Virus record (IMG/VR): IMGVR_UViG_3300050343_000280
Coordinates: 1-61,315 of that record
DNA length: 61,315 nucleotides
Origin: a virus
Direction: 5' to 3' (one strand)
Part shown: in pieces, positions 1 through 61,315 of the stretch
Layout of the letters: each line of letters starts with the position of its first letter
Numbering within the stretch: the stretch's first letter is position 1
Position numbers and translations under genes: made by a program
Notes under the pieces: generated by a model
Database searches by the model: none
What the model was told of the DNA's origin: nothing
Seen by the model: the letters and a program-made list of their open reading frames with translations, nothing else

Positions 1-45
1 GAAGAAGGACTACTTGTTGTAGTACAACCCATCGTAATACAATAA
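1..45 (+). CDS. 3' end of an upstream gene (partial)
   Basis: The window opens inside an open frame that reads EEGLLVVVQPIVIQ and stops at the TAA at 43-45, one base before the next ATG at 47. The tight spacing fits a late structural operon. Only 14 residues are visible, so no function can be given. From the hub genes that follow it is probably another tail or baseplate protein. Confidence 0.55.
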   Translation, partial: EEGLLVVVQPIVIQ

Positions 46-46
46 A

Positions 47-1351
47 ATGGCAAAAGCATCCGCAGCATCAAAATATAGCGAAATAACTCTTACCAAAGAT
101 AGAGATGGTGAGGAAATCAAGGTGCAATTGGAAGGAAAAACTGTAGAATTTAATTACTATGAAAGTATAATGTCTCCAAATATAACTGCAAACATTATAA
201 TTATGGATACAGGATATTCTGCACGATATAATACAAAATATGATAAGCAGGAAAGAGTTGGATCAATTTATAATGCACTTCCTCTCACGGGAAATGAAAA
301 ATTAAAATTTAGGATTGAATCATCTCTTGGCGAACTTGATTTTATTAATAGACCTTTATTTGTAAATGGCAGCACAAGTCCGGATCAAAATTCTCAAAGG
401 GAAGCAATTTTATTGAGTCTTTTTTCTGAGGGAGCAAAACTCAATTCAGAATCCACCGCAATGAAAAAATACCAGGGTAATATTGGTGATTCTGTAAAGT
501 TGCTCATCAAACAATTTTTGACCGGAAAGAGTGAATCAATAAAAGTAAAGGAGGAAAATATACAGAATACTGCAAATCAGTATAATTTTACCGGAAATAG
601 TAAATCTGTTTTTGAAATATGTTGCAATCTCGGATCAAAATCTACTACCAAAAAAGATAGTGCCGGATTCTTTTTCTTTGAAACAAAAGATGGATTTCAA
701 TTTAAATCAATTGACAGTTTGATTTCCCAACCAATATCTGCGAGATATTTTAAATCAGAAGTGTTAATGGAAAGTATGAATACTGATCAGAATGATTTCA
801 AAATATTAGCATCTCATATAAGAAAAAATCAAAATGTTTTGAATGCTTTAAATGCAGGAGTTTTCTTTTCCAGAAACATTTATTTTAATCCAAAAACTTT
901 TGAAGAAACTGAAATTGAATATCAATTTACTGATGGCAAATTAGTAAAATCGTTAGGTAAATCCGCAGAAGCACCTGATGTAAATGCATATACTAAAACA
1001 AATTATAATATTCTAGATATCGGCACACTTGAACCAACTACTAAAGGTGGTGATAATAATGATCCTAACGATTATCAGGCACAGGCAGCAATGAGATATA
1101 ATATATTATTCAGCCAGTTAGTTGACATTCAAGTTCCCTGCAACCCGAATCTAAGGGCAGGTGATACAATTGACTGCTACTTTGAAATCATTACACAATC
1201 CAAAAAAGAACAGGGATATATGGACCCTGTTCAGAGTGGTAAATACTTAATAGTTGATTTATGCCATCATTATGAACCAACAAGGTCTATTACGTCATTA
1301 ACACTGGCTCGTGATAGTTACGGTCTATATACGGAGAAAAATAAATCATGA
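47..1351 (+). CDS. Baseplate hub protein, gp27-like
   Basis: 434 aa. In T4-like phages gp27 forms the trimeric hub that joins the tail tube to the gp5 spike and lysozyme. The C-terminal part shows a hub-like signature: LRAGDTIDCYFEI around residue 370, then SGKYLIVDLCHHYEP and a SLTLARDSYG ending. Length is close to T4 gp27 (about 390 aa). The gene overlaps the next start by 4 nt (ATGA) and lies directly upstream of the gp5-type OB-fold and lysozyme genes, the expected hub neighbourhood. The assignment rests on context and these motifs. It could be annotated simply as a cyanophage hub or virion protein. Confidence 0.7.
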   Translation: MAKASAASKYSEITLTKDRDGEEIKVQLEGKTVEFNYYESIMSPNITANIIIMDTGYSARYNTKYDKQERVGSIYNALPLTGNEKLKFRIESSLGELDFINRPLFVNGSTSPDQNSQREAILLSLFSEGAKLNSESTAMKKYQGNIGDSVKLLIKQFLTGKSESIKVKEENIQNTANQYNFTGNSKSVFEICCNLGSKSTTKKDSAGFFFFETKDGFQFKSIDSLISQPISARYFKSEVLMESMNTDQNDFKILASHIRKNQNVLNALNAGVFFSRNIYFNPKTFEETEIEYQFTDGKLVKSLGKSAEAPDVNAYTKTNYNILDIGTLEPTTKGGDNNDPNDYQAQAAMRYNILFSQLVDIQVPCNPNLRAGDTIDCYFEIITQSKKEQGYMDPVQSGKYLIVDLCHHYEPTRSITSLTLARDSYGLYTEKNKS

Positions 1352-1947
1352 AAAGCGCAACATTACCAGACGGTTTTTTCCTAGGACAAGTCCCACCTAA
1401 TTGGACTGAATATCTTCAAAATGGAACATGGAGTGATGCACATAACAATAGAGTAAAAGTTAGAATACCAGGAAAACATTCCAAAGGATCTGAAATTCTT
1501 GATAAGGATTTGCCATGGGCTATTGTATCTCAATCAACTTCTGCTGGAAATCGTAATGGAACATCAACCGGACTATCAGGTGGTGAATGGGTTATAGGAT
1601 TTTATCTTGATGAAGATGAGCAACTTCCAGTCATCATGCAGGTATTGGGAAAAAATGAAGTATCGGGGGCAAAGATAAAAGCATCAGAAAATGGCACGAC
1701 ACAATTTAGAGATGTTTCGAGATTTGCTGGTTTTACTGCACAGGCACATCAAATGGGTGGTGGACCAAAACCAAATGCAGCTGCTGTTCCATCTAAAGAA
1801 GACTTTGAGAGAGCAAAACAGAGTGTACCAGCACCTACGGCACCAGAACCACCTATTGTGGCACCAGCATTTGCACCAGTTAATCCCAACGACGTAGCAA
1901 TGACTTTCATTACTACATGGACTATAAATACGAGCATAAGGAGGTAA
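1348..1947 (+). CDS. Baseplate spike protein with gp5-type OB-fold domain
   Basis: 199 aa. The N-terminal half looks like the gp5 OB-fold domain: GFFLGQVPPNWTEY, then NRVKVRIPGKH, LPWAIVSQSTSAG and GEWVIGFYLDEDEQLPVIM. This domain sits between hub and spike. The C-terminal third is a Pro/Ala-rich linker (APTAPEPPIVAPAFAP). After about 1900 the other frame reads DFHYYMDYKYEHKEVKL and stops at 1953-1955, just before the lysozyme ATG. That looks more like phage protein than the present end FITTWTINTSIRR, so a 1-nt indel near 1898-1902 is likely. An AAGGAGGT ribosome site at 1938-1945 serves the next gene. In T4 the OB-fold and lysozyme are one protein; here they are separate. Confidence 0.7.
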   Translation: MKSATLPDGFFLGQVPPNWTEYLQNGTWSDAHNNRVKVRIPGKHSKGSEILDKDLPWAIVSQSTSAGNRNGTSTGLSGGEWVIGFYLDEDEQLPVIMQVLGKNEVSGAKIKASENGTTQFRDVSRFAGFTAQAHQMGGGPKPNAAAVPSKEDFERAKQSVPAPTAPEPPIVAPAFAPVNPNDVAMTFITTWTINTSIRR

Positions 1948-1955
1948 AATTATAG

Positions 1956-4496
1956 ATGGCATCTAATCCGACACCACAAGAAGTTTATAACTATCTCAGA
2001 TCAAAAGGACTTAATAATAATCAAGCTCAAGGGATTCTTGCCAATATTGATGGTGAGAGTGGATTGGACATGAATGCAGAGGGCGATCGAAATTCTGGTG
2101 GTTCTATTGGATTATTTCAGTATAATTACAGTGCTGGTCGTGCTCAATCATTTGTCGCAGCAGTTCCTGATTGGAGAACAAATTGGAGAGGACAAGTTGA
2201 TTATGTAATAGATAAAGATCCACAAACGAGACCATATTTAAATAAGACCTTTAACTCCCCAGAATCTGCAGCTGCAGATTTTATGAGAAAATGGGAAGTG
2301 CCAGATGAACGCCTGTGGGAGTCTAGAGATAGAAAACATAATAACTTCATTAAAAATAATAATTTTAACTCTAATTACCAATCAGGTTCATCATCATCAT
2401 CATCACCAACAGCAGATCAACAGGCAGTTGCACCAAAAGATAAAATAAAAGTATCCAATCCCAAAGAGTTGAGTCAAGAAGCACTTAGGAGTGCAAATGC
2501 AATTAATGATCAAGTAGATGTTGTCAATAAATTAATAAAAGATAATGAAGGAACTGCCTATGATCAGTGGAGTGATGAACTAAAAGCAGAATATAATAAT
2601 GAACTCAATAAATTAGCAGAACTAGATGAAAAATTAAAAGAACTTGCATCCGATAATGATGCTGCTAATTGTTTGGCAAGAGAAACTATAGGTAAATCAT
2701 GGAGTCTTCCAGAAGCTCCTGACTGCACAACATTCAGAAAGACTAAGGCATACGGAGATGCAGTTGCATTATTGAGAGAGGAAGTTTCATTACCGGATCC
2801 ATGCGGAACAAGTGATCTAGCTAAAATCAATACCACATTATTAAAATTTTTCAATACATTAAAACAGATTAGAAAATTTGGAGAGACATATATCAATGGT
2901 GTCTCCAATTCTGTATATAGAATTACCAATCTAATCAGGAGCACAGCATCTATAATTGGTAGCATCATGAAAGGTTTGATGCAGAATCTTCGTAATTGGT
3001 TGATTGATAAAATTAGGACAGGAATTCAAGAACTGATTGATAATCTATTTCCGACTCTTGCCAAACAATTTAAGAATACGATAATCGGACAAATCATTGA
3101 TAATATTTTATGTAAGTTTAAAGATATAGTTGATAATCTTAGACAACTTGTTGCCGACTTCTTATTTGAACTTGTTGGTAAAGTTGTAAATGCTCCTCTC
3201 TGTGCAGTTCAACAATTTACAAATGGATTAATTAACAACGTTGTTGCAATGGTAGATAAAGCACTGGGACCAGTTCTAGACAGTATCAATGACCTTTTAG
3301 GTGGTATTGGCAAAATTGCAGGATCAATATTTGAAGCAATTGATTTCATTCTCGGATTTGAAGCATATCTTTGCCAAAAACCAAATTGTCCAGAAATTAA
3401 GGCAACACCATTAGGACCATGGGCAAATGCTCCATCAAAACCTTTTGGAAATAAGTTTGACAATTTCTTAGATAATGCAGAAAGTGCAATTTTAGAAGGA
3501 GGATTGGAAGATTCTGTTAATGGATTATCAATTTTTGGTGGCACACTAGGAGACTTGGCAGATGCTCCTGCAACATCATTCCCATGTGATACAAATCCAT
3601 TCCAATGTGGTCCTCCTAGCATTGAAATTTTTGGTGGCGGTGGTATTGGTGCCGTTGGAAAGGCAGTTATTAATGATCTCGGACAAATTTATGGTGTCAA
3701 CATGGAAAACGGAGGTTCTGGATACACAAGACCTCCATTTGTAAGTATTATTGATCCGTGTAATAATGGTAATTATGCCTCTGGATATGCAGAGATTGAT
3801 TATGGCACTGGAGAAGTTACAAATATTGTAATAGTTAATCATGGAAATGGATATCCAAATGCACCAACTGGTCGTGATGAATTTGGTAATCCGGTAGATC
3901 CAACATCACCTGGTGGTGGCGGTGGAACTCCCGGTGGCGGTGGAACTCCCGGTGGTGGAGGTGTGATTATAGATCCGAATAGAGGAGTTAATGATTATAT
4001 TGTTTGTTTAGAAGGATTTGATATTGTTTCAACAGGACTTGGATATTCTCAATTAGATGAAATTATAATCACACCAGATCTCCCCAATTTAGAGGCATCT
4101 GTGAGAATGACAGAGGCAGGTCAAATTATAAGTATAACCTTGACAGGAAGAGTTTGTGGTCTCACTGATATTCCAACTATCACAATAGATAGTCCGACAG
4201 GAGAAGGTGCTAAAATTAAACCAAAATTCTCCTTCATCAAAATTACTGACGATATTGAAGAAGAATTGCCACCACAAACAATTCTCTCCGTTGATAGAAC
4301 AACTGCTAGCGATGAAAGTATTGCCGTTCTTGCACAAAGAAATGTTGTTCGTGTAATTGATTGTGTTGGTAATACACCTCCTGTCGTTGGATATGTTAAT
4401 GGTCAACCATATTCTGGTCCGTTCCATGTTCATCCATCTACTGGCGTGAAGATGGTTGGTGGGGGGGGGGGCCTTCCACATTTCAGGATATCATGA
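1956..4496 (+). CDS. Tail lysozyme / large hub protein (frame ends early at a poly-G tract)
   Basis: 846 aa in the frame as given. Residues 1-135 match a phage tail lysozyme domain: NNNQAQGILANIDGESGL with E34 as likely catalytic acid, then GGSIGLFQYN. This domain cuts host peptidoglycan at injection. A Ser-rich linker (about 146-152), a charged helix (about 180-230) and a long amphipathic helical region (about 290-480) follow. The C-terminal part holds GGSGY-type beta motifs (GGSGYTRPPFVSI) and a PGGGGTPGGGG linker. The frame breaks in an 11-G run at 4461-4471 after VHPSTGVKMVGGG. The other frame continues directly with AFHISGYHETIYDT, so the real protein very probably runs to 4719. Strong SD AAGGAGGT lies upstream. 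Confidence 0.75.
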   Translation: MASNPTPQEVYNYLRSKGLNNNQAQGILANIDGESGLDMNAEGDRNSGGSIGLFQYNYSAGRAQSFVAAVPDWRTNWRGQVDYVIDKDPQTRPYLNKTFNSPESAAADFMRKWEVPDERLWESRDRKHNNFIKNNNFNSNYQSGSSSSSSPTADQQAVAPKDKIKVSNPKELSQEALRSANAINDQVDVVNKLIKDNEGTAYDQWSDELKAEYNNELNKLAELDEKLKELASDNDAANCLARETIGKSWSLPEAPDCTTFRKTKAYGDAVALLREEVSLPDPCGTSDLAKINTTLLKFFNTLKQIRKFGETYINGVSNSVYRITNLIRSTASIIGSIMKGLMQNLRNWLIDKIRTGIQELIDNLFPTLAKQFKNTIIGQIIDNILCKFKDIVDNLRQLVADFLFELVGKVVNAPLCAVQQFTNGLINNVVAMVDKALGPVLDSINDLLGGIGKIAGSIFEAIDFILGFEAYLCQKPNCPEIKATPLGPWANAPSKPFGNKFDNFLDNAESAILEGGLEDSVNGLSIFGGTLGDLADAPATSFPCDTNPFQCGPPSIEIFGGGGIGAVGKAVINDLGQIYGVNMENGGSGYTRPPFVSIIDPCNNGNYASGYAEIDYGTGEVTNIVIVNHGNGYPNAPTGRDEFGNPVDPTSPGGGGGTPGGGGTPGGGGVIIDPNRGVNDYIVCLEGFDIVSTGLGYSQLDEIIITPDLPNLEASVRMTEAGQIISITLTGRVCGLTDIPTITIDSPTGEGAKIKPKFSFIKITDDIEEELPPQTILSVDRTTASDESIAVLAQRNVVRVIDCVGNTPPVVGYVNGQPYSGPFHVHPSTGVKMVGGGGGLPHFRIS
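3915..3950 (+). repeat. 18-bp tandem repeat coding PGGGGT
   Basis: Two exact copies of GGTGGCGGTGGAACTCCC (3915-3932 and 3933-3950) encode a glycine-proline linker in the hub/lysozyme protein, between two GGSGY-type beta modules. Confidence 0.85.
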
Positions 4497-4719
4497 AACA
4501 ATTTATGATACTGCTCAAGAGAGCTTAAATAGAACGAAACCATCTACTCAATATTCCAGCACACCTACGCCTACATCCACACCATCAACTCCCGCATCAT
4601 CAACTCCTGCACCATCTCCTGCTCCGAGACCCACTCCAAGTCCTTCTCCAAGTCCTTCTCCAAGTCCTTCTCCTTCACCACCACCCTCCGGAGGAGGTGG
4701 ATATGGTGGTGGATATTAA
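4456..4719 (+). CDS. C-terminal part of the tail lysozyme/hub gene after the poly-G frameshift
   Basis: This frame opens at a TTG inside the G run and reads GGGAFHISGYHETIYDTAQESL, which smoothly extends the upstream protein. It then becomes a Ser/Thr/Pro tail (TPTPTSTPSTP, a PSPSPSPS stretch, PPPSGGGGYGGGY). It is almost certainly not a separate gene; a 10-G run would join the two frames. The low-complexity Pro/Ser tail is unusual for a T4 hub protein and may be a flexible extension on the baseplate. Confidence 0.6.
   Translation: MVGGGAFHISGYHETIYDTAQESLNRTKPSTQYSSTPTPTSTPSTPASSTPAPSPAPRPTPSPSPSPSPSPSPSPPPSGGGGYGGGY
4634..4669 (+). repeat. 12-bp tandem repeat coding Ser-Pro
   Basis: Three exact copies of CTCCAAGTCCTT (4634-4645, 4646-4657, 4658-4669) encode part of the Ser-Pro tail at the end of the hub/lysozyme protein. 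Such repeats vary easily in copy number. Confidence 0.85.
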
Positions 4720-4731
4720 ATATAAAACATT

Positions 4732-5322
4732 ATGACATTTATCCCAGAAACTATAGTTACAGATAATCCTCATGGAATATTATCCTTCGGTCCCATAGCA
4801 CCAAAGGAGAAGGATGATAATACTGCAATGCTTCTGTCCTTAGATGGAGGGCACACTATTTTATGCAACAAAAATGGAAATAAAGCAGAGATTAATCCAG
4901 GAAAATCGGAAGAACTTTGTGGAACTAATCTAGTTCAGGGTGACCAACAAGAAGCATCAAAAGAAGCAATTGCAAAAATTATTACTGCGAGAAATGGTGA
5001 CATCTGTATCATTGCCGAAAATGGAAACATAAAATTCAAGGCAAAAAATATATACGCAGAATGTATAGGTGATGGTAATGATGGATCATTTTTGCTAAAA
5101 GCAAATGATCACATCAGCATGATTGCTGGTGAACAAATGACTATGGGAGGATCAAAAATATGCATGGTTTCATCCGATGCCATTACACTTCATGCACAAG
5201 GACTTATTTATCAGATTTGTACTGATGTTGAGAAACAATCTCCTGTCAATGTAGTTTCAAAAATATTAAAGGGAGATATTCTTGGTGCGTTTATAGATAC
5301 AGTTAGAAAAACTTGTGCATAA
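4732..5322 (+). CDS. Virion structural protein, beta-rich, hub-associated
   Basis: 196 aa, unrecognised by name. The middle is a run of short beta-type repeats (ITARNGDICIIAENGNIKFK, then LLKANDHISMIAGEQMT) that resemble the C-terminal beta-helix of gp5/VgrG-type spikes. That is a pattern judgement only. The N-terminus (IPETIVTDNPHGILSFGPIAP) is soluble, with no signal or membrane segment. It lies between the tail lysozyme and an S74 fibre protein with small gaps, so a baseplate or spike part is likely. An AT-rich late-promoter-like TTAAATATAA precedes it (about 4717-4726). Confidence 0.55.
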   Translation: MTFIPETIVTDNPHGILSFGPIAPKEKDDNTAMLLSLDGGHTILCNKNGNKAEINPGKSEELCGTNLVQGDQQEASKEAIAKIITARNGDICIIAENGNIKFKAKNIYAECIGDGNDGSFLLKANDHISMIAGEQMTMGGSKICMVSSDAITLHAQGLIYQICTDVEKQSPVNVVSKILKGDILGAFIDTVRKTCA

Positions 5323-5331
5323 GGAGTAGAA

Positions 5332-6141
5332 ATGGCAGCTGATTATCTGGAAGCAAACCATATAGATGTTTTTAACTCGTTTACCGGTGGTGGTCTTGCG
5401 TTTCCAAAAACATTTACCGAACCCGGTGGAGGTGTTCTATCGGCATATAAGGGACACTTTGGACAAGGATCTAGTGCAATTCCTTATAGTGCATCATTAG
5501 TTTCTGGACCTTCTGTTGGTCCTATTCCTACTCCATTATCATGGAACTTTTTGGGTCTTGGTGCTGAAGTAGGGGTGAGAAATATACTCGGTGTAGATGT
5601 AAAGATTGGTTCTGATATATCACTAGGAGCAATCTCGGCAAGATATAGTGCATTCTTTAATAAAATAACCGGAAAAGAAGTAACTGTAGCTCCGGCAGAT
5701 AGTTCTGTGGCACCGATAGAAACACATGTAGCTGCTAATGGGAACTTATTCGGATTCTGGTCGATTATGGGCGTCCCCTTTGCGAGCGTAATAGCTCACA
5801 TGACTCATTCAGATAGAAGATTAAAAAAAGATATTGAACCTATTTCCAATTCTACATCCTTGACAAAGGTGCTACAATTAAATCCTGTATATTATACATG
5901 GAAAAAAGATCTTGTCCCATCTTCTTTTTTAAAAGCTCATGGAGATGGAAAACAAATTGGTTTAATTGCACAGGAAGTCGAAGATATCATTCCTGAAGTT
6001 ATCAAAGAAGGAGAACTTCAAGATGAAACATGGAAAGGTATTAATTACTCTAAACTTACCACTGTATTAATTGGAGCAGTCAAAGAGCAACAAGAACAAA
6101 TTGAAGAACTAAAAACTAGAATTACTGAATTAGAATCATGA
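5332..6141 (+). CDS. Small fibre protein with C-terminal peptidase S74 chaperone domain
   Basis: 269 aa. About residues 158-269 form an S74 intramolecular chaperone domain. The cleavage motif SDRRLKKDIE has the catalytic Ser and, five residues on, the Lys of the Ser-Lys dyad known from endosialidase-type fibres. GLIAQEVEDIIPEV and YSKLTTVLIGAVKEQ complete the domain, ending in a coiled coil (QEQIEELKTRITELE). In this family the domain helps the fibre trimerise and then cuts itself off. The N-terminal 150 residues are Gly/Pro-rich and unrecognised. SD AAGGAG sits just upstream. The stop overlaps the next ATG. Confidence 0.8.
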   Translation: MAADYLEANHIDVFNSFTGGGLAFPKTFTEPGGGVLSAYKGHFGQGSSAIPYSASLVSGPSVGPIPTPLSWNFLGLGAEVGVRNILGVDVKIGSDISLGAISARYSAFFNKITGKEVTVAPADSSVAPIETHVAANGNLFGFWSIMGVPFASVIAHMTHSDRRLKKDIEPISNSTSLTKVLQLNPVYYTWKKDLVPSSFLKAHGDGKQIGLIAQEVEDIIPEVIKEGELQDETWKGINYSKLTTVLIGAVKEQQEQIEELKTRITELES

Positions 6142-7061
6142 ATGAAAATTTAACAAATAGAGCTCTTGAAGTTTTAAACAAGGACCAGGATCAATTAAAA
6201 GGTGTATATGAAAATCAATCGGAATATACTGCTCCCGAGAAAATAGAAAAAATAACTGTCACACAGAATTCTGATGGAACTTGGAATCAAAATAAGGAAA
6301 CTACTGATAGTGGATTAAAAGATGGTGGAGTGATTGGTGTAAGAGAGGCAGAAATTGAAGAGGAAGCAGAAGTATTGCAAGAATTTTGTGCCTCTGTAGA
6401 CAATAAAATTATTGGTATTTTAACTCAGATTGATGATAAGAAAAGAGAAATTGTTACTCTATCACTCACAGCAGGAATTTCAACTGGAACAGAAGATGAT
6501 CCGATTAATTTTTGCAATTCATCGGCAGGTATTGGTCTTACACTATTTGATATAAAAGAGGAAACGGAGACCGTTCACATATACACCAAGATGGCAGGTC
6601 CTAATGTTGATTACGGAACAAAAAATCCATTTGAACCTGATACTACTATTTCATTAAGTGGAATAACAACACATTATGCAGGATTTGGATACGAGAATGT
6701 TGCAGAACCTTTCATTTATAAAAATAGTGCCGGATCTGTGACCGGACTCAAAACGGATGGAAGTGGACCAATCATTTCAACAAGTGGCAGACTTGATTTA
6801 TCTGGAGCCGGAACGCCCATTAGTGGTCCTTTGACATGTGCTCAAATAAAAACTCAAATCGATTCCTTGTATAGCGATATTATTGTGCTCCGAAATGAAA
6901 TAGGAACACTTCGAGGCGATCTTAATATTGTTAAGGATAAAAAATCCGAGAAAGAACTACAAAATTGGGGATGTAAAAATACTAAACTTGAGGTTGAAGC
7001 AAGAGCAACTTCCGAATCAGCTACAATATCTGCAATAACTGGACTATCAACAGCTATATAA
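6138..7061 (+). CDS. Virion-associated hypothetical protein
   Basis: 307 aa, not recognised. It starts in a 4-nt overlap (ATGA) with the S74 fibre gene, so the two are likely translated together. The first 100 residues are acidic and helical (VREAEIEEEAEVLQEF). The middle is beta-rich (ETVHIYTKMAGPNVDYG). The end is a helical region (TCAQIKTQIDSLYSDIIVLR) that could pack with the coiled coil of the upstream protein. A baseplate or fibre-attachment role is inferred from position only. Confidence 0.5.
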   Translation: MNENLTNRALEVLNKDQDQLKGVYENQSEYTAPEKIEKITVTQNSDGTWNQNKETTDSGLKDGGVIGVREAEIEEEAEVLQEFCASVDNKIIGILTQIDDKKREIVTLSLTAGISTGTEDDPINFCNSSAGIGLTLFDIKEETETVHIYTKMAGPNVDYGTKNPFEPDTTISLSGITTHYAGFGYENVAEPFIYKNSAGSVTGLKTDGSGPIISTSGRLDLSGAGTPISGPLTCAQIKTQIDSLYSDIIVLRNEIGTLRGDLNIVKDKKSEKELQNWGCKNTKLEVEARATSESATISAITGLSTAI

Positions 7062-7083
7062 TGCCAGATATGGATATATTCAT

Positions 7084-7302
7084 ATGGGAACTGAAAATGT
7101 TAGCAACATTTTAATTGATGTTTGCAAAAGAACTGTCATTGTGCTCGGTAATGAAGGCGACACAAGACTAGTAGAATGCGAGACCATAAACGAGTTTATG
7201 AACGTTCTAAAAATTATTGAAAAACATATTGATCCAGAAATGGTGTTGTATGCTAAACCTTTAGTGCGTAAAAGAAAAAAATCAATTAATAAAGGTAACT
7301 AA
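7084..7302 (+). CDS. Small hypothetical protein
   Basis: 72 aa. Begins MGTENVSNILIDVCKRT, with a beta-alpha-like middle and a very basic tail (VRKRKKSINKGN). No known motif. It lies between two late structural genes, and its own small size and basic tail suggest a nucleic-acid or assembly accessory role at most. Confidence 0.5.
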   Translation: MGTENVSNILIDVCKRTVIVLGNEGDTRLVECETINEFMNVLKIIEKHIDPEMVLYAKPLVRKRKKSINKGN

Positions 7303-7339
7303 ATAGAATATAGAAATATTTCAGCAGTAAAATAATCCC

Positions 7340-8404
7340 ATGCCTCTGAATAAACTAGATAATTTCATCAAGAATACTGAAGGTCGAATCTTATATGTAA
7401 GTCCATCGGATTTGGATGCAACTGATAGTATTAATAACCAGGGCAATTCTCTTGCCCAACCATTCAAAACTCTTCAAAGGGCACTTTTAGAATCTGCAAG
7501 ATTTTCTTATATACAAGGAAATAGTAATGATTTAGTAGAGAAGACCAGTATTCTTCTCATGCCCGGAATTCATGAAGTTGATAATAGACCTGGATTTGCA
7601 GTAAAAAATGATGGGGGAGTTGCAAAAGTAATTGCTCCTGGTGGTGGAGAAACTGCAGCATCTGATACTTTAAATTTACAACTTGATTCTAATTTTGATA
7701 TTAATCAAGAAGATAATATTCTTTATAAGTTTAATAGTGTTTATGGTGGTATTGTCATCCCCAGAGGAACATCCGTTGTTGGTCTTGACTTAAGAAAGAC
7801 CAAGATTCGTCCAAAATATGTTCCCAATCCTACAGATTTAGCAGTTGCTGATTCGGCAATCTTTAGAATTACTGGCACATGTTATTTTTGGCAGTTCTCC
7901 TTCTTTGATGGAGATGATGCAGGTGTAGTATATACCGACCCCGTTGATTTCTCAGTAGATAATAGGTCTAAACCAACATTCTCACACCATAAACTTACTT
8001 GTTTTGAGTATGCCGATGGCGTTAATAATGTCAGTGGTTATGATCTTACTGACCTTGACATGTATTATGCAAAACTTGGTAATGCATATAATCAGGCATC
8101 AGGTAGAATTATTGACCAAAAATATCCTGCCAACCCACAAGGATTTGAGAAGCAAAGACCTGAATGGGAAATTGTTGGTGCTTTTGCGTCTGACCCACTA
8201 GAAGTTAGTGCCATTGTATCTGGTTCGGGTGGAACTCCTACGAGTGTAGTTACTGTAACCACGGCAACCGATCATGAATTGCAAGCAGGAACTCCAATAA
8301 AAATTAAAGGAGTTGTTCCCGACGATTATAACATTTCAACGAAAGTTCAGAGTGTTTCTACAGATAATCCAAAGAGTATTCACATATTTACTTCCAGATT
8401 TTAG
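7340..8404 (+). CDS. Large fibre-type virion protein, N-terminal part (before frameshift)
   Basis: 354 aa in this frame. The true join is near 8370-8385: before it the protein reads STDNPKS, and the +1 frame continues FTYLLPDFRKNLETPG. The N-terminus (NTEGRILYVSPSDLDATDS, then SLAQPFKTLQRALLESARF) is typical of long cyanophage virion proteins with a beta-helix start (GGIVIPRGTSVVGLDLRKT). With the downstream fragment the intact protein would be about 1900 aa. It is the main long fibre or baseplate appendage candidate. Confidence 0.65.
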   Translation: MPLNKLDNFIKNTEGRILYVSPSDLDATDSINNQGNSLAQPFKTLQRALLESARFSYIQGNSNDLVEKTSILLMPGIHEVDNRPGFAVKNDGGVAKVIAPGGGETAASDTLNLQLDSNFDINQEDNILYKFNSVYGGIVIPRGTSVVGLDLRKTKIRPKYVPNPTDLAVADSAIFRITGTCYFWQFSFFDGDDAGVVYTDPVDFSVDNRSKPTFSHHKLTCFEYADGVNNVSGYDLTDLDMYYAKLGNAYNQASGRIIDQKYPANPQGFEKQRPEWEIVGAFASDPLEVSAIVSGSGGTPTSVVTVTTATDHELQAGTPIKIKGVVPDDYNISTKVQSVSTDNPKSIHIFTSRF

Positions 8405-11400
8405 AAAGAATCTAGAGACACCTGGTAATACATCAAGTGCCACTGTAACGATTGAAACTGATACTGTAACTGGTGCATCACCATACATCTTTAATATCTC
8501 TCTGCGTTCTGTTTTTGGCATGAACGGAATGAAAGCCGATGGTGCTAAGGCATCCGGATTCCGTTCAATGGTTGTGGCTCAATTCACTGGAGTCAGTCTT
8601 CAAAAAGATGATCGTGCCTTTGTAAAATATAACAAGTCAAATAGAACATATGAAGGTATTGGTGTTGGTAAAGTAACTGGATCCGCATTATCTACACAAT
8701 CATCATCCACTAATGCCAGCACTGTTTACCATTTAGATTCAGGTGCCGTCTATAGAAAAGACTGGGAGACAGCACATATTTCGATGGTAAATGATGCAAT
8801 CCTCCAGATTGTTTCTGTCTTTGCTATCGGATTTAACCAACACTTCTTTGCCGATACTGGTGGTGATGCATCTATCACTAACTCAAACTCAAACTTTGGA
8901 CAGTTAGCTCTCATATCCGCAGGATTTAAGAAAGATGCATTTGCAAAAGATAACAAAGGATTCATCACTAATATCATTGCTCCTAGAGCAATTACGAGTT
9001 TAGAGGAGAATATTGACTGGCAAACAATTGACGTTGGTGTCACAACTTCTGTTGCAAATAACAAAAGACTATATCTCTTTGGTTTCACAGAAGCAGACAT
9101 CAAACCATCAATTCTCACTCAAGGTTTTAGGGTTGGTGCAAAAGTAGGAGATGTATTAAGTGTAGACTTCAGTGCTGTTACAGGTTATGGCATAAGTGAA
9201 GCAAGTATTTTGATGAGTGATGAGGAAACAAGTAGTGTTAAAGAATATAGAGTAATATCAGGTCCAACATCAAATGAGTTTACCATTGGTGCTCATAATT
9301 TATCAACTGGTGAGAAAATTATCATTAAGAGTGATGATGCCGACTTACCAGAAAACCTTACTCCAGAAAGAACTTACTATGTAATTGATAGTGGGGATAA
9401 TAATAAAATTAAAGTTGCATCTTCATATGCAGCATCTATTAACGGAACTCCAATTACCGTTTATGGTGGAACAAACCTTGTAATTTTGAGTAGAGTATCT
9501 GATAAAGATGCAGGAGATATTGGTCATCCAGTTCAGTATGACTCTACAGAAGGTCAATGGTATATTAATACCAATGCAGGCAGTGACATTTATAATGCTC
9601 TGACTCAAGTTGGCGTTCAGACTAATAATGGTTTAGATTCAAGAACAGAAGTTTCATTCTTAAAGAGAATATCAGATACTAGAAGTCTTGACGAAAAGAT
9701 TTACAAACTTAGAGTAGTAATTCCAAAAGAGATTTCTAATGGAAAGAATCCAGAAAGTGGATTTATTCTTCAAGAATCTAGCACAACTGGATTAAGAACT
9801 GATGCCGATGCATCTCTCTCATCTATTACAATAAATGATTATGATTTCAACAAAAATTCAAGATTCATTGGTAGTTGCACATTCTCTGGTGGAACAGTAA
9901 CTGTTAGATCCGAATTACCACACAACGTATCTGTTGGTGATGTAATTATTACCAAGAATATACAAGATACATCCAATACTGTTGGCACTGCTAATAGTGG
10001 ATACAACGGAACATTTACCGTTGTATCAATTCCTAATGATATGGAGTTCACCTATGAAACAGGTGCCTCTCTTGGACCTGCATTGACGAATGATTTAACT
10101 AATAGAACAACATCTCTGCCGAGATATGAGGTAAATGATTTACAGAATAAACTTTTCATCTATAGAAATGAAATTATTACTGACTATATTCAAGATGTTC
10201 AGGACGGAATTTATCATCTGTATGCACTAAATGCAAACCTCAATGTTCCGACTGAATTTACAAATTACGAATATAATCAAAATGTTGTTGATCTCTATCC
10301 TCAGTTAGATAGAGATAATGTCAATGATAATCCACAATCTGCCAAGTCATTTGCACTGAGAGAACCACTTGGGGAAGTTCAAACTAATGATCTCAAGAAG
10401 AGTATCACAAAAGAATCTACTGACTCGTTCAATAAGAAGTTCAGAAAGCATCTAGAAGTATCTACCGAGTCGGATTTGAGTGTTGTTGCAGGTATTGCCA
10501 CACTAACATTCACTAGAAATCATGGTTTATCGGGAATTGTGACTCATGAGGGTGCAATTACTGGTGGTTCTGGTCATACAAATGGAACACACTATAACGT
10601 AAAACTCTTTAATGAGGTTGGACTATCCAGTTGGAATGGTGCCACTGCCATCGTCGGTGTATCTGGTGGTGCTGTTGTCAGCATGGATATTCAATCACCT
10701 GGTTCTGGTTATCTATCTGGTGCCACATTATTCTTTGACACCTTAGTAATTGGTGGATCTGCTGATGCAACAATCACCATTGCTCAAAGAGGATTATCTG
10801 CTAGTGGTCTTTCTACAACTGATGGTGCCGTTGTTCAGGTTACTGGTATCGGAACAACTGCATTTGGTCTTTATAGAACTTCTGGTATTCCTGCCAAAGA
10901 TAAAGTTTCTATTGCAAAAACAGCAGGAGACCCTGAAAGTATTCCTGGGCAATATGTTTATATTGTTGCTCCAACAGGAAAAGTTTCATCCAATTCATAT
11001 AACTCTACCACAGGAGTTCAACAATTTAACTGCTCCACTCCTCACGGATTAGTTGCAGGAAGTAGGTTCAGAGTTCTTGATAGTGGCAATAATAATCTTG
11101 GAGATTATCTGGTTAAGTCTAGAGTTGGTGTCAATACATTTACTGCCACCACCAATTCAAGTCTATCGGCACAATATGTTCTCAAGCATGGCATGTCATC
11201 AAATGATGGCATATCCGATCCGACTGAAGAGAACATTGATGCTCGTGGCGTCTCTCTATTTGATGCCGAGTCTCTAACACTTGGTGGATTCAATGGCGAT
11301 ACTAAGTTACAAGTAGCTTCACCTTATTCTGGTATTGCAACCACTAAGAGATTCCCTCTCGGTTCATATCTTCAGGTTGATGAAGAGATTATGAGAGTCG

Positions 11401-13082
11401 TAACTGATACCATCACCGGCACTGGTAGCAATGAAATAACTGTAGCACGAGGAGCATTAGGAACAGGAATCTCTACTCATGATTCTGGTTCTTTACTGAA
11501 TAAAGTAGATCCAATCGCGATTGAATTCCGCAGACCATCCATCATTCGTGCATCCGGTCATACATTTGAATATCTTGGATATGGTCCAGGAAACTACTCA
11601 ACGGGTCTTCCACAAGTTCAGGACAGAACACTCACAGAGACCGAAGAATTCCTCTCTCAGGCGCAGGAAAGAAGGGGTGGTATTGTTGTTTATACAGGTA
11701 TGAATAACAAGGGTGATTTTTATATCGGAAATAGAAGAACATCATCTTCAACAGGCGAAGAAAAAACTTATGACATTCCAGTCTCAACAGTTACTGGCGA
11801 AGATCCATCCAGTCTCAGTGTAGTTTTTGATGAAGTTATCGTCAAAAATAATCTTGTAGTTGAAGGTGGAGATTCGGGTCAGATTCTCTCACAATTTGAT
11901 GGTCCGGTCACCTTTAATGAAGAAGTTACCTTTAAAGATAATTTAACGGCAAAAGGTCCAGTCAAGATTGCAAATGGCACACAATCAACAACTAAAACTA
12001 ATGGAGCACTTATCGTTGATGGTGGTACTGGTATTGGTAAAAACTTGAATGTTGGCGGAGACTTGAATGTTGATGGCAATACAAGTTTTGATAATAATAT
12101 CACTGGTGCAGGTGCTACTTTCGGTAATATTCAGATTGCAATTACCAATGACAATACGATTGATACAAGCACGGGTGATTTAATTCTCAATTCTGCTTCT
12201 GGTGAAGTTGAAATTAATGACAACCTAGATTTGAACGGAACATTAAATGTTTCTTCAACATCAATATTTGCAGGACAGGCAGAATTTAATACTGGTCTTG
12301 TTCCAGATGGTGGTGCCGATAGTGCTTATCTTGGCACTGCTGCTCTACCTTGGTCAGAAGCACACATTGGTGAAATTAGAATTGCTAATGATAGTGGTAA
12401 TGGAAAAATTGATACTGCATCCGGCAATTTAACTCTTGATTCTGCTGGTGGAACTGTTAATATTACCGACAATCTGGATGTTGATGGCACTCTGAATGTT
12501 GATGGCACATCACAATTTGATGGTAATGTCAATATGAGTAGCAATCTAACGGTTGCTAGTATTCTTGATGTTAATGGCAGAGCAGATATTGATAATGTCA
12601 GAATTGATGGAAACACAGTTAGTACTACTAGTAGTAAATTAATTCTTGATTCTACTTCCGGCGAAGTTGAAATTAATGACAACTTAGATTTGAACGGAAC
12701 ATTAAATGTTTCTTCAACATCAACATTGGGTGGTAACACTGCCATCACCGGAACATTAACAGTCACTGATGACATCACTGCATTCTTCTCATCTGATGAA
12801 AGATTGAAGTTAAATATCACTCCTATTGAAAATCCTCTTGCCAAGGTTCGTTCAATCAGTGGTAATACATTCACCTGGATTGAGGGTGGTGTTCATGAAG
12901 GTGAAGATACGGGTGTTATCGCACAAGAAATTGCTGCTCTTGGACTTCCTGGACTTACTGTTACTAGGGAAACTGGTTATATGGCAGTCAAATATGACAA
13001 ACTCACTGCACTACTTATTGAAGCAGTTAAGGAATTATCAACTAAGGTTGAAATTCTAGAGCAAAAATTATCAGATAAATAA
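8376..13082 (+). CDS. Large fibre-type virion protein, main part with S74 chaperone domain
   Basis: About 1568 aa downstream of the frameshift; an apparent TTG start at 8313 is an artefact of the frame change. Repeated beta modules include a PGSGYLSGATLFF unit (near 10690) and the module EIMRVV...VARGALGTG...H (near 11390-11480). The part from about 11900 on is built of short VDGTLNVDGTS / EINDNLDLNGTLNVSST repeats. The end (about 12785-13080) is an S74 domain with SSDERLKLNI (Ser and Lys five apart), GVIAQEIAALGLPGL and YDKLTALLIEAVKEL, then a coiled coil. This is a trimeric fibre that matures by self-cleavage, as known for the family. Confidence 0.75.
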   Translation, partial: VFTYLLPDFRKNLETPGNTSSATVTIETDTVTGASPYIFNISLRSVFGMNGMKADGAKASGFRSMVVAQFTGVSLQKDDRAFVKYNKSNRTYEGIGVGKVTGSALSTQSSSTNASTVYHLDSGAVYRKDWETAHISMVNDAILQIVSVFAIGFNQHFFADTGGDASITNSNSNFGQLALISAGFKKDAFAKDNKGFITNIIAPRAITSLEENIDWQTIDVGVTTSVANNKRLYLFGFTEADIKPSILTQGFRVGAKVGDVLSVDFSAVTGYGISEASILMSDEETSSVKEYRVISGPTSNEFTIGAHNLSTGEKIIIKSDDADLPENLTPERTYYVIDSGDNNKIKVASSYAASINGTPITVYGGTNLVILSRVSDKDAGDIGHPVQYDSTEGQWYINTNAGSDIYNALTQVGVQTNNGLDSRTEVSFLKRISDTRSLDEKIYKLRVVIPKEISNGKNPESGFILQESSTTGLRTDADASLSSITINDYDFNKNSRFIGSCTFSGGTVTVRSELPHNVSVGDVIITKNIQDTSNTVGTANSGYNGTFTVVSIPNDMEFTYETGASLGPALTNDLTNRTTSLPRYEVNDLQNKLFIYRNEIITDYIQDVQDGIYHLYALNANLNVPTEFTNYEYNQNVVDLYPQLDRDNVNDNPQSAKSFALREPLGEVQTNDLKKSITKESTDSFNKKFRKHLEVSTESDLSVVAGIATLTFTRNHGLSGIVTHEGAITGGSGHTNGTHYNVKLFNEVGLSSWNGATAIVGVSGGAVVSMDIQSPGSGYLSGATLFFDTLVIGGSADATITIAQRGLSASGLSTTDGAVVQVTGIGTTAFGLYRTSGIPAKDKVSIAKTAGDPESIPGQYVYIVAPTGKVSSNSYNSTTGVQQFNCSTPHGLVAGSRFRVLDSGNNNLGDYLVKSRVGVNTFTATTNSSLSAQYVLKHGMSSNDGISDPTEENIDARGVSLFDAESLTLGGFNGDTKLQVASPYSGIATTKRFPLGSYLQVDEEIMRVVTDTITGTGSNEITVARGALGTGISTHDSGSLLNKVDPIAIEFRRPSIIRASGHTFEYLGYGPGNYSTGLPQVQDRTLTETEEFLSQAQERRGGIVVYTGMNNKGDFYIGNRRTSSSTGEEKTYDIPVSTVTGEDPSSLSVVFDEVIVKNNLVVEGGDSGQILSQFDGPVTFNEEVTFKDNLTAKGPVKIANGTQSTTKTNGALIVDGGTGIGKNLNVGGDLNVDGNTSFDNNITGAGATFGNIQIAITNDNTIDTSTGDLILNSASGEVEINDNLDLNGTLNVSSTSIFAGQAEFNTGLVPDGGADSAYLGTAALPWSEAHIGEIRIANDSGNGKIDTASGNLTLDSAGGTVNITDNLDVDGTLNVDGTSQFDGNVNMSSNLTVASILDVNGRADIDNVRIDGNTVSTTSSKLILDSTSGEVEINDNLDLNGTLNVSSTSTLGGNTAITGTLTVTDDITAFFSSDERLKLNITPIENPLAKVRSISGNTFTWIEGGVHEGEDTGVIAQEIAALGLPGLTVTRETGYMAVKYDKLTALLIEAVKELSTKVEILEQKLSDK

Positions 13083-13104
13083 CTCCATGGAGATGCACAA
13101 GTAG

Positions 13105-15637
13105 ATGGCAAATTATAGAAAGTCTTTTAATTTTCGTAATGGTGTTCAGGTTGATAACGACAACTTTATTGTAGATGCAAATGGACTGGTCGGAATTGGC
13201 ACCTCTATTCCTTCCGAGTTTCTTGATGTAAGAGGAACTGCAAAAATTAGTGGTATTGTATCAACTGCGGACTTATTTGTCACTGAAGACGTATTTGTAT
13301 CAGGTGCCTCAACATTAACAGTGTTAGATGCAACCAGTCTTAATGCAACTGGTGTTGTAACAGCACAACAATTTATTGGTGATGGTAGTTTATTATCTGG
13401 TGTTGTTGCGATTGCAGTAACTGGATGGACTATTACCACCGCAGGCATTTCTACATTAACAAATGTTGGATTAGGCACAACTAATCCCGCAACTTTATTG
13501 CAAGTCGGTGATGATCCAACATCGGCAACTTATGGTGTTGGTATTGATTCAACCGGACAAGGAAACTTCACAGGTATTGTAACTGCTGGTTCATTTCAAT
13601 CCACTGGTATCATAACTGGTTCAAGCATACTTGCATCTGGACTCTCCACATTCTTCTCCAGCGTTCAAATAACAAATGATTTAAATGTTGGTGATGCTAT
13701 AACTGCCACTAGTTTTGTTGGGGATTTAACCGGAGAAATTAATGCCGCAAAATTTGATACAAACTCTACAGGTATTGTTGTATCCGGTATTGCAACCTTT
13801 ACTGATGATGCACAAATTACTGCCGGTGGATTAACTGTTACTGGTGTCACGACTTCAACAAGTTTTGACGGCAATATTACTGGTAATGTAACAGGAAATG
13901 TTGTAGGTGATATAACTGGTGATGTAACCGGAGATTTATCTGGTAATGTAAATAGTGGAATTTCTACTTTTACTGTACTTAAAGTTGGTACAGCAGTTAC
14001 AATGTCTGCCGGTATTATTACTGCAACGAGTTTTGTTGGTAATGTAACAGGAGATGTTACTGGAGATATTACAGGTGATGTGACTGGTAATGTCACAGGA
14101 TATCTGAGTGGTGTTGCACAGACAGCAGGATTTGCATCAACTTCATTCGGACTTGATGGCACACCTGCTATTACGGTAGGAAATATTGTTGGTTCATCCG
14201 CAACTGTAACAGCACTGGTTGTTGATAATAAACTCGGTATTGGTTCTGATACTCCTGCCTCTGATATTGAAATCAGAAAGACGACAAATGCAGCAATAGA
14301 TGTTATTACATCCAGCAATACTTCTAGAATCAGTGTCGGACAATCTGTTGGAACAGGTAATAGTAGTGGTGTTTTAAGTTTCAACTCCGGAACACTGAGT
14401 CTCTCCAACTACGATTTTGGTGGAGTTAATATCAATCTTCATTCTGGATCTGGTGCCGGAACAACAGAAAGTTTCAAGGTTAGATATGAGGATAATACTA
14501 AATTTGAGACCACATATGATGGCAAGGTAGGTGTTAATCGTCATGGTATTACATTAACACGAGAACTGGAAGTCGGTGGAAATACATTCATAAGTGGTTA
14601 TGGACAGGTTGCAGGTATTCTTACCGTAGGACAAGGTGCTAATCAACTCACTCTGGGTGATGGTAGTGCTCTACCAATTTCTAGTAGTGCTGTTATTAGT
14701 GTAACCAGTGGTATTTCGACCTTCAATGATCTTCTCGTTAGTCGCAATTTCCAAGTTGGAAATGGCATCGGAACATTCTTAGGAGATACTTTTGTTGGTG
14801 GAAAGTTAGGAATTGGCACAGATAGTGTTGATGGATTCCCACCCGCAGGTGCTTTTGAGTCTGCAATTTTTGGAGATTCTTATGCCTTTGGAAAAATTAT
14901 TTCTGCAACACAACTTGGAATTGCCACCAGTGCTGATGGTTCATTCATATCTGATCCAAGAACAATTCCATCTGCATTAGGACAAACTGTTCCCGATTTT
15001 GCAAATGGAAGTTTCCAAACGCAAAATAGTTTCGTCATGTTTGGTGGAAGTGGATTATTTGTTCCCACTGCTCCGATTATTGCGGCAGGATATGGAGCAA
15101 CTAATCAAGGACTAGTTCCCACTGATGCAGGCGATAAAAAATATTTGACTAGAATCGGAATCAATACTTACTTTGCAAGATCTGTTCTTGATGTTGGTAT
15201 GGCAAGCACCACGATGAACAGTTATGTCGTTATGCCTTCACTTAATAATGAAGAATTAGACATCGTTGCTAACCTCTGGTCCTCAAATGCTGGTGGTAAT
15301 CAGAATGTAAATCCAGTTCAATCTGGATTTGGAACAGCAATTGCCAAGAAACTTCTTGCACCTGATGGTGTTCCTGGTGGTTCAGTTGTTTATAACAATG
15401 AATCCAGAAGACTTAACGTTAGCACAGGTGGCACAGTATTCTGTGGTGTTGCAACATTAACACAGAACCAATCTGGATATGATTCACTTGCAATTCCCAC
15501 ATTCAATAGCTACCAAGAGAAACTTAATGAGTGGTTATGGCAACCTTCCCAAAGGTGCAATCATGTATAACACAACCACAAACAAACTTAACTTCTGGAA
15601 TGGTTCTGCATGGGAGGCAGTAACAAGTTCAACATAA
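13105..15637 (+). CDS. Fibre-type virion protein with TGD/GVSTF repeats (frameshift near its end)
   Basis: The frame from 13105 stops at 15570 (821 aa). Its last 20 or so residues are out of character. Removing one base near 15508 gives PTFNATKRNLMSGYGNLPKG and runs to the TAA at 15635-15637 with an ending (MYNTTTNKLNFWNGSAW) common in cyanophage fibre proteins. The N-terminus MANYRKSFNFRNGVQVDND is followed by lambda-type VGIGTSIPSEFLDV and many GVSTF/GIVTA units. A TGNVTGDVTGD-like stretch is coded at about 13865-14105. Beta-rich trimeric fibre is likely. Confidence 0.7.
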
Positions 15638-15641
15638 TAGC

Positions 15642-15668
15642 TTGACAGAATCATGAAAACCCTATAGA
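15642..15668 (+). promoter_or_regulatory. Possible sigma70-type promoter (TTGACA-N15-TATAGA)
   Basis: TTGACA at 15642-15647 and TATAGA at 15663-15668 lie just after the fibre gene stop and ahead of the helicase remnant. The spacer is short (15 nt), so this is tentative. Confidence 0.4.
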
Positions 15669-15728
15669 CTACCTTTGTCCGGGTTGAAGAGGAAGCTTTA
15701 AGACACTATAGAAACCGGTTGTAAAACT

Positions 15729-15752
15729 GTCACACCACCTCCTAATCGGGGT
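15729..15752 (+). other. Hairpin in the helicase leader
   Basis: ACCACC and GGTGGT form an inverted repeat around a short loop, right after a copy of AAACTGTCACAC. It ends about 30 nt before the probable TTG start of the helicase, so it could act on translation or as a weak terminator. There is no T tract. Confidence 0.45.
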
Positions 15753-15783
15753 GGTAATATATTCATACCAAACAGGAGAGCAC

Positions 15784-16967
15784 TTGGTCACCCTTCGCCC
15801 ACACCAGAAAAAAGCAGTTGAATGCTATGCTTGCCTATGACAAGGGTCAGGTCATTGTCCCTACAGGTGGTGGCAAGACTATCTGTATGATTCAGGATGT
15901 TGTGGAGAACTGTAAGTATATTGACAATGGAATGACTATTGTTGTTGTTGCTCCACGTATTCTGTTGGCAGAACAACTCTGCAAAGAATTCCTTGAGTTG
16001 ATTGATACAACTCACACACATGTGATGCACGTTCATAGTGGTGAAACAGACCACTATTCACAACCAAACCAGACAGATTCACGTATTCACTAACACTGCT
16101 CGCGACTGCTGGTGAGAATGTTATCATCTTCACCACATATCATTCACTGCATCGTGTTGTGGAGGCAGACATTGAGGTGAATACAATTTACTTTGATGAA
16201 GCACACAACAGTGTTCAGCGTAACTTCTTTCCTGCGACTGAGTTCTTTGCTAATGAAGCTGATCGTTGCTATTTCTTCACTGCAACACCTAAACATTCTC
16301 TTGCTGTATTCAAACCAGGCATGAATTGGTCTGTTTATGGTCAGGTTCTGTGCAATGTTCCTGCTCCTGAGTTGGTTGAACAAGGATACATTCTCCCTCC
16401 TAAAGTTGTAGTCAAGCAACTGCCTATGATCAGAGGTCGTAAGGTGATGTTTGCTGATGATTGTGAGAATCTGCTTGAGACTATCGATGACAACAACATC
16501 GACAAGATTCTGATTGTGCTCGTTCAACAAAGCAGATTCATCGTCTTCTCACTCAATCTGATTTCTGCCTGCAACTCAAAGAGCGTGGCTATTCTTGGAT
16601 GACGATCACATCGAAGACTGGTGCAATCATCGATGGTAAGAAAGTCAACCGTGACGTATTCTTCAAGACTCTGAACACTTGGGGCAAGGAGAGACACTCG
16701 TTTTGTTGTGATGCACCACTCTATTCTGTCTGAGGGCATCAACGTCAAGGACTTGAGGCAGTTCTATTCATGCGGAACATGGATTACATTGGAATCAGTC
16801 AGTCTATCGGTCGTGTGATCCGTCTGGGTGGTGCTGAGAAGACCTTTGGACTGGTTTGTGTGCCAGTCTTTGATAAGGTGGGAATCAGCACTGCTAGAAG
16901 CGTTCAGGCAGTTGTTGACACCGTATTTGAGCAGGGTGAACCTGCAATCTCAGTCGTCCGGAAGTAA
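15784..16967 (+). pseudogene. SF2 (DEAD/DEAH-type) helicase broken by several frameshifts
   Basis: A single SF2 helicase is spread over all three frames. Probable start is TTG 15784 after AGGAG, giving LVTLRPHQKKAV. Motifs in order: Walker A PTGGGKT (15860-15880), DEAH box (16195-16206), TATP (16279-16290), HHSILSEGINV (about 16710-16745) and motif VI QSIGRVIRLG (from 16800). Changes of frame are needed near 15820, 16068, 16103, 16520, 16690 and 16750. Every piece stays recognisable, so the breaks are recent or are sequence errors. An intact product would be about 390 aa, resembling phage UvsW-like or restriction-type helicases. As given it is not translatable. Confidence 0.75.
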
Positions 16968-17002
16968 AACTGTCACACCAGGAGTAGAACGCTGCTCCAC
17001 TC

Positions 17003-17011
17003 TGCTATAAT
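17003..17011 (+). promoter_or_regulatory. Extended -10 promoter TGCTATAAT
   Basis: A TGnTATAAT box lies 25 nt before the ATG at 17036. It follows a copy of AAACTGTCACAC at 16967-16978. The same TGCTATAAT occurs at 19283-19291. Confidence 0.6.
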
Positions 17012-17035
17012 ACAAAGTAATCAGGGGAACCTCCC

Positions 17036-17210
17036 ATGAAGTGCAAAGTATCCGAGTGGTTATGTAACCAAGGATGGTGTATGGGCAGCTGTTCCACTCG
17101 CAAAATCTAAAAAGTTTGTGATTATCAACAACGGATCAATCGTTCACACTTCAAAAAATTATCCATCTGCTGTTTCATACATAGAAAAAAATATGAAGAA
17201 AAAACGATGA
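17036..17210 (+). pseudogene. Small gene with a frameshift after the start codon
   Basis: ATG 17036 opens a frame that stops after 23 codons. If one base near 17042 is removed, the frame reads KYPSGYVTKDGVWAAVPLAK and continues FVIINNGSIVHTSKNYPSAV to the TGA at 17208-17210, about 57 aa with a basic end (EKNMKKKR). The stop overlaps the next ATG (17207), as expected in an operon. Function unknown. Confidence 0.5.
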
Positions 17211-17404
17211 AGGATCAAAACAGCATTGAAGATTGCGAAAGCAAACAGGAAAAGTGGAATCGTGGACTTGATATCTTTATTGAATCCGTGATTAAACCTG
17301 ATGCATCTCTCCGTGATTGTGCTCGTAATCAAAAATGTTATCATGAACTGATGGATATTCGCAATGATGTTTTGGATTATCTCAAAACAAAAAGATGGCA
17401 ATAA
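17207..17404 (+). CDS. Small hypothetical protein
   Basis: 65 aa, acidic N-terminal half (SIEDCESKQEKW) and helical throughout, with three cysteines (C10, C40, C45). The start overlaps the preceding stop by ATGA. No known family; short helical phage protein of the early type. Confidence 0.55.
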   Translation: MKDQNSIEDCESKQEKWNRGLDIFIESVIKPDASLRDCARNQKCYHELMDIRNDVLDYLKTKRWQ

Positions 17405-17434
17405 TATAACTAATAAAGAACTATAGTTAAAGTT

Positions 17435-17602
17435 ATGGATCCAGAAAAAATTACTTTAGAAACTACAAGTAGGCAATTCACCTATGAAAAGATGTCTCGT
17501 GATCTTGATGGTTTAACTCCTGATGAACTGAGAGATATATGTAAATGTTATATGAAACTTTACCTCAAACAACAAGAAGTTCTTAAGACTATATCAAGAT
17601 AA
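17435..17602 (+). CDS. Possible NblA-like phycobilisome degradation protein
   Basis: 55 aa. NblA proteins are about 55-65 aa helical dimers that target phycobilisomes for proteolysis, and phages of cyanobacteria can carry them. This protein has the same layout: LTLE-like start (ITLETTSRQFTYEKM), a short loop, then a long helix LTPDELRDICKCYMKLYLKQ. That compares with the NblA pattern of F...V..(S/T)...Q..L..LY..........Y. The alignment is by eye and short. It could also be an unrelated two-helix protein. Confidence 0.4.
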   Translation: MDPEKITLETTSRQFTYEKMSRDLDGLTPDELRDICKCYMKLYLKQQEVLKTISR

Positions 17603-17660
17603 GCACATCATCCTAGGCATAAATTTTTATTTCAGAAACTTGCAAATGTCAGCAATTCGT

Positions 17661-17668
17661 GATAAATA
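17661..17668 (+). promoter_or_regulatory. Late-promoter-like GATAAATA
   Basis: GATAAATA, one base from the T4 late consensus TATAAATA, lies about 80 nt before the ATG of the twin CX3C protein at 17749. No other gene is read in between. Confidence 0.4.
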
Positions 17669-17748
17669 TTAGGGAGAACTTCGGAGGAACAATGATCTGA
17701 AAATCTTTATATTATGTCTTTTGCTTATCTAATACATGGAGGTTCATC

Positions 17749-17910
17749 ATGCACAATCTAATATCATTTAATCAATTAGCAGGTTTTAAACTGGAGGAAA
17801 ACAAGTCTGAAATTTCTGATAATATGATCAACGAGTATTACGAATGTCTGGTAGAATGTGACAATAATCAGTCAGTCTGTAAAAGAATCTGTCGGGAGGT
17901 TCTAGCTTAA
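17749..17910 (+). CDS. Mini-protein with twin CX3C motif
   Basis: 53 aa. The C-terminal half holds four cysteines as C-X3-C-X7-C-X3-C (YECLVECDNNQSVCKRICRE). This pattern suits a disulfide- or metal-stabilised helical hairpin (CHCH-like). SD GGAGG lies 7 nt before the ATG. It is too short for a confident family. It is followed closely by a strong Rho-independent terminator, so it ends its transcript. Confidence 0.55.
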   Translation: MHNLISFNQLAGFKLEENKSEISDNMINEYYECLVECDNNQSVCKRICREVLA

Positions 17911-17990
17911 GTTTGCACACAGTCAGTTAGAGGTAAAAAATGTTAGTTTATCTGCATCCGCCTTGATTATTCAGAGAATTTAATACGATT

Positions 17991-18012
17991 AACCCTCGCA
18001 AGAGGGTTTTTT
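17991..18012 (+). terminator. Rho-independent terminator
   Basis: AACCCTC / GAGGGTT, a perfect 7-bp stem with loop GCAA (17998-18001), is followed by further T residues. It lies 80 nt after the stop of the twin CX3C gene. Confidence 0.85.
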
Positions 18013-18057
18013 AGTGCAAAGTTGTTAAATACTTAAAACATCCAAATAAAACTTAAA

Positions 18058-18210
18058 GTGGATTTATCCGACAAAAAAGCAACCAAAAAAATTATCAAAA
18101 GATCTAAAAAACATCCTGACTGGTATTCCCAAGAAGAGGTTACGTATGCTAAAATGATTAGAAAGCAATTGAAGAAAAATGGAAGACAGTCTGAAAGTAA
18201 ACTTGAATGA
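18058..18210 (+). CDS. Small basic phage protein
   Basis: 50 aa from a GTG start: VDLSDKKATKKIIKRSKKHP then DWYSQEEVTYAKMIRKQLK. This is a strongly basic helical mini-protein of a type common in cyanophage genomes; role unknown. A TTAAATA element at about 18025-18031 could drive it. It overlaps the next gene by 32 nt in another frame. Confidence 0.6.
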   Translation: MDLSDKKATKKIIKRSKKHPDWYSQEEVTYAKMIRKQLKKNGRQSESKLE

Positions 18211-18340
18211 AGATGGTACATTCACTATAGAATGGGATAAAGATGACCCCAAATGGAATTTTTTGAATGACTTGACAAGTAAAGAAATTAGCACTATGAT
18301 AGAGACCCTAGTCAAAGATAATCTAGATGAAACCATTTGA
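18179..18340 (+). CDS. Small acidic phage protein
   Basis: 53 aa. The start region TFTIEWDKDDPKWNFLND is a typical short acidic cyanophage protein. It starts inside the previous gene and its 3' end overlaps the next start by 14 nt, so the three genes form one coupled string. Role unknown. Confidence 0.65.
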   Translation: MEDSLKVNLNEDGTFTIEWDKDDPKWNFLNDLTSKEISTMIETLVKDNLDETI

Positions 18341-18701
18341 TGAGCACGAAGATTACTCACTGAATATGTTATCCGATTGGGTGAAAGAATCATTAGAGTC
18401 TCCACATACCCCACAACAAGTGTATGAAACAATTGTAAGAACTGTCAGAGAGAGAAGAGACTATCATGAAACATGCTATAAGCATAGTAAGAAACTTTTA
18501 GAACTTTTGAAAGGTGAATCAACACCCGTATTAAAGCAAGAAACCATTGCCTTTTCAGGACAAGATGGATCTCCAGAATCCATAAAACAATGGGAAAATT
18601 TTTGGTATGATGGAAATCAGTTAACATTCGATTCTCCTTTACAACAAGAAGTTGATAAGATTGGTAAAGAGGGTGGATACGGATGGACACCAGGAACCTA
18701 A
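18327..18701 (+). CDS. Hypothetical phage protein
   Basis: 124 aa. Begins MKPFDEHEDYSLNMLSDWVK; helical in the first 70 residues (VYETIVRTVRERRDYHET) and ending in a Gly-rich GGYGWTPGT. No known catalytic motif. Translationally coupled to the upstream small gene. Confidence 0.6.
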   Translation: MKPFDEHEDYSLNMLSDWVKESLESPHTPQQVYETIVRTVRERRDYHETCYKHSKKLLELLKGESTPVLKQETIAFSGQDGSPESIKQWENFWYDGNQLTFDSPLQQEVDKIGKEGGYGWTPGT

Positions 18702-18795
18702 CATAATATTTGTAAATCAATTACAAAGAAAACCTTAAATTACTAACTAATTTTGTGCGGAAACGCTAAAATATCTCAGTAAAAGCAAGAAACCT

Positions 18796-18960
18796 ATGAC
18801 TCTTCCCCAAAATGGCAAGAAATTGACAGAAATAGAGGAGAAAAGTATGGAAATTGCCTTAAAGGAGGCAGGAATCCGTGCAATTCATCCCGAAAGGATG
18901 GAAGCACTTGCTGATTCTATGGTTCAAAGACTCAAAAATGGTGCAAATGTAGCAGTTTGA
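18796..18960 (+). CDS. Small helical hypothetical protein
   Basis: 54 aa: MTLPQNGKKLTEIEEKSMEI, then KEAGIRAIHPERMEALADSM. Two helices and no known motif. Below the usual ORF cut-off, but it has a clean start and stop and sits in a run of similar mini-genes. Confidence 0.5.
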   Translation: MTLPQNGKKLTEIEEKSMEIALKEAGIRAIHPERMEALADSMVQRLKNGANVAV

Positions 18961-18972
18961 ACCATTAATCAA

Positions 18973-18980
18973 AATAAATA
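18973..18980 (+). promoter_or_regulatory. Late-promoter-like AATAAATA
   Basis: AATAAATA lies 25 nt before the CP12 ATG. It is close to the T4-type late consensus TATAAATA. Position is suitable, sequence is one base off. Confidence 0.4.
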
Positions 18981-19005
18981 AGTAAAACAAATTACAAAAC
19001 TTCGC

Positions 19006-19233
19006 ATGGACACAATCGAGCAGCATATTGAGGTGGATAAACAGATCCTTGACAATCCTCTAACTTCTCCTAATCAACGTCGTCACATTGAAGGTGAGCT
19101 ACATGAATTAGAAGATTATGTAGAGCATCATCAGAAAGAAATTGAAGCAGGTGATCATCATGATCCCACTGCACTTGAACTTTATTGTGATTCTAACCCA
19201 TCAGAACCTGAATGTTTAGTTTATGAAGACTGA
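19006..19233 (+). CDS. cp12: CP12-like Calvin cycle inhibitor
   Basis: 75 aa, the usual CP12 length. The C-terminus matches the CP12 signature: YCDSNPSEPECLVYED, with two Cys that form the redox loop and the ECxVYED end that enters the GAPDH active site. In this family the protein ties GAPDH and phosphoribulokinase into an inactive complex and so stops CO2 fixation. Cyanophages are known to carry it to redirect carbon to the pentose phosphate pathway. The N-terminal helix (RRHIEGELHELEDYVEHHQK) is also CP12-like. Only the C-terminal Cys pair is present; the N-terminal pair found in some plant CP12 is absent. A strong terminator follows. Confidence 0.88.
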   Translation: MDTIEQHIEVDKQILDNPLTSPNQRRHIEGELHELEDYVEHHQKEIEAGDHHDPTALELYCDSNPSEPECLVYED

Positions 19234-19239
19234 TTGGGA

Positions 19240-19253
19240 CACTTGAATAAGTG
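19240..19253. promoter_or_regulatory. Palindrome CACTTGAATAAGTG (operator candidate)
   Basis: Perfect 5-bp half-sites around GAAT, in the gap before the nuclease-methylase cassette. A related palindrome GACAGTTGAATAAGTGTC stands at 21962-21979, right after the cassette and before the next promoter. Confidence 0.5.
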
Positions 19254-19260
19254 GCACACT

Positions 19261-19281
19261 GACCCCACGGGGTCTTTTTTT
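19261..19281 (+). terminator. Rho-independent terminator after CP12
   Basis: GACCC / GGGTC stem with a short CACG loop followed by seven T residues. It closes the CP12 transcript and insulates the cassette promoter directly downstream. Confidence 0.85.
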
Positions 19282-19282
19282 A

Positions 19283-19291
19283 TGCTATAAT
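19283..19291 (+). promoter_or_regulatory. Extended -10 promoter TGCTATAAT
   Basis: TGnTATAAT directly after a terminator and 59 nt upstream of ATG 19350. This is a strong bacterial-type box, identical to the one at 17003-17011. It should drive the three-gene cassette 19350-21961. Confidence 0.65.
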
Positions 19292-19349
19292 ACATGAGTG
19301 GGAATGAGCAGTGCCCTAAAGACTCTCCCAAATCACAAATGAGGTTATT

Positions 19350-19886
19350 ATGAACATTTCAACAGTCAAGACTGCCATTCGAGTTGGTACGTTTGCATTG
19401 AATGATGGAACTTCCAAAGCACGACTGAAACTGATCTATGAGAATCTTTCTAAAGAAGTTCTCAAGGATGATGCTGGTCGTGTATATCTTCTTGTCAAAG
19501 ATGGCAAAATCATGAAGATCGGAGGTAGTATTTCCAAAGGTGGTATTAAGTCTACCATGTCCTTCTATGTGTCTGCTAACACCGGACGCCCATCAATCCG
19601 TTCTTTCGGTATCAATCAACTGGTGTACGAAGCAACACTGAAAGGTGAAGAAGTATCTGTCTACATGATCACCTCCGAACAGGTATCTGCTCCTGTTAAG
19701 GGACTTTTTGGAACAGAGCAAATGTCAATCTCTGCATTCAAAGAAATGGAAGAGAAGTGCATTGCTGATTATGTTGCCTCAGAGGATAACTTCCCTGCCT
19801 GGAACTATCAAGAAGCAGGTAAAGCATGGGAGCAGTACATTCAAGAAGAACACGCTGCCATCCTAACCGCAACTGCTAGAGGTTGA
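19350..19886 (+). CDS. GIY-YIG-like nuclease (tentative)
   Basis: 178 aa. The strand-loop-strand RVYLLVKDGKIMKIGGS resembles the GIY...YIG core. The first Tyr is present but the YIG triad is KIG. The later KEMEEKCIADYVAS and FPAWN resemble the metal-binding Glu and the E...PxWN end seen in GIY-YIG restriction enzymes such as Eco29kI. An Arg-containing RPSIRSFG lies between. It is the first gene of a cassette with a ParB-like protein and a DNA adenine methylase, which supports a DNA-cutting role. Base composition is more even than in the flanking phage genes. The fold call is by eye. Confidence 0.5.
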   Translation: MNISTVKTAIRVGTFALNDGTSKARLKLIYENLSKEVLKDDAGRVYLLVKDGKIMKIGGSISKGGIKSTMSFYVSANTGRPSIRSFGINQLVYEATLKGEEVSVYMITSEQVSAPVKGLFGTEQMSISAFKEMEEKCIADYVASEDNFPAWNYQEAGKAWEQYIQEEHAAILTATARG

Positions 19887-19931
19887 CAACTCCTCTCACA
19901 TTTGCTAAAATTCAATTAACCAACTTTTATT

Positions 19932-21062
19932 ATGACAACATCTAATTTCGATCAATCTTTGAAGCAAAAGACCACGGAGTATTTTGTCAATGAGTATTTT
20001 TCTGAAGATGCAACTGATCCTGAAACTTGGGATTATGAACCTTCAACTTATGGTGTAGATGGTGTAGAAATAGTTACCGATAAACATATGGTGGCATTTG
20101 ATGAATTTGAGGGTGGAATTGATAATCCTGGAAGAGATGAAATTGATTACAATGCTGTAGATGCACTTGAAGGATGTGTTAAATCTAAGGGAGTTGTAAC
20201 GAAAGGCAGCAGAGTTATCTATTATGATGTAGATACTGGTGAAAAGATCAATGGCATTAAGAGATGTATTGTTGCTAATAGATTGGGATTTAAGGGATGG
20301 ATGGGTGTGGGTGTAAGATTCAAAAATGCAACTGCTAAAGAAGATTTTGCTTATGCTAGCAACAATCCCGTTGATGGAGATGCTACATTGGTTCATCAAC
20401 TTCCCACAAAGGGAGATACCATTGCATATGCTATAAAGAGATTTCAAAAAACAGGTAGAACTAACATCAGCGAAAAAGAAATCTCTGACCTGGTAGAGGA
20501 GAAAACTAAGAATAATTTTCACATTACAGCATCAAACAGGGGAGATATTGTCGCCAAAGTTCTAGTTGCACTGCAAAGCAAAGGTAAAACTTCTGAACGA
20601 TATATTCGCTATGATGATGTTCAGATGGAAAAAGAACTGGATTCTCTGGTTAAATTTGAACATGACTGGGCACTGAAATACTGGGATGAATATGATGATA
20701 ATGATCCCAGTAATGCTGTTCTAATCTTTATCAATATGGCAGGCAATGGTATCTCTGGTTCTTATCAATACATTGAGAGAAAACTTGCTTTTGCTCAACG
20801 AAAGGGTCTTCCTGCTTGCTTTGTTATCGCAGCAAAAGCACCAAAACGCAAAAATGCGACAATTACTTCAAAACGTGCTAATATCTTAACTGGTGATATT
20901 AGAAAACTTGAAGAAACTGTTTGCGAAATGTTTAAGCATGATGTAAATGTTTATGGGAGGATTCTAGCACACAATCACCCTAGTGCTCAGCATGTCTTCC
21001 TCCGTCAAGACTCTGAGAATGAACCTGAAGGCACACTAATTTACGCAAAAGATATTGTATGA
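19932..21062 (+). CDS. ParB-like domain protein (tentative)
   Basis: 376 aa. Around residues 45-130 there is a ParB-type layout: DEIDYNAVDALEGCVKSKGV, then INGIKRCIVANRLGFKGW. These match the ParB/Srx pattern of a leu-rich helix and then a (G)xxRxxAxxxLG box that binds nucleotide and DNA. The usual GxR is NGIKR here. A helical, HTH-like part (TNISEKEISDLVEE) follows, and the C-terminal half (about 220-376) is unrecognised. The gene ends in a 4-nt overlap with the methylase. Together with the nuclease-like gene it forms a cassette; a specificity or partner role is inferred. Confidence 0.5.
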   Translation: MTTSNFDQSLKQKTTEYFVNEYFSEDATDPETWDYEPSTYGVDGVEIVTDKHMVAFDEFEGGIDNPGRDEIDYNAVDALEGCVKSKGVVTKGSRVIYYDVDTGEKINGIKRCIVANRLGFKGWMGVGVRFKNATAKEDFAYASNNPVDGDATLVHQLPTKGDTIAYAIKRFQKTGRTNISEKEISDLVEEKTKNNFHITASNRGDIVAKVLVALQSKGKTSERYIRYDDVQMEKELDSLVKFEHDWALKYWDEYDDNDPSNAVLIFINMAGNGISGSYQYIERKLAFAQRKGLPACFVIAAKAPKRKNATITSKRANILTGDIRKLEETVCEMFKHDVNVYGRILAHNHPSAQHVFLRQDSENEPEGTLIYAKDIV

Positions 21063-21961
21063 AGACACCGATTCGCTATGCTGGTGGTAAGTCTAAGGCA
21101 TATAAAATTATAACTGAATATATCCCCAGACTTCCATATCCCAAGCGAATCATCTCCCCCTTTATTGGGGGAGGTTCTTTAGAATCAAAGTGGTCATCTG
21201 AACTTGACATCCCCGTGTATGGATTTGACATCTTTCATGCACTTGTAAACTTCTGGAATGTACTGTTAGATTCACCCAATGAGTTTGCAGATGCACTCCA
21301 GAAGTTGACTCCTACTAAGGAGAACTATGCTGAGATAAAAGAACAACTGGTTCGATGGGATTATACACAAGAGATGCTCAAAGATTGGAGCACAGATCAC
21401 TACAAACGTGAATCAATTCAATTAGATAATATCACTGCTGCGGCATATTATTATTTTAATCACAATCTTTCTTATGGTCCGATGTATATGGGATGGATGA
21501 GTAAGATCTATGAGAGTCAGACAAAATGGGATAAGATGGTGCATTACATCAGGTCTTATCGTAATCCTAATCTGCATGTAGAGGAGCAAACTTTCGATCA
21601 AGTTATTCCGAATCATCCAAACGATTTAATTTACTTAGATCCTCCATATTATTTGGATAAAGACTCCGACAATAAAATGTTGAAGGGAATGTATCCCAAT
21701 TGCAACATTGATGTGCATCACAAGGGATTTGATCATGAGAAATTGAGAGATCAGTTACATAATCACAAAGGTAGTTTCATTTTGTCGTATAATAATTGTG
21801 AGACAATCCGTGAGTATTATAAAGACTTTGATCTTTACTATCCTCAGTGGCACTATTCATATCAGGCAGGAGAAAAACGTGTAGGGAAACATAAAAAAGA
21901 ACGTGGTGTTGAGCATAATAAAAAAGAATCGCACGAAATTCTTATTGTGAAGACTAATTAG
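21059..21961 (+). CDS. dam: DNA adenine methylase (Dam / D12 class)
   Basis: 300 aa, the normal length. N-terminal RYAGGKSKAYKIITEYIP and SPFIGGGSLE give the AdoMet motif I (FxGGG). Motif IV DPPYY sits in LIYLDPPYYLDKD near residue 200. FILSYNNCETIREYY and a basic C-terminus complete the D12 layout. It transfers a methyl group to N6 of adenine, often in GATC. Phage Dam usually protects phage DNA from host or phage nucleases. It is the last gene of the cassette, overlapping the ParB-like gene by 4 nt. Confidence 0.9.
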   Translation: MKTPIRYAGGKSKAYKIITEYIPRLPYPKRIISPFIGGGSLESKWSSELDIPVYGFDIFHALVNFWNVLLDSPNEFADALQKLTPTKENYAEIKEQLVRWDYTQEMLKDWSTDHYKRESIQLDNITAAAYYYFNHNLSYGPMYMGWMSKIYESQTKWDKMVHYIRSYRNPNLHVEEQTFDQVIPNHPNDLIYLDPPYYLDKDSDNKMLKGMYPNCNIDVHHKGFDHEKLRDQLHNHKGSFILSYNNCETIREYYKDFDLYYPQWHYSYQAGEKRVGKHKKERGVEHNKKESHEILIVKTN

Positions 21962-21979
21962 GACAGTTGAATAAGTGTC
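21962..21979. promoter_or_regulatory. Palindrome GACAGTTGAATAAGTGTC (operator candidate)
   Basis: Near-perfect inverted repeat starting one base after the methylase stop. It shares TTGAATAAGTG with the palindrome at 19240-19253 and precedes the promoter at 21989-22017. Confidence 0.5.
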
Positions 21980-21988
21980 ACAAGGGAC

Positions 21989-22017
21989 TTGCATTGCACC
22001 CCCATCTCATGTATATT
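21989..22017 (+). promoter_or_regulatory. Sigma70-type promoter (TTGCAT-N17-TATATT)
   Basis: TTGCAT at 21989-21994 and TATATT at 22012-22017 with ideal 17-nt spacing. The -10 lies inside an inverted repeat (CTCAT / ATGAG). A leader of about 95 nt leads to ATG 22118. Confidence 0.55.
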
Positions 22018-22117
22018 AGATGAGTGGAGGGGAGACCTGACACAACACACCCAGAGGCAACACACATAAGAGCAGAGACAAACTTCTGCCGCCTCTCATC
22101 CACCTTCTCTTTCTAGC

Positions 22118-22633
22118 ATGGCAACTCGCTCACGCATTGGCATTCAACTCTCAGATGACTCTATTCTTTCTGTTTATCATCACTGGGATGGTTATCCTAC
22201 TTGGTTGGGTCGGATTCTCAAGACGCACTACAATACAAAGGAGAAAGTAGCAGAACTGATTGATGGTGGTGATATGTCATCTTGCTGGACAAAAGATCGC
22301 TGGACTGGTAAGAAAGTTGCAAAATATGTGATCGAAAATGTTGAGGTTGAGGAATATGGTCCTCAGTATTATTCTGCTCGTGGTGAGAATTGCCCTCCTC
22401 GTCTTGATGATGACATCACTGAATTTCTGGACAATGGTGAAGAGTATTCTTACATCTTCACTCGTGCTGATGAGTGGATCTGCTACGATTTGCACGATAT
22501 TAGTGGAAAACTGACTGAGATTCCAGAAGGAGCACTTGCAGTAACCCAATGCAACTCACAGCAAACGGCGCTCACATGGTTGTTGACTTCTACCCCGTCA
22601 AGTATTCTGATGGAACTATCAGCGAGCGTCTAA
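22118..22633 (+). CDS. Conserved hypothetical protein (MATRSRIG family), 3' end uncertain
   Basis: 171 aa. The start MATRSRIGIQLSDDSILSVY followed by HHWDGYPTWLGRIL and IDGGDMSSCWT is a recognisable protein family of marine and other phages and some bacteria; biochemical role unknown to me. Tryptophans and Asp/Gly pairs are regularly spaced. After about residue 142 (EGALAVTQ) the sequence becomes Ser/Thr-rich and overlaps the start of the next gene in another frame, so the true stop was probably near 22550 and the tail is read-through. Confidence 0.65.
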   Translation: MATRSRIGIQLSDDSILSVYHHWDGYPTWLGRILKTHYNTKEKVAELIDGGDMSSCWTKDRWTGKKVAKYVIENVEVEEYGPQYYSARGENCPPRLDDDITEFLDNGEEYSYIFTRADEWICYDLHDISGKLTEIPEGALAVTQCNSQQTALTWLLTSTPSSILMELSASV

Positions 22634-23062
22634 TGTATAAGACGGTTACATTCTGCGACAAGATGCAATCTAAGTCCTACATCAACAAAGTGTATGTTTG
22701 AGAAAGAGGTTGAGAATCGTGTTGAGGGTTACAAGTATGAAGTGACTGATATGCACACAGAACCACAACTTTTCAACTCTGCACTGATTCAAACTCGCTG
22801 GTGATTATGTCAATATCCAAATGGTCGCAACTATTCTTATGCACTGATTTCTGGTCGTAAGTATCACAAAGTGATGCAGTGTGTGGATGGTCAGACTGAA
22901 TCAGTTCATGCCTTCATTGACAAGAAGACTGGTGAAGTTTACAAACCTGCATCAGTCAAAGCACCTGCTAAGGGTGTGCGTTTCGATCTTCGATTGATTG
23001 AGCAACGTGAATGGTTGCTGAAAAATGCAGATTGGGCAGGTTCTTATCTTTATGTTCGCTGA
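22549..23062 (+). pseudogene. Conserved phage hypothetical protein split by frameshifts
   Basis: ATG 22549 gives MQLTANGAHMVVDFYPVKYS and stops at about 22701. The protein then resumes in other frames (EKEVENRVEGYKYEVTDMHT, about 22702-22803) and ends in NGRNYSYALISGRKYHKVMQ ... KAPAKGVRFDLRLIEQREWL to the TGA at 23062. The pieces together read as one cyanophage protein of about 170 aa. At least two indels near 22700 and 22805 break it. Confidence 0.55.
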
Positions 23063-23064
23063 TT

Positions 23065-23265
23065 ATGGATTACACCAAAGAACAACTGATTGATGCACTT
23101 GTGGCAGAGTGGGACTATCTCTGCCATGATGATTATGATCCAGAAGATCTAACATCAGAAGAATATCGTAAGGAGATGGAAGAACTTACAATCGAAGAAT
23201 TGATTGAAGAAACATCAACTGGAGAGGGTTACACACTTGAAGAGTTTATGGGGAATTGGGTATGA
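23065..23265 (+). CDS. Small acidic phage protein
   Basis: 66 aa from ATG 23065 (three bases after the preceding stop): MDYTKEQLIDALVAEWDYLC then a run of Glu-rich helix (EEYRKEMEELTIEELIEE). Very acidic, helical, a common type of cyanophage mini-protein. Overlaps the next gene by ATGA. Confidence 0.6.
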   Translation: MDYTKEQLIDALVAEWDYLCHDDYDPEDLTSEEYRKEMEELTIEELIEETSTGEGYTLEEFMGNWV

Positions 23266-23420
23266 AAGTATCGTGTGATCGATGGGTTGTCTCATGGAAA
23301 CGTGAGAAAAAAAATGGTTACACTTCAACCCAGCAGGTTGTAGTCTATGGGATCGAAAATGTTGAGCACGTCATCAACACAATGGTTCCGACAAATGAAT
23401 GGAATGTAACACCAGCATGA
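23262..23420 (+). CDS. Small hypothetical protein
   Basis: 52 aa: MKVSCDRWVVSWKREKKNGY then QQVVVYGIENVEHVINTMVP. Basic, beta-alpha-like. Starts in a 4-nt overlap with the preceding stop and overlaps the next start in the same way, so it is part of a coupled string. Confidence 0.5.
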   Translation: MKVSCDRWVVSWKREKKNGYTSTQQVVVYGIENVEHVINTMVPTNEWNVTPA

Positions 23421-23512
23421 CTGCCACACACAAACTAATCTTCATAGCATCTTTCATGTGGTTTATGAATTGGGGAACACGATTGACCTATTCTCTTCTG
23501 AGTGGATTATGA
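23417..23512 (+). CDS. Membrane mini-protein
   Basis: 31 aa with one hydrophobic segment (LIFIASFMWFMNWGT). The start overlaps the preceding stop by ATGA. Short, but the coupling and the clear transmembrane helix support it weakly. Confidence 0.35.
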   Translation: MTATHKLIFIASFMWFMNWGTRLTYSLLSGL

Positions 23513-23526
23513 TTGAAGTTCCTCCA

Positions 23527-23555
23527 TTGACATGTGGTATAAATTAAAGTAAAAT
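23527..23555 (+). promoter_or_regulatory. Consensus sigma70-type promoter (TTGACA-N17-TAAAAT)
   Basis: A perfect -35 TTGACA (23527-23532) and a -10 TAAAAT (23550-23555) at 17-nt spacing, 25 nt before the ATG at 23580. One of the strongest host-type promoters in the window; early expression is likely. Confidence 0.75.
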
Positions 23556-23579
23556 AGTAACACACTTGAGGTGAACCGC

Positions 23580-23756
23580 ATGGAAGAAAGACTTTACAAA
23601 ATTCAAGAGTTGAGTACAGTCGGGTGGGAGGATGTTGTTGAGGACGACAATTCTAATCGCAAATTGACCAAGGAACAATGTAATGCCAAACTGCAAGACT
23701 ATCTCGGAATTGGAATCGCGCCAGACAGACTCAGAGCAGTTATTGACAACGATTGA
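23580..23756 (+). CDS. Small conserved phage protein
   Basis: 58 aa from ATG 23580, chosen over GTG 23571 because GAGGTG (23569-23574) is a well-placed ribosome site. MEERLYKIQELSTVGWEDVV and LTKEQCNAKLQDYLGIG resemble a small family found across cyanophages. No known function. It is the first gene after the strong promoter at 23527. Confidence 0.65.
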   Translation: MEERLYKIQELSTVGWEDVVEDDNSNRKLTKEQCNAKLQDYLGIGIAPDRLRAVIDND

Positions 23757-24045
23757 ACTTCCGCGTGATTTCATACATCAATCTCCAGAAGGTTTCTCAT
23801 ATGAAGTTACAGAGCATAGAAAAAATATGCTTGCTATTTGGATTATCAACCATGGCATGTTCTCTTATACTGATACACCTCCCCGATCAATCTGGGGATT
23901 CTATGGTACAAAGAAGAGATGCTATCATGCGCCTATTAACTCCACCAAGCACGGAGATAAGGTAGATATTAGTTCTACGACTCCATACACCGCAATGCAA
24001 CTCAACCTCAACCCTCTTGAATATGCACTATACTCCAAAAGTTGA
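23743..24045 (+). CDS. Conserved phage hypothetical protein
   Basis: 100 aa if the TTG at 23743 is used (TTIELPRDFIHQSPEGFSYE), overlapping the upstream stop by 14 nt. Aromatic-rich core: NMLAIWIINHGMFSYTDTPP, SIWGFYGTKKRCYHAPINS, and TPYTAMQLNLNPLEYALY. It looks like a family common in T4-like cyanophages; role unknown. No AUG is available at the expected place. Confidence 0.6.
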   Translation: MTTIELPRDFIHQSPEGFSYEVTEHRKNMLAIWIINHGMFSYTDTPPRSIWGFYGTKKRCYHAPINSTKHGDKVDISSTTPYTAMQLNLNPLEYALYSKS

Positions 24046-24319
24046 TGATTATGTTATTTGGAATAAAAATGATATAGTTCACAAAGGTTGGGTATATTTT
24101 GTAGATGAACTGTATATTACGATTGAGACTGGTGTCAAACCAAAACTAAATTGTGAATATACAAAGATTGAGAGGCACAAATATATTCATACACTTTTAG
24201 TTTGTCATCCACAGTATTGGAAGGAATTGAAGTATGTTTATACCAGGAAGAATAAGTACGGCAAAACCTTAGATGAGATGGATACATACAATCGGTTTGA
24301 TAATGTTGAGGTAGATTAA
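24023..24319 (+). CDS. Conserved phage hypothetical protein
   Basis: 98 aa from ATG 24023, overlapping the preceding gene. MHYTPKVDDYVIWNKNDIVH then GWVYFVDELYITIETGVKPK suggests an SH3-like small beta barrel; a His/Tyr-rich part (TLLVCHPQYWKELKYV) follows. Role unknown. Confidence 0.6.
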   Translation: MHYTPKVDDYVIWNKNDIVHKGWVYFVDELYITIETGVKPKLNCEYTKIERHKYIHTLLVCHPQYWKELKYVYTRKNKYGKTLDEMDTYNRFDNVEVD

Positions 24320-24323
24320 ATTT

Positions 24324-24974
24324 GTGAACCCATATAAAAAGGTATTATTCCCAATACACATCTTTCAGTCTTATATCAAGGAGAATGAGTTAATTAAGAG
24401 GGAATTGTCTCATGCAATTGAGAACTATCGTGATAAGGGAGATTTAAAAGTACCCGAAGGATGGTTGACTGATAATCTACTGACATCATATGATGCAGAT
24501 AATTTTAACTTCAAACTCTTTACCGAGAGTCAGGTGACACAAAGATTGTATGAAAAATACATTCTTAAGTTCTTTGATAAACCCACAAAGGTGAATGTGC
24601 TTGATATGTGGTTTAATTATTATAGTGATGGTGAGTATCAGGAAGTGCATACACATGTGCAACCTGATATGTTTTCACTACGTCCACATTTCTCATGTAT
24701 TCATTACTTAAAGTTTGACCCTGAGGTACATCAACCAGTAGTATTCAATGATCCAATTAGAGAACTGAGGCAGACTAATTCAATTGAACTGGACTCGAAT
24801 AACTATGAGGAGAAGTATGAACCACAATTAAGAGAGGGTAGTATTATTATGTTCCCTCCGTATTTGGAGCACTATGTACCAAAATCAGAACCAACACCGG
24901 ACAATCCAAGAATCAGTGTGGCATTTAATATTATCCTGACAGAATACGGAGAGGACAAATTGTATGGACCTTAA
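24324..24974 (+). CDS. 2OG-Fe(II) oxygenase
   Basis: 216 aa from a GTG start. A double-stranded beta-helix dioxygenase is suggested by EVHTHVQPDMFS (iron ligand region around residues 109-114), GSIIMFPPYLEHYVP (second His) and PRISVAFNI (the 2OG-binding Arg). These enzymes hydroxylate proteins or small molecules with Fe(II) and 2-oxoglutarate. Cyanophages carry many of them; substrates are mostly unknown. The gene overlaps the next oxygenase by 11 nt. Confidence 0.75.
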   Translation: MNPYKKVLFPIHIFQSYIKENELIKRELSHAIENYRDKGDLKVPEGWLTDNLLTSYDADNFNFKLFTESQVTQRLYEKYILKFFDKPTKVNVLDMWFNYYSDGEYQEVHTHVQPDMFSLRPHFSCIHYLKFDPEVHQPVVFNDPIRELRQTNSIELDSNNYEEKYEPQLREGSIIMFPPYLEHYVPKSEPTPDNPRISVAFNIILTEYGEDKLYGP

Positions 24975-25443
24975 TTATATTGATCAGTTCTTTTCTGCAG
25001 AAGAGCATCAGGTTATTCATGAGTATTGTGTGAGTGCAGAGTATTCATATGGTGAGAGAGATGATGCAAATCTACCTGTGACGGGTATGATTCATAATAT
25101 ACCAGAAACAGAGTTTGTATATAAACTGATCAAAAAGAAGTTAAAAGATTCATCAGAGCAGGTGCAGGGTAAGAAACTCTACCGAATGTATGTGAATTGT
25201 TTTGTACCATGTGAGCGTCCATATTTTCATACCGATGGTGATAATGGAATTACATTCCTGTATTATCCAAATATGGGATGGGACAAAGATGATGGAGGAG
25301 AGACACAATTTCTAATAAATGATGAAATGTATGGTATTTTACCAATACCGAATCGTATGGTCGTGTTTAGTGCGAATCTATGGCATCGTGCCACAACATT
25401 TAGAAATGACCATCGATTCACTGTCGCAATTAAATATATGTGA
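24964..25443 (+). CDS. 2OG-Fe(II) oxygenase (prolyl-4-hydroxylase-like)
   Basis: 159 aa. HxD iron motif in YFHTDGDNG (about residue 84), GGETQFL sheet, VVFSANLWHRATTF with the distal His, and RFTVAIKY with the 2OG-binding Arg. All expected ligands are present. It partners the preceding oxygenase and directly precedes a glycine-rich adhesin-like gene, which could be its substrate (inference). Confidence 0.8.
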   Translation: MDLNYIDQFFSAEEHQVIHEYCVSAEYSYGERDDANLPVTGMIHNIPETEFVYKLIKKKLKDSSEQVQGKKLYRMYVNCFVPCERPYFHTDGDNGITFLYYPNMGWDKDDGGETQFLINDEMYGILPIPNRMVVFSANLWHRATTFRNDHRFTVAIKYM

Positions 25444-25446
25444 ATA

Positions 25447-25454
25447 AATAAATA
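25447..25454 (+). promoter_or_regulatory. Late-promoter-like AATAAATA
   Basis: Inside TGAATAAATAAATATG just after the oxygenase stop and 22 nt before ATG 25476. Close to the TATAAATA late consensus and well placed for the adhesin-like gene. Confidence 0.45.
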
Positions 25455-25475
25455 TGGGTAAAAAATGTTTCTGTA

Positions 25476-26660
25476 ATGGCAATTAATAACACACAAACCA
25501 AATACTTTACTTCCGGAGAGATTAAGTTCAGTGCCATTCGGGATACTTTTGGTGATTTGGCAGGAACGAATATAAGTGCATCTGATTATCTAAGAAATGC
25601 CGGGGATGATGTTGACTGGTCTGATGATCCTGATATTAGTCCCAGAGTACCGAATGCAACAGAGAATGCGGATGTTGCGACATCATCTAATTGGAAGACA
25701 TCACAATTAAGAGATTCGATTGTAGAATATAATATCACACAAAGTGGAAATGATGAAGAATTAGAATTTGCCGATACTGATACATCAGAATGGAATTCTA
25801 ATTTATCAAAGAATGTGACCAAACAGATGAATGTTACAGGAACAATATATGCGAATCAGGTCAATAAGTATGCACTGAAGTTTGATGATGGAGATTATAA
25901 TAACCTAACAATTAGTGTACCGAATGGTGGTGCAATCTATGGTGAGGGTGGTGCTGCCGGAGGAGGAAATGGTGGTAGTGCATTGTATATTAGAAATATT
26001 TCCAGTTATGATCATGTATCAATCACATTAGGAAGTAATGGTAGAATATGGGCAGGTGGTGGCGGCGGAGATGGTGGAAACAGTGGAAATAGTGGTTCTT
26101 CTATTTCATGTAGCACGAGTACTCAGGTAAGTGGTAATTACGGCAGTAGCGGAAGAAATTATCCTGGAGATGGAGCAGGAATCAATGCATGTCAGGCAAA
26201 TACTAATTTTAGTGTGAATGGTATTGCTTCTGCCAATCCGAATAGTGTAAGATCACGTTGTCGTGGTGGTTCATTTAGAAGAGGACAGGGATGGAATTCA
26301 GTTGCAAGAAATGGTTATTCCTGTAGTCCGAATTGGTCATTTGTTTGTAATGCATCCCAAACTAATAACATTGCCGGTGGTAATGGGGGCAATGGAGGTA
26401 ATGGAGGAGTCGGACAAGGGTTTAGTAATCAAGGTGGACCTGGTGCAGGTAATGCGGGTAATGCAGGTAATACTAACACATGTGCGAACTCAAGTGCAAG
26501 TAGCAGTGGAAATTCTGGAAATAGTGGTATTACGGGAGGAACATGGGGAGTTACACCATCACCCGGAGGTCAAGCAGGATATGCAATTGTCAAGAAGAGT
26601 ACAAGTGTCAATCAAGGATCATCTAGCAATACTATCAAGGGCGGAATCATTAATGTATGA
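25476..26660 (+). CDS. Polyglycine-rich adhesin-like protein (gp38-type fibre tip candidate)
   Basis: 394 aa. The N-terminal 110 residues are soluble and mixed (YFTSGEIKFSAIRDTFGDLA). From about residue 150 on there are glycine runs: AAGGGNGGSA, AGGGGGDGGNSGNSG, GGNGGNGGNGGVGQG and PGAGNAGNAGNTN. They are separated by Cys- or aromatic-containing loops, for example SISCSTSTQVSGNYG and NGYSCSPNWSFVCNA. In T4-like gp38 adhesins, such runs form a polyglycine-II helix sandwich at the fibre tip and the loops bind the host receptor. Six cysteines are unusual for an adhesin. A late-type promoter fits a virion protein. It could also be a minor capsid decoration. Confidence 0.6.
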   Translation: MAINNTQTKYFTSGEIKFSAIRDTFGDLAGTNISASDYLRNAGDDVDWSDDPDISPRVPNATENADVATSSNWKTSQLRDSIVEYNITQSGNDEELEFADTDTSEWNSNLSKNVTKQMNVTGTIYANQVNKYALKFDDGDYNNLTISVPNGGAIYGEGGAAGGGNGGSALYIRNISSYDHVSITLGSNGRIWAGGGGGDGGNSGNSGSSISCSTSTQVSGNYGSSGRNYPGDGAGINACQANTNFSVNGIASANPNSVRSRCRGGSFRRGQGWNSVARNGYSCSPNWSFVCNASQTNNIAGGNGGNGGNGGVGQGFSNQGGPGAGNAGNAGNTNTCANSSASSSGNSGNSGITGGTWGVTPSPGGQAGYAIVKKSTSVNQGSSSNTIKGGIINV

Positions 26661-26669
26661 TATAATAGT

Positions 26670-27008
26670 ATGATGAATGATGTGAAACTTGCAACAATTG
26701 TATTTGCCTTTCTGGATGAATTCTTTTTACAGGAATCAGATGGAAAGGTATGGGAATCATCAAAGAACTGTCAAAAGGAAAGGTGGTCAATTTGTGATGG
26801 ATGTGAACACTTTGATGAACCCGAAGAAGGATGTAAGTATTGTGGATGTTATCTACCACATAAGATAAAGGATCCATTTGGTGATTGTCCATTAGATAAG
26901 TGGATATCAAATAGCGAACAATGGTATGATGAGCACTATGATTATCTCAAACAATCAATTATTGAAAAGAACTCAGAACTGAAGGAGTATTTGAATGGAA
27001 ACAATTGA
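26670..27008 (+). CDS. Zinc-ribbon protein
   Basis: 112 aa. ICDGCEHFDEPEEGCKYCGC followed by a further Cys in FGDCPLDKW forms a CxxC...CxxCxC zinc site. N-terminal helix FAFLDEFFLQES and a charged C-terminal helix surround it. Related Zn-ribbon proteins recur in cyanophages next to 2OG oxygenases. It overlaps the next oxygenase by 14 nt, so the two are probably made together. Confidence 0.65.
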   Translation: MMNDVKLATIVFAFLDEFFLQESDGKVWESSKNCQKERWSICDGCEHFDEPEEGCKYCGCYLPHKIKDPFGDCPLDKWISNSEQWYDEHYDYLKQSIIEKNSELKEYLNGNN

Positions 27009-27597
27009 ACTCAAAGGTGAATACAATGATTTTATAGGAACATATTCTAATGTATATGATTCCAAGTTTTGTGATGGTGTTATTAAGTCTTTTGATTATT
27101 ATCAGGATATTGATGCAGTCTTCTGTGAAGATGATCAATTTGAGAACAGTAATGCCGGACGATTTGATTGGGCATTAGATTTGGCAGAAATGAATCCTGC
27201 AATGAAAGATAATCATTCACAATTACTGAATGAAACATTACAATTATGTTTTGATGAATATGTAAATGTATTTGGTCATCTAAAGACTGTACCAATGTAT
27301 TCACTTTCACAGAAGATACAGAAGACTCCTGCCGGTGGTGGTTATCATGTCTGGCACGATGAGAACTCAGGATTAGAACATGCCAATCGATGCCTTGTAT
27401 GGATGATCTATTTGAATGATGATTATCAGGGCGGAGAAACAGAGTTCCTATATTATAAGAAAAGGATACAACCTGAGAAGGGAAAGTTACTAATATGGCC
27501 AGCAGGTATGACACATTGCCATAGAGGAGGGTTAGTATTAGAAGGAACAAAGTATATTGCAACAGGTTGGTTTCATCTGGCAAATTACAATGGATGA
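26995..27597 (+). CDS. 2OG-Fe(II) oxygenase
   Basis: 200 aa. HxD iron motif in GYHVWHDENSG (about residue 121), GGETEFLYY, distal His in WPAGMTHCHRGG and a basic residue for 2OG in GTKYIATGWF. This is a canonical prolyl-hydroxylase-like layout. It is the third such enzyme within 3.3 kb and sits between two Cys-cluster proteins. Confidence 0.8.
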   Translation: METIELKGEYNDFIGTYSNVYDSKFCDGVIKSFDYYQDIDAVFCEDDQFENSNAGRFDWALDLAEMNPAMKDNHSQLLNETLQLCFDEYVNVFGHLKTVPMYSLSQKIQKTPAGGGYHVWHDENSGLEHANRCLVWMIYLNDDYQGGETEFLYYKKRIQPEKGKLLIWPAGMTHCHRGGLVLEGTKYIATGWFHLANYNG

Positions 27598-27835
27598 TAA
27601 TAAGGACGCACAGAGTGCTCATCCCCAGGGGGAAGAGTTTCCTACAATTAAGGAACAAGGAAAGAGTCTGGCAAAGTTTACATTTGAAGTGGTAAAGGAT
27701 AGTGTATTCAATCTATCACCAGGAGAAGTATTCGCAAGTGATGAATTAAAAAAAGAACGATTGGATATATGTAAGACGTGTGAGTATTATAGTATGAGAC
27801 ATAATAGATGTAATACATTAAAAAATAGGTTTTAA
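27590..27835 (+). CDS. Truncated zinc-ribbon protein
   Basis: 81 aa from ATG 27590, overlapping the oxygenase stop. The N-terminal part resembles small Zn-ribbon phage proteins. The ribbon starts (LDICKTCEYYSMRHNRC) but the frame stops after CNTLKNRF, so the second Cys pair seen in the relative at 26670 is missing. A deletion or frameshift near 27820 is likely. Confidence 0.5.
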   Translation: MDDNKDAQSAHPQGEEFPTIKEQGKSLAKFTFEVVKDSVFNLSPGEVFASDELKKERLDICKTCEYYSMRHNRCNTLKNRF

Positions 27836-27842
27836 ATATGAT

Positions 27843-27850
27843 TATAAATA
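27843..27850 (+). promoter_or_regulatory. Late promoter TATAAATA
   Basis: Exact T4-type late consensus. It lies just after the truncated zinc-ribbon gene and opens a 320-nt stretch without genes. No ORF follows closely, so the target is unclear. Confidence 0.5.
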
Positions 27851-28029
27851 TAAAACTCTTTTTTAACAAGGTTGTGGAAAAGTGTATTATTTGTGTGGAT
27901 AAACCCTGATATTAGTTGTTTATCTGTGGAAAACTATGAGTATAATATCTTCTAAACATCAGATCTTATGCAAGTTTAGCGAGCGTATCATGGAGAGCGC
28001 GGTTTGTCAACCCACGGGACGCGAATTTT

Positions 28030-28040
28030 TCTCGACGAGA
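28030..28040. promoter_or_regulatory. Palindrome TCTCGACGAGA (operator candidate)
   Basis: 5-bp half-sites TCTCG/CGAGA around one base. Related sites stand at 28091-28103 (ATCTCGTCGAGAT) and 28154-28164 (exact copy), flanking the promoter at 28111-28140. Confidence 0.5.
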
Positions 28041-28070
28041 CATAAAATGTAACATAAAGACATCTTATAG

Positions 28071-28078
28071 TATAAATA
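28071..28078 (+). promoter_or_regulatory. Late promoter TATAAATA
   Basis: Exact T4-type late consensus, 97 nt upstream of ATG 28168 and between two palindromes. Confidence 0.5.
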
Positions 28079-28090
28079 TATTGATTATAA

Positions 28091-28103
28091 ATCTCGTCGA
28101 GAT
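28091..28103. promoter_or_regulatory. Palindrome ATCTCGTCGAGAT (operator candidate)
   Basis: 6-bp half-sites, 8 nt upstream of the -35 of the strong promoter at 28111. Second of the TCTCGnCGAGA family. Confidence 0.55.
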
Positions 28104-28110
28104 CTTACAC

Positions 28111-28140
28111 TTGACATAGAACGAGATTGCATGATATAAT
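28111..28140 (+). promoter_or_regulatory. Consensus sigma70-type promoter (TTGACA-N18-TATAAT)
   Basis: Perfect -35 TTGACA (28111-28116) and perfect -10 TATAAT (28135-28140), spacing 18. It should drive the 61-aa gene at 28168. Palindromes stand on both sides, which suggests regulation. Confidence 0.8.
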
Positions 28141-28153
28141 CATACACTAGATA

Positions 28154-28164
28154 TCTCGACGAGA
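28154..28164. promoter_or_regulatory. Palindrome TCTCGACGAGA in the leader (operator candidate)
   Basis: Exact copy of the palindrome at 28030, placed between the -10 box and ATG 28168, where a bound protein would block transcription. The bases GACGAGA also cover the ribosome-site position. Confidence 0.55.
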
Positions 28165-28167
28165 ACC

Positions 28168-28353
28168 ATGAACGACTACGAGACATTCTACATATGGGGC
28201 TACGAGACATCATGTCATGATACTCGCGACGAGATGTATATGCTCGACGAGATGCATATACATCATGATACACAATACACATATGATCTAGATGATGAGT
28301 ATGCACGAGATAGCACGGACTATCAAGAACTTGCATACAAACATTACGCATGA
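28168..28353 (+). CDS. Acidic Tyr/His/Asp-rich mini-protein
   Basis: 61 aa: MNDYETFYIWGYETSCHDTR, then RDEMYMLDEMHIHHD and DLDDEYARDSTDYQELAYKH. Very rich in Asp, Glu, Tyr and His, with few hydrophobic residues; not recognised. The gene has a strong promoter of its own. Two more CTCG/CGACGAG words (28223-28234, 28243-28251) lie within it and code the twin DEM motifs. An acidic DNA-mimic or metal-binding role is possible but unproven. Confidence 0.5.
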   Translation: MNDYETFYIWGYETSCHDTRDEMYMLDEMHIHHDTQYTYDLDDEYARDSTDYQELAYKHYA

Positions 28354-28383
28354 TATAATACGTAAACATCACACGAGATACAC

Positions 28384-28536
28384 ATGTACGCACATAAACG
28401 CATTGTGAGTGTTACACTAGAAATTGAGTGTTATGAAGATCTAGACCTAAAATCCTATGACTGGAATGAAGTTCTAGGTCTAGAAGGTGATGAGAATGTT
28501 CAAGTTAGCATGGAAGAACTTGTAAGCAACTACTAG
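28384..28536 (+). CDS. Small conserved phage protein
   Basis: 50 aa: MYAHKRIVSVTLEIECYEDL then DWNEVLGLEGDENVQVSMEE. A beta-start, acidic mini-protein of a type common in cyanophages; role unknown. It ends at TAG inside the palindrome AGTGTGACACT. Confidence 0.55.
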   Translation: MYAHKRIVSVTLEIECYEDLDLKSYDWNEVLGLEGDENVQVSMEELVSNY

Positions 28537-28601
28537 TGTGACACTAATTCGATTGGCACAAGACACTAGTTTAAAGTGTGCCAATCAACAAACTGTCACA
28601 C
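28535..28601. promoter_or_regulatory. Regulatory cluster: palindrome, 10-bp inverted repeat and AAACTGTCACAC
   Basis: AGTGTGACACT (28535-28545) is followed by GATTGGCACA (28551-28560) and its perfect inverse TGTGCCAATC (28577-28586), then AAACTGTCACAC (28590-28601). The inverted repeat could act as an operator or an RNA hairpin and has no T tract. The promoter box at 28620 follows directly. Confidence 0.6.
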
Positions 28602-28619
28602 AAGACGCGCACAGACCTG

Positions 28620-28635
28620 AAAATCGTGTATTGTA
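28620..28635 (+). promoter_or_regulatory. Promoter repeat AAAATCGTGTATTGTA, copy 1
   Basis: First of three exact 16-bp copies, each 25-70 nt before a start codon. TATTGT is the probable -10. Target: the small gene at 28663. Confidence 0.6.
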
Positions 28636-28662
28636 GTTTCAAGTCAAACAATTTTCATCAAA

Positions 28663-28812
28663 ATGGATTACGACACTTTCGACACTGACATTTTCTCTGA
28701 GATTAATGACATGCCAGGTGAGATTTATGATGTGATTGAATACAAAGAAGAGGGAGAAGATAATAAGAAGTTCAACGTAGAAGAATATATTGAAGGAAAT
28801 ACAGACTACTAA
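28663..28812 (+). CDS. Small acidic phage protein
   Basis: 49 aa: MDYDTFDTDIFSEINDMPGE then KEEGEDNKKFNVEEYIEGNT. Highly acidic, no motif. First gene behind promoter copy 1. Its stop lies in the repeated element CTAAGTAACACTCAC. Confidence 0.55.
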   Translation: MDYDTFDTDIFSEINDMPGEIYDVIEYKEEGEDNKKFNVEEYIEGNTDY

Positions 28813-28847
28813 GTAACACTCACTCATTCACCCTATCTAACACTACC

Positions 28848-29003
28848 ATGACCGAACTTGAAATGCAAGCAATTGAAGTCCTTGAAATCGTTGAGGATTC
28901 AGTAGAATATATTTGTGCCGAAAATGTTATTAGTGGAGAAAAGGTCTGGACTATGGTAGCAGCACTTGCCGATGCCAAACTTGCACAATTCCCTGATAAT
29001 TGA
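28848..29003 (+). CDS. Small conserved phage protein
   Basis: 51 aa: MTELEMQAIEVLEIVEDSVE then ISGEKVWTMVAALADAKLAQ, two helices. The SGEKVW...AKLAQFP part resembles a family frequent in cyanophages; role unknown. The CTAAGTAACACTCAC element lies both before and after it. Confidence 0.6.
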   Translation: MTELEMQAIEVLEIVEDSVEYICAENVISGEKVWTMVAALADAKLAQFPDN

Positions 29004-29039
29004 GAGACTAAGTAACACTCACCTCACTTCATTCAAATC

Positions 29040-29330
29040 ATGAACTACACTCTCAAGCAACTTCAAGACCGAGTATCAAGTATGATCAAAGAACAGGGAG
29101 AAGATGCAGAATGTGCCGCATGGATTTATACCAAGGAAGATATTCATATGAAGGATGAAAATGGTGAGGTTGATTATGATATTGAGGTAAATGATCCTAC
29201 ACTTGTTGCACGTATCTTTGATGATGTTGGGCAGATAGATTACATCTACACCATGATTCAAGACTGTGTGGATGAGGTTACAGAGGAGCAACTAATGTTA
29301 CAACAGCAGGAATTAGTGGAGACTAAGTAA
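29040..29330 (+). CDS. Conserved phage hypothetical protein
   Basis: 96 aa: MNYTLKQLQDRVSSMIKEQG, then EDAECAAWIYTKEDI and VARIFDDVGQIDYIYTMIQD. Mixed alpha/beta and acidic; resembles a cyanophage family with no known role. It closes the group read from promoter copy 1. Confidence 0.6.
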   Translation: MNYTLKQLQDRVSSMIKEQGEDAECAAWIYTKEDIHMKDENGEVDYDIEVNDPTLVARIFDDVGQIDYIYTMIQDCVDEVTEEQLMLQQQELVETK

Positions 29331-29391
29331 TACTCAGGTCAGCTGCCCGTGGACGATCGGAGAGGTGGCACAAGGTTTCGGCACAGGGTCC

Positions 29392-29407
29392 AAAATCGTG
29401 TATTGTA
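29392..29407 (+). promoter_or_regulatory. Promoter repeat AAAATCGTGTATTGTA, copy 2
   Basis: Exact copy, 24 nt before ATG 29431. Preceded by GGCACAGGGTCC, which corresponds to GGCACGACCCTC before copy 3. Confidence 0.65.
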
Positions 29408-29430
29408 GAAGGGTGAAAGAAATCAACCAA

Positions 29431-29649
29431 ATGCAGACCTACACCGACCCTTGTACCTATGCCATGCAGAGCGACATGCGCCAACTCAAAGAGATGATCG
29501 CATCAGACCTCTCTCAGTACATGCTGGAAATGATGCCTGATCTGGAAGGGGCAATCGATTGGGTATGCGATCGTTTCGGTCTTGATTGTACCGAAGAACT
29601 TGTAGATTTCGTTGCTGATTGTCACAATGAGTTCAATTCAAACCTATGA
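29431..29649 (+). CDS. Small hypothetical protein
   Basis: 72 aa from ATG 29431. An upstream start at 29365 would lie across the promoter and is rejected. MQTYTDPCTYAMQSDMRQLK, then LEMMPDLEGAIDWVCDRFGL and an acidic helical end. Overlaps the next ATG by 4 nt. Composition is more GC-rich than the late genes. Confidence 0.55.
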   Translation: MQTYTDPCTYAMQSDMRQLKEMIASDLSQYMLEMMPDLEGAIDWVCDRFGLDCTEELVDFVADCHNEFNSNL

Positions 29650-29753
29650 AATTCACCATCGTTAAGTTCAAAGGTCGTTGGGTAAAGGTATCCAACAAAC
29701 TATCACCCCCGACTGAATGGGTTACAGTCATCAACAAAGCAAACCTTAAGTAA
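29646..29753 (+). CDS. Basic mini-protein
   Basis: 35 aa: MKFTIVKFKGRWVKVSNKLS then PTEWVTVINKANLK. Basic, beta-type. Starts in an ATGA overlap with the preceding gene. Short; support is the coupling and tight packing. Confidence 0.4.
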   Translation: MKFTIVKFKGRWVKVSNKLSPPTEWVTVINKANLK

Positions 29754-29762
29754 CACAAACTC

Positions 29763-29894
29763 ATGCGTATCTGTCTTTCTGCCATTGTTATTTTGTTGGG
29801 TGCCAACCTCCTCATCGATCTGTTGGATTCTGATATGGTGCAGATCATGCAAGAGCGTAACGACCAAATCCAGCGCAGCATAGACCGCATGTGA
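29763..29894 (+). CDS. Single-span membrane mini-protein
   Basis: 43 aa: hydrophobic helix CLSAIVILLGANLLIDLL (residues 4-21), then a charged helical tail (MQEERND-like, QIQRSIDRM). Small membrane proteins of this layout are frequent in cyanophages. Role unknown. Confidence 0.5.
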   Translation: MRICLSAIVILLGANLLIDLLDSDMVQIMQERNDQIQRSIDRM

Positions 29895-29906
29895 CAGTCG
29901 GACTAG

Positions 29907-29924
29907 TGCCACACGATTTTGGCA
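29907..29924. promoter_or_regulatory. Inverted repeat GTGCC...GGCAC before promoter copy 3
   Basis: GTGCC and GGCAC flank a 10-nt spacer just upstream of the promoter at 29933. The same half-site words occur in the inverted repeat at 28551-28586. Confidence 0.45.
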
Positions 29925-29932
29925 CGACCCTC

Positions 29933-29948
29933 AAAATCGTGTATTGTA
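29933..29948 (+). promoter_or_regulatory. Promoter repeat AAAATCGTGTATTGTA, copy 3
   Basis: Exact copy, 53 nt before ATG 30001. Preceded by GGCACGACCCTC. Confidence 0.65.
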
Positions 29949-30000
29949 TAGAAGTGGAGGGGACAACGCCCGCCACACGCTCTAAACCTTCTCTCTTCTC

Positions 30001-30342
30001 ATGCGTAAGATCGAAACCCAGATGAACGCCGCCATCCAGGCGAACCAAGACTGGAAGTCAGGCAACACTCAGGTGATCACCATTGAGGGTGTGAGTTTCG
30101 TCTATCTCCACGGCAATCAGATTGCAACAATCGATGACGACTCCATGACCATCTTTGACGGCGGTTGGCAGTCCAATACCACCAAGAGCAGACTCAACGC
30201 CCTGTGCTCTGAATTCTGCATCACTGGCGAGGGAGTATTCCAGAAGGATTTTGTTTGGTACGTCCGCAAATTTGTAGGGCAGGCAGGTCAGAGCAAGGTC
30301 TACAACGCTGATGAGTTCGTCAATGGATACGTGTTCGCATGA
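30001..30342 (+). CDS. Conserved phage hypothetical protein
   Basis: 113 aa: MRKIETQMNAAIQANQDWKS, then GVSFVYLHGNQIATIDDDSM and GGWQSNTTKSRLNALCSEF. This is a recognisable family that recurs in cyanophages (QDWKSGNTQV and WQSNTTKSRLNA are its clear parts); its role is unknown. Its base composition is GC-rich and host-like. First gene after promoter copy 3. Confidence 0.65.
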   Translation: MRKIETQMNAAIQANQDWKSGNTQVITIEGVSFVYLHGNQIATIDDDSMTIFDGGWQSNTTKSRLNALCSEFCITGEGVFQKDFVWYVRKFVGQAGQSKVYNADEFVNGYVFA

Positions 30343-30416
30343 TCAAAACTAAGCAGGAGTGGGCACGCTGCTATGCCCGCTTTTATTCAATCGTTCTCAT
30401 CCTGATTCTTCTCTGA
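30339..30416 (+). CDS. Membrane mini-protein
   Basis: 25 aa starting in an ATGA overlap: MIKTKQEWARCYARFYSIVL then ILILL. Basic head and hydrophobic tail. Weakly supported by coupling alone. Confidence 0.3.
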   Translation: MIKTKQEWARCYARFYSIVLILILL

Positions 30417-30418
30417 TC

Positions 30419-30595
30419 ATGTTCCGCATTGCTACCTCCCTTTCAACCCGTCGCACCCTGTGGGTTTCCAGCGACGGTGCGGCACTCCCTGCGTATATCC
30501 ATGCCGGGGCGCTCTCTTCTTACAAGGGTCATGTAGAATCAAAGAATCGCTACTATTGCAACCCTGAGGCAGCAAATATTTCATTCCCTATCTAA
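30419..30595 (+). CDS. Small hypothetical protein
   Basis: 58 aa from ATG 30419: MFRIATSLSTRRTLWVSSDG then AYIHAGALSSYKGHVESKNR. No known motif. Follows the preceding mini-gene by two bases. Confidence 0.45.
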   Translation: MFRIATSLSTRRTLWVSSDGAALPAYIHAGALSSYKGHVESKNRYYCNPEAANISFPI

Positions 30596-30636
30596 CCCAA
30601 ATCTCCCTCTAATCCTTCAAAATCCTAATTCACAAC

Positions 30637-31548
30637 ATGACAAAAAACCTCCACATCGAACATCCCGAAGATACAATCCTCACTGGGGATACTTCGTTTT
30701 TAGTATCTCTCAAAATGAAGGGTGACTTATCAGTGAAAATTGATGGTGCTCCGGCAATCGTTTGGGGGACTAATCCTGCATCGGGTAAGTTCTTTGTGGG
30801 GACCAAATCCGTATTCAACAAAGTAAAGATCAAAATCAACGAATCGCATCAGGACATCGATGCAAACCACACGGGACAGGTTGCAACAATTCTGCATAAG
30901 TGCTTCGACTATCTACCACGGGTTGGAGGTATTATTCAGGGGGACTTCATCGGATTCGGTGGTGCTGATGAATACACACCGAACACAATCACCTATAAGT
31001 TCGATGACATCGTAGAAGAGGAAATCATCGTTGCGCCGCATACGCTCTACACGGCAGAATCCGATCTACGTGATGCCGTGGCAGAACCGCTAAGGTTTAT
31101 GATCACCGATACAGTCTATTGTAAGTTCGTATTCCCTAAGGCATATATCTGGAGCGGTCAGTATGATGACGGATTGGATCAGTTTGAGATGCCTCCCGTC
31201 ATAGACTTGATTCGTCAGGTGTATGATAAGACCGCGTTCGTAAGTGATAGAGACGCGGCACAGATTAAGCAAAATGTGAATAAGTCAATTCGTGAGGGTT
31301 ATCCTATGACCGGTGAGGACTTCATGGGCAATGAGTCACTCATGCACCTCTACGGGTTGATGATAGTTTTGAAAGAAGAGTTGATGAATCAGTGCCGAAA
31401 TGTAGGTCCTGAGGCATACATCGGTTATGACAGAATCGATGGTGAGGGTTATGTCTACTCCACTGAGTTGGGTACATATAAATTGGTTAATCGTCAGCAG
31501 TTTTCTGTTGCTAACTTCAACAACACTAAGTTCACAACAGTCGCATAA
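30637..31548 (+). CDS. KxDG nucleotidyltransferase-like protein (DUF6267-type, tentative)
   Basis: 303 aa. SVKIDGAPAIVWGTNP near residue 35 is a KxDG motif I, where the Lys of ATP-dependent DNA/RNA ligases and capping enzymes takes the nucleotide. GKFFVGTKSVFNK follows as in the ligase sheet, and GIIQGDFIGFG (about residue 100) sits where motif III would be. Motifs IV and V are not clear. The C-terminal third is helical. T4-like phages have a family of this kind without assigned role. It might be an RNA ligase relative or an inactive homologue. A terminator follows. Confidence 0.55.
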   Translation: MTKNLHIEHPEDTILTGDTSFLVSLKMKGDLSVKIDGAPAIVWGTNPASGKFFVGTKSVFNKVKIKINESHQDIDANHTGQVATILHKCFDYLPRVGGIIQGDFIGFGGADEYTPNTITYKFDDIVEEEIIVAPHTLYTAESDLRDAVAEPLRFMITDTVYCKFVFPKAYIWSGQYDDGLDQFEMPPVIDLIRQVYDKTAFVSDRDAAQIKQNVNKSIREGYPMTGEDFMGNESLMHLYGLMIVLKEELMNQCRNVGPEAYIGYDRIDGEGYVYSTELGTYKLVNRQQFSVANFNNTKFTTVA

Positions 31549-31570
31549 TCAGTCGTTCGTGAATACAGCA

Positions 31571-31592
31571 GTCCCCCCGTTAAAGGGGGGGC
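31571..31592 (+). terminator. Hairpin terminator
   Basis: CCCCCC / GGGGGG stem around GTTAAA, 22 nt after the stop of the KxDG gene. The T tract after it is short and interrupted (CGTTTATAAAAA), so termination may be partial. Confidence 0.65.
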
Positions 31593-31606
31593 GTTTATAA
31601 AAACCC

Positions 31607-31684
31607 ATGACTCCCCTAACCTACAAAGGTTTCCAAGAGGGCGATAAAATTCCAAGGCACATAAAATTTTTTTTCGCTATATAA
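31607..31684 (+). CDS. Possible mini-gene or remnant
   Basis: 25 codons: MTPLTYKGFQEGDKIPRHIK then FFFAI and stop at an A/T-rich run (eight T at 31668-31675). It may be the start of a longer gene cut by an indel. Weak. Confidence 0.2.
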   Translation: MTPLTYKGFQEGDKIPRHIKFFFAI

Positions 31685-31707
31685 AATCAAGTGTAAGGTT
31701 CGTGTAT

Positions 31708-31884
31708 ATGCAAAAAAATTCCGAGAAAATTTTTAGTGAAGTAGAGGTCGATCCTGTGACTGGGGATTATTATGTAACGGTGCCCGAAGTAATTTTGAAT
31801 GAAATGCAATGGTATGAGGGCACTACTTTAAGGTGGTTAGTGGATGGAAATGAGATTGTTTTAGCAGAAGAGAAGAGTCCTTGA
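31708..31884 (+). CDS. AbrB/SpoVT-like DNA-binding protein (tentative)
   Basis: 58 aa from ATG 31708 (GTG 31702 would add two residues). VDPVTGDYYVTVPEVILNEM, then WYEGTTLRWLVDGNEIVL, is the swapped-hairpin AbrB layout: beta strand, P-x-x-(I/V)-(L/M) helix, W-x-x-G, beta strand. Such proteins bind DNA as dimers and act as regulators or antitoxins. No toxin gene is next to it, so regulator is more likely. Confidence 0.6.
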   Translation: MQKNSEKIFSEVEVDPVTGDYYVTVPEVILNEMQWYEGTTLRWLVDGNEIVLAEEKSP

Positions 31885-31909
31885 CAATCGCTATATAATG
31901 TTGTATGAT
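31881..31909 (+). promoter_or_regulatory. Sigma70-type promoter (TTGACA-N17-TATGAT)
   Basis: Perfect -35 overlapping the end of the AbrB-like gene and a TATGAT -10 at 17-nt spacing, 22 nt before ATG 31932. A second TATAAT (31893-31898) lies between, but too close to the -35. Confidence 0.65.
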
Positions 31910-31931
31910 TCGAAAGTAAATTGTTATTCTT

Positions 31932-32683
31932 ATGGCAAAAGGATTCACGGTAAAGGCAAAAACGCCGGTCAAAAAAACAGCAGAGTGGGATTACGATAAA
32001 GCAAAGGAAATGGTAAGAGGAAAGGCAATTGTCTTTTGTCTTCCTGGGAGAGGATGTTCTTATGCGTATCTAAAGAATTTTGTACAACTTTGTTTTGACT
32101 TAGTACAATCAGGAGCAAGCATCCAGATTTCGCAAGACTACTCGTCCATGGTCAACTTTGCAAGATGCAAGTGTCTTGGAGCAAATGTATTGCGTGGTCC
32201 GGATCAATTGCCATGGGACGGAAAATTAAATTATGATTATCAGTTATGGATTGATAGTGATATTATTTTCAACACTGAGAAGTTTTGGCAATTGGTTCTA
32301 ATGGATCAAGACATTGCATGGATGGTATGCCACAGAAGATGGTAGAACGACCTCAGTGGCACATTGGATGGAAGAGGATGATTTCCGTAACAATGGTGGA
32401 GTGATGAATCATGAAACGGTTGAGAGTATTTCAAAGCGCAGATCTCCATTCACTGTAGATTATGCAGGATTTGGATGGTTACTGATCAAGCACGGAGTCT
32501 TTGAGAATAATGAGATGAAGTATCCATGGTTTGCACCAAAGATGCAAGTCTTTGAGAGTGGCGAAGTACAGGATATGTGTGGAGAGGATGTCTCATTCTG
32601 TCTTGATGCAAAGGAGGCAGGATTTCGAGATTTGGTGTGATCCTCGTGTTCGCGTTGGACACGAAAAGATGCGAGTAATCTAA
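31932..32683 (+). pseudogene. Glycosyltransferase-like protein with two frameshifts
   Basis: The first frame (31932-32345) has a GT-A type core: KAIVFCLPGRGCSYAYLKNF, ISQDYSSMVNFARCKCLGAN and the metal-binding DxD in LWIDSDIIF. It then breaks near 32325. The next frame reads GWYATEDGRTTSVAHWMEED and GEDVSFCLDAKEAG, and a second break near 32625 restores EIWCDPRVRVGHEKMRVI with TAA at 32681-32683. Reassembled, the protein is about 250 aa and looks like a cyanophage glycosyltransferase that could modify virion proteins or host surface. The breaks may be sequence errors. Confidence 0.65.
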
Positions 32684-32684
32684 G

Positions 32685-32825
32685 ATGGCACGTCAGGAAT
32701 TTCATAGAATTCTTGTAGATGATAAAATTCTTTATGATCGATTAGATACTACAGAATTTTTTGATAAAATAGAAGACCTGTCCATAGAATTTTATGAGAC
32801 AGGTCAACCAAGATGCCTTGTTTGA
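32685..32825 (+). CDS. Small hypothetical protein
   Basis: 46 aa: MARQEFHRILVDDKILYDRL then EFFDKIEDLSIEFYETGQPR. Begins one base after the glycosyltransferase stop and overlaps the next gene by 13 nt. Role unknown. Confidence 0.5.
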   Translation: MARQEFHRILVDDKILYDRLDTTEFFDKIEDLSIEFYETGQPRCLV

Positions 32826-33481
32826 TTGCGAATTTACCTTCGTATGAAGTATGGGTAAGAAAAGAATATCTCACTGATCATCAAAGTGGTCATGGTGAAT
32901 TTGTAAAGGGCGTCTGGGTATCGGTTAAGTCGATACCTGGGCGTGCTTTTTATTTTGAGACATATTTACCTGAATATGCAGCAATGTATGATAAATTGCC
33001 TATTAGTGCGTTTGTTTCGTCTCCAGAACTACCAACACCTGATATGGAATTACATAACCTACAGTTTTGGAATTGTATGGACTATGGTGTTACTGTAGTT
33101 CAGAAGCAATTTATTGGTAGTATGCACTATGAATGTTATACTCGTGATTATGGACCACAAACGGGTACATATATTTGTACAATTGATAATTATCATCAAG
33201 ATCCTGATGCAGTTGACTATGCAACAAGTGAAAATCCATCAGAACATAAGTCACATAACCTGATTGAACTAGATAATGGACAGTTTGCACTCTATCCAAA
33301 CAATAGGACACGAATTTTTGACAATAGTTTGACACCTGAGGAACCAAAGATTCCAGATTTTAAGGTTTCAACTGTATATTATCAAGTTGAGAATGGTCAT
33401 GACCGTGATGGACTTGGAAATGATGAAAATTATTTCTGGAAAACTGCAAAAGAACGTAAAAATACAAATATTAAAAAATGA
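32813..33481 (+). CDS. Conserved phage hypothetical protein
   Basis: 222 aa. MPCLIANLPSYEVWVRKEYL, then GVWVSVKSIPGRAFYFETYL, SMHYECYTRDYGPQTGTYIC and a middle Asp/His stretch. The end (NYFWKTAKERKNTN) is in character for cyanophage proteins located just before gp25. Beta-rich; no catalytic motif seen. Its last 95 nt overlap the apparent start of the gp25 frame. Confidence 0.6.
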   Translation: MPCLIANLPSYEVWVRKEYLTDHQSGHGEFVKGVWVSVKSIPGRAFYFETYLPEYAAMYDKLPISAFVSSPELPTPDMELHNLQFWNCMDYGVTVVQKQFIGSMHYECYTRDYGPQTGTYICTIDNYHQDPDAVDYATSENPSEHKSHNLIELDNGQFALYPNNRTRIFDNSLTPEEPKIPDFKVSTVYYQVENGHDRDGLGNDENYFWKTAKERKNTNIKK

Positions 33482-33788
33482 GAACGCGATTCGTAGGTCT
33501 GTAAGAAATATAGTAGAAACTATCCCTACCGAAAGATTTTTTAATTCCTTATTAGGATCTGAAGTCAGAAGTAGTCTCTTCGAATTTGTTGATTTTGGTA
33601 CTGCGTCAGTAATTCAAAATCAAATAGAGATTGCACTTGAAAACTTTGAACCAAGAATTAATAATGTGCAGGTTCAGGTTGATCCTTTTCCGGACAGGAA
33701 TACATTTAATGCCACAATCATTTTTGATATTATTGGACAAGAGTTTCCAACTCAAGAATTTTCTTTCCTATTAGAGGCAACGAGATAA
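33426..33788 (+). CDS. 25: Baseplate wedge subunit gp25, N-terminus apparently replaced
   Basis: From ILKNENAIRRSVRNIVETIP on, the protein is a clear gp25: FNSLLGSEVRSSLFEF and ending FPTQEFSFLLEATR. gp25 is a small wedge protein related to type VI TssE. Usual length is about 130 aa. Here the first 25 or so residues lie on top of the upstream gene in another frame (MMKIISGKLQKNVKIQ), with no SD. Either a deletion joined the two genes near 33470 or the start is overprinted. Confidence 0.7.
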   Translation, partial: KIISGKLQKNVKIQILKNENAIRRSVRNIVETIPTERFFNSLLGSEVRSSLFEFVDFGTASVIQNQIEIALENFEPRINNVQVQVDPFPDRNTFNATIIFDIIGQEFPTQEFSFLLEATR

Positions 33789-33789
33789 T

Positions 33790-34398
33790 ATGCCTTTTAC
33801 TAAGTACACAAATCTAGATTTTGATCAGATAAAAACATCCATCAAGGATTATCTTCGTGCAAATTCGACTTTCACCGATTTTGATTTTGAGGGATCTAAC
33901 TTTTCCGTCTTAATAGACACTCTAGCATATAACACATATATCACAGCATTCAACTCAAATATGATTGTGAATGAATCCTTTTTGGATTCTGCCACTCTCA
34001 GAGAAAATGTTGTTTCATTAGCAAGAAATATTGGTTATGTACCCCGCTCTAGAACCTCTGCAAGGGCACAAATATCATTTTCAATACAAAGACCTAGTGG
34101 AGATTCATCTTCTCAGGTGACGCTTCAGAGAGGTCTTGTATGTACTGGTAATTCTGCCAATACTTCATACGTATTTTCAATACCAGAGGACCTTACTAGA
34201 GGTTTTGTCAACGGAGTTGCAACTTTTGATAATATTGAAATTTATGAGGGCACATACTTAACCAAACAATTCTTATATGATGGTTCTCTTGATCAGAAAT
34301 TTATTATTGATAATTCATTCGTTGATACTTCTAGTTTAAAAGTTTATATCAAAAAAGAAAATGATGTGGGAATTGGGATTGAGTATTTCCTTAGTTGA
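33790..34398 (+). CDS. 6: Baseplate wedge subunit gp6, N-terminal part (before frameshift)
   Basis: 202 aa. MPFTKYTNLDFDQIKTSIKD, FEGSNFSVLIDTLAYNTYIT and NESFLDSATLRENVVSLARN are a typical gp6 N-terminus. gp6 forms the inner wedge ring. The frame leaves the homology at IGIEYFLS near 34375 and the protein continues in the next frame. It starts one base after the gp25 stop. Confidence 0.8.
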   Translation: MPFTKYTNLDFDQIKTSIKDYLRANSTFTDFDFEGSNFSVLIDTLAYNTYITAFNSNMIVNESFLDSATLRENVVSLARNIGYVPRSRTSARAQISFSIQRPSGDSSSQVTLQRGLVCTGNSANTSYVFSIPEDLTRGFVNGVATFDNIEIYEGTYLTKQFLYDGSLDQKFIIDNSFVDTSSLKVYIKKENDVGIGIEYFLS

Positions 34399-35701
34399 TA
34401 ATATCGTTAATGTAACACCAAGTTCTCAAATTTATCTTCTTCAAGAGATACAAGATGAAAAATATCAATTACTTTTTGGTGATGGATTAATAGGAAAAAA
34501 ACTTGGAACCGATCAAAATTCTGATGGTAATATAATTACTGCCAATTATATTATATCAAATGGCACTGAAGGTAATGGAGTATCTAATTTCTCTATGGCT
34601 GGAAGTTTTTTGACCTCAGAAAACAATAATATTAATCCCTCCAATATAACAATCACATTAAATCAAGCATCTCAGAATGGATCTGAAATTGAATCTGTGG
34701 ATTCAGTTAGATATTATGCCCCAAAAATATATTCTGCACAATCTAGAGCAGTAACGGGTCGTGATTATGAGGCAATTATTAAGAGCATTTATCCAGACAC
34801 GGAATCTGTTGCTGTGATTGGCGGAGAAGAGATGACTCCTCCACAATTTGGCACTGTAAATATTAGTATTAAACCAAAAAATGGAACTTTTGTCTCTGAT
34901 TTCAATAAATCTAGAATTTTATCACAATTAAAACAATATACTGTCTCTGGAATAAACCAAAAGATCACAGATCTTAAAATTTTATACGTTGAAATTGATT
35001 CTTCAGTTTATTATGACTATTCAAGAATATCAACTGCCGAAACTTTAAGGACAAGAGTGTTGAGTACCCTCAAAAGTTATTCAAATTCTTTAGAAATTAA
35101 CAAATTTGGTGGAAGATTTAGATATAGTAAAATTCAACAAATTATTGACAACACTAATACCTCTATAACCTCTAATATTACCAAAGTTAGGATTAGAAGA
35201 GACTTAAAAGCAGTAGTAAATCAATTTGCACAGTATGAATTGTGCTATGGAAATAGATTTCATGTAAATTTAACCGGATATAATATTAAATCAACCGGAT
35301 TTAGAATTGCATCTGATCCTGACGTTGTTTATTTGACAGATATTCCTAATTCTGATGGAATGACAGGGATTTTGTCAATTGTAAAACCAGTTAGCAATGA
35401 ATCGACAAGAATTGTTGTAAAATCAGCAGGAACTGTTGATTATATTAAAGGCGAAATCAATATTAACACCATAAAAATTACTTCAACAGAAAAACAAAAC
35501 AATATTATTGAAATTCAGGCTTTTCCGGAGTCAAATGATGTGGTTGGATTAAAAGATTTGTATCTTAATTTTAACATCTCAGCAAGTTCAATAAATATGG
35601 TGAAGGATGTTATTTCATCAGGAGACGAAATATCGGGAACGGTATTTACTAGAGACTATTACACATCAAGTTACTTAAACGGGAATCTAATAAGAGAGTA
35701 G
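34376..35701 (+). CDS. 6: Baseplate wedge subunit gp6, C-terminal part
   Basis: About 440 aa continuing gp6 after a 1-nt frame change near 34375; an apparent ATG at 34361 is not the real start. SSQIYLLQEIQDEKYQLLFG and GDGLIGKKLG are gp6 hallmarks, followed by YYAPKIYSAQSRAVTGRDYE and IIKSIYPDTESVAVIGGEEM (baseplate J-like core). Total gp6 length would be about 640 aa, as in T4 (660). Confidence 0.8.
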   Translation, partial: GLSISLVDNIVNVTPSSQIYLLQEIQDEKYQLLFGDGLIGKKLGTDQNSDGNIITANYIISNGTEGNGVSNFSMAGSFLTSENNNINPSNITITLNQASQNGSEIESVDSVRYYAPKIYSAQSRAVTGRDYEAIIKSIYPDTESVAVIGGEEMTPPQFGTVNISIKPKNGTFVSDFNKSRILSQLKQYTVSGINQKITDLKILYVEIDSSVYYDYSRISTAETLRTRVLSTLKSYSNSLEINKFGGRFRYSKIQQIIDNTNTSITSNITKVRIRRDLKAVVNQFAQYELCYGNRFHVNLTGYNIKSTGFRIASDPDVVYLTDIPNSDGMTGILSIVKPVSNESTRIVVKSAGTVDYIKGEININTIKITSTEKQNNIIEIQAFPESNDVVGLKDLYLNFNISASSINMVKDVISSGDEISGTVFTRDYYTSSYLNGNLIRE

Positions 35702-35702
35702 T

Positions 35703-38700
35703 ATGATACAGACTGGATTTGAATCTAAAGTCAAGATTCAACAAATTATTGACAATCAACTGCCTGAGTTCATTTTGGATGAAAATCCAAAAACAGTAGA
35801 ATTTTTAAAGCAATATTATATTTCTCAGGAACATCAAGGTGGACCAGTTGATATTGTCGATAATTTGGATCAATATCTAAAATTAGACAACTTAACTCCA
35901 GAAGTTATAGTTGATAGTACCCATGTTACTTCAGGAATCTCCTCTACGGACACTACAATCGCCGTAAATAGCACTAAAGGATTCCCTGGACAGTATGGAT
36001 TATTTAAGATTAATAATGAGGTTATAACCTATACTGGGATCACTACAAATTCATTCACTGGATGTCAACGTGGATTTAGTGGCATCACTTCATATCATAG
36101 CGAGTTAAATCAAGAGGAACTTGTATTTTCTGATACCTCAAAAGAAAACCATACTAAAGATGCGAAAGTATATAATTTAAGTTCTTTATTTTTAAGAGAT
36201 TTTTATAAAAAATTAAAATATACTTTTGCGCCCGGATTAGAGGACGTTGATTTTGCGAAAGAATTAAATGCTGGAAATTTTATAAAAGAAGCAAAATCTT
36301 TCTATCAATCAAAAGGAACTGACGAATCATTTAGAATCTTATTTAATGTTTTATATGGAGCAACACCAAGAGTAGTAAATTTAGAGAATTATTTAATTAA
36401 ACCATCTTCTGCCGAGTATCTCAGAAGAGAAGTTGCAATTGCCGAAGTAATTAGTGGAGATCCTTCAAAATTAGTAGGACAAACAATAACCAAATCCACA
36501 GATTCTGGAACTACAGCAGCAATATCTGAAATAGAACCTTTTACCAGAAATAATAAGCAGTATTTTAAATTATCTCTTTTTATTGGATATGATGAATCTT
36601 CAACAATTCAGGGAAATTTTAACATTACACCTAGTACAAAAAATATTGAAACTGTTGCCATAGGTGCTTCTGTAATTACCGTAGACTCTACAATTGGTTT
36701 TGCACAAACCGGAATGGTTATTTCTGGTATCAATAGTGTAACTTATTCTGACAAAACTATTAATCAATTTATCGGATGTACCGGAGTTGCATCAACAATT
36801 TCATCTGCAAGTAATATCAGATCAGATGAAATTTATTTTGGATATGAAAATGGAGATTCTGACAAAAGAGTAGAAATAAGATTAACTGGAGTACTATCCA
36901 ATTTTATTCAGGTATCTGAAGATTTGGATATTTCTGAAGGTGATACAATTTCTGTAAATAATATTGGCGATTTAATTGCAAACCCAAGTATCGGCAAAGG
37001 AACATATAAAGAAATTTTTGCAAATTCCTGGATATACAATACTAGTTCATCTTATGAAATAAAAGATTTTGGTGTTAATTTATCATTAACATTAAAAAGT
37101 GAAATTGACAAATCTAGTTTAAAAGAAGGGGATAGTGTAGAAATTATAGAAAGTGGTGACAATAATCCAGGAAAAGTAGTATTTCCTACATTACCTTCAA
37201 GTATTACCCATGTAGTTGATATTTCTCCAGATAAAAAATCAATTAGTTTAGACAACTTTACTTTTAGTCCAAGTTCCAATGTAGAGTACAGTTTAAGAAG
37301 AAAAATCAATAAAGCAAGAAGTACAGGTGTGCCCATAGAATATGGAAATTCTGTTATCTTAGGAGATATTCAAAACGTATATACTGATAGTGCAGAAAAT
37401 TTTGGATATGTTGCATCCAATTCGTTACCTTCTTCAACAACGGGACTTACTACATTCTTTACATATGAAATAACTAAAAATATTAATTCTGCGTTTATAG
37501 ATTCGGAAATAAGTTTAGGAAATATTAATCAATCAAATAATTACACAACTATTACTTTCTCCGAAAATGCACCATTTCTTACTGGAGATAGAATATTATA
37601 CAAACCAGATGTAGATCCTCTAGAAGGACTAGTTGAAGGATCTTATTTTGTTGAAGTTTTAGCATCCGATAAAAAAACTATTAGGTTGTACAATTCTTCA
37701 TCTTTTATAGGATCCACTGAATTTGTAACTTTTTCAGTTCCAAGTTCTGGAATGAATAAGCATACTTTTACTTTATTTGAACATAGAGTTGGAGAGATAG
37801 GAGCACAAAAACTTCTTAAAAAATTCAATATCCCTCCAAATAATAAAAATGGAAAAGGAGAATTAACTATACCAGGAACTACTGGCATGTTAATTAATGG
37901 TGTTGAAGTTGCAAATTATAAATCTGGAGATAAAATTTATTATGGACCTTTAGATTCTATAAAAGTATTAAATGGTGGCAGTAATTATGATGTGATTAAT
38001 TTGCCGCAATTATTAGTTTCTGCTGGTTTGGGGACAACTGCATTATGTCGTCCAGTAATTCAGGGGTCTATTGAAAGTGTTGATGTTGATATTCAAAATT
38101 TTGATATTGATAATGTCACCTCAATTGAAGTAATTGGTGGAAATGGTACTGGAGCTGATCTTAAGGCAATAGTTGGTAAAAGAGTTAGAGAAGTAAATTT
38201 TGATGGACAATTAATATCATCAGGTGGTGGAATAGACAATAATACAAATCAAATAACTTTTTTAACAGATCATAATTTTTCAGATGGTCAAGAAGTAATT
38301 TACGATTCTAACAAAAATACCGGAATTGGAGTTGGAATAGGAACTTCATCTTTAGTTAGCGATGGTTCTTATTTTATAAAAGTTGATAATAACACCACAG
38401 TTCAATTATTTGAATCATATGATGATTACTCTTCAAATAATAATATTGTAGGTCTTAGCACTCTTTATACCACTGGTATTCATAAATTTAAGACTAAGGA
38501 AAAAACTAAAACAATTTCTTCTGTTGACGTAATTAATGGCGGAAGTGGATATACTAATAGAAAACTAATAGTTTCTCCAACAGGAATAACTACATCAAAT
38601 GGTTTGATTAGTTTTAAAAATCATGGATTTGCTGATGGAGATTTAATTCTTTATTCCACTGATGGAACATCAATTACTGGTTTAACAACTTCAACAGGAA

Positions 38701-41700
38701 TAACAACGACATCAGTTCATTATCAAATTATAAAAATTGATAATGATTCATTTAAAGTCGCTAATGCTGGAGTTGGTGGAACATCTCCACTAAATTATGA
38801 AAGAAACAATTTTGTCAAATTATCTTCAACGGGAGTTGGATATCAAAATTTTGCTTATCCTGATATTTCTGTTTCTATTGAATTCACATCTGTAGGTGTC
38901 GGAACAACTGTATCTAATAGAACATTATCAGTAACTCCTTTAGTAAAGGGTAGCATTATTGATGCGTATATCTATGAGGCAGGAACTGGATATGGATCAA
39001 GTGCCATTAATTTTGAAAAGAAACCTTTAATTACTTTAAAAAATGGAAAGAATGCACAATTAAAACCTATTATAGTTGGTGGAATTATTAATGCTGTAAA
39101 TATTCAGTTTGGGGGATCAGAATATTTTTCTGTTCCTAACTTAGAGGTTATAGATTCCAGTGGATCTGGATCTGGTGCTTCATTAAGACCAGTTATATCA
39201 ACATCCGGAAAAATAACAGATGTCAAAATTATTAATGTTGGTATAGGATACTCTAGCACCTCCACTTCTATTAGAGTCATTCCTAGTGGGTCTGGTGTTA
39301 TTTTTGATACTGAAATTAGATCGTTAAGTGTTAATAATGTTAATAAGTATGGAAATGAAATATTAAAAGAAACTAAAAATAAATTACAATATTCTATTTC
39401 TGGATATTACACTGAATTGAGATCTACATTTAAAGATGTTCAGAGTAAAGTTTCTGGGATAATTGGTTGGGCATATGATGGAAATCCAATATATGGACCA
39501 TATGCAAACTCCGATGTATTGGATACAAGTTCTGGTCCAATACGTTTAGAATCGGGATATATTAAAAATTCTTCTAGAATTATTGATAGACCTTCCGGAT
39601 TTGACGATGGATTTTTTATTGAAGATTATGAATACACAAATTCTGGAAATTTGGACAGGCACAATGGCAGATTTACAAAAACGGTAGATTTTCCTAATGG
39701 CGTTTATGCATATTTTGCCACTATTGATAACAATGGGAAACCACAATTCCCATATTTTATTGGAGACAAATACAGAACAAATACTTTAGATGAAAATAAA
39801 CTATTAAATCAAGAATTTAATTTTCAAAATTCCAATTTACTCAGAAATACTTTCCCATATAGAGTGTCTGATCCGTTTGTAGATAATAATTTTTTGATTG
39901 AAACTAATGAAATTTCGAGACAAAAATCAGTTATTGAGTCTATTACAGAGGGACCAATAGAAAAAATTAATATTTTAAATTCAGGTGTCGGGTATAAAGT
40001 AAATGATTCCTTAAATTTTGATAGCACTGAAACTAATGGTGATGGAGTTATTGCAAAAGTAACTTCAATATTAGGAAAAAATGTATATGATATACAAACT
40101 TCGGTAGAAACTTATGATGATGCTATCTTTACTTGGAATGGAGAAAATGGAGTAAAAGTTTCAATTTTACCTCAGCACAATCTTAGAGATAAAGAATATG
40201 TAACTATTTCTGGATTTAGTAGTGATTTATCTCAATTAAATAATAATTTTCAAATTGGAATTAGTTCTTTCTATTCCAATCTTTCTTCACCAATAGTTGG
40301 GTCTGATGCATCTCCCGGAGCAGCAACTACAGAGATATACGTATCTCAAATTCCAAATTCCGTTTCTATTGGTAGCAGTGTTGGAATTGGATCTGAAACT
40401 TTACAAGTATTAAATATATTTCCCAATCTCAATATTCTCAGAGTTAAGAGAGGTTTAGTTGGAACCTCCCATACTGCCACTACAAAAATTGAATATATTC
40501 CAGATTTTTTCACAATACCAAAGAATGTAAGTTATTTTGAGTCTTCAGTAACTGATAAAGCGTACTTCAATCCCAAAAAATCTGTAGGTGTTGGTATTAC
40601 TGTTGGAATATCAAGTTCAATGACTTTTGAATTTGGAGATTCTTCTATTACTAGAGATGTTCTAACGCAAAGAATTTATATTGAAAATCATCCATTTGTA
40701 ACTAATCAACCGGTCAATTTGATTGTTCCGGCTGGTGGCGCAATTTCAATTTCCAATACATCTTCAAGCACTCCATATGACTTACCAATATCGGGAGTTA
40801 CTACCACAGTATATGTTGTAAGAAAAACAATAAATTCGATTGGTATTAAAACAGGAATTGGAAATGAGTTTAAGGAGGTATTTTTCCGCAATAACGGAAC
40901 TGATAGTGACGAATATTTATTTGAAAGTATCAATGTACAAAAGAAATCAAAAGTTCAAAGAATTAACTCAGTTGTTTCAATTTCAACTGTTGGTCTGAAT
41001 ACGGTAGATCCTGGACAAACTTATCATAAATTGTCTTCTGGAGATAAAATTACTTTAGATGTTCAACCTAAAATTTTTGGAGGAATAGGAACAGATACAT
41101 CAGTAATTGTAAAGAGAGACACTCTTACCGATAGTCTCATTATAAATCCAATTACTATCGATCCTTCAAATATTAATTCTGTAACTAATCAGATTACAAT
41201 CAATTCTCACAAATTAGAAACAGGTCAAAAAGTAAGTTATGCTGCATCTTTACCTGCTTCCGGATTATCTACCGGGTCTTACTATGTTTATAGAATAAAT
41301 GACGATATTATTCAACTTTCCGAGACATATATTAACTCTACATTGAATCCTCCTACTGTAGTGAGTATTGCAAACACTGGCGGCGGAACACAAACAATTT
41401 CTCCAATAAATCCAAAAATTGAAGTAGTCAAAAATAATAGTTTAGTTTTTGATCTGTCAGATTCCACTTTAGATGGATACCTATTAAAAATTTATTGCGA
41501 CAACCAATTTAATAATGAATTTGTTTCTACTGGTTCAACTAGTGGAATAACTATTGCAGGTGTAGGAACTGTTGGTATTAGTCCTAATGCTAAGTTAACT
41601 CTTAATTATAACACTGACAATTCTACTAATATTTTACCAGAAAAACTATATTATAACTTAGAAAAATCTGGATATATTAGCACTGCAGATGCCGAGGTTA

Positions 41701-44700
41701 ATAATTATTCGGAAATATCATATATTAAAAGTTCTTACAATTCTACATATCCTATTTCGGGAATTGGAGAAACAACATTTAATGTTGCACTCAATAAAAT
41801 TCCAGAAAAATTATCTTATGAATCATCCGAATGCTCTACTTTAGAATATTCTACAACTTCATTAAATGCAGATGGACCAATTGAAAAAATTAATATTATT
41901 TCTGGAGGGTCTGGATATAAAAAATTACCAAATTATGTTGGTTCTTCAAATACCACAGCAAAAGATGCCAATTTGATTGCATCTTCCAAATCTATTGGTA
42001 ATACAAAAAATGTGAGAATAATTAATGAAGGATTTGAATATTCTTCTGATAGAACTTTACAACCAAAAGCAAATATACCAGCAATAATTACGATTAAAAA
42101 TTCCAACACTATTGGAATAGTTACAGTTATTGATGGAGGAAAAAATTATACGGAACCCCCAAAAATAGTGATAGTAGACACTGGTACTGGGCAGTCAATT
42201 GATAGAGGAATTTTAGCAGCAAGTGTTGTCGGAAACTCTATTAACTCAGTTAATGTTCTTCAATTACCCAAAGGTCTTCCTGATAAATCGGCAGAATTAT
42301 TTGCTGTAGAGAACACAAATGGAATTAGTGTTCAAAGAGTTATTCAAGAAACAGATACTAGATTTGTTTGCAGAATAACAACACCGGCTCTCGGATTTAG
42401 CACTAGTTCATTTAGTGTTGGAGAAAAAGTTTTTATTGAGGGAATTCAAAAAGTTGGTGCTGCAGGTTCTGGATTTAACTCTGAAGACTATGGATATAAA
42501 TTCTTCACTATCAGTGAATATAAAAACTCTAAATTTGTTGGAGGTATTACTCAAGATGAGATTACAATTGATCTGAGTGAATTTACAACTAACATAGGAA
42601 CTGCCAAGACAATTCAAGATTCTCTTGGAAATATAATTAAAAAATCTGATTATCCAACTTTTGACATTATTCAAGAAATATCCGAATTTACTTTAGGAGA
42701 AAAATTATCTATCAATGGAGAAAATTCTAACTTAATAGTTTCTGGACTCAATCCAGGATCTATAAAAATTTCTGGAGATGATAATGAAGATGTAATTGTT
42801 GGCGATATTCTTACAGGACAAGCAAGTTCAAATATTGCTACTATAGATCATATTGTAAGAAATAATGGCAGATTTGAAGTTAGTTTCTCCAATAAAAAAA
42901 GAATAGGATGGGACAATAACATTGGAAAACTAAGTTCTGATGATCAGGTAATTCCGGACAACGATTATTATCAAAATCTTTCATATACAGTTAAGAGTCC
43001 TATTGAGTGGAGAGAATTTAGAACCCCCGTCAATAGTCTTGTCCATACTAGTGGTCTTAAGAATTTTGGAGATCTTGGAATATCTTCAACAGCAAATGTT
43101 GGTATTGGCAGTACAACAGCATTCACCGTAATACGTGATCTTTTAGAAGAACTTAGAGTAGACACCATTTATAATTTTGATAATGTCCTTGACATTGATG
43201 TTATTGGTTCTCAATCCAAGTTCTTAAAATTACAAAATAAAAAATTAACTGATTTTACCTTATCAAAAAGTAATGTAGTTTTAAAAATTGATGATATTAG
43301 TAATACATTTTCAAATTTAAATAATTTTACAGATAGTGATAGTAAAAATCTTTTTACCTTTAATAATTCAGATTCTTTTGATGATGTTTTGGTTAGAGTA
43401 ACTAATACTAATAATACTCAAGTTCAATTAGCAGAATTTACTATTATTAGTGATAACAATGGAGGCAATTTCTTATTAGAAAAAGGAAATATTGCTAATA
43501 TTGGATCAGCTTTAACTTCTGTAGTGGGTGAAGATTATGGAAGTTTTTCTGTAACAGATGAGAATATATTTAAATTTACACCTAATGATCCAGATAATAT
43601 TGATTATGATTTTAAATTTATTAAAAATACTTTCGGATCTTCAATTTCTGGTGTTGGAACCACATCCATCGGATTTATAAATCTAACCGGTTTTAGTGGC
43701 GTCGTGACTTCTGGTGGTTCTGGAATAACCAGTTCTATTATTGGAGTTGCTACGGATAAATTTACATCATTGCATGTTAATACACAAATTATTCAATCCA
43801 ATACAAACGAACTTAATTTTGTAGAATTATATATTACTCACAATGGCACGGATACTTTCTTATCCGAGTATTATTTTGATACTAATGAGAACGCTTCATC
43901 TTTCAATTTTATCGGTTCTTTTGGTGCTGATATTAGTTCTGGTGTTTTAAATCTAAGTTATACTAATGATACTGCAAATGATGTTCAACTGAGATCTAAA
44001 ATCGTTGGGTTTGGAACTACCTCAGTAGGAGTAGGAACACATAGATTTATTTTACCATCTCAACCAGAAGGATCTGAAAGAAGTGCAATAATTAAATCCG
44101 CATATGAAACTACAGTTTCTGCTGCTGCAACAACAGTCATAAGTTTTGATAGAAACTTATTCAACTCAGTTAAATCTTTGGTTGAAGTGAGTATGGGATC
44201 TACAAAGGCAGTTCATAATGTATTAGCTTTGCAGGATAATGTCCTTGATAATTATGTTCAGCAGTCATCTTTCCTTTCTGCTGGAGGAATAGGAGTAACT
44301 GATGCACAGAGTGGGATGGGAACATTTGGTGTGGAATATTCTGGAGAAAACTTCATACTCAAATTCTATCCAGATGCTTCAATGACATCATCTTTACAAG
44401 TATCTTCTCTTAATGAAATACTTTATACAGAATTAGATTCAAGTAATACTCCACCTATTCATCAATATGGTGATATAACACAATCTTTAAATGTCGAATT
44501 CTATAATGCTCTAAATGGAAATAGAATTGACAGAACTGATTTTATAGCACAATCTAACGGAATTCCAATTTTTGGAAAAACTTTCAATCCAACCAACTCT
44601 TTACAATTAAATCTTAGTACTGGTGTATTTACAATCGACAATCACTTCTTCAGAACTGGTGAAGCTCTTTCATATACTCCACAATCAACGTTTGTTGGAG

Positions 44701-47700
44701 TTGGATCAACTGCAATGACATATGGTACTGGAACACCTCTACCATCGGTCGTATATGCAATTAGAGAAAATGATGACGAATTTAAACTTGCCACAACTAG
44801 AGCGAATGCGGAAGCGGGTGTAAATGTATCCTTCGGATCATCTGGTGAAGGAAATGCTCATGAATTATCAATGTTATTAGGTAATGAAAAAACACTAATA
44901 ACATTAGATAATATAGCACAATACCCACTGAAGTTTACTCCAATTGCATATACACTATCAGGAAATCCTGGGGGTCAGATTGGAACGACATCCACATTTT
45001 TCAGTTTAAGTGGAATTTCTTCAATAACTCCGACAGATTTGATAAAAATTAATGATGAATATATGAAGATTTTGAGTGTTGGTGTTGGAACTACAGCAGT
45101 TGGACCAATAACGGGAATAGGTCAGTCATCTTTGGTTGAAGTTAAGAGAGGAGTAGTTGGTTCTTCAGCAACATCTCATTCTGCTGGAGATGAAGTTAGA
45201 ATTTATAGAGGTTCATATAACATTTCAGGTAGAAACATTCACTTTGTAGATCCTCCGAAAGGAAATACTTCAACAGAAAAAGATTCAAGTAATCTTGAAC
45301 CAGCAAAAGCAGATTTTGCTGGTAGAGTTTATCTAAGAAATAATTACGATACCAATCAAATATATGATGATATTTCCGATCAATTTACAGGAATAGGAGC
45401 AACATTCACATTAACTGTTGGTGGAGCAAATACTACTGGAATTGGAAGTACTGGTGGTAATGGTATTTTGTTTATAAATGGCATTTTTCAAACGCCTTCG
45501 ACACTCAATAATCCAGATAATAATTTTTCATTGAATGATGAAGGTATTGTGGGTGTAACAAGTGTTACTTTCAGTGGAATAACTTCTACGGATGGAACTA
45601 AGTATTTGTCAAGTACTGATTATAATGCAAATCAATTACCAAGAGGAGGAGTAATTGTTTCCCTAGGATCCTCTGGTGGATTTGGATATGCACCTCTAGT
45701 TGGTGCTGCTGTGAGTGCCGTAGTTGGTGCAGGTGGTTCTATAGCAGGATTTACCACAGCATTAACTGGTGGTTCTTTTGGATCTGGATATAATGGAATA
45801 GTAGCAATAGGTGTGAGTGTCCATGAAAGCGGACATACCGGTGCTGCTGCAGTAGTATCAGCAACTGCTCTAGTTGGAGCCGGTGGAAGTTTATCTCTTA
45901 TCGTAGTTGGAAATGGGGGATCTGGATATTCAAATCCCGAAATAATTGTTTCGGAACCAACTTATGAAGGTCTTGAGATAGAAGGAATTTCTAGATTGGG
46001 ATTCGGTAATACTACAAGAACTGGTGTTAGTTTATTAGTTGATGTTGAAGTAGGTGCTGCAACAACAAGTGGAATAGGTTCTGATACATTCGAAGTTTCA
46101 AACTTCAAAATTGCAAGAAATGGATATGGATTCAGAAAAGGAGATATTATTAGACCAGTTGGTTTAGTCACACATAGTACTCTTTCATCAACAATTTCTG
46201 AATTTTTGCTGATAGTTGATGATGTATATAACGATTCTATCGGAGCATGGCAATTTGGCGAATTTGATTACATAGATTCAATTAAAAATTTCCAAGACTC
46301 CAGTAGAACTAGATTTCCACTTTTCTACAACGATGAACTTATAAGTTTTGAAGCACAGGAAGGGACACAAGTAAATCTTTCTAATTCATTATTAGTTGTA
46401 ATTAACGGAGTTATTCAAGATCCCGAAGTTGCATATTTCTTTGATGGAGGAACTTCATTCAGTTTTATTGAAGCACCTAAACCAGAAGATAATATTGATA
46501 TTTTCTTCTATAGAGGAACTAGAAATGATGATGATCAATTGGTCACAAGTATCAATCAAACCATCAAACGAGGAGATTTGGTACAAGTTTACAAAAATAA
46601 TGCAATTAGTGGCACAATATCACAAGACAAGAGAACTGTATTTGACTTATCATTCTCCGATAAATTTGAAACAAACCTATATTCTGGTAATGGAATTGAT
46701 GAAATAAATTACAAACCACTTGCATGGACAAAACAAAAAATAGACAAAGTTATTAATGGTGAAATTGTTTATAAGTCTAGAGACTCTATAGAAGCACAAG
46801 TATTCCCGACTGCTAAAATTATCAATACGGTAGAAAGCAGCGATACTGAAGTATTTGTAGAAAATTTGGAGTTGTTTGATTATGATTCTGCCAGTGATTT
46901 TAGTGGTTTAATTGTAAGTGGTTCTACAGACCCAGTTGCAGCTGCCATAACGGCTACTGTCTCAACTGCAGGAACTATCACTGGATATACAATTGCATCT
47001 GGTGGTAGTGGATATACTTCAATTCCAACTATTTCAATTACTGCACCGCCAGAAGTTGGAGTTGGAGTCGGAACAACTGCAACTGCAACTGCAACTATTT
47101 CTGCTGGTGCAGTTTCATCAATTTTGGTCAATAATCCAGGACTTGGATATACTATTGCTCCACAAGTTATTGTATCTCTTCCAAGTCCGACTTATGAGAA
47201 TATATCTAGTATTGATGTAATTCAAGGTTTTAGTGGCATTGTTACTGGAATTACTACTGTAAATGCTCAGGGAATAGGAACACTGGCAATTCAATTTAAC
47301 TTGCATAGATTGGATGGGATATCAAATTATAATGGTCTTGCTGTTGGATATCCAATTTACATCTATGATACTTCAGTTGGAAATGGCGTAACTTCAGTTG
47401 CTAATAATGATTTATCTGTTGTTGGTGTCGGCACAACTTTCGTAGATAATATATATTTCATTCAAGAAATATCTAATGTTGGTCTTGCTGGTTCAATTAT
47501 TTGTTATGTAAATTCTGGAACTCCAGTTGTTGGCATTGCAACAACATCAAATTCGAGCAATCCTGTTGGTAGATTCTCATGGGGAAGATTTGCTGGAATA
47601 AGTAGATCCAGTTCGCCAGTTTCTATAGCAGTAACTGGAAATACCGTTGATGTTGGATTAACAACTTTCCCAACAATTCAGAGAAGAGGTACTGGACTAA

Positions 47701-47732
47701 GAGAAGGAGGAGCACTTCCAAAAAATATATAA
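35703..47732 (+). CDS. Giant baseplate wedge protein, gp7-like
   Basis: 4009 aa, intact. Starts MIQTGFESKVKIQQIIDNQL and LDENPKTVEFLKQYYISQEH, then FLRDFYKKLKYTFAPG and FIKEAKSFYQSKGTDESFRI, in the position of T4 gp7 between gp6 and gp8. T4 gp7 is only about 1030 aa; the cyanophage type is enlarged by many beta modules. Two recur: GGSGYT..P.I.I (near 38535, 41905, 45915, 47000) and an E......VKRG..GTS.....H module (near 36000, 40340, 45040). These may form an outward shell on the baseplate. It follows gp6 by one base. Function by position and N-terminal pattern. Confidence 0.7.
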   Translation: MIQTGFESKVKIQQIIDNQLPEFILDENPKTVEFLKQYYISQEHQGGPVDIVDNLDQYLKLDNLTPEVIVDSTHVTSGISSTDTTIAVNSTKGFPGQYGLFKINNEVITYTGITTNSFTGCQRGFSGITSYHSELNQEELVFSDTSKENHTKDAKVYNLSSLFLRDFYKKLKYTFAPGLEDVDFAKELNAGNFIKEAKSFYQSKGTDESFRILFNVLYGATPRVVNLENYLIKPSSAEYLRREVAIAEVISGDPSKLVGQTITKSTDSGTTAAISEIEPFTRNNKQYFKLSLFIGYDESSTIQGNFNITPSTKNIETVAIGASVITVDSTIGFAQTGMVISGINSVTYSDKTINQFIGCTGVASTISSASNIRSDEIYFGYENGDSDKRVEIRLTGVLSNFIQVSEDLDISEGDTISVNNIGDLIANPSIGKGTYKEIFANSWIYNTSSSYEIKDFGVNLSLTLKSEIDKSSLKEGDSVEIIESGDNNPGKVVFPTLPSSITHVVDISPDKKSISLDNFTFSPSSNVEYSLRRKINKARSTGVPIEYGNSVILGDIQNVYTDSAENFGYVASNSLPSSTTGLTTFFTYEITKNINSAFIDSEISLGNINQSNNYTTITFSENAPFLTGDRILYKPDVDPLEGLVEGSYFVEVLASDKKTIRLYNSSSFIGSTEFVTFSVPSSGMNKHTFTLFEHRVGEIGAQKLLKKFNIPPNNKNGKGELTIPGTTGMLINGVEVANYKSGDKIYYGPLDSIKVLNGGSNYDVINLPQLLVSAGLGTTALCRPVIQGSIESVDVDIQNFDIDNVTSIEVIGGNGTGADLKAIVGKRVREVNFDGQLISSGGGIDNNTNQITFLTDHNFSDGQEVIYDSNKNTGIGVGIGTSSLVSDGSYFIKVDNNTTVQLFESYDDYSSNNNIVGLSTLYTTGIHKFKTKEKTKTISSVDVINGGSGYTNRKLIVSPTGITTSNGLISFKNHGFADGDLILYSTDGTSITGLTTSTGITTTSVHYQIIKIDNDSFKVANAGVGGTSPLNYERNNFVKLSSTGVGYQNFAYPDISVSIEFTSVGVGTTVSNRTLSVTPLVKGSIIDAYIYEAGTGYGSSAINFEKKPLITLKNGKNAQLKPIIVGGIINAVNIQFGGSEYFSVPNLEVIDSSGSGSGASLRPVISTSGKITDVKIINVGIGYSSTSTSIRVIPSGSGVIFDTEIRSLSVNNVNKYGNEILKETKNKLQYSISGYYTELRSTFKDVQSKVSGIIGWAYDGNPIYGPYANSDVLDTSSGPIRLESGYIKNSSRIIDRPSGFDDGFFIEDYEYTNSGNLDRHNGRFTKTVDFPNGVYAYFATIDNNGKPQFPYFIGDKYRTNTLDENKLLNQEFNFQNSNLLRNTFPYRVSDPFVDNNFLIETNEISRQKSVIESITEGPIEKINILNSGVGYKVNDSLNFDSTETNGDGVIAKVTSILGKNVYDIQTSVETYDDAIFTWNGENGVKVSILPQHNLRDKEYVTISGFSSDLSQLNNNFQIGISSFYSNLSSPIVGSDASPGAATTEIYVSQIPNSVSIGSSVGIGSETLQVLNIFPNLNILRVKRGLVGTSHTATTKIEYIPDFFTIPKNVSYFESSVTDKAYFNPKKSVGVGITVGISSSMTFEFGDSSITRDVLTQRIYIENHPFVTNQPVNLIVPAGGAISISNTSSSTPYDLPISGVTTTVYVVRKTINSIGIKTGIGNEFKEVFFRNNGTDSDEYLFESINVQKKSKVQRINSVVSISTVGLNTVDPGQTYHKLSSGDKITLDVQPKIFGGIGTDTSVIVKRDTLTDSLIINPITIDPSNINSVTNQITINSHKLETGQKVSYAASLPASGLSTGSYYVYRINDDIIQLSETYINSTLNPPTVVSIANTGGGTQTISPINPKIEVVKNNSLVFDLSDSTLDGYLLKIYCDNQFNNEFVSTGSTSGITIAGVGTVGISPNAKLTLNYNTDNSTNILPEKLYYNLEKSGYISTADAEVNNYSEISYIKSSYNSTYPISGIGETTFNVALNKIPEKLSYESSECSTLEYSTTSLNADGPIEKINIISGGSGYKKLPNYVGSSNTTAKDANLIASSKSIGNTKNVRIINEGFEYSSDRTLQPKANIPAIITIKNSNTIGIVTVIDGGKNYTEPPKIVIVDTGTGQSIDRGILAASVVGNSINSVNVLQLPKGLPDKSAELFAVENTNGISVQRVIQETDTRFVCRITTPALGFSTSSFSVGEKVFIEGIQKVGAAGSGFNSEDYGYKFFTISEYKNSKFVGGITQDEITIDLSEFTTNIGTAKTIQDSLGNIIKKSDYPTFDIIQEISEFTLGEKLSINGENSNLIVSGLNPGSIKISGDDNEDVIVGDILTGQASSNIATIDHIVRNNGRFEVSFSNKKRIGWDNNIGKLSSDDQVIPDNDYYQNLSYTVKSPIEWREFRTPVNSLVHTSGLKNFGDLGISSTANVGIGSTTAFTVIRDLLEELRVDTIYNFDNVLDIDVIGSQSKFLKLQNKKLTDFTLSKSNVVLKIDDISNTFSNLNNFTDSDSKNLFTFNNSDSFDDVLVRVTNTNNTQVQLAEFTIISDNNGGNFLLEKGNIANIGSALTSVVGEDYGSFSVTDENIFKFTPNDPDNIDYDFKFIKNTFGSSISGVGTTSIGFINLTGFSGVVTSGGSGITSSIIGVATDKFTSLHVNTQIIQSNTNELNFVELYITHNGTDTFLSEYYFDTNENASSFNFIGSFGADISSGVLNLSYTNDTANDVQLRSKIVGFGTTSVGVGTHRFILPSQPEGSERSAIIKSAYETTVSAAATTVISFDRNLFNSVKSLVEVSMGSTKAVHNVLALQDNVLDNYVQQSSFLSAGGIGVTDAQSGMGTFGVEYSGENFILKFYPDASMTSSLQVSSLNEILYTELDSSNTPPIHQYGDITQSLNVEFYNALNGNRIDRTDFIAQSNGIPIFGKTFNPTNSLQLNLSTGVFTIDNHFFRTGEALSYTPQSTFVGVGSTAMTYGTGTPLPSVVYAIRENDDEFKLATTRANAEAGVNVSFGSSGEGNAHELSMLLGNEKTLITLDNIAQYPLKFTPIAYTLSGNPGGQIGTTSTFFSLSGISSITPTDLIKINDEYMKILSVGVGTTAVGPITGIGQSSLVEVKRGVVGSSATSHSAGDEVRIYRGSYNISGRNIHFVDPPKGNTSTEKDSSNLEPAKADFAGRVYLRNNYDTNQIYDDISDQFTGIGATFTLTVGGANTTGIGSTGGNGILFINGIFQTPSTLNNPDNNFSLNDEGIVGVTSVTFSGITSTDGTKYLSSTDYNANQLPRGGVIVSLGSSGGFGYAPLVGAAVSAVVGAGGSIAGFTTALTGGSFGSGYNGIVAIGVSVHESGHTGAAAVVSATALVGAGGSLSLIVVGNGGSGYSNPEIIVSEPTYEGLEIEGISRLGFGNTTRTGVSLLVDVEVGAATTSGIGSDTFEVSNFKIARNGYGFRKGDIIRPVGLVTHSTLSSTISEFLLIVDDVYNDSIGAWQFGEFDYIDSIKNFQDSSRTRFPLFYNDELISFEAQEGTQVNLSNSLLVVINGVIQDPEVAYFFDGGTSFSFIEAPKPEDNIDIFFYRGTRNDDDQLVTSINQTIKRGDLVQVYKNNAISGTISQDKRTVFDLSFSDKFETNLYSGNGIDEINYKPLAWTKQKIDKVINGEIVYKSRDSIEAQVFPTAKIINTVESSDTEVFVENLELFDYDSASDFSGLIVSGSTDPVAAAITATVSTAGTITGYTIASGGSGYTSIPTISITAPPEVGVGVGTTATATATISAGAVSSILVNNPGLGYTIAPQVIVSLPSPTYENISSIDVIQGFSGIVTGITTVNAQGIGTLAIQFNLHRLDGISNYNGLAVGYPIYIYDTSVGNGVTSVANNDLSVVGVGTTFVDNIYFIQEISNVGLAGSIICYVNSGTPVVGIATTSNSSNPVGRFSWGRFAGISRSSSPVSIAVTGNTVDVGLTTFPTIQRRGTGLREGGALPKNI

Positions 47733-47745
47733 TCACAATTCCATT

Positions 47746-47753
47746 ATAAATAT
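47746..47753 (+). promoter_or_regulatory. Late promoter TATAAATA
   Basis: Exact T4-type late consensus, 17 nt before the gp8 ATG and inside the only real gap in the late block. Confidence 0.65.
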
Positions 47754-47769
47754 ATAAAAAACTATTAAT

Positions 47770-49317
47770 ATGGCTGCGGTAGTAACAGATCAATTTAGAA
47801 TATCAAATGCAAATAATTTTGTAGACTCTGTAGCAAATACGAGTAATTCTTATTATGTGTTTTTAGGATTACCAAATCCATCTAATCCAGTGTCTGGTTT
47901 TGGTAGAACTACCTCAGATGCTGAATGGAATGGTAATACTCCAACGCCAACAGATAATTTGCAGTTTACTTCACAATATAGAGATACTGCTTTATTTGGG
48001 AAAAAAGTAACAACATCTAATGTTAGAAGACTTATAAGAAAGGTTAATTGGGCTTCTAATACTAGATATGACATGTATAGGCATGATTATAGTATTTCAA
48101 ATCCTGCCCCCAATTCTAATTTAAGTAGACTATATGATACAAATTATTATGTAATTAACAGCGACTTTAGAGTTTATATTTGTATTGATAATGGTTCTTC
48201 AGGTTCTAACTTAAAAGGAAATGTATCAAAGGATGAACCAACCTTTACCGATTTAGAACCATCAGCAGCTGGAACTAGTGGTGATGGATATATTTGGAAA
48301 TATCTTTTTTCAGTAGCTCCTAGTGATATTATAAAATTTGATTCTACCGAATATGTTGTAGTTCCCAATGATTGGTCAACAACAACAGACACTCAAATTC
48401 AAAGTATTAGAGAGGCAGGTGATTCTAATATAAACTTAAATCAAATTAAAAAAGTATATGTTGCTAATGGTGGATCCAATTACACCTCTGGAATTGTGGC
48501 AATTAATGGTGATGGAAGTGGTGCCAAAGTATTAATTGATGTAGATTCTTCTGGAACGATAACTTCTGCTACTGTGACTGCTGGCGGGTTTGGATATACT
48601 TATGGAATAGTTGATTTGGGTTCTCTTCAACCTTCCGGAACATTAGCAGATCCTGCAAATTTAATACCAATTATTCCACCATCAAGAGGTCATGGTTATG
48701 ACATCTATACGGAATTAGGTACGGATAAAATACTAATATATGCCAGATTTGATGATTCAAATAGAGATTTTCCAATTGATACCAAATTTACTCAAGTTGG
48801 AGTATTAAAAAATCCGCAACAATATTCATCTACTACAACATATACTGCCAACCAATATTCATCTCTATTTGCAGTAAGATTAAATTCAGTTACATCAACT
48901 CCAGTTGTAGGTGCGGCAATGTCACAATCAGTAAGTGGAGGTGCTGCTAAAGGATATGTTGCATCATATGACGATGAAACTAAAGTATTAAAATATTTTC
49001 AAGATAGATCACTATACTTTGGAAATACAAAAGACCATACTGACATTGATAATGTTAGTAGTAATAGTAAAATATTATCTTTTGAATCTTCAGGTAATAA
49101 TATTTCCCCATTTACAGGATCAATTGATACTGGATTTTCTGGAATTAAAACAACCGTAAATTCTAAAGAAATTGATTTGGGGGTTAATTTTACAAATGGA
49201 CTTGCAAATCCGGAGATAAATAAAAAGACAGGGGAAATCATTTACATTGATAATAGACCTCTCATTCAAAGAGATTCTCGCCAAAAAGAAGACGTTAAAA
49301 TTATTCTGGAATTCTAA
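47770..49317 (+). CDS. 8: Baseplate wedge subunit gp8
   Basis: 515 aa (T4 gp8 is about 334). MAAVVTDQFRISNANNFVDS, SNSYYVFLGLP, TSNVRRLIRKVNWASNTRYD and DTNYYVINSDFRVYICIDNG are gp8-like. So is the end, GEIIYIDNRPLIQRDSRQKE with DVKIILEF. The extra length comes from beta inserts (ANGGSNYTSGIVAINGDGSG, ITSATVTAGGFGYTY), the same GGSGY family as in the giant protein upstream. Own late promoter. Confidence 0.85.
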   Translation: MAAVVTDQFRISNANNFVDSVANTSNSYYVFLGLPNPSNPVSGFGRTTSDAEWNGNTPTPTDNLQFTSQYRDTALFGKKVTTSNVRRLIRKVNWASNTRYDMYRHDYSISNPAPNSNLSRLYDTNYYVINSDFRVYICIDNGSSGSNLKGNVSKDEPTFTDLEPSAAGTSGDGYIWKYLFSVAPSDIIKFDSTEYVVVPNDWSTTTDTQIQSIREAGDSNINLNQIKKVYVANGGSNYTSGIVAINGDGSGAKVLIDVDSSGTITSATVTAGGFGYTYGIVDLGSLQPSGTLADPANLIPIIPPSRGHGYDIYTELGTDKILIYARFDDSNRDFPIDTKFTQVGVLKNPQQYSSTTTYTANQYSSLFAVRLNSVTSTPVVGAAMSQSVSGGAAKGYVASYDDETKVLKYFQDRSLYFGNTKDHTDIDNVSSNSKILSFESSGNNISPFTGSIDTGFSGIKTTVNSKEIDLGVNFTNGLANPEINKKTGEIIYIDNRPLIQRDSRQKEDVKIILEF

Positions 49318-49323
49318 AGAACA

Positions 49324-52300
49324 ATGTCACAAAAAACAAATTTAAATATTAATCCATACTATGATGACTATGATTCTGAAAAGAATTTTTATAAGGTTTT
49401 ATTTAAACCGGGATTTCCAGTTCAAGCGAGAGAATTAACTACCTTACAATCTCTTCTGCAAGGTCAGGTAGAGTCTTTTGGTAGTCATATATTTAAAGAG
49501 GGATCTGTAGTTGTTCCAGGAAATATATCTTACGATGGTCAGTTTTATGCAGTAAAACTGAATGCTACCAGTGGCGGAATTGATGTTGCATTGTATATTG
49601 AAAATTTTGTAGGCAAAAAAATAATTGGTCAGCAATCAGGCACTACTGCTAAAATTCAACGTGTAGAATATGTAGATGAAAATAATTTTGAATACCTAAC
49701 TCTATATGTAAAATATCTTGATTCTAATAATGAGTTTGAATTCATACCGTTTTTAGATGGAGAATCTTTAAGTTGTACAGAAAATATAACTTATGGAAAT
49801 ACAACTATTCCTGCCGAAACTGAATTTGCATCTTTAATTTCTTCTGATGCTACTGCAATTGGTTCTGCAGCATCCATTGGTAAAGGTATTTATTTTATTA
49901 GAGGATATTTTGTCAATGTTTCTCAGGAAACTATACTTTTAGATAATTATACAAATACTCCATCATATAGAGTTGGTTTAAAAATTGACGAATTGATCAT
50001 TGGATCAAAAGATGATGATTCATTATATGATAATGCTAAAGGATTTACAAATTTTGCTGCACCAGGTGCTGATAGATTTAAAATTGGTTTAACTTTAACT
50101 AAAAAATTAATAAGTGATACTAATGATACAAATTTTGTTGAACTTTTACGAATAAAAGACGGCAAAATTCAAAAAATTACTACAAAAACTCAATATAATC
50201 AAATTCGTGATTATATTGCAGAAAGAACGTATGATGAATCTGGCGATTATGCAGTAAGACCATTTGATCCATCAATTCATAACTCATTAAATAATAGACT
50301 TGGCAATAACGGTCTATTTTTCTCTAACGAGCAGACTGAAGGAAAAAATATTCCTTCTAATGATTTAATGTGCATAAAAATCTCTCCAGGAAAGGCATAT
50401 GTTAGGGGATATGATGTTGAAAAAATTGGAACTACTATAATCGATGTTGATAAACCAAGAGATACTGAATCCATATCCAATGTTACGGTTCCATTTCAAA
50501 TGGGGAATCTGCTTAAAGTAAATAATGTCACTGGTGTTCCTCAAAATAAAAAAACAATCCAACTATTGAATAGGAAAGTAGGTGATACAGAAGCAGTAAT
50601 AGGTGATGCTAGAGTATATACTTTCAATCTTACAGATGCTGCATATTCTGGTGTAGAAACAAAATATGATTTGAGATTGTATGATATTCAAACATATACC
50701 AAACTGTCGCTCAATCAGAGCGTAGATGCCACTGACATGCCCGATGGATCCTATATTAAGGGTAAGAGTAGTGGTGCTAGTGGATTTCTTGTTGATGCTG
50801 CTACAGGCGGTTCTGTGGGTCTTTTATTGAGACAAACTTCTGGTACTTTTGCTAAAGGAGAGCAAATAACTGTTAATGGAGTTGATTTCTCAAGAACAAT
50901 CCTCGATTTCGTACAATATGGAACTCAAAATATTAAATCAGTAAAACAAACGCATGGTGGTGATTTTCCTACATTTACGGCAGATTCAATTCTTGAAAAA
51001 TTTAGTATGCCTAATGGAATATCGCAAATATCCATTCCATTAGTAGGCAATCTAGGAAATACTGGTGTTACGACAGTCACAATAACAGGAAAAGTATTCA
51101 GTGGAATAAGAACTGATACTCTTATTTCATATCAAAAACCAGGATCTAGTACTGAAACTTTTAATAGAGTTTCTTCTATCTCTGCAGATAAACTTTCTAT
51201 AGAACTAAGTCCAATCAATGCTGGTGCTGGAAAAACTGGTATTTATGATGGTAAGTTACCTTCCGGAACACTTAATGAAAGTATTTTAGTTACACCATTC
51301 GCTCGTGGTCCAATTATAAACGTAGATGATGGATATCTTTATACTGAGTTGCCAGATTCTAATATTTCTTCCGTCAATCTTTTAAACTCAACCTTCACAG
51401 TTGTTGAACAGATTACAGGAGAAGAGACAAGTGCTGCTGGAGAAATGACATTTGATCTTTCCAGTGTTTCCGGAATAACCAGTGCGTCATTTGCAACTTT
51501 TGATCAGGAAAGATATAGCGTTCATTACTCAACTGGTATAGCAGGAACAGTTACTAGTGATACTTTTAATTTAGTAAATAATGTTGTAACAATTAAAGGA
51601 TTGAGGGGAAGTCAATCTAATGTTGTCGTAAATACAACTCTCAATAAATTTGGTGTTCAAAGCAAGATAAAAGAATATACAAGAAGTCAACAACTTACTG
51701 TAACTAGATCCAAGTATAAAGAATCTGGTGTTGGTATTAATACAACAAATAATGATGGACTTAGTTTTAATACTCAATATGGATTAAGAGTTCAGGATGA
51801 AGAAATTTCTCTAAATTATCCAGATGTTGCAAAAGTTATATCAATTTACGAATCTTTGGGATCTGCAAATCCAACTTTAGATAAAATACAATTTACCTCC
51901 ACTGCTAGTGTTCAAACAAATGCAATAATTGGCGAAAATATTGTAGGAGGTTCAAGTAATGCAGTTGCTAGAGTGGTTTCTTCACCATCAGCAAATAATT
52001 TGGAAATAGTTTATCTAACAGACGATACTTTTAATGTTGGCGAAACAGTTACTTTTGAAGAATCTAATATAATTACAGAAATTGAAACTATTACATTAGG
52101 AAATTATAAAAATGTAACTCAATTATATAAATTAGATAAAGGTCAAAAAGAACAATATTATGACTATTCTAGAATTATTAGAAATGGAGATGTTCCAGAA
52201 CCAACTCATAGATTATTAATTGTATTTGATTATTATTCAGTTCCATCTGATGATAATGGAGATGCGTTCACAGTTTTAAGTTATGATGAAGAAAGATTTG

Positions 52301-55300
52301 AAAAAGATATACCCAATATTGGACCATATAAAGTAAGAGCATCAGATACACTTGATTTCCGCCCAAGAGTTTCCGTATTTGACCCGGCAACTTCAGGAGG
52401 ATCAACTAAAATATCTCCATTTGATTTCGCTTCTAGAGATTTTGATTCTGTTCCAAAACTTTTAATGGCACCTGGAGAAGGATCTATTATAGGATATGAT
52501 TTTTATCTTCCACGAGTTGATAAACTTTACATTGATAGATATGGAACTTTTATAGTTGAAAAGGGCATATCTGCAAAATATCCAAAAGCACCAACAAAAA
52601 ATGATGCTTTATTAGAAATTGCCACGATTAATCTTCCAGCATATCTGTATAATCCGCAGAAGGCATCGATCAGTTTGATTGATAATAGAAGATTTACTAT
52701 GAGAGATATTGGATTTATTGAAGATAGAGTTCAAAATTTAGAAAAACTAACTTCATTATCTCTTCTTGAATTAAATGCACAGACTCTACAAATTCAAGAT
52801 GCGGAAGGAAAAAATAGATTTAAGAGTGGATTTTTTGTTGACGATTTCAAAAATTATTCATTAATAGACAATGTACTATCTTCAATAGAGGTTAATCCAA
52901 CAGCAGAAGAATTGGCACCAATTGTCAGTAGAAATTCAGTTAAATCTCAGATTGCACCTACTCAACTCTTAACTCCTCAAGTTATAGATTTGTCGGATAA
53001 TTTTGAACTATTAGATCCTAATGTTCAGAAAACTGGAAATTCAGTAACTTTAAAATATGATGAAATAGGTTGGATTGAACAACCAATAGCAACAACAATA
53101 GAAAATGTAAATCCATTTAATGTCATTGTATATACTGGAGATATTCAGTTAAGTCCTGCTGTTGATAATTGGGTAAGAACTATTCAACTCCCCGATAGAA
53201 ATATTAATATTACATCCAATCAATCTAGAACTCTTACACAGAATCTAACTGCTTCAGTTAATTTAAATTTAGGGTCTGCTAATTTAAGTTTACCTACTCG
53301 CGACGGCGGAACAATACGGAGTGGCAGAGGAGTACTTCTTAGTAGAACAATAAGTAGGCAAGTTCAGCGTGTTTCGAGTTCTAATTTAAGTGCTAGTAGC
53401 ACAAGTAATTCTCAAAGTGTTAATGTTGATACTATGAGTTTTGACGATGTTGATACTAGAAATGAATTGATATCGGCAGGTGATGAAGTATTCATGAGAT
53501 CCAGAAATACTGAATTTGAAGTCAGTAATATTAAACCATCTACAAGATTCTATCAATTTGTTGATGGCAATAGTGGAGTTGATTTTATTCCCAAATTGAT
53601 TGAAATTGCAAATAGCCCATCTCTAGCAACTTACGGAACATCTAATGGTTCTTTCGTAATTGGAGAGACAGTAGTTGGATCTGCCATTGGTGTAGGTGGA
53701 ATTGGTCCATCTATTTCATTCAGAGTTGCTACACCAAATCATAAGTACGGATCATTTAATAATCCATCATCAGTATTTAATGTAAATCCATATGTAACCT
53801 CAGAATCTATACCTTCAACATATAGTCAATCTTCCAAGATTCTAAATGTTGATACATCTTCTTTATGCGAAGAGGCACAGGGATTATATTCTGGTTATAT
53901 TATACGAGGAATGAAATTAGTTGGTCAAACTAGTGGCGCAATTGCATATGTAAAAGATCTTAGATTGATTTCCGATAACTATGGGGATTTAATAGGATCT
54001 TTCTTCCTCAGAAATCCACACCAGATTCCAGTTCCCTCAGTAAGATTGCAGACAGGAGTAAAAACATTTAAAATTACATCCAATGTCGCAAATGATCCGG
54101 GTCTTCCCGGAAGTAATTCAGTTTCTTTTGCAGAAACAAATTATACTTCTATGGGAACTTTGAATCAGTGGCAGAATGAAGTAACTACAAATACAACAAA
54201 TCTTACAACTACAAGTGTAACCAATCTGCAAGTAAATGGTTCTGCTTCTGCGTCTATCGGTGTAAATCAAGTTACTAATACTGTAGTTGAACAGTATGGA
54301 GATCCGTTGGCACAAACATTTGTAGTTGGAGGAAATGTTGAAGCACCATCAGATATTGATACTAGTGATGATATAAATGGAGCATTCTTAACTGCTGTTG
54401 ATATTTTCTTTGCCAAAATAGATGGAGGAAATGCTCCAGTTAAAGTTCAAATTAGAACCACAGAATTGGGATTCCCAACTAGAACTGTTTTAGGAAAAAC
54501 TGTTACAATAAAACCAACAACTGTGGATTCTGCGGGAAATATTATTAAAAATATTCAGGTGTCCGATACTGGAGATGTTGCTACAAAAGTAACATTCCCC
54601 GAACCAATCTTCTTACCACCCGGAAAAGAATATGCTGTTGTTCTCTTGGCAGAAACTAGTGATGAATATGAAGTATGGACTGCCACTATGGGAGAAAAAT
54701 CTGTATCTGAATCTTCTCTTCCACCAAATTCTAATGCAGAAAGTGCAGTATATTCAAAGCAATTTGCTTTAGGGAGTTTATTTAAGTCCCAAAATGGATC
54801 TATTTGGACTCCAAATCAATTCCAGGATCTTAAGTTTAGACTTTACAAGGCACAATTTAGTTCTCAAACAGGAACTGCATTCTTCTATAATCCAGATTTG
54901 GACAAGAGTAATGGATATATTTCAAAATTGAGTATTGATCCTATTAGAACTTTACCAAAAACTGGTTCTATTAAAACGGATATTATTTCTGGTGGTGATC
55001 CCACTACACTTGGTATTCTGACCACAGGTAGAAAACTTGCTGGTAATAGTAATACTGGAGGATCTGCTATCATTGTTGGTAGAGGAAGTTCCGTTACGAA
55101 TGCGACTGTGGCAACTATTACAGGTGGATCTGGATATGTTACAGATACTTCTGTCGATACTTTCAACGTTGTTGGTAGTGGGTCTGGATTGAAACTTAAT
55201 ATTACTGGTATTAATGCCAATACAGGATCAATTACCGGCATTTCCGTTGTTACTACAGGAACAGGTGCCGGTTATAAAGTCGGTGATGTAGTTGGAATTG

Positions 55301-56874
55301 TAACATCAACTGTTTCTAAACAGACTGGTAAAGAAGCAAGAATAACTGTTGCTGGAGTATCAACTGATGTTGATACATTATATCTTTCCAATATTCAGGG
55401 CGAATTTGGTGGTTCTGGTAAGGCATTTACTGTAGGTGCAGGAGTCAGTTACTTTGCAGATAATGGAGTATTAACTGCATTACCATCAACAACTATAACA
55501 TCTGTCTCTGGAAGTGGTGGAGTTAACTCTGGTAACTATATAAAAGTTGATCATTTCAATCATGGAATGTATTCCAATACAAACAAAGTAACACTTAGTG
55601 ATATTCAATCTAGTATTGAACCAACAACATTATCTGCTGCAGTGTCAGTTAGTGAAGTGTCAGCAATTAGTGTTGCAAGCACTAGTAACTTTACCACGTT
55701 TGAAGGTGTGGATGTTAGTGCATCAAATCCTGGATATGTAAAAATTGGCAATGAAATTATTTCTTATACTAGTTTGGGTTCTGGACAACTTCTAATTGCT
55801 GCTGACGGAAGATCAATTGATTCTACCATTACAGAACTGCATGATAAAGATTCTATAGTCTATAAATACGAACTCAATGGAATTTCTTTAAGGAGAATTA
55901 ATAGCACTCATAGTGTTGCCAAACCAATTGGATTAGATCATTACCATGTTGCTATTGATGTTTCGGCAAATGGTATTGATAGAGATACTGATGGCACACC
56001 GACAGGAATGCCACAGCTTAATTTCTCTAATGAGGCATCTACAGGAGGAGCAAACTCTAGGGCATCGGAAAACATTCTATATACTTCCATAATTCCATCA
56101 TACGATATTATTACTCCCGGATCAACTACATCTGTGACAGGAACTATAAGAACTATTAGTGGAACTAGTGTTAATGGTTCGGAAGGATCTTTTAATGATG
56201 AAGGATTCATTCCTGTTGGAATAAACGTATTAAATAATTTTGTTACTCCAAAATTGCTTTGTTCCAAAATAAATGAAACAACTTATCTTCAAAATCTTCC
56301 AAGAAGTAAATCATTTACTACTGGAATAACTTTAAATTCCAATGATGTAAATCTTTCTCCTATGATAAATCTTGACCTTGCATCTACAGAATTTAGGTCA
56401 AGTCGTTTTGATAAACCAATTTCTGATTATCCATCTGATGGAAGGGCAAATTCTATTTTTGATGATCCACATGCTGCTGTATATGTTTCTAATACTGTAG
56501 ATTTATCAAATCCGGCAACATCGTTAAAAGTTATTTTAAGTGCATATAGAGACGAGTCCGCAGACTTTAGAGTTCTTTATAATTTAATAAGAGCAGATTC
56601 TGGAGAAATTAGTCAGACATTTGAATTATTCCCAGGATATGATAATTTAACATATACCGATGAGGATGGATATGCTGTCGTTGATGATGCTAATAATAGT
56701 GGATTGCCCGACAGATTTGTTTCTGGAAGCATGAGTAATCAATTCTTAGAGTATGAATTTACTGCAAATGAACTTCCATTGTTCTCGGGATATACAATTA
56801 AGATTGTAATGTCTGGAACAAATCAAGCATATCCACCAAGAATTAAAGAATTGAGGACTATAGCAATAAGATGA
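49324..56874 (+). CDS. Giant virion protein with DUF4815-type N-terminus
   Basis: 2516 aa, intact. The N-terminus NPYYDDYDSEKNFYKVLFKP, GFPVQARELTTLQSLLQGQV and GSVVVPGNISYDGQFYAVKL is the DUF4815-type start found in large phage appendage proteins. Position after gp8 matches gp9/gp10-type fibre-connector genes in T4. Later parts hold beta modules, including GGSGYVTDTS (near 55120) and GNEIISYTS...AADGRS (near 55750). The end (LPLFSGYTIKIVMSGTNQAY) is beta-type. Likely a wedge-periphery or fibre-connector protein. Overlaps the next gene by ATGA. Confidence 0.65.
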   Translation: MSQKTNLNINPYYDDYDSEKNFYKVLFKPGFPVQARELTTLQSLLQGQVESFGSHIFKEGSVVVPGNISYDGQFYAVKLNATSGGIDVALYIENFVGKKIIGQQSGTTAKIQRVEYVDENNFEYLTLYVKYLDSNNEFEFIPFLDGESLSCTENITYGNTTIPAETEFASLISSDATAIGSAASIGKGIYFIRGYFVNVSQETILLDNYTNTPSYRVGLKIDELIIGSKDDDSLYDNAKGFTNFAAPGADRFKIGLTLTKKLISDTNDTNFVELLRIKDGKIQKITTKTQYNQIRDYIAERTYDESGDYAVRPFDPSIHNSLNNRLGNNGLFFSNEQTEGKNIPSNDLMCIKISPGKAYVRGYDVEKIGTTIIDVDKPRDTESISNVTVPFQMGNLLKVNNVTGVPQNKKTIQLLNRKVGDTEAVIGDARVYTFNLTDAAYSGVETKYDLRLYDIQTYTKLSLNQSVDATDMPDGSYIKGKSSGASGFLVDAATGGSVGLLLRQTSGTFAKGEQITVNGVDFSRTILDFVQYGTQNIKSVKQTHGGDFPTFTADSILEKFSMPNGISQISIPLVGNLGNTGVTTVTITGKVFSGIRTDTLISYQKPGSSTETFNRVSSISADKLSIELSPINAGAGKTGIYDGKLPSGTLNESILVTPFARGPIINVDDGYLYTELPDSNISSVNLLNSTFTVVEQITGEETSAAGEMTFDLSSVSGITSASFATFDQERYSVHYSTGIAGTVTSDTFNLVNNVVTIKGLRGSQSNVVVNTTLNKFGVQSKIKEYTRSQQLTVTRSKYKESGVGINTTNNDGLSFNTQYGLRVQDEEISLNYPDVAKVISIYESLGSANPTLDKIQFTSTASVQTNAIIGENIVGGSSNAVARVVSSPSANNLEIVYLTDDTFNVGETVTFEESNIITEIETITLGNYKNVTQLYKLDKGQKEQYYDYSRIIRNGDVPEPTHRLLIVFDYYSVPSDDNGDAFTVLSYDEERFEKDIPNIGPYKVRASDTLDFRPRVSVFDPATSGGSTKISPFDFASRDFDSVPKLLMAPGEGSIIGYDFYLPRVDKLYIDRYGTFIVEKGISAKYPKAPTKNDALLEIATINLPAYLYNPQKASISLIDNRRFTMRDIGFIEDRVQNLEKLTSLSLLELNAQTLQIQDAEGKNRFKSGFFVDDFKNYSLIDNVLSSIEVNPTAEELAPIVSRNSVKSQIAPTQLLTPQVIDLSDNFELLDPNVQKTGNSVTLKYDEIGWIEQPIATTIENVNPFNVIVYTGDIQLSPAVDNWVRTIQLPDRNINITSNQSRTLTQNLTASVNLNLGSANLSLPTRDGGTIRSGRGVLLSRTISRQVQRVSSSNLSASSTSNSQSVNVDTMSFDDVDTRNELISAGDEVFMRSRNTEFEVSNIKPSTRFYQFVDGNSGVDFIPKLIEIANSPSLATYGTSNGSFVIGETVVGSAIGVGGIGPSISFRVATPNHKYGSFNNPSSVFNVNPYVTSESIPSTYSQSSKILNVDTSSLCEEAQGLYSGYIIRGMKLVGQTSGAIAYVKDLRLISDNYGDLIGSFFLRNPHQIPVPSVRLQTGVKTFKITSNVANDPGLPGSNSVSFAETNYTSMGTLNQWQNEVTTNTTNLTTTSVTNLQVNGSASASIGVNQVTNTVVEQYGDPLAQTFVVGGNVEAPSDIDTSDDINGAFLTAVDIFFAKIDGGNAPVKVQIRTTELGFPTRTVLGKTVTIKPTTVDSAGNIIKNIQVSDTGDVATKVTFPEPIFLPPGKEYAVVLLAETSDEYEVWTATMGEKSVSESSLPPNSNAESAVYSKQFALGSLFKSQNGSIWTPNQFQDLKFRLYKAQFSSQTGTAFFYNPDLDKSNGYISKLSIDPIRTLPKTGSIKTDIISGGDPTTLGILTTGRKLAGNSNTGGSAIIVGRGSSVTNATVATITGGSGYVTDTSVDTFNVVGSGSGLKLNITGINANTGSITGISVVTTGTGAGYKVGDVVGIVTSTVSKQTGKEARITVAGVSTDVDTLYLSNIQGEFGGSGKAFTVGAGVSYFADNGVLTALPSTTITSVSGSGGVNSGNYIKVDHFNHGMYSNTNKVTLSDIQSSIEPTTLSAAVSVSEVSAISVASTSNFTTFEGVDVSASNPGYVKIGNEIISYTSLGSGQLLIAADGRSIDSTITELHDKDSIVYKYELNGISLRRINSTHSVAKPIGLDHYHVAIDVSANGIDRDTDGTPTGMPQLNFSNEASTGGANSRASENILYTSIIPSYDIITPGSTTSVTGTIRTISGTSVNGSEGSFNDEGFIPVGINVLNNFVTPKLLCSKINETTYLQNLPRSKSFTTGITLNSNDVNLSPMINLDLASTEFRSSRFDKPISDYPSDGRANSIFDDPHAAVYVSNTVDLSNPATSLKVILSAYRDESADFRVLYNLIRADSGEISQTFELFPGYDNLTYTDEDGYAVVDDANNSGLPDRFVSGSMSNQFLEYEFTANELPLFSGYTIKIVMSGTNQAYPPRIKELRTIAIR

Positions 56875-57083
56875 TTAGAGTAGATGGATATCAAAACTTA
56901 TACCGAGATGAGAAAAGTGGTGCCATAATCAATTGCGATTCTATGGCATACAATCAGTATGTAAGTTCTTTGGAACAAAGAAATCTCCAAAAAAGAGAAA
57001 TCTCTGAAATGAAAAATGATATTAACGAGATAAAATCTCTTCTCAGAAATTTATTGATGAATTCTGAGAATATAAATATCTAA
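56871..57083 (+). CDS. Small coiled-coil virion-associated protein
   Basis: 70 aa: MIRVDGYQNLYRDEKSGAII, then helical SLEQRNLQKREISEMKNDIN and EIKSLLRNLLMNSE (heptad-like). Overlaps the giant protein's stop by 4 nt, so it is probably coupled and may be a chaperone or linker. Unnamed family common in cyanophages. Confidence 0.6.
   Translation: MIRVDGYQNLYRDEKSGAIINCDSMAYNQYVSSLEQRNLQKREISEMKNDINEIKSLLRNLLMNSENINI
57071..57078 (+). promoter_or_regulatory. Late promoter TATAAATA
   Basis: Exact late consensus at the very end of the coiled-coil gene, 32 nt before ATG 57110. Confidence 0.5.
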
Positions 57084-57109
57084 AGATAAGATAGCATAAT
57101 TTTTGAATA

Positions 57110-57445
57110 ATGGCAGTATTTGTATCTAACATCACGATTGAACAAGGTTTCGACTTTGATACTTCTTTTCAATTAGAAGATACCAGAACAAACACCCCAT
57201 TGGTTTTAACCGGTGCTGCGACAGAGGGCATGTTGAGAAAAAGTTATACTAGTGCAAGTGCCGTTTCCTTTGCTTCTACAGTCACTGACGATGTTAATGG
57301 GATTATTTCAATATCTCTAACATCTTCTCAAACAGTGGCGTTAAAGGCGGGAAGATATGTATATGATGTAAAGATAACTAGTGCCGGAAAAGAATATAAA
57401 GCTGTTGAAGGGTCAGCATTAGTAAGAGCCGGAGTCACTAGGTAA
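57110..57445 (+). CDS. Small beta-type virion protein
   Basis: 111 aa: MAVFVSNITIEQGFDFDTSF, then TEGMLRKSYTSASAVSFAST and VALKAGRYVYDVKITSAGKE. An immunoglobulin-like beta layout, resembling the small baseplate upper proteins of other phages (BppU N-terminus). That comparison is by eye. Stop overlaps the next ATG by one base. Confidence 0.55.
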   Translation: MAVFVSNITIEQGFDFDTSFQLEDTRTNTPLVLTGAATEGMLRKSYTSASAVSFASTVTDDVNGIISISLTSSQTVALKAGRYVYDVKITSAGKEYKAVEGSALVRAGVTR

Positions 57446-59931
57446 TGCCAAGCATAAACGATAGAATTGGATCACAAAACGTAATTCGCGTATTATCCAA
57501 TGCTTCCGCGCCACCATCAAGATTACTCAATCTAACTGACGTTGATTCATCATCTCAGACAGATGGAAATTTATTAATCTGGGATGCCACCGATAATAAA
57601 TTCTTCATGAGTCGTACTCTCGATTCAACAGAGGGATATGAATTTAGTGGTGGAACAAATTCAGTAGGAATAGTAACATTTTCTGGAAGCACTCAATCAG
57701 AATCAACTGTAACTGGTGCAGTAATTGTTAGTGGTGGTTTTGCAGTAGGAAAAAATGTAAATTTTGCTGCCGGATTAAATGTTGTTGGTATTGCAACTTT
57801 TTCAAATGAAATTGATATTAATGCTGCTGTTGATATTTTAAGTGGATTAAATGTCTCTGGTATTACGAGTGTAGCATCTCTCAATATAGGTGCCACACAA
57901 GTAATTAGTAGTGGAAGAGAACTTCAAAATATTGTTTCTTTAGATGCTACTACCACAGCAACTATTGAAGCAGCAATTGAAGTAGCTCCAAATAAATTTA
58001 CTGATTTAAAAATTACCGGCGTATCAACTTTCATTGGTATTGCAACATATGCCGCAGGACTTCAAGTCTTTTCTGGCGTATCAACATTTAATGCTGCTGT
58101 TGACATTGATGCAGGACTAGATGTAGATGGACAGACTGACCTAGATGAACTTGTAGTTGCTGGCGTTTCAACTTTTAGCAATACAGTTGATATAAATGCT
58201 GGCGGTCAAGCAAATACATTTAAAGTAGAGGATCTCACAGATAATCGCGTAGTAATTGCCGGAACCGGTGGAGAACTTGAGGATGATTCAAATTTCACCT
58301 TTGACGGTGCTATATTATCAGTTGGTGTAAAATTAGATGTAGATGGTGATACTCAAGTAGATGATCTAAATGTTGCCGGTGTTGCGACTTTTAGTTCTCT
58401 CGTTGATGCAAATAATCGTCTTGATGTTTTTGGTGGTGCTAATTTAGACCAATTAAATGTTGCTGGAATTACTACTCTTGGTGCTGTTGATATCAACGGC
58501 ATAATAGACATTGACGGGCAGTTAGATGTAGATGAGTTAATAGTTGCGGGTGTTTCTACTTTCAATTCTGCTGTTGACATTGATGCAGGATTGGATGTTG
58601 ATGGGCAAACTGACTTAGATGAACTTGTAGTTGCTGGTGTATCTACATTTAGTGCTGCTGTTGATATAAATGCTGGTGGTCAGGCAAATACATTCAAAGT
58701 AGAGGATCTTACAGATAATCGTGTAGTAATTGTCGGAACTGGTGGAGAACTTGAAGACGATTCAAATTTTACTTTTGATGGTGCTACATTATCAGTTGGT
58801 GTAAAATTAGATGTAGATGGAGATACTCAAGTAGATGACCTTAATGTTGCTGGTGTTGCGACTTTTAGTTCTCTTGTTGATGCAAATAATCGTCTTGATG
58901 TAGTCGGTGGTGCCAATCTAGACCAACTAAATGTATCCGGCATTACCACACTTGGTGCCGTTGATATTAATGGCATAATAGACATTGATGGTCAATTAGA
59001 TGTAGATGAGTTAGTTGTTGCTGGAGTATCTACCTTCAATTCTGCTGTTGATATTAATGCCGGATTGGACATAGATGGTCAATTAGATGCAGATGAACTG
59101 GTTGTTGCTGGTGTATCTACATTTAATTCTCTCGTTGATGCAAACAATAGATTAGATGTTGTTGGTGGTGCCAATTTAGACCAATTAAATGTTGCTGGCG
59201 TATCTACACTCACAGGTAATGTAACATTTGTTGGAAGTATAAATCAACTTAATGTTACTGGAATTACTAGTGCTACACAATTAGATATTAGTACCGGTGG
59301 TATTGATGTTGATGGTCAATCAGATTTAGATGAGTTAGTTGTTGCTGGTGTATCCACATTTAGTGCTGCTGTAGATATTAATAGTACATTAGATGTTGAT
59401 GGCGATACTCAAGTAGATGACCTCAATGTTGCTGGTGTTGCAACATTCTCATCACTCGTTGATGCAAACAATCGTCTTGATGTAGTCGGTGGTGCAAATC
59501 TAGATCAACTCAACGTTACTGGTATTGCCACATTTACTACTATTGATGTTAATGGTGGTTTAGATGTTGATGGACAATTAGATGTTGATGAACTGGTTGT
59601 TGCTGGTGTTTCTACATTCTTGAATGCTGTAGATATCAATAGCACTCTTGATGTTGATGGTGATACTCAGGTAGATGATCTCAATGTTGCGGGTGTTGCG
59701 ACCTTCAGTTCTTTAATAGATGCCAACAACAGATTAGATGTTGTTGGTGGTGCAAATCTAGACCAACTCAACATTGCCGGAGTATCAACCTTTGGTAATG
59801 TTTCTATTTTTAATGATGATGTAAGAATTACTGCCGGGGGATTGAATGTTGTTGGTGTTGCAACATTCTCTACTAATGTAAATGTTACAGGAACACTTGA
59901 TGCCGGACTCATCGATGGAGGTACATACTGA
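57445..59931 (+). CDS. Repeat-built fibre protein
   Basis: 828 aa. N-terminal MPSINDRIGSQNVIRVLSNA and LLNLTDVDSSSQTDGNLLIW are a small attachment domain. From about residue 100 the protein is made of 20-odd residue units such as LDVDGQTDLDELVVAGVSTF and VDANNRLDVVGGANLDQLNV. A 158-residue block is duplicated (58111-58584 and 58585-59058). No S74 domain or receptor tip is seen; it ends LDAGLIDGGTY. A beta-solenoid-like shaft is likely. Overlaps gp13 by one base. Confidence 0.65.
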   Translation: MPSINDRIGSQNVIRVLSNASAPPSRLLNLTDVDSSSQTDGNLLIWDATDNKFFMSRTLDSTEGYEFSGGTNSVGIVTFSGSTQSESTVTGAVIVSGGFAVGKNVNFAAGLNVVGIATFSNEIDINAAVDILSGLNVSGITSVASLNIGATQVISSGRELQNIVSLDATTTATIEAAIEVAPNKFTDLKITGVSTFIGIATYAAGLQVFSGVSTFNAAVDIDAGLDVDGQTDLDELVVAGVSTFSNTVDINAGGQANTFKVEDLTDNRVVIAGTGGELEDDSNFTFDGAILSVGVKLDVDGDTQVDDLNVAGVATFSSLVDANNRLDVFGGANLDQLNVAGITTLGAVDINGIIDIDGQLDVDELIVAGVSTFNSAVDIDAGLDVDGQTDLDELVVAGVSTFSAAVDINAGGQANTFKVEDLTDNRVVIVGTGGELEDDSNFTFDGATLSVGVKLDVDGDTQVDDLNVAGVATFSSLVDANNRLDVVGGANLDQLNVSGITTLGAVDINGIIDIDGQLDVDELVVAGVSTFNSAVDINAGLDIDGQLDADELVVAGVSTFNSLVDANNRLDVVGGANLDQLNVAGVSTLTGNVTFVGSINQLNVTGITSATQLDISTGGIDVDGQSDLDELVVAGVSTFSAAVDINSTLDVDGDTQVDDLNVAGVATFSSLVDANNRLDVVGGANLDQLNVTGIATFTTIDVNGGLDVDGQLDVDELVVAGVSTFLNAVDINSTLDVDGDTQVDDLNVAGVATFSSLIDANNRLDVVGGANLDQLNIAGVSTFGNVSIFNDDVRITAGGLNVVGVATFSTNVNVTGTLDAGLIDGGTY
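58111..59058 (+). repeat. Tandem duplication of a 474-bp coding block
   Basis: Two adjacent blocks of exactly 474 nt (158 codons) code nearly the same protein, from AGLDVDGQTDLDELVVAGVS to TFNSAVDI. Many third positions differ between copies, so the duplication is old or under selection against DNA identity. Smaller units of about 60 nt continue to 59780. Confidence 0.8.
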
Positions 59932-60782
59932 TGGCAAAACCAGCAAGCAGACAGGAATTAGTTGATTACTCACTGAGGCAGTTGGGAGCTCCAGTATTGG
60001 AAATCAATATAGATGATGATCAACTAGATGACTTAGTTGATGATGCTCTTCAATATTTTCAGGAACGTCATTTTGATGGTATTGAAAGAATGTATCTCAA
60101 ATATAAACTTACCGAAGATGATATTAATAGAGGAACTGCTCAAGTTGGCGGGACTAATACAGTAGGTATTGTAACAACATCTGGAATCACTACCACAGTA
60201 AGTGGTATGACTACAGCAACTAATTATTTTTACGAAAATTCTAATTTCCTTCAAGTTCCAGATTCAGTTATTGGAATTGAAAAGGTGTTTAGATTTGATA
60301 GTAGCACTATATCAAACGGAATGTTTAATATTAAATATCAGTTATTCTTGAATGATATATATCAGTTCAATTCAATAGAACTCCTTCAATATTCAATGGT
60401 CAAAACTTATTTGGAAGATATTGAATTTTTACTAAGCACCGATAAGCAGATTAGATTTAATAAAAGACAAAATAGATTGTATTTGGATATTGATTGGAAA
60501 TCAGAAAAGAAAGATACTTTTTTGATTCTTGATTGTTATAGAATTTTAGATCCCAACACATTTACTAATGTGTATAATGATAGTTTTTTGAAGAAATATC
60601 TAACTGCTCTTATAAAAAAACAATGGGGACAAAATTTATTGAAATTTAGAGGTGCAAAACTTCCAGGTGGGTTGGAACTTAATGGAAGAGAATTGTATGA
60701 TGATGCTTTAAGAGAATTAGATGACATAAAGCAAAGAATGTCTTCAGAATATGAACTGCCACCTCTTGATTTAATCGGATAG
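59931..60782 (+). CDS. 13: Neck protein gp13
   Basis: 283 aa (T4 gp13 is 309). MAKPASRQELVDYSLRQLGA, INIDDDQLDDLVDDALQYFQ, FLQVPDSVIGIEKVFRFDSS, DIDWKSEKKDTFLILDCYRI and YLTALIKKQWGQNLLKFRGA are standard gp13 segments. gp13 seals the filled head and joins gp14. It includes a short Thr-rich insert (VTTSGITTTVSGMTTAT). The next gene is gp14, as in other T4-like phages. Confidence 0.9.
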   Translation: MAKPASRQELVDYSLRQLGAPVLEINIDDDQLDDLVDDALQYFQERHFDGIERMYLKYKLTEDDINRGTAQVGGTNTVGIVTTSGITTTVSGMTTATNYFYENSNFLQVPDSVIGIEKVFRFDSSTISNGMFNIKYQLFLNDIYQFNSIELLQYSMVKTYLEDIEFLLSTDKQIRFNKRQNRLYLDIDWKSEKKDTFLILDCYRILDPNTFTNVYNDSFLKKYLTALIKKQWGQNLLKFRGAKLPGGLELNGRELYDDALRELDDIKQRMSSEYELPPLDLIG

Positions 60783-60787
60783 TTATC

Positions 60788-61315
60788 ATGGTATTAAATT
60801 CTTATTTTTTGCAAGGTAGTACTGGTGAGCAATCGCTCATGCAGGATTTGGTTAATGAGCACATACAAATTCATGGCATAGAGGTATACTACCTCCCAAG
60901 AAAAATATTTAAAACCGATAATATTATTAAAGAAATTCAATCATCAAAATTTGATGATAGTTTTCTTATAGAAGCATATTTAAATAATATTGATGGTTAT
61001 GCGCCAGACAGCGACATAATGACGAAGTTTGGTTTAAGATTGAAAAATGAAGTAAATTTGACAATATCAAGAGAAAGATTCGAGGAGTTTATTGCTCCCT
61101 TTCTTGAAGGAATGTCTTCTGGTATTAGAGAGGGTCAAATTACGGAATATACTTTTGGAGATTTAATTACAAGACCAAAAGAAGGAGATTTGATTTATTT
61201 TCCTCTTGGAGAAAGATTGTTTGAAATAAAAAGAGTAGAACATGAAAAACCATTCTATCAACTTGGCAAACTTTATACGTATGATTTGAGTTGTGAATTG
61301 TTTGAATATGAAAAT
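60788..61315 (+). CDS. 14: Neck protein gp14 (runs off the window)
   Basis: 176 codons seen, no stop. MVLNSYFLQGSTGEQSLMQD, HIQIHGIEVYYLPRKIFKTD, RFEEFIAPFLEGMSSGIREG and PKEGDLIYFPLGERLFEIKR are clear gp14 segments. Together with gp13 it forms the head-tail neck. It starts 5 nt after the gp13 stop. Confidence 0.9.
   Translation, partial: MVLNSYFLQGSTGEQSLMQDLVNEHIQIHGIEVYYLPRKIFKTDNIIKEIQSSKFDDSFLIEAYLNNIDGYAPDSDIMTKFGLRLKNEVNLTISRERFEEFIAPFLEGMSSGIREGQITEYTFGDLITRPKEGDLIYFPLGERLFEIKRVEHEKPFYQLGKLYTYDLSCELFEYEN

Follow-up and report, generated by a model that had tools for sequence, protein, structure and literature searches.

What a phage gains from placing a third gene inside a restriction-modification (R-M) pair is the question raised by a cassette in a 61,315-nucleotide marine cyanophage record (IMG/VR IMGVR_UViG_3300050343_000280; the whole stretch analysed is called the window below). 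A sequence-only reading had placed three genes encoding proteins of 178, 376 and 300 aa here, and open reading frames of exactly these lengths are present on the + strand: R (19350..19886), X (19932..21062) and M (21059..21961), with a 4-bp overlap (ATGA) between X and M. The upstream neighbour of the cassette is a CP12 gene, and the genes around it are common to Synechococcus phages. A UvsW helicase gene is found near R-M/X cassettes again and again (Syn30, S-PM2, S-CAM22, S-RIM2, P-RSM4, L001 and L002), as if this neighbourhood were an insertion hotspot in cyanomyoviruses. The UvsW-like gene of the window (~15818-16967) appears split across three frames (ORFs of 91, 147 and 65 aa) compared to the ~410 aa helicase of relatives, owing either to natural frameshifts or to assembly errors.

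The 178-aa protein had been read as GIY-YIG-like, and this assignment held. R matched the phrog_1111 endonuclease (1e-19) and the PADLOC Type II REase (REase_II; 5.7e-6), and when a profile of 12 R sequences was searched against the PDB, R.Hpy188I was the sole significant match (E=9.3e-5; next best 0.3). Y46, K56 (in MKIGG, where KIG replaces YIG), E134 and N152 are invariant in the alignment of these 12 sequences. An Arg is found at R84 in the Syn30 clade and at R85 in the S-PM2 clade, a numbering that is not a residue-exact mapping to Hpy188I 104/105, and the Cys pair is absent from the Arg-bearing loop of the window R. The homology to Hpy188I, the Lys in the YIG half, the Tyr, the Glu, the alternative Arg and the linked alpha-class D12 methylase of the M.HpyAORF481P type together place R in the R.HpyAORF481P branch of the Hpy188I family. 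For this branch, PMC2630997 describes a Lys in the YIG half, an Arg at either of two adjacent alternative positions and an alpha-class D12 methylase as partner; it reports function for R.Hpy188I and R.HpyF17I only.

M, previously called Dam-type, matched the D12 family (E=1.9e-24) and the PADLOC Type II MTase (2.8e-83) and contains the SPFIGGGS and DPPY motifs, which identifies it as a D12 (alpha-class) N6-adenine DNA methyltransferase of the M.HpyAORF481P family. Relatives of M (42-50% identity) are followed 3' by R homologs (E=1e-44 to 1e-49) in ~19 genome_contigs loci, nearly all from Helicobacter, and by a protein unrelated to R, termed R2, in ~17 further loci. The bacterial operons that pair the R and M families give good support to the reading of the cassette as an R-M system. 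R and M are also adjacent in Syn30, S-P4, S-PM2, S-SCSM2R and Sf-CH11. The statement that no named system has this composition did not survive for the R-M pair, which is already known because the S-PM2 member, including M.SspSPM2ORFAP, was listed in 2008 (PMC2630997) and the same pairing occurs in Helicobacter. A literature search on the H. pylori HP0481 methylase family found no target site or function, and M may work alone. In Helicobacter locus L175 (4869-6865), M and R are parted by an insertion encoding another methylase and a protein of 357 aa, resembling the nested R-M systems described in PMC2630997.

R2 is an unannotated family of ~235-260 aa, with no match in Pfam or PADLOC, that is found beside M where the nuclease would be, both in phages (L031, L033-L035, L040, L041, L045, L046, L048 and L057) and in bacteria (L133, L139, L185 and L201). 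It stands in for R in several phages, and its PD...VK pattern fits that of PD-(D/E)XK nucleases, making it a putative nuclease. R2 is likely to be a new restriction enzyme family that shares the target site of M.

The middle gene is variable in both presence and kind. Among 73 distinct M genes from viruses, 20 have an X between the nuclease and M; in the phage loci without it, the R and M genes share 4 bp or almost abut. Three sequence-unrelated families fill the slot: XA, which comprises the window protein and its relatives in L028 (81%) and L029 (29%), XB (phrog_2558) and XC (phrog_2615). The trio read from the window therefore does have counterparts, as nuclease-X-M sets are present in other viral loci. 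Ten nearly identical M genes (those listed at 94-96% identity to the window M by tblastn) form a clade in which the slot is filled in every member, all three X families occur and the nuclease varies too. Two R clades are found with XA and two with XC, and XB occurs with R2 and with three R clades. Mapped on the M tree, nuclease type requires at least 20 changes and X at least nine. The X module has thus been refilled repeatedly from different families next to a nearly constant methylase, and nucleases have been exchanged unusually fast around it, a sign that nucleases of several types may recognise a common target. That differing proteins occupy the same slot in related viruses points to X as a third element, so far little described, of the restriction systems that viruses carry.

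Relatives of XB and XC also sit with unrelated methylases, several of them with nucleases too. The arrangements are R.RsaI-Dam-XC in Syn19; REase_II (5.6e-15), an MTase fragment and XC in P-RSM4; a PD...EGK protein, XB and an MTase in S-RIM2; a PD...IECK protein, XC and an MTase fragment in S-CAM4; a 208-aa protein, an MTase and XB in S-CAM22; and XB with an MTase in S-IOM18. Among further viral contigs, six of 13 loci with XB relatives adjoin a methylase, a raw count over the methylase types queried. Counter-examples, in which X relatives lie away from methylases, were found in S-RIM8 and ACG-2014d. None of the 19 loci with distant XA relatives adjoins a methylase, so XA itself may, judging by these relatives, be a general cyanophage protein. 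The pairing of a methylase with a ParB-like protein reaches beyond cyanophages, since a shorter XC relative with FIIDGHSRREAW adjoins a methylase in Shigella phage Tf. In this Felix O1-type phage (L218 1490-3199), the methylase is followed by a 243-aa protein with the ParB-like motif IDGHSRREAW.

These distributions bear on the possibility that X is unrelated cargo or an anti-rival factor (anti-restriction, or a DUF262/GmrS-like nuclease) in a variable slot, with R and M acting independently of it. Such a view, which we regard as doubtful, would account for the rapid swapping of X families, for the relatives of all three families found away from methylases, and for the absence of X from most phage R-M pairs and from all 80 bacterial R-M loci examined (flanks up to 4 kb). 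However, X invariably lies between nuclease and M in these sets and is translationally coupled or close to M, the methylases beside XB relatives belong to other families, and three-gene sets of a similar kind recur with unrelated nucleases.

The promoters separate X and M from R. A single terminator-insulated promoter had been proposed for the trio, and its elements are present on the + strand 5' of R: a terminator-like hairpin of the intrinsic type, GACCCCACGGGGTC followed by T7 (19261..19281), and an extended -10 promoter for R, TGCTATAAT (19283..19291), with no -35 match. This terminator/promoter site is the sole instance in 61 kb of a T6+ run followed by TGNTATAAT. A comparable hairpin/T-run lies directly 5' of R in L009, L018 and L019, and a terminator/-10 arrangement like that of the window is found 5' of R in L009, L018 and S-PM2. 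The proposal had, however, overlooked a better promoter serving X and M, a sigma-70-type TTGACA-17-TAAAAT (19883..19911, + strand; 11/12 matches) whose -35 overlaps the R stop codon. Because this second promoter at the R/X junction serves X and M, the trio is not one simple transcription unit. Sigma-70 promoters for X-M (10-12/12 matches) were found in all 14 nuclease-X gaps examined, each better than composition-shuffled gaps at P<=0.05, and in nine of the 14 the promoter is built on the nuclease stop codon.

The two palindromes said to bracket the cassette are present, an imperfect one, GACACTTGAATAAGTGGC (19238..19255, no strand assigned), directly 3' of the CP12 gene and a second, GACAGTTGAATAAGTGTC (21962..21979, likewise), abutting the M stop. 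They are not specific to the cassette. A relaxed form of the motif occurs nine times in the window (2.4 expected from shuffling), eight times in Syn30 (3.1) and 11 times in S-PM2 (3.0), and several copies sit immediately 3' of stop codons. This excess rules out a special role in the cassette and identifies the palindromes as a general cyanophage intergenic element.

Between the R promoter and R lies a leader, GGAATGAGCAGTGCCCTAAAGACTCTCCC (19301..19329, + strand), that is a candidate operator or mRNA control site. Nearly every base of it is unchanged across eight loci with R 72-92% identical to that of the window, and all seven exact matches in viral_contigs are located before R genes. The form GGAATGAGCAGCGCCNNAAAGACTCTCCC, 5' of R in the window, L001-L007, L017 and L022, is more conserved than R itself. 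The leader had no match in Rfam at E<=5, and folding gave no stable RNA structure or hairpin. A leader peptide is unlikely, because one codon varies at its first two positions and keeps its third. At the start of the XB mRNA, directly 3' of TATATAAT, there is a stem-loop, for example GTATGCAC-AAAGTA-GTGCATAC, whose pairing survives changes in both arms (L001, L030-L033, L036, L038, L040 and L048); it is possibly a 5' mRNA hairpin.

An R-specific, strongly conserved leader, a promoter that is always present for X-M and a dyad closely 3' of the -10 in XB genes would all suit X as a transcription regulator that, like the C proteins of Type II R-M or DndB, sets the timing of R and/or of its own promoter or represses them, instead of working with M. 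We consider this unlikely, as the leader is just as conserved in loci that lack X (L003-L006, L017 and L022), the gap 5' of the window XA has no dyad, and the dyad arms of XB vary while XB is >90% identical, as would be expected of a hairpin in the mRNA more than of an operator.

To what extent X resembles ParB was examined by structure prediction. The AlphaFold model of XA (17 sequences) had a mean pLDDT of 69.5, with the N-terminal half mostly at 75-90. Foldseek comparison to the PDB returned ParB proteins at ranks 1-8, at a marginal best E=1.9e-3, and sulfiredoxin, which has the same superfold, at rank 11. The earlier description of the 376-aa protein as ParB-like is thus supported at moderate model confidence, and the N-terminal half of XA is predicted to have a ParB fold. 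XA proteins conserve YDVDTG...G..R...NN, and relatives carry YIDIDTGDIITGGHRHDA...NNERVFHATLN, recalling ParB boxes. ParB/Spo0J proteins have the CTP-binding motifs GERRxRA and ENxxR. Neither is intact in the window X, where GIKR and NNPV replace the GERR-like and NNER motifs (GGHR and NNER in distant relatives), so CTP binding by the window X is doubtful. XB (IDGQHK...LNT.R) and XC (FI(I/L)D.NTR) show a resemblance to ParB in short motifs only, and the structure model of XC was uninformative (pLDDT 48). Pfam searches gave no credible match for the X families. Common ancestry of XA, XB and XC was also considered, and profile-profile comparison found no significant link among them.

Collectively, these results make it probable that the cassette is a Type II R-M system of a phage, with an exchangeable, ParB-like, methylase-linked module that decouples the methylase from the nuclease. 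Computational observations establish which families R and M belong to, their pairing, the layout, the promoters and the recurrent slot; from them we infer enzyme activity, target, biological victim and the biochemical role of X as follows. M would methylate adenine at its target site and protect the phage genome, and R would cut unmethylated copies of that site, such as those in the host chromosome or in a co-infecting phage. R expression would rely on the separate terminator-insulated extended -10 promoter. X, as a putative ParB-fold DNA-binding protein acquired together with its own strong promoter, would be co-made with M through the 4-bp overlap. Because X and M would be made together and R from a separate promoter, modification could precede restriction. 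The X module would then give modification a promoter of its own and M a partner that binds DNA, and the most likely role of X is to help or regulate methylation. The idea of a decayed or irrelevant R beside an M that is a plain protective methylase against host restriction is improbable, since, common as Dam-type methylases are in phages, R is intact, conserves its active-site residues, retains its own promoter and conserved leader, and sits in a slot refilled repeatedly by other nucleases.

For a lytic phage with a full R-M system, the nuclease must spare freshly replicated phage DNA, and a promoter plus ParB-like module by the methylase would be one solution to self-cutting. We suggest, more tentatively and at somewhat less than even confidence, that phage Type II R-M systems recurrently include, as an exchangeable third component, a ParB-fold protein that brings its own promoter and controls or boosts modification. 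If true, the ParB-like module lets a lytic phage use a restriction enzyme with its own replicating DNA spared. The interphage weapon proposed from the sequence is plausible by analogy, as rival exclusion is documented for marseillevirus R-M (PMC7253447). Host DNA degradation is an equally possible role.

Among known systems, the ParB N-terminal domain (pNOB8 ParB, M. xanthus ParB and PadC) has a fold like that predicted for the N-terminal half of X. Unlike partition ParB, the window X has GIKR and NNPV. Near the cassette no ParA-like gene was identified and no parS was seen. Marseilleviruses and chloroviruses likewise encode a full R-M system with both methylase and nuclease, and the nuclease can degrade the DNA of rival viruses without the system; these systems differ in belonging to eukaryotic viruses and in using other enzyme families, and the passages of PMC7253447 consulted mention no ParB-like component. 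In the Hpy188I (TCNGA) system, R.Hpy188I is a distant homolog of R, whereas M.Hpy188I is gamma-class and unrelated to the phage M; TCNGA specificity is therefore not transferable to M or R. The closest counterpart, R.HpyAORF481P/M.HpyAORF481P, shares both enzyme families, their adjacency, the KIG half-motif, the alternative-position Arg and the alpha-class D12 methylase, but the sections of PMC2630997 consulted report no third gene of the X kind. The gene order is M-R in the Helicobacter loci examined and R-(X)-M in phage. The R-M pair is thus already known, and the less ordinary part of the cassette is its middle gene, X.
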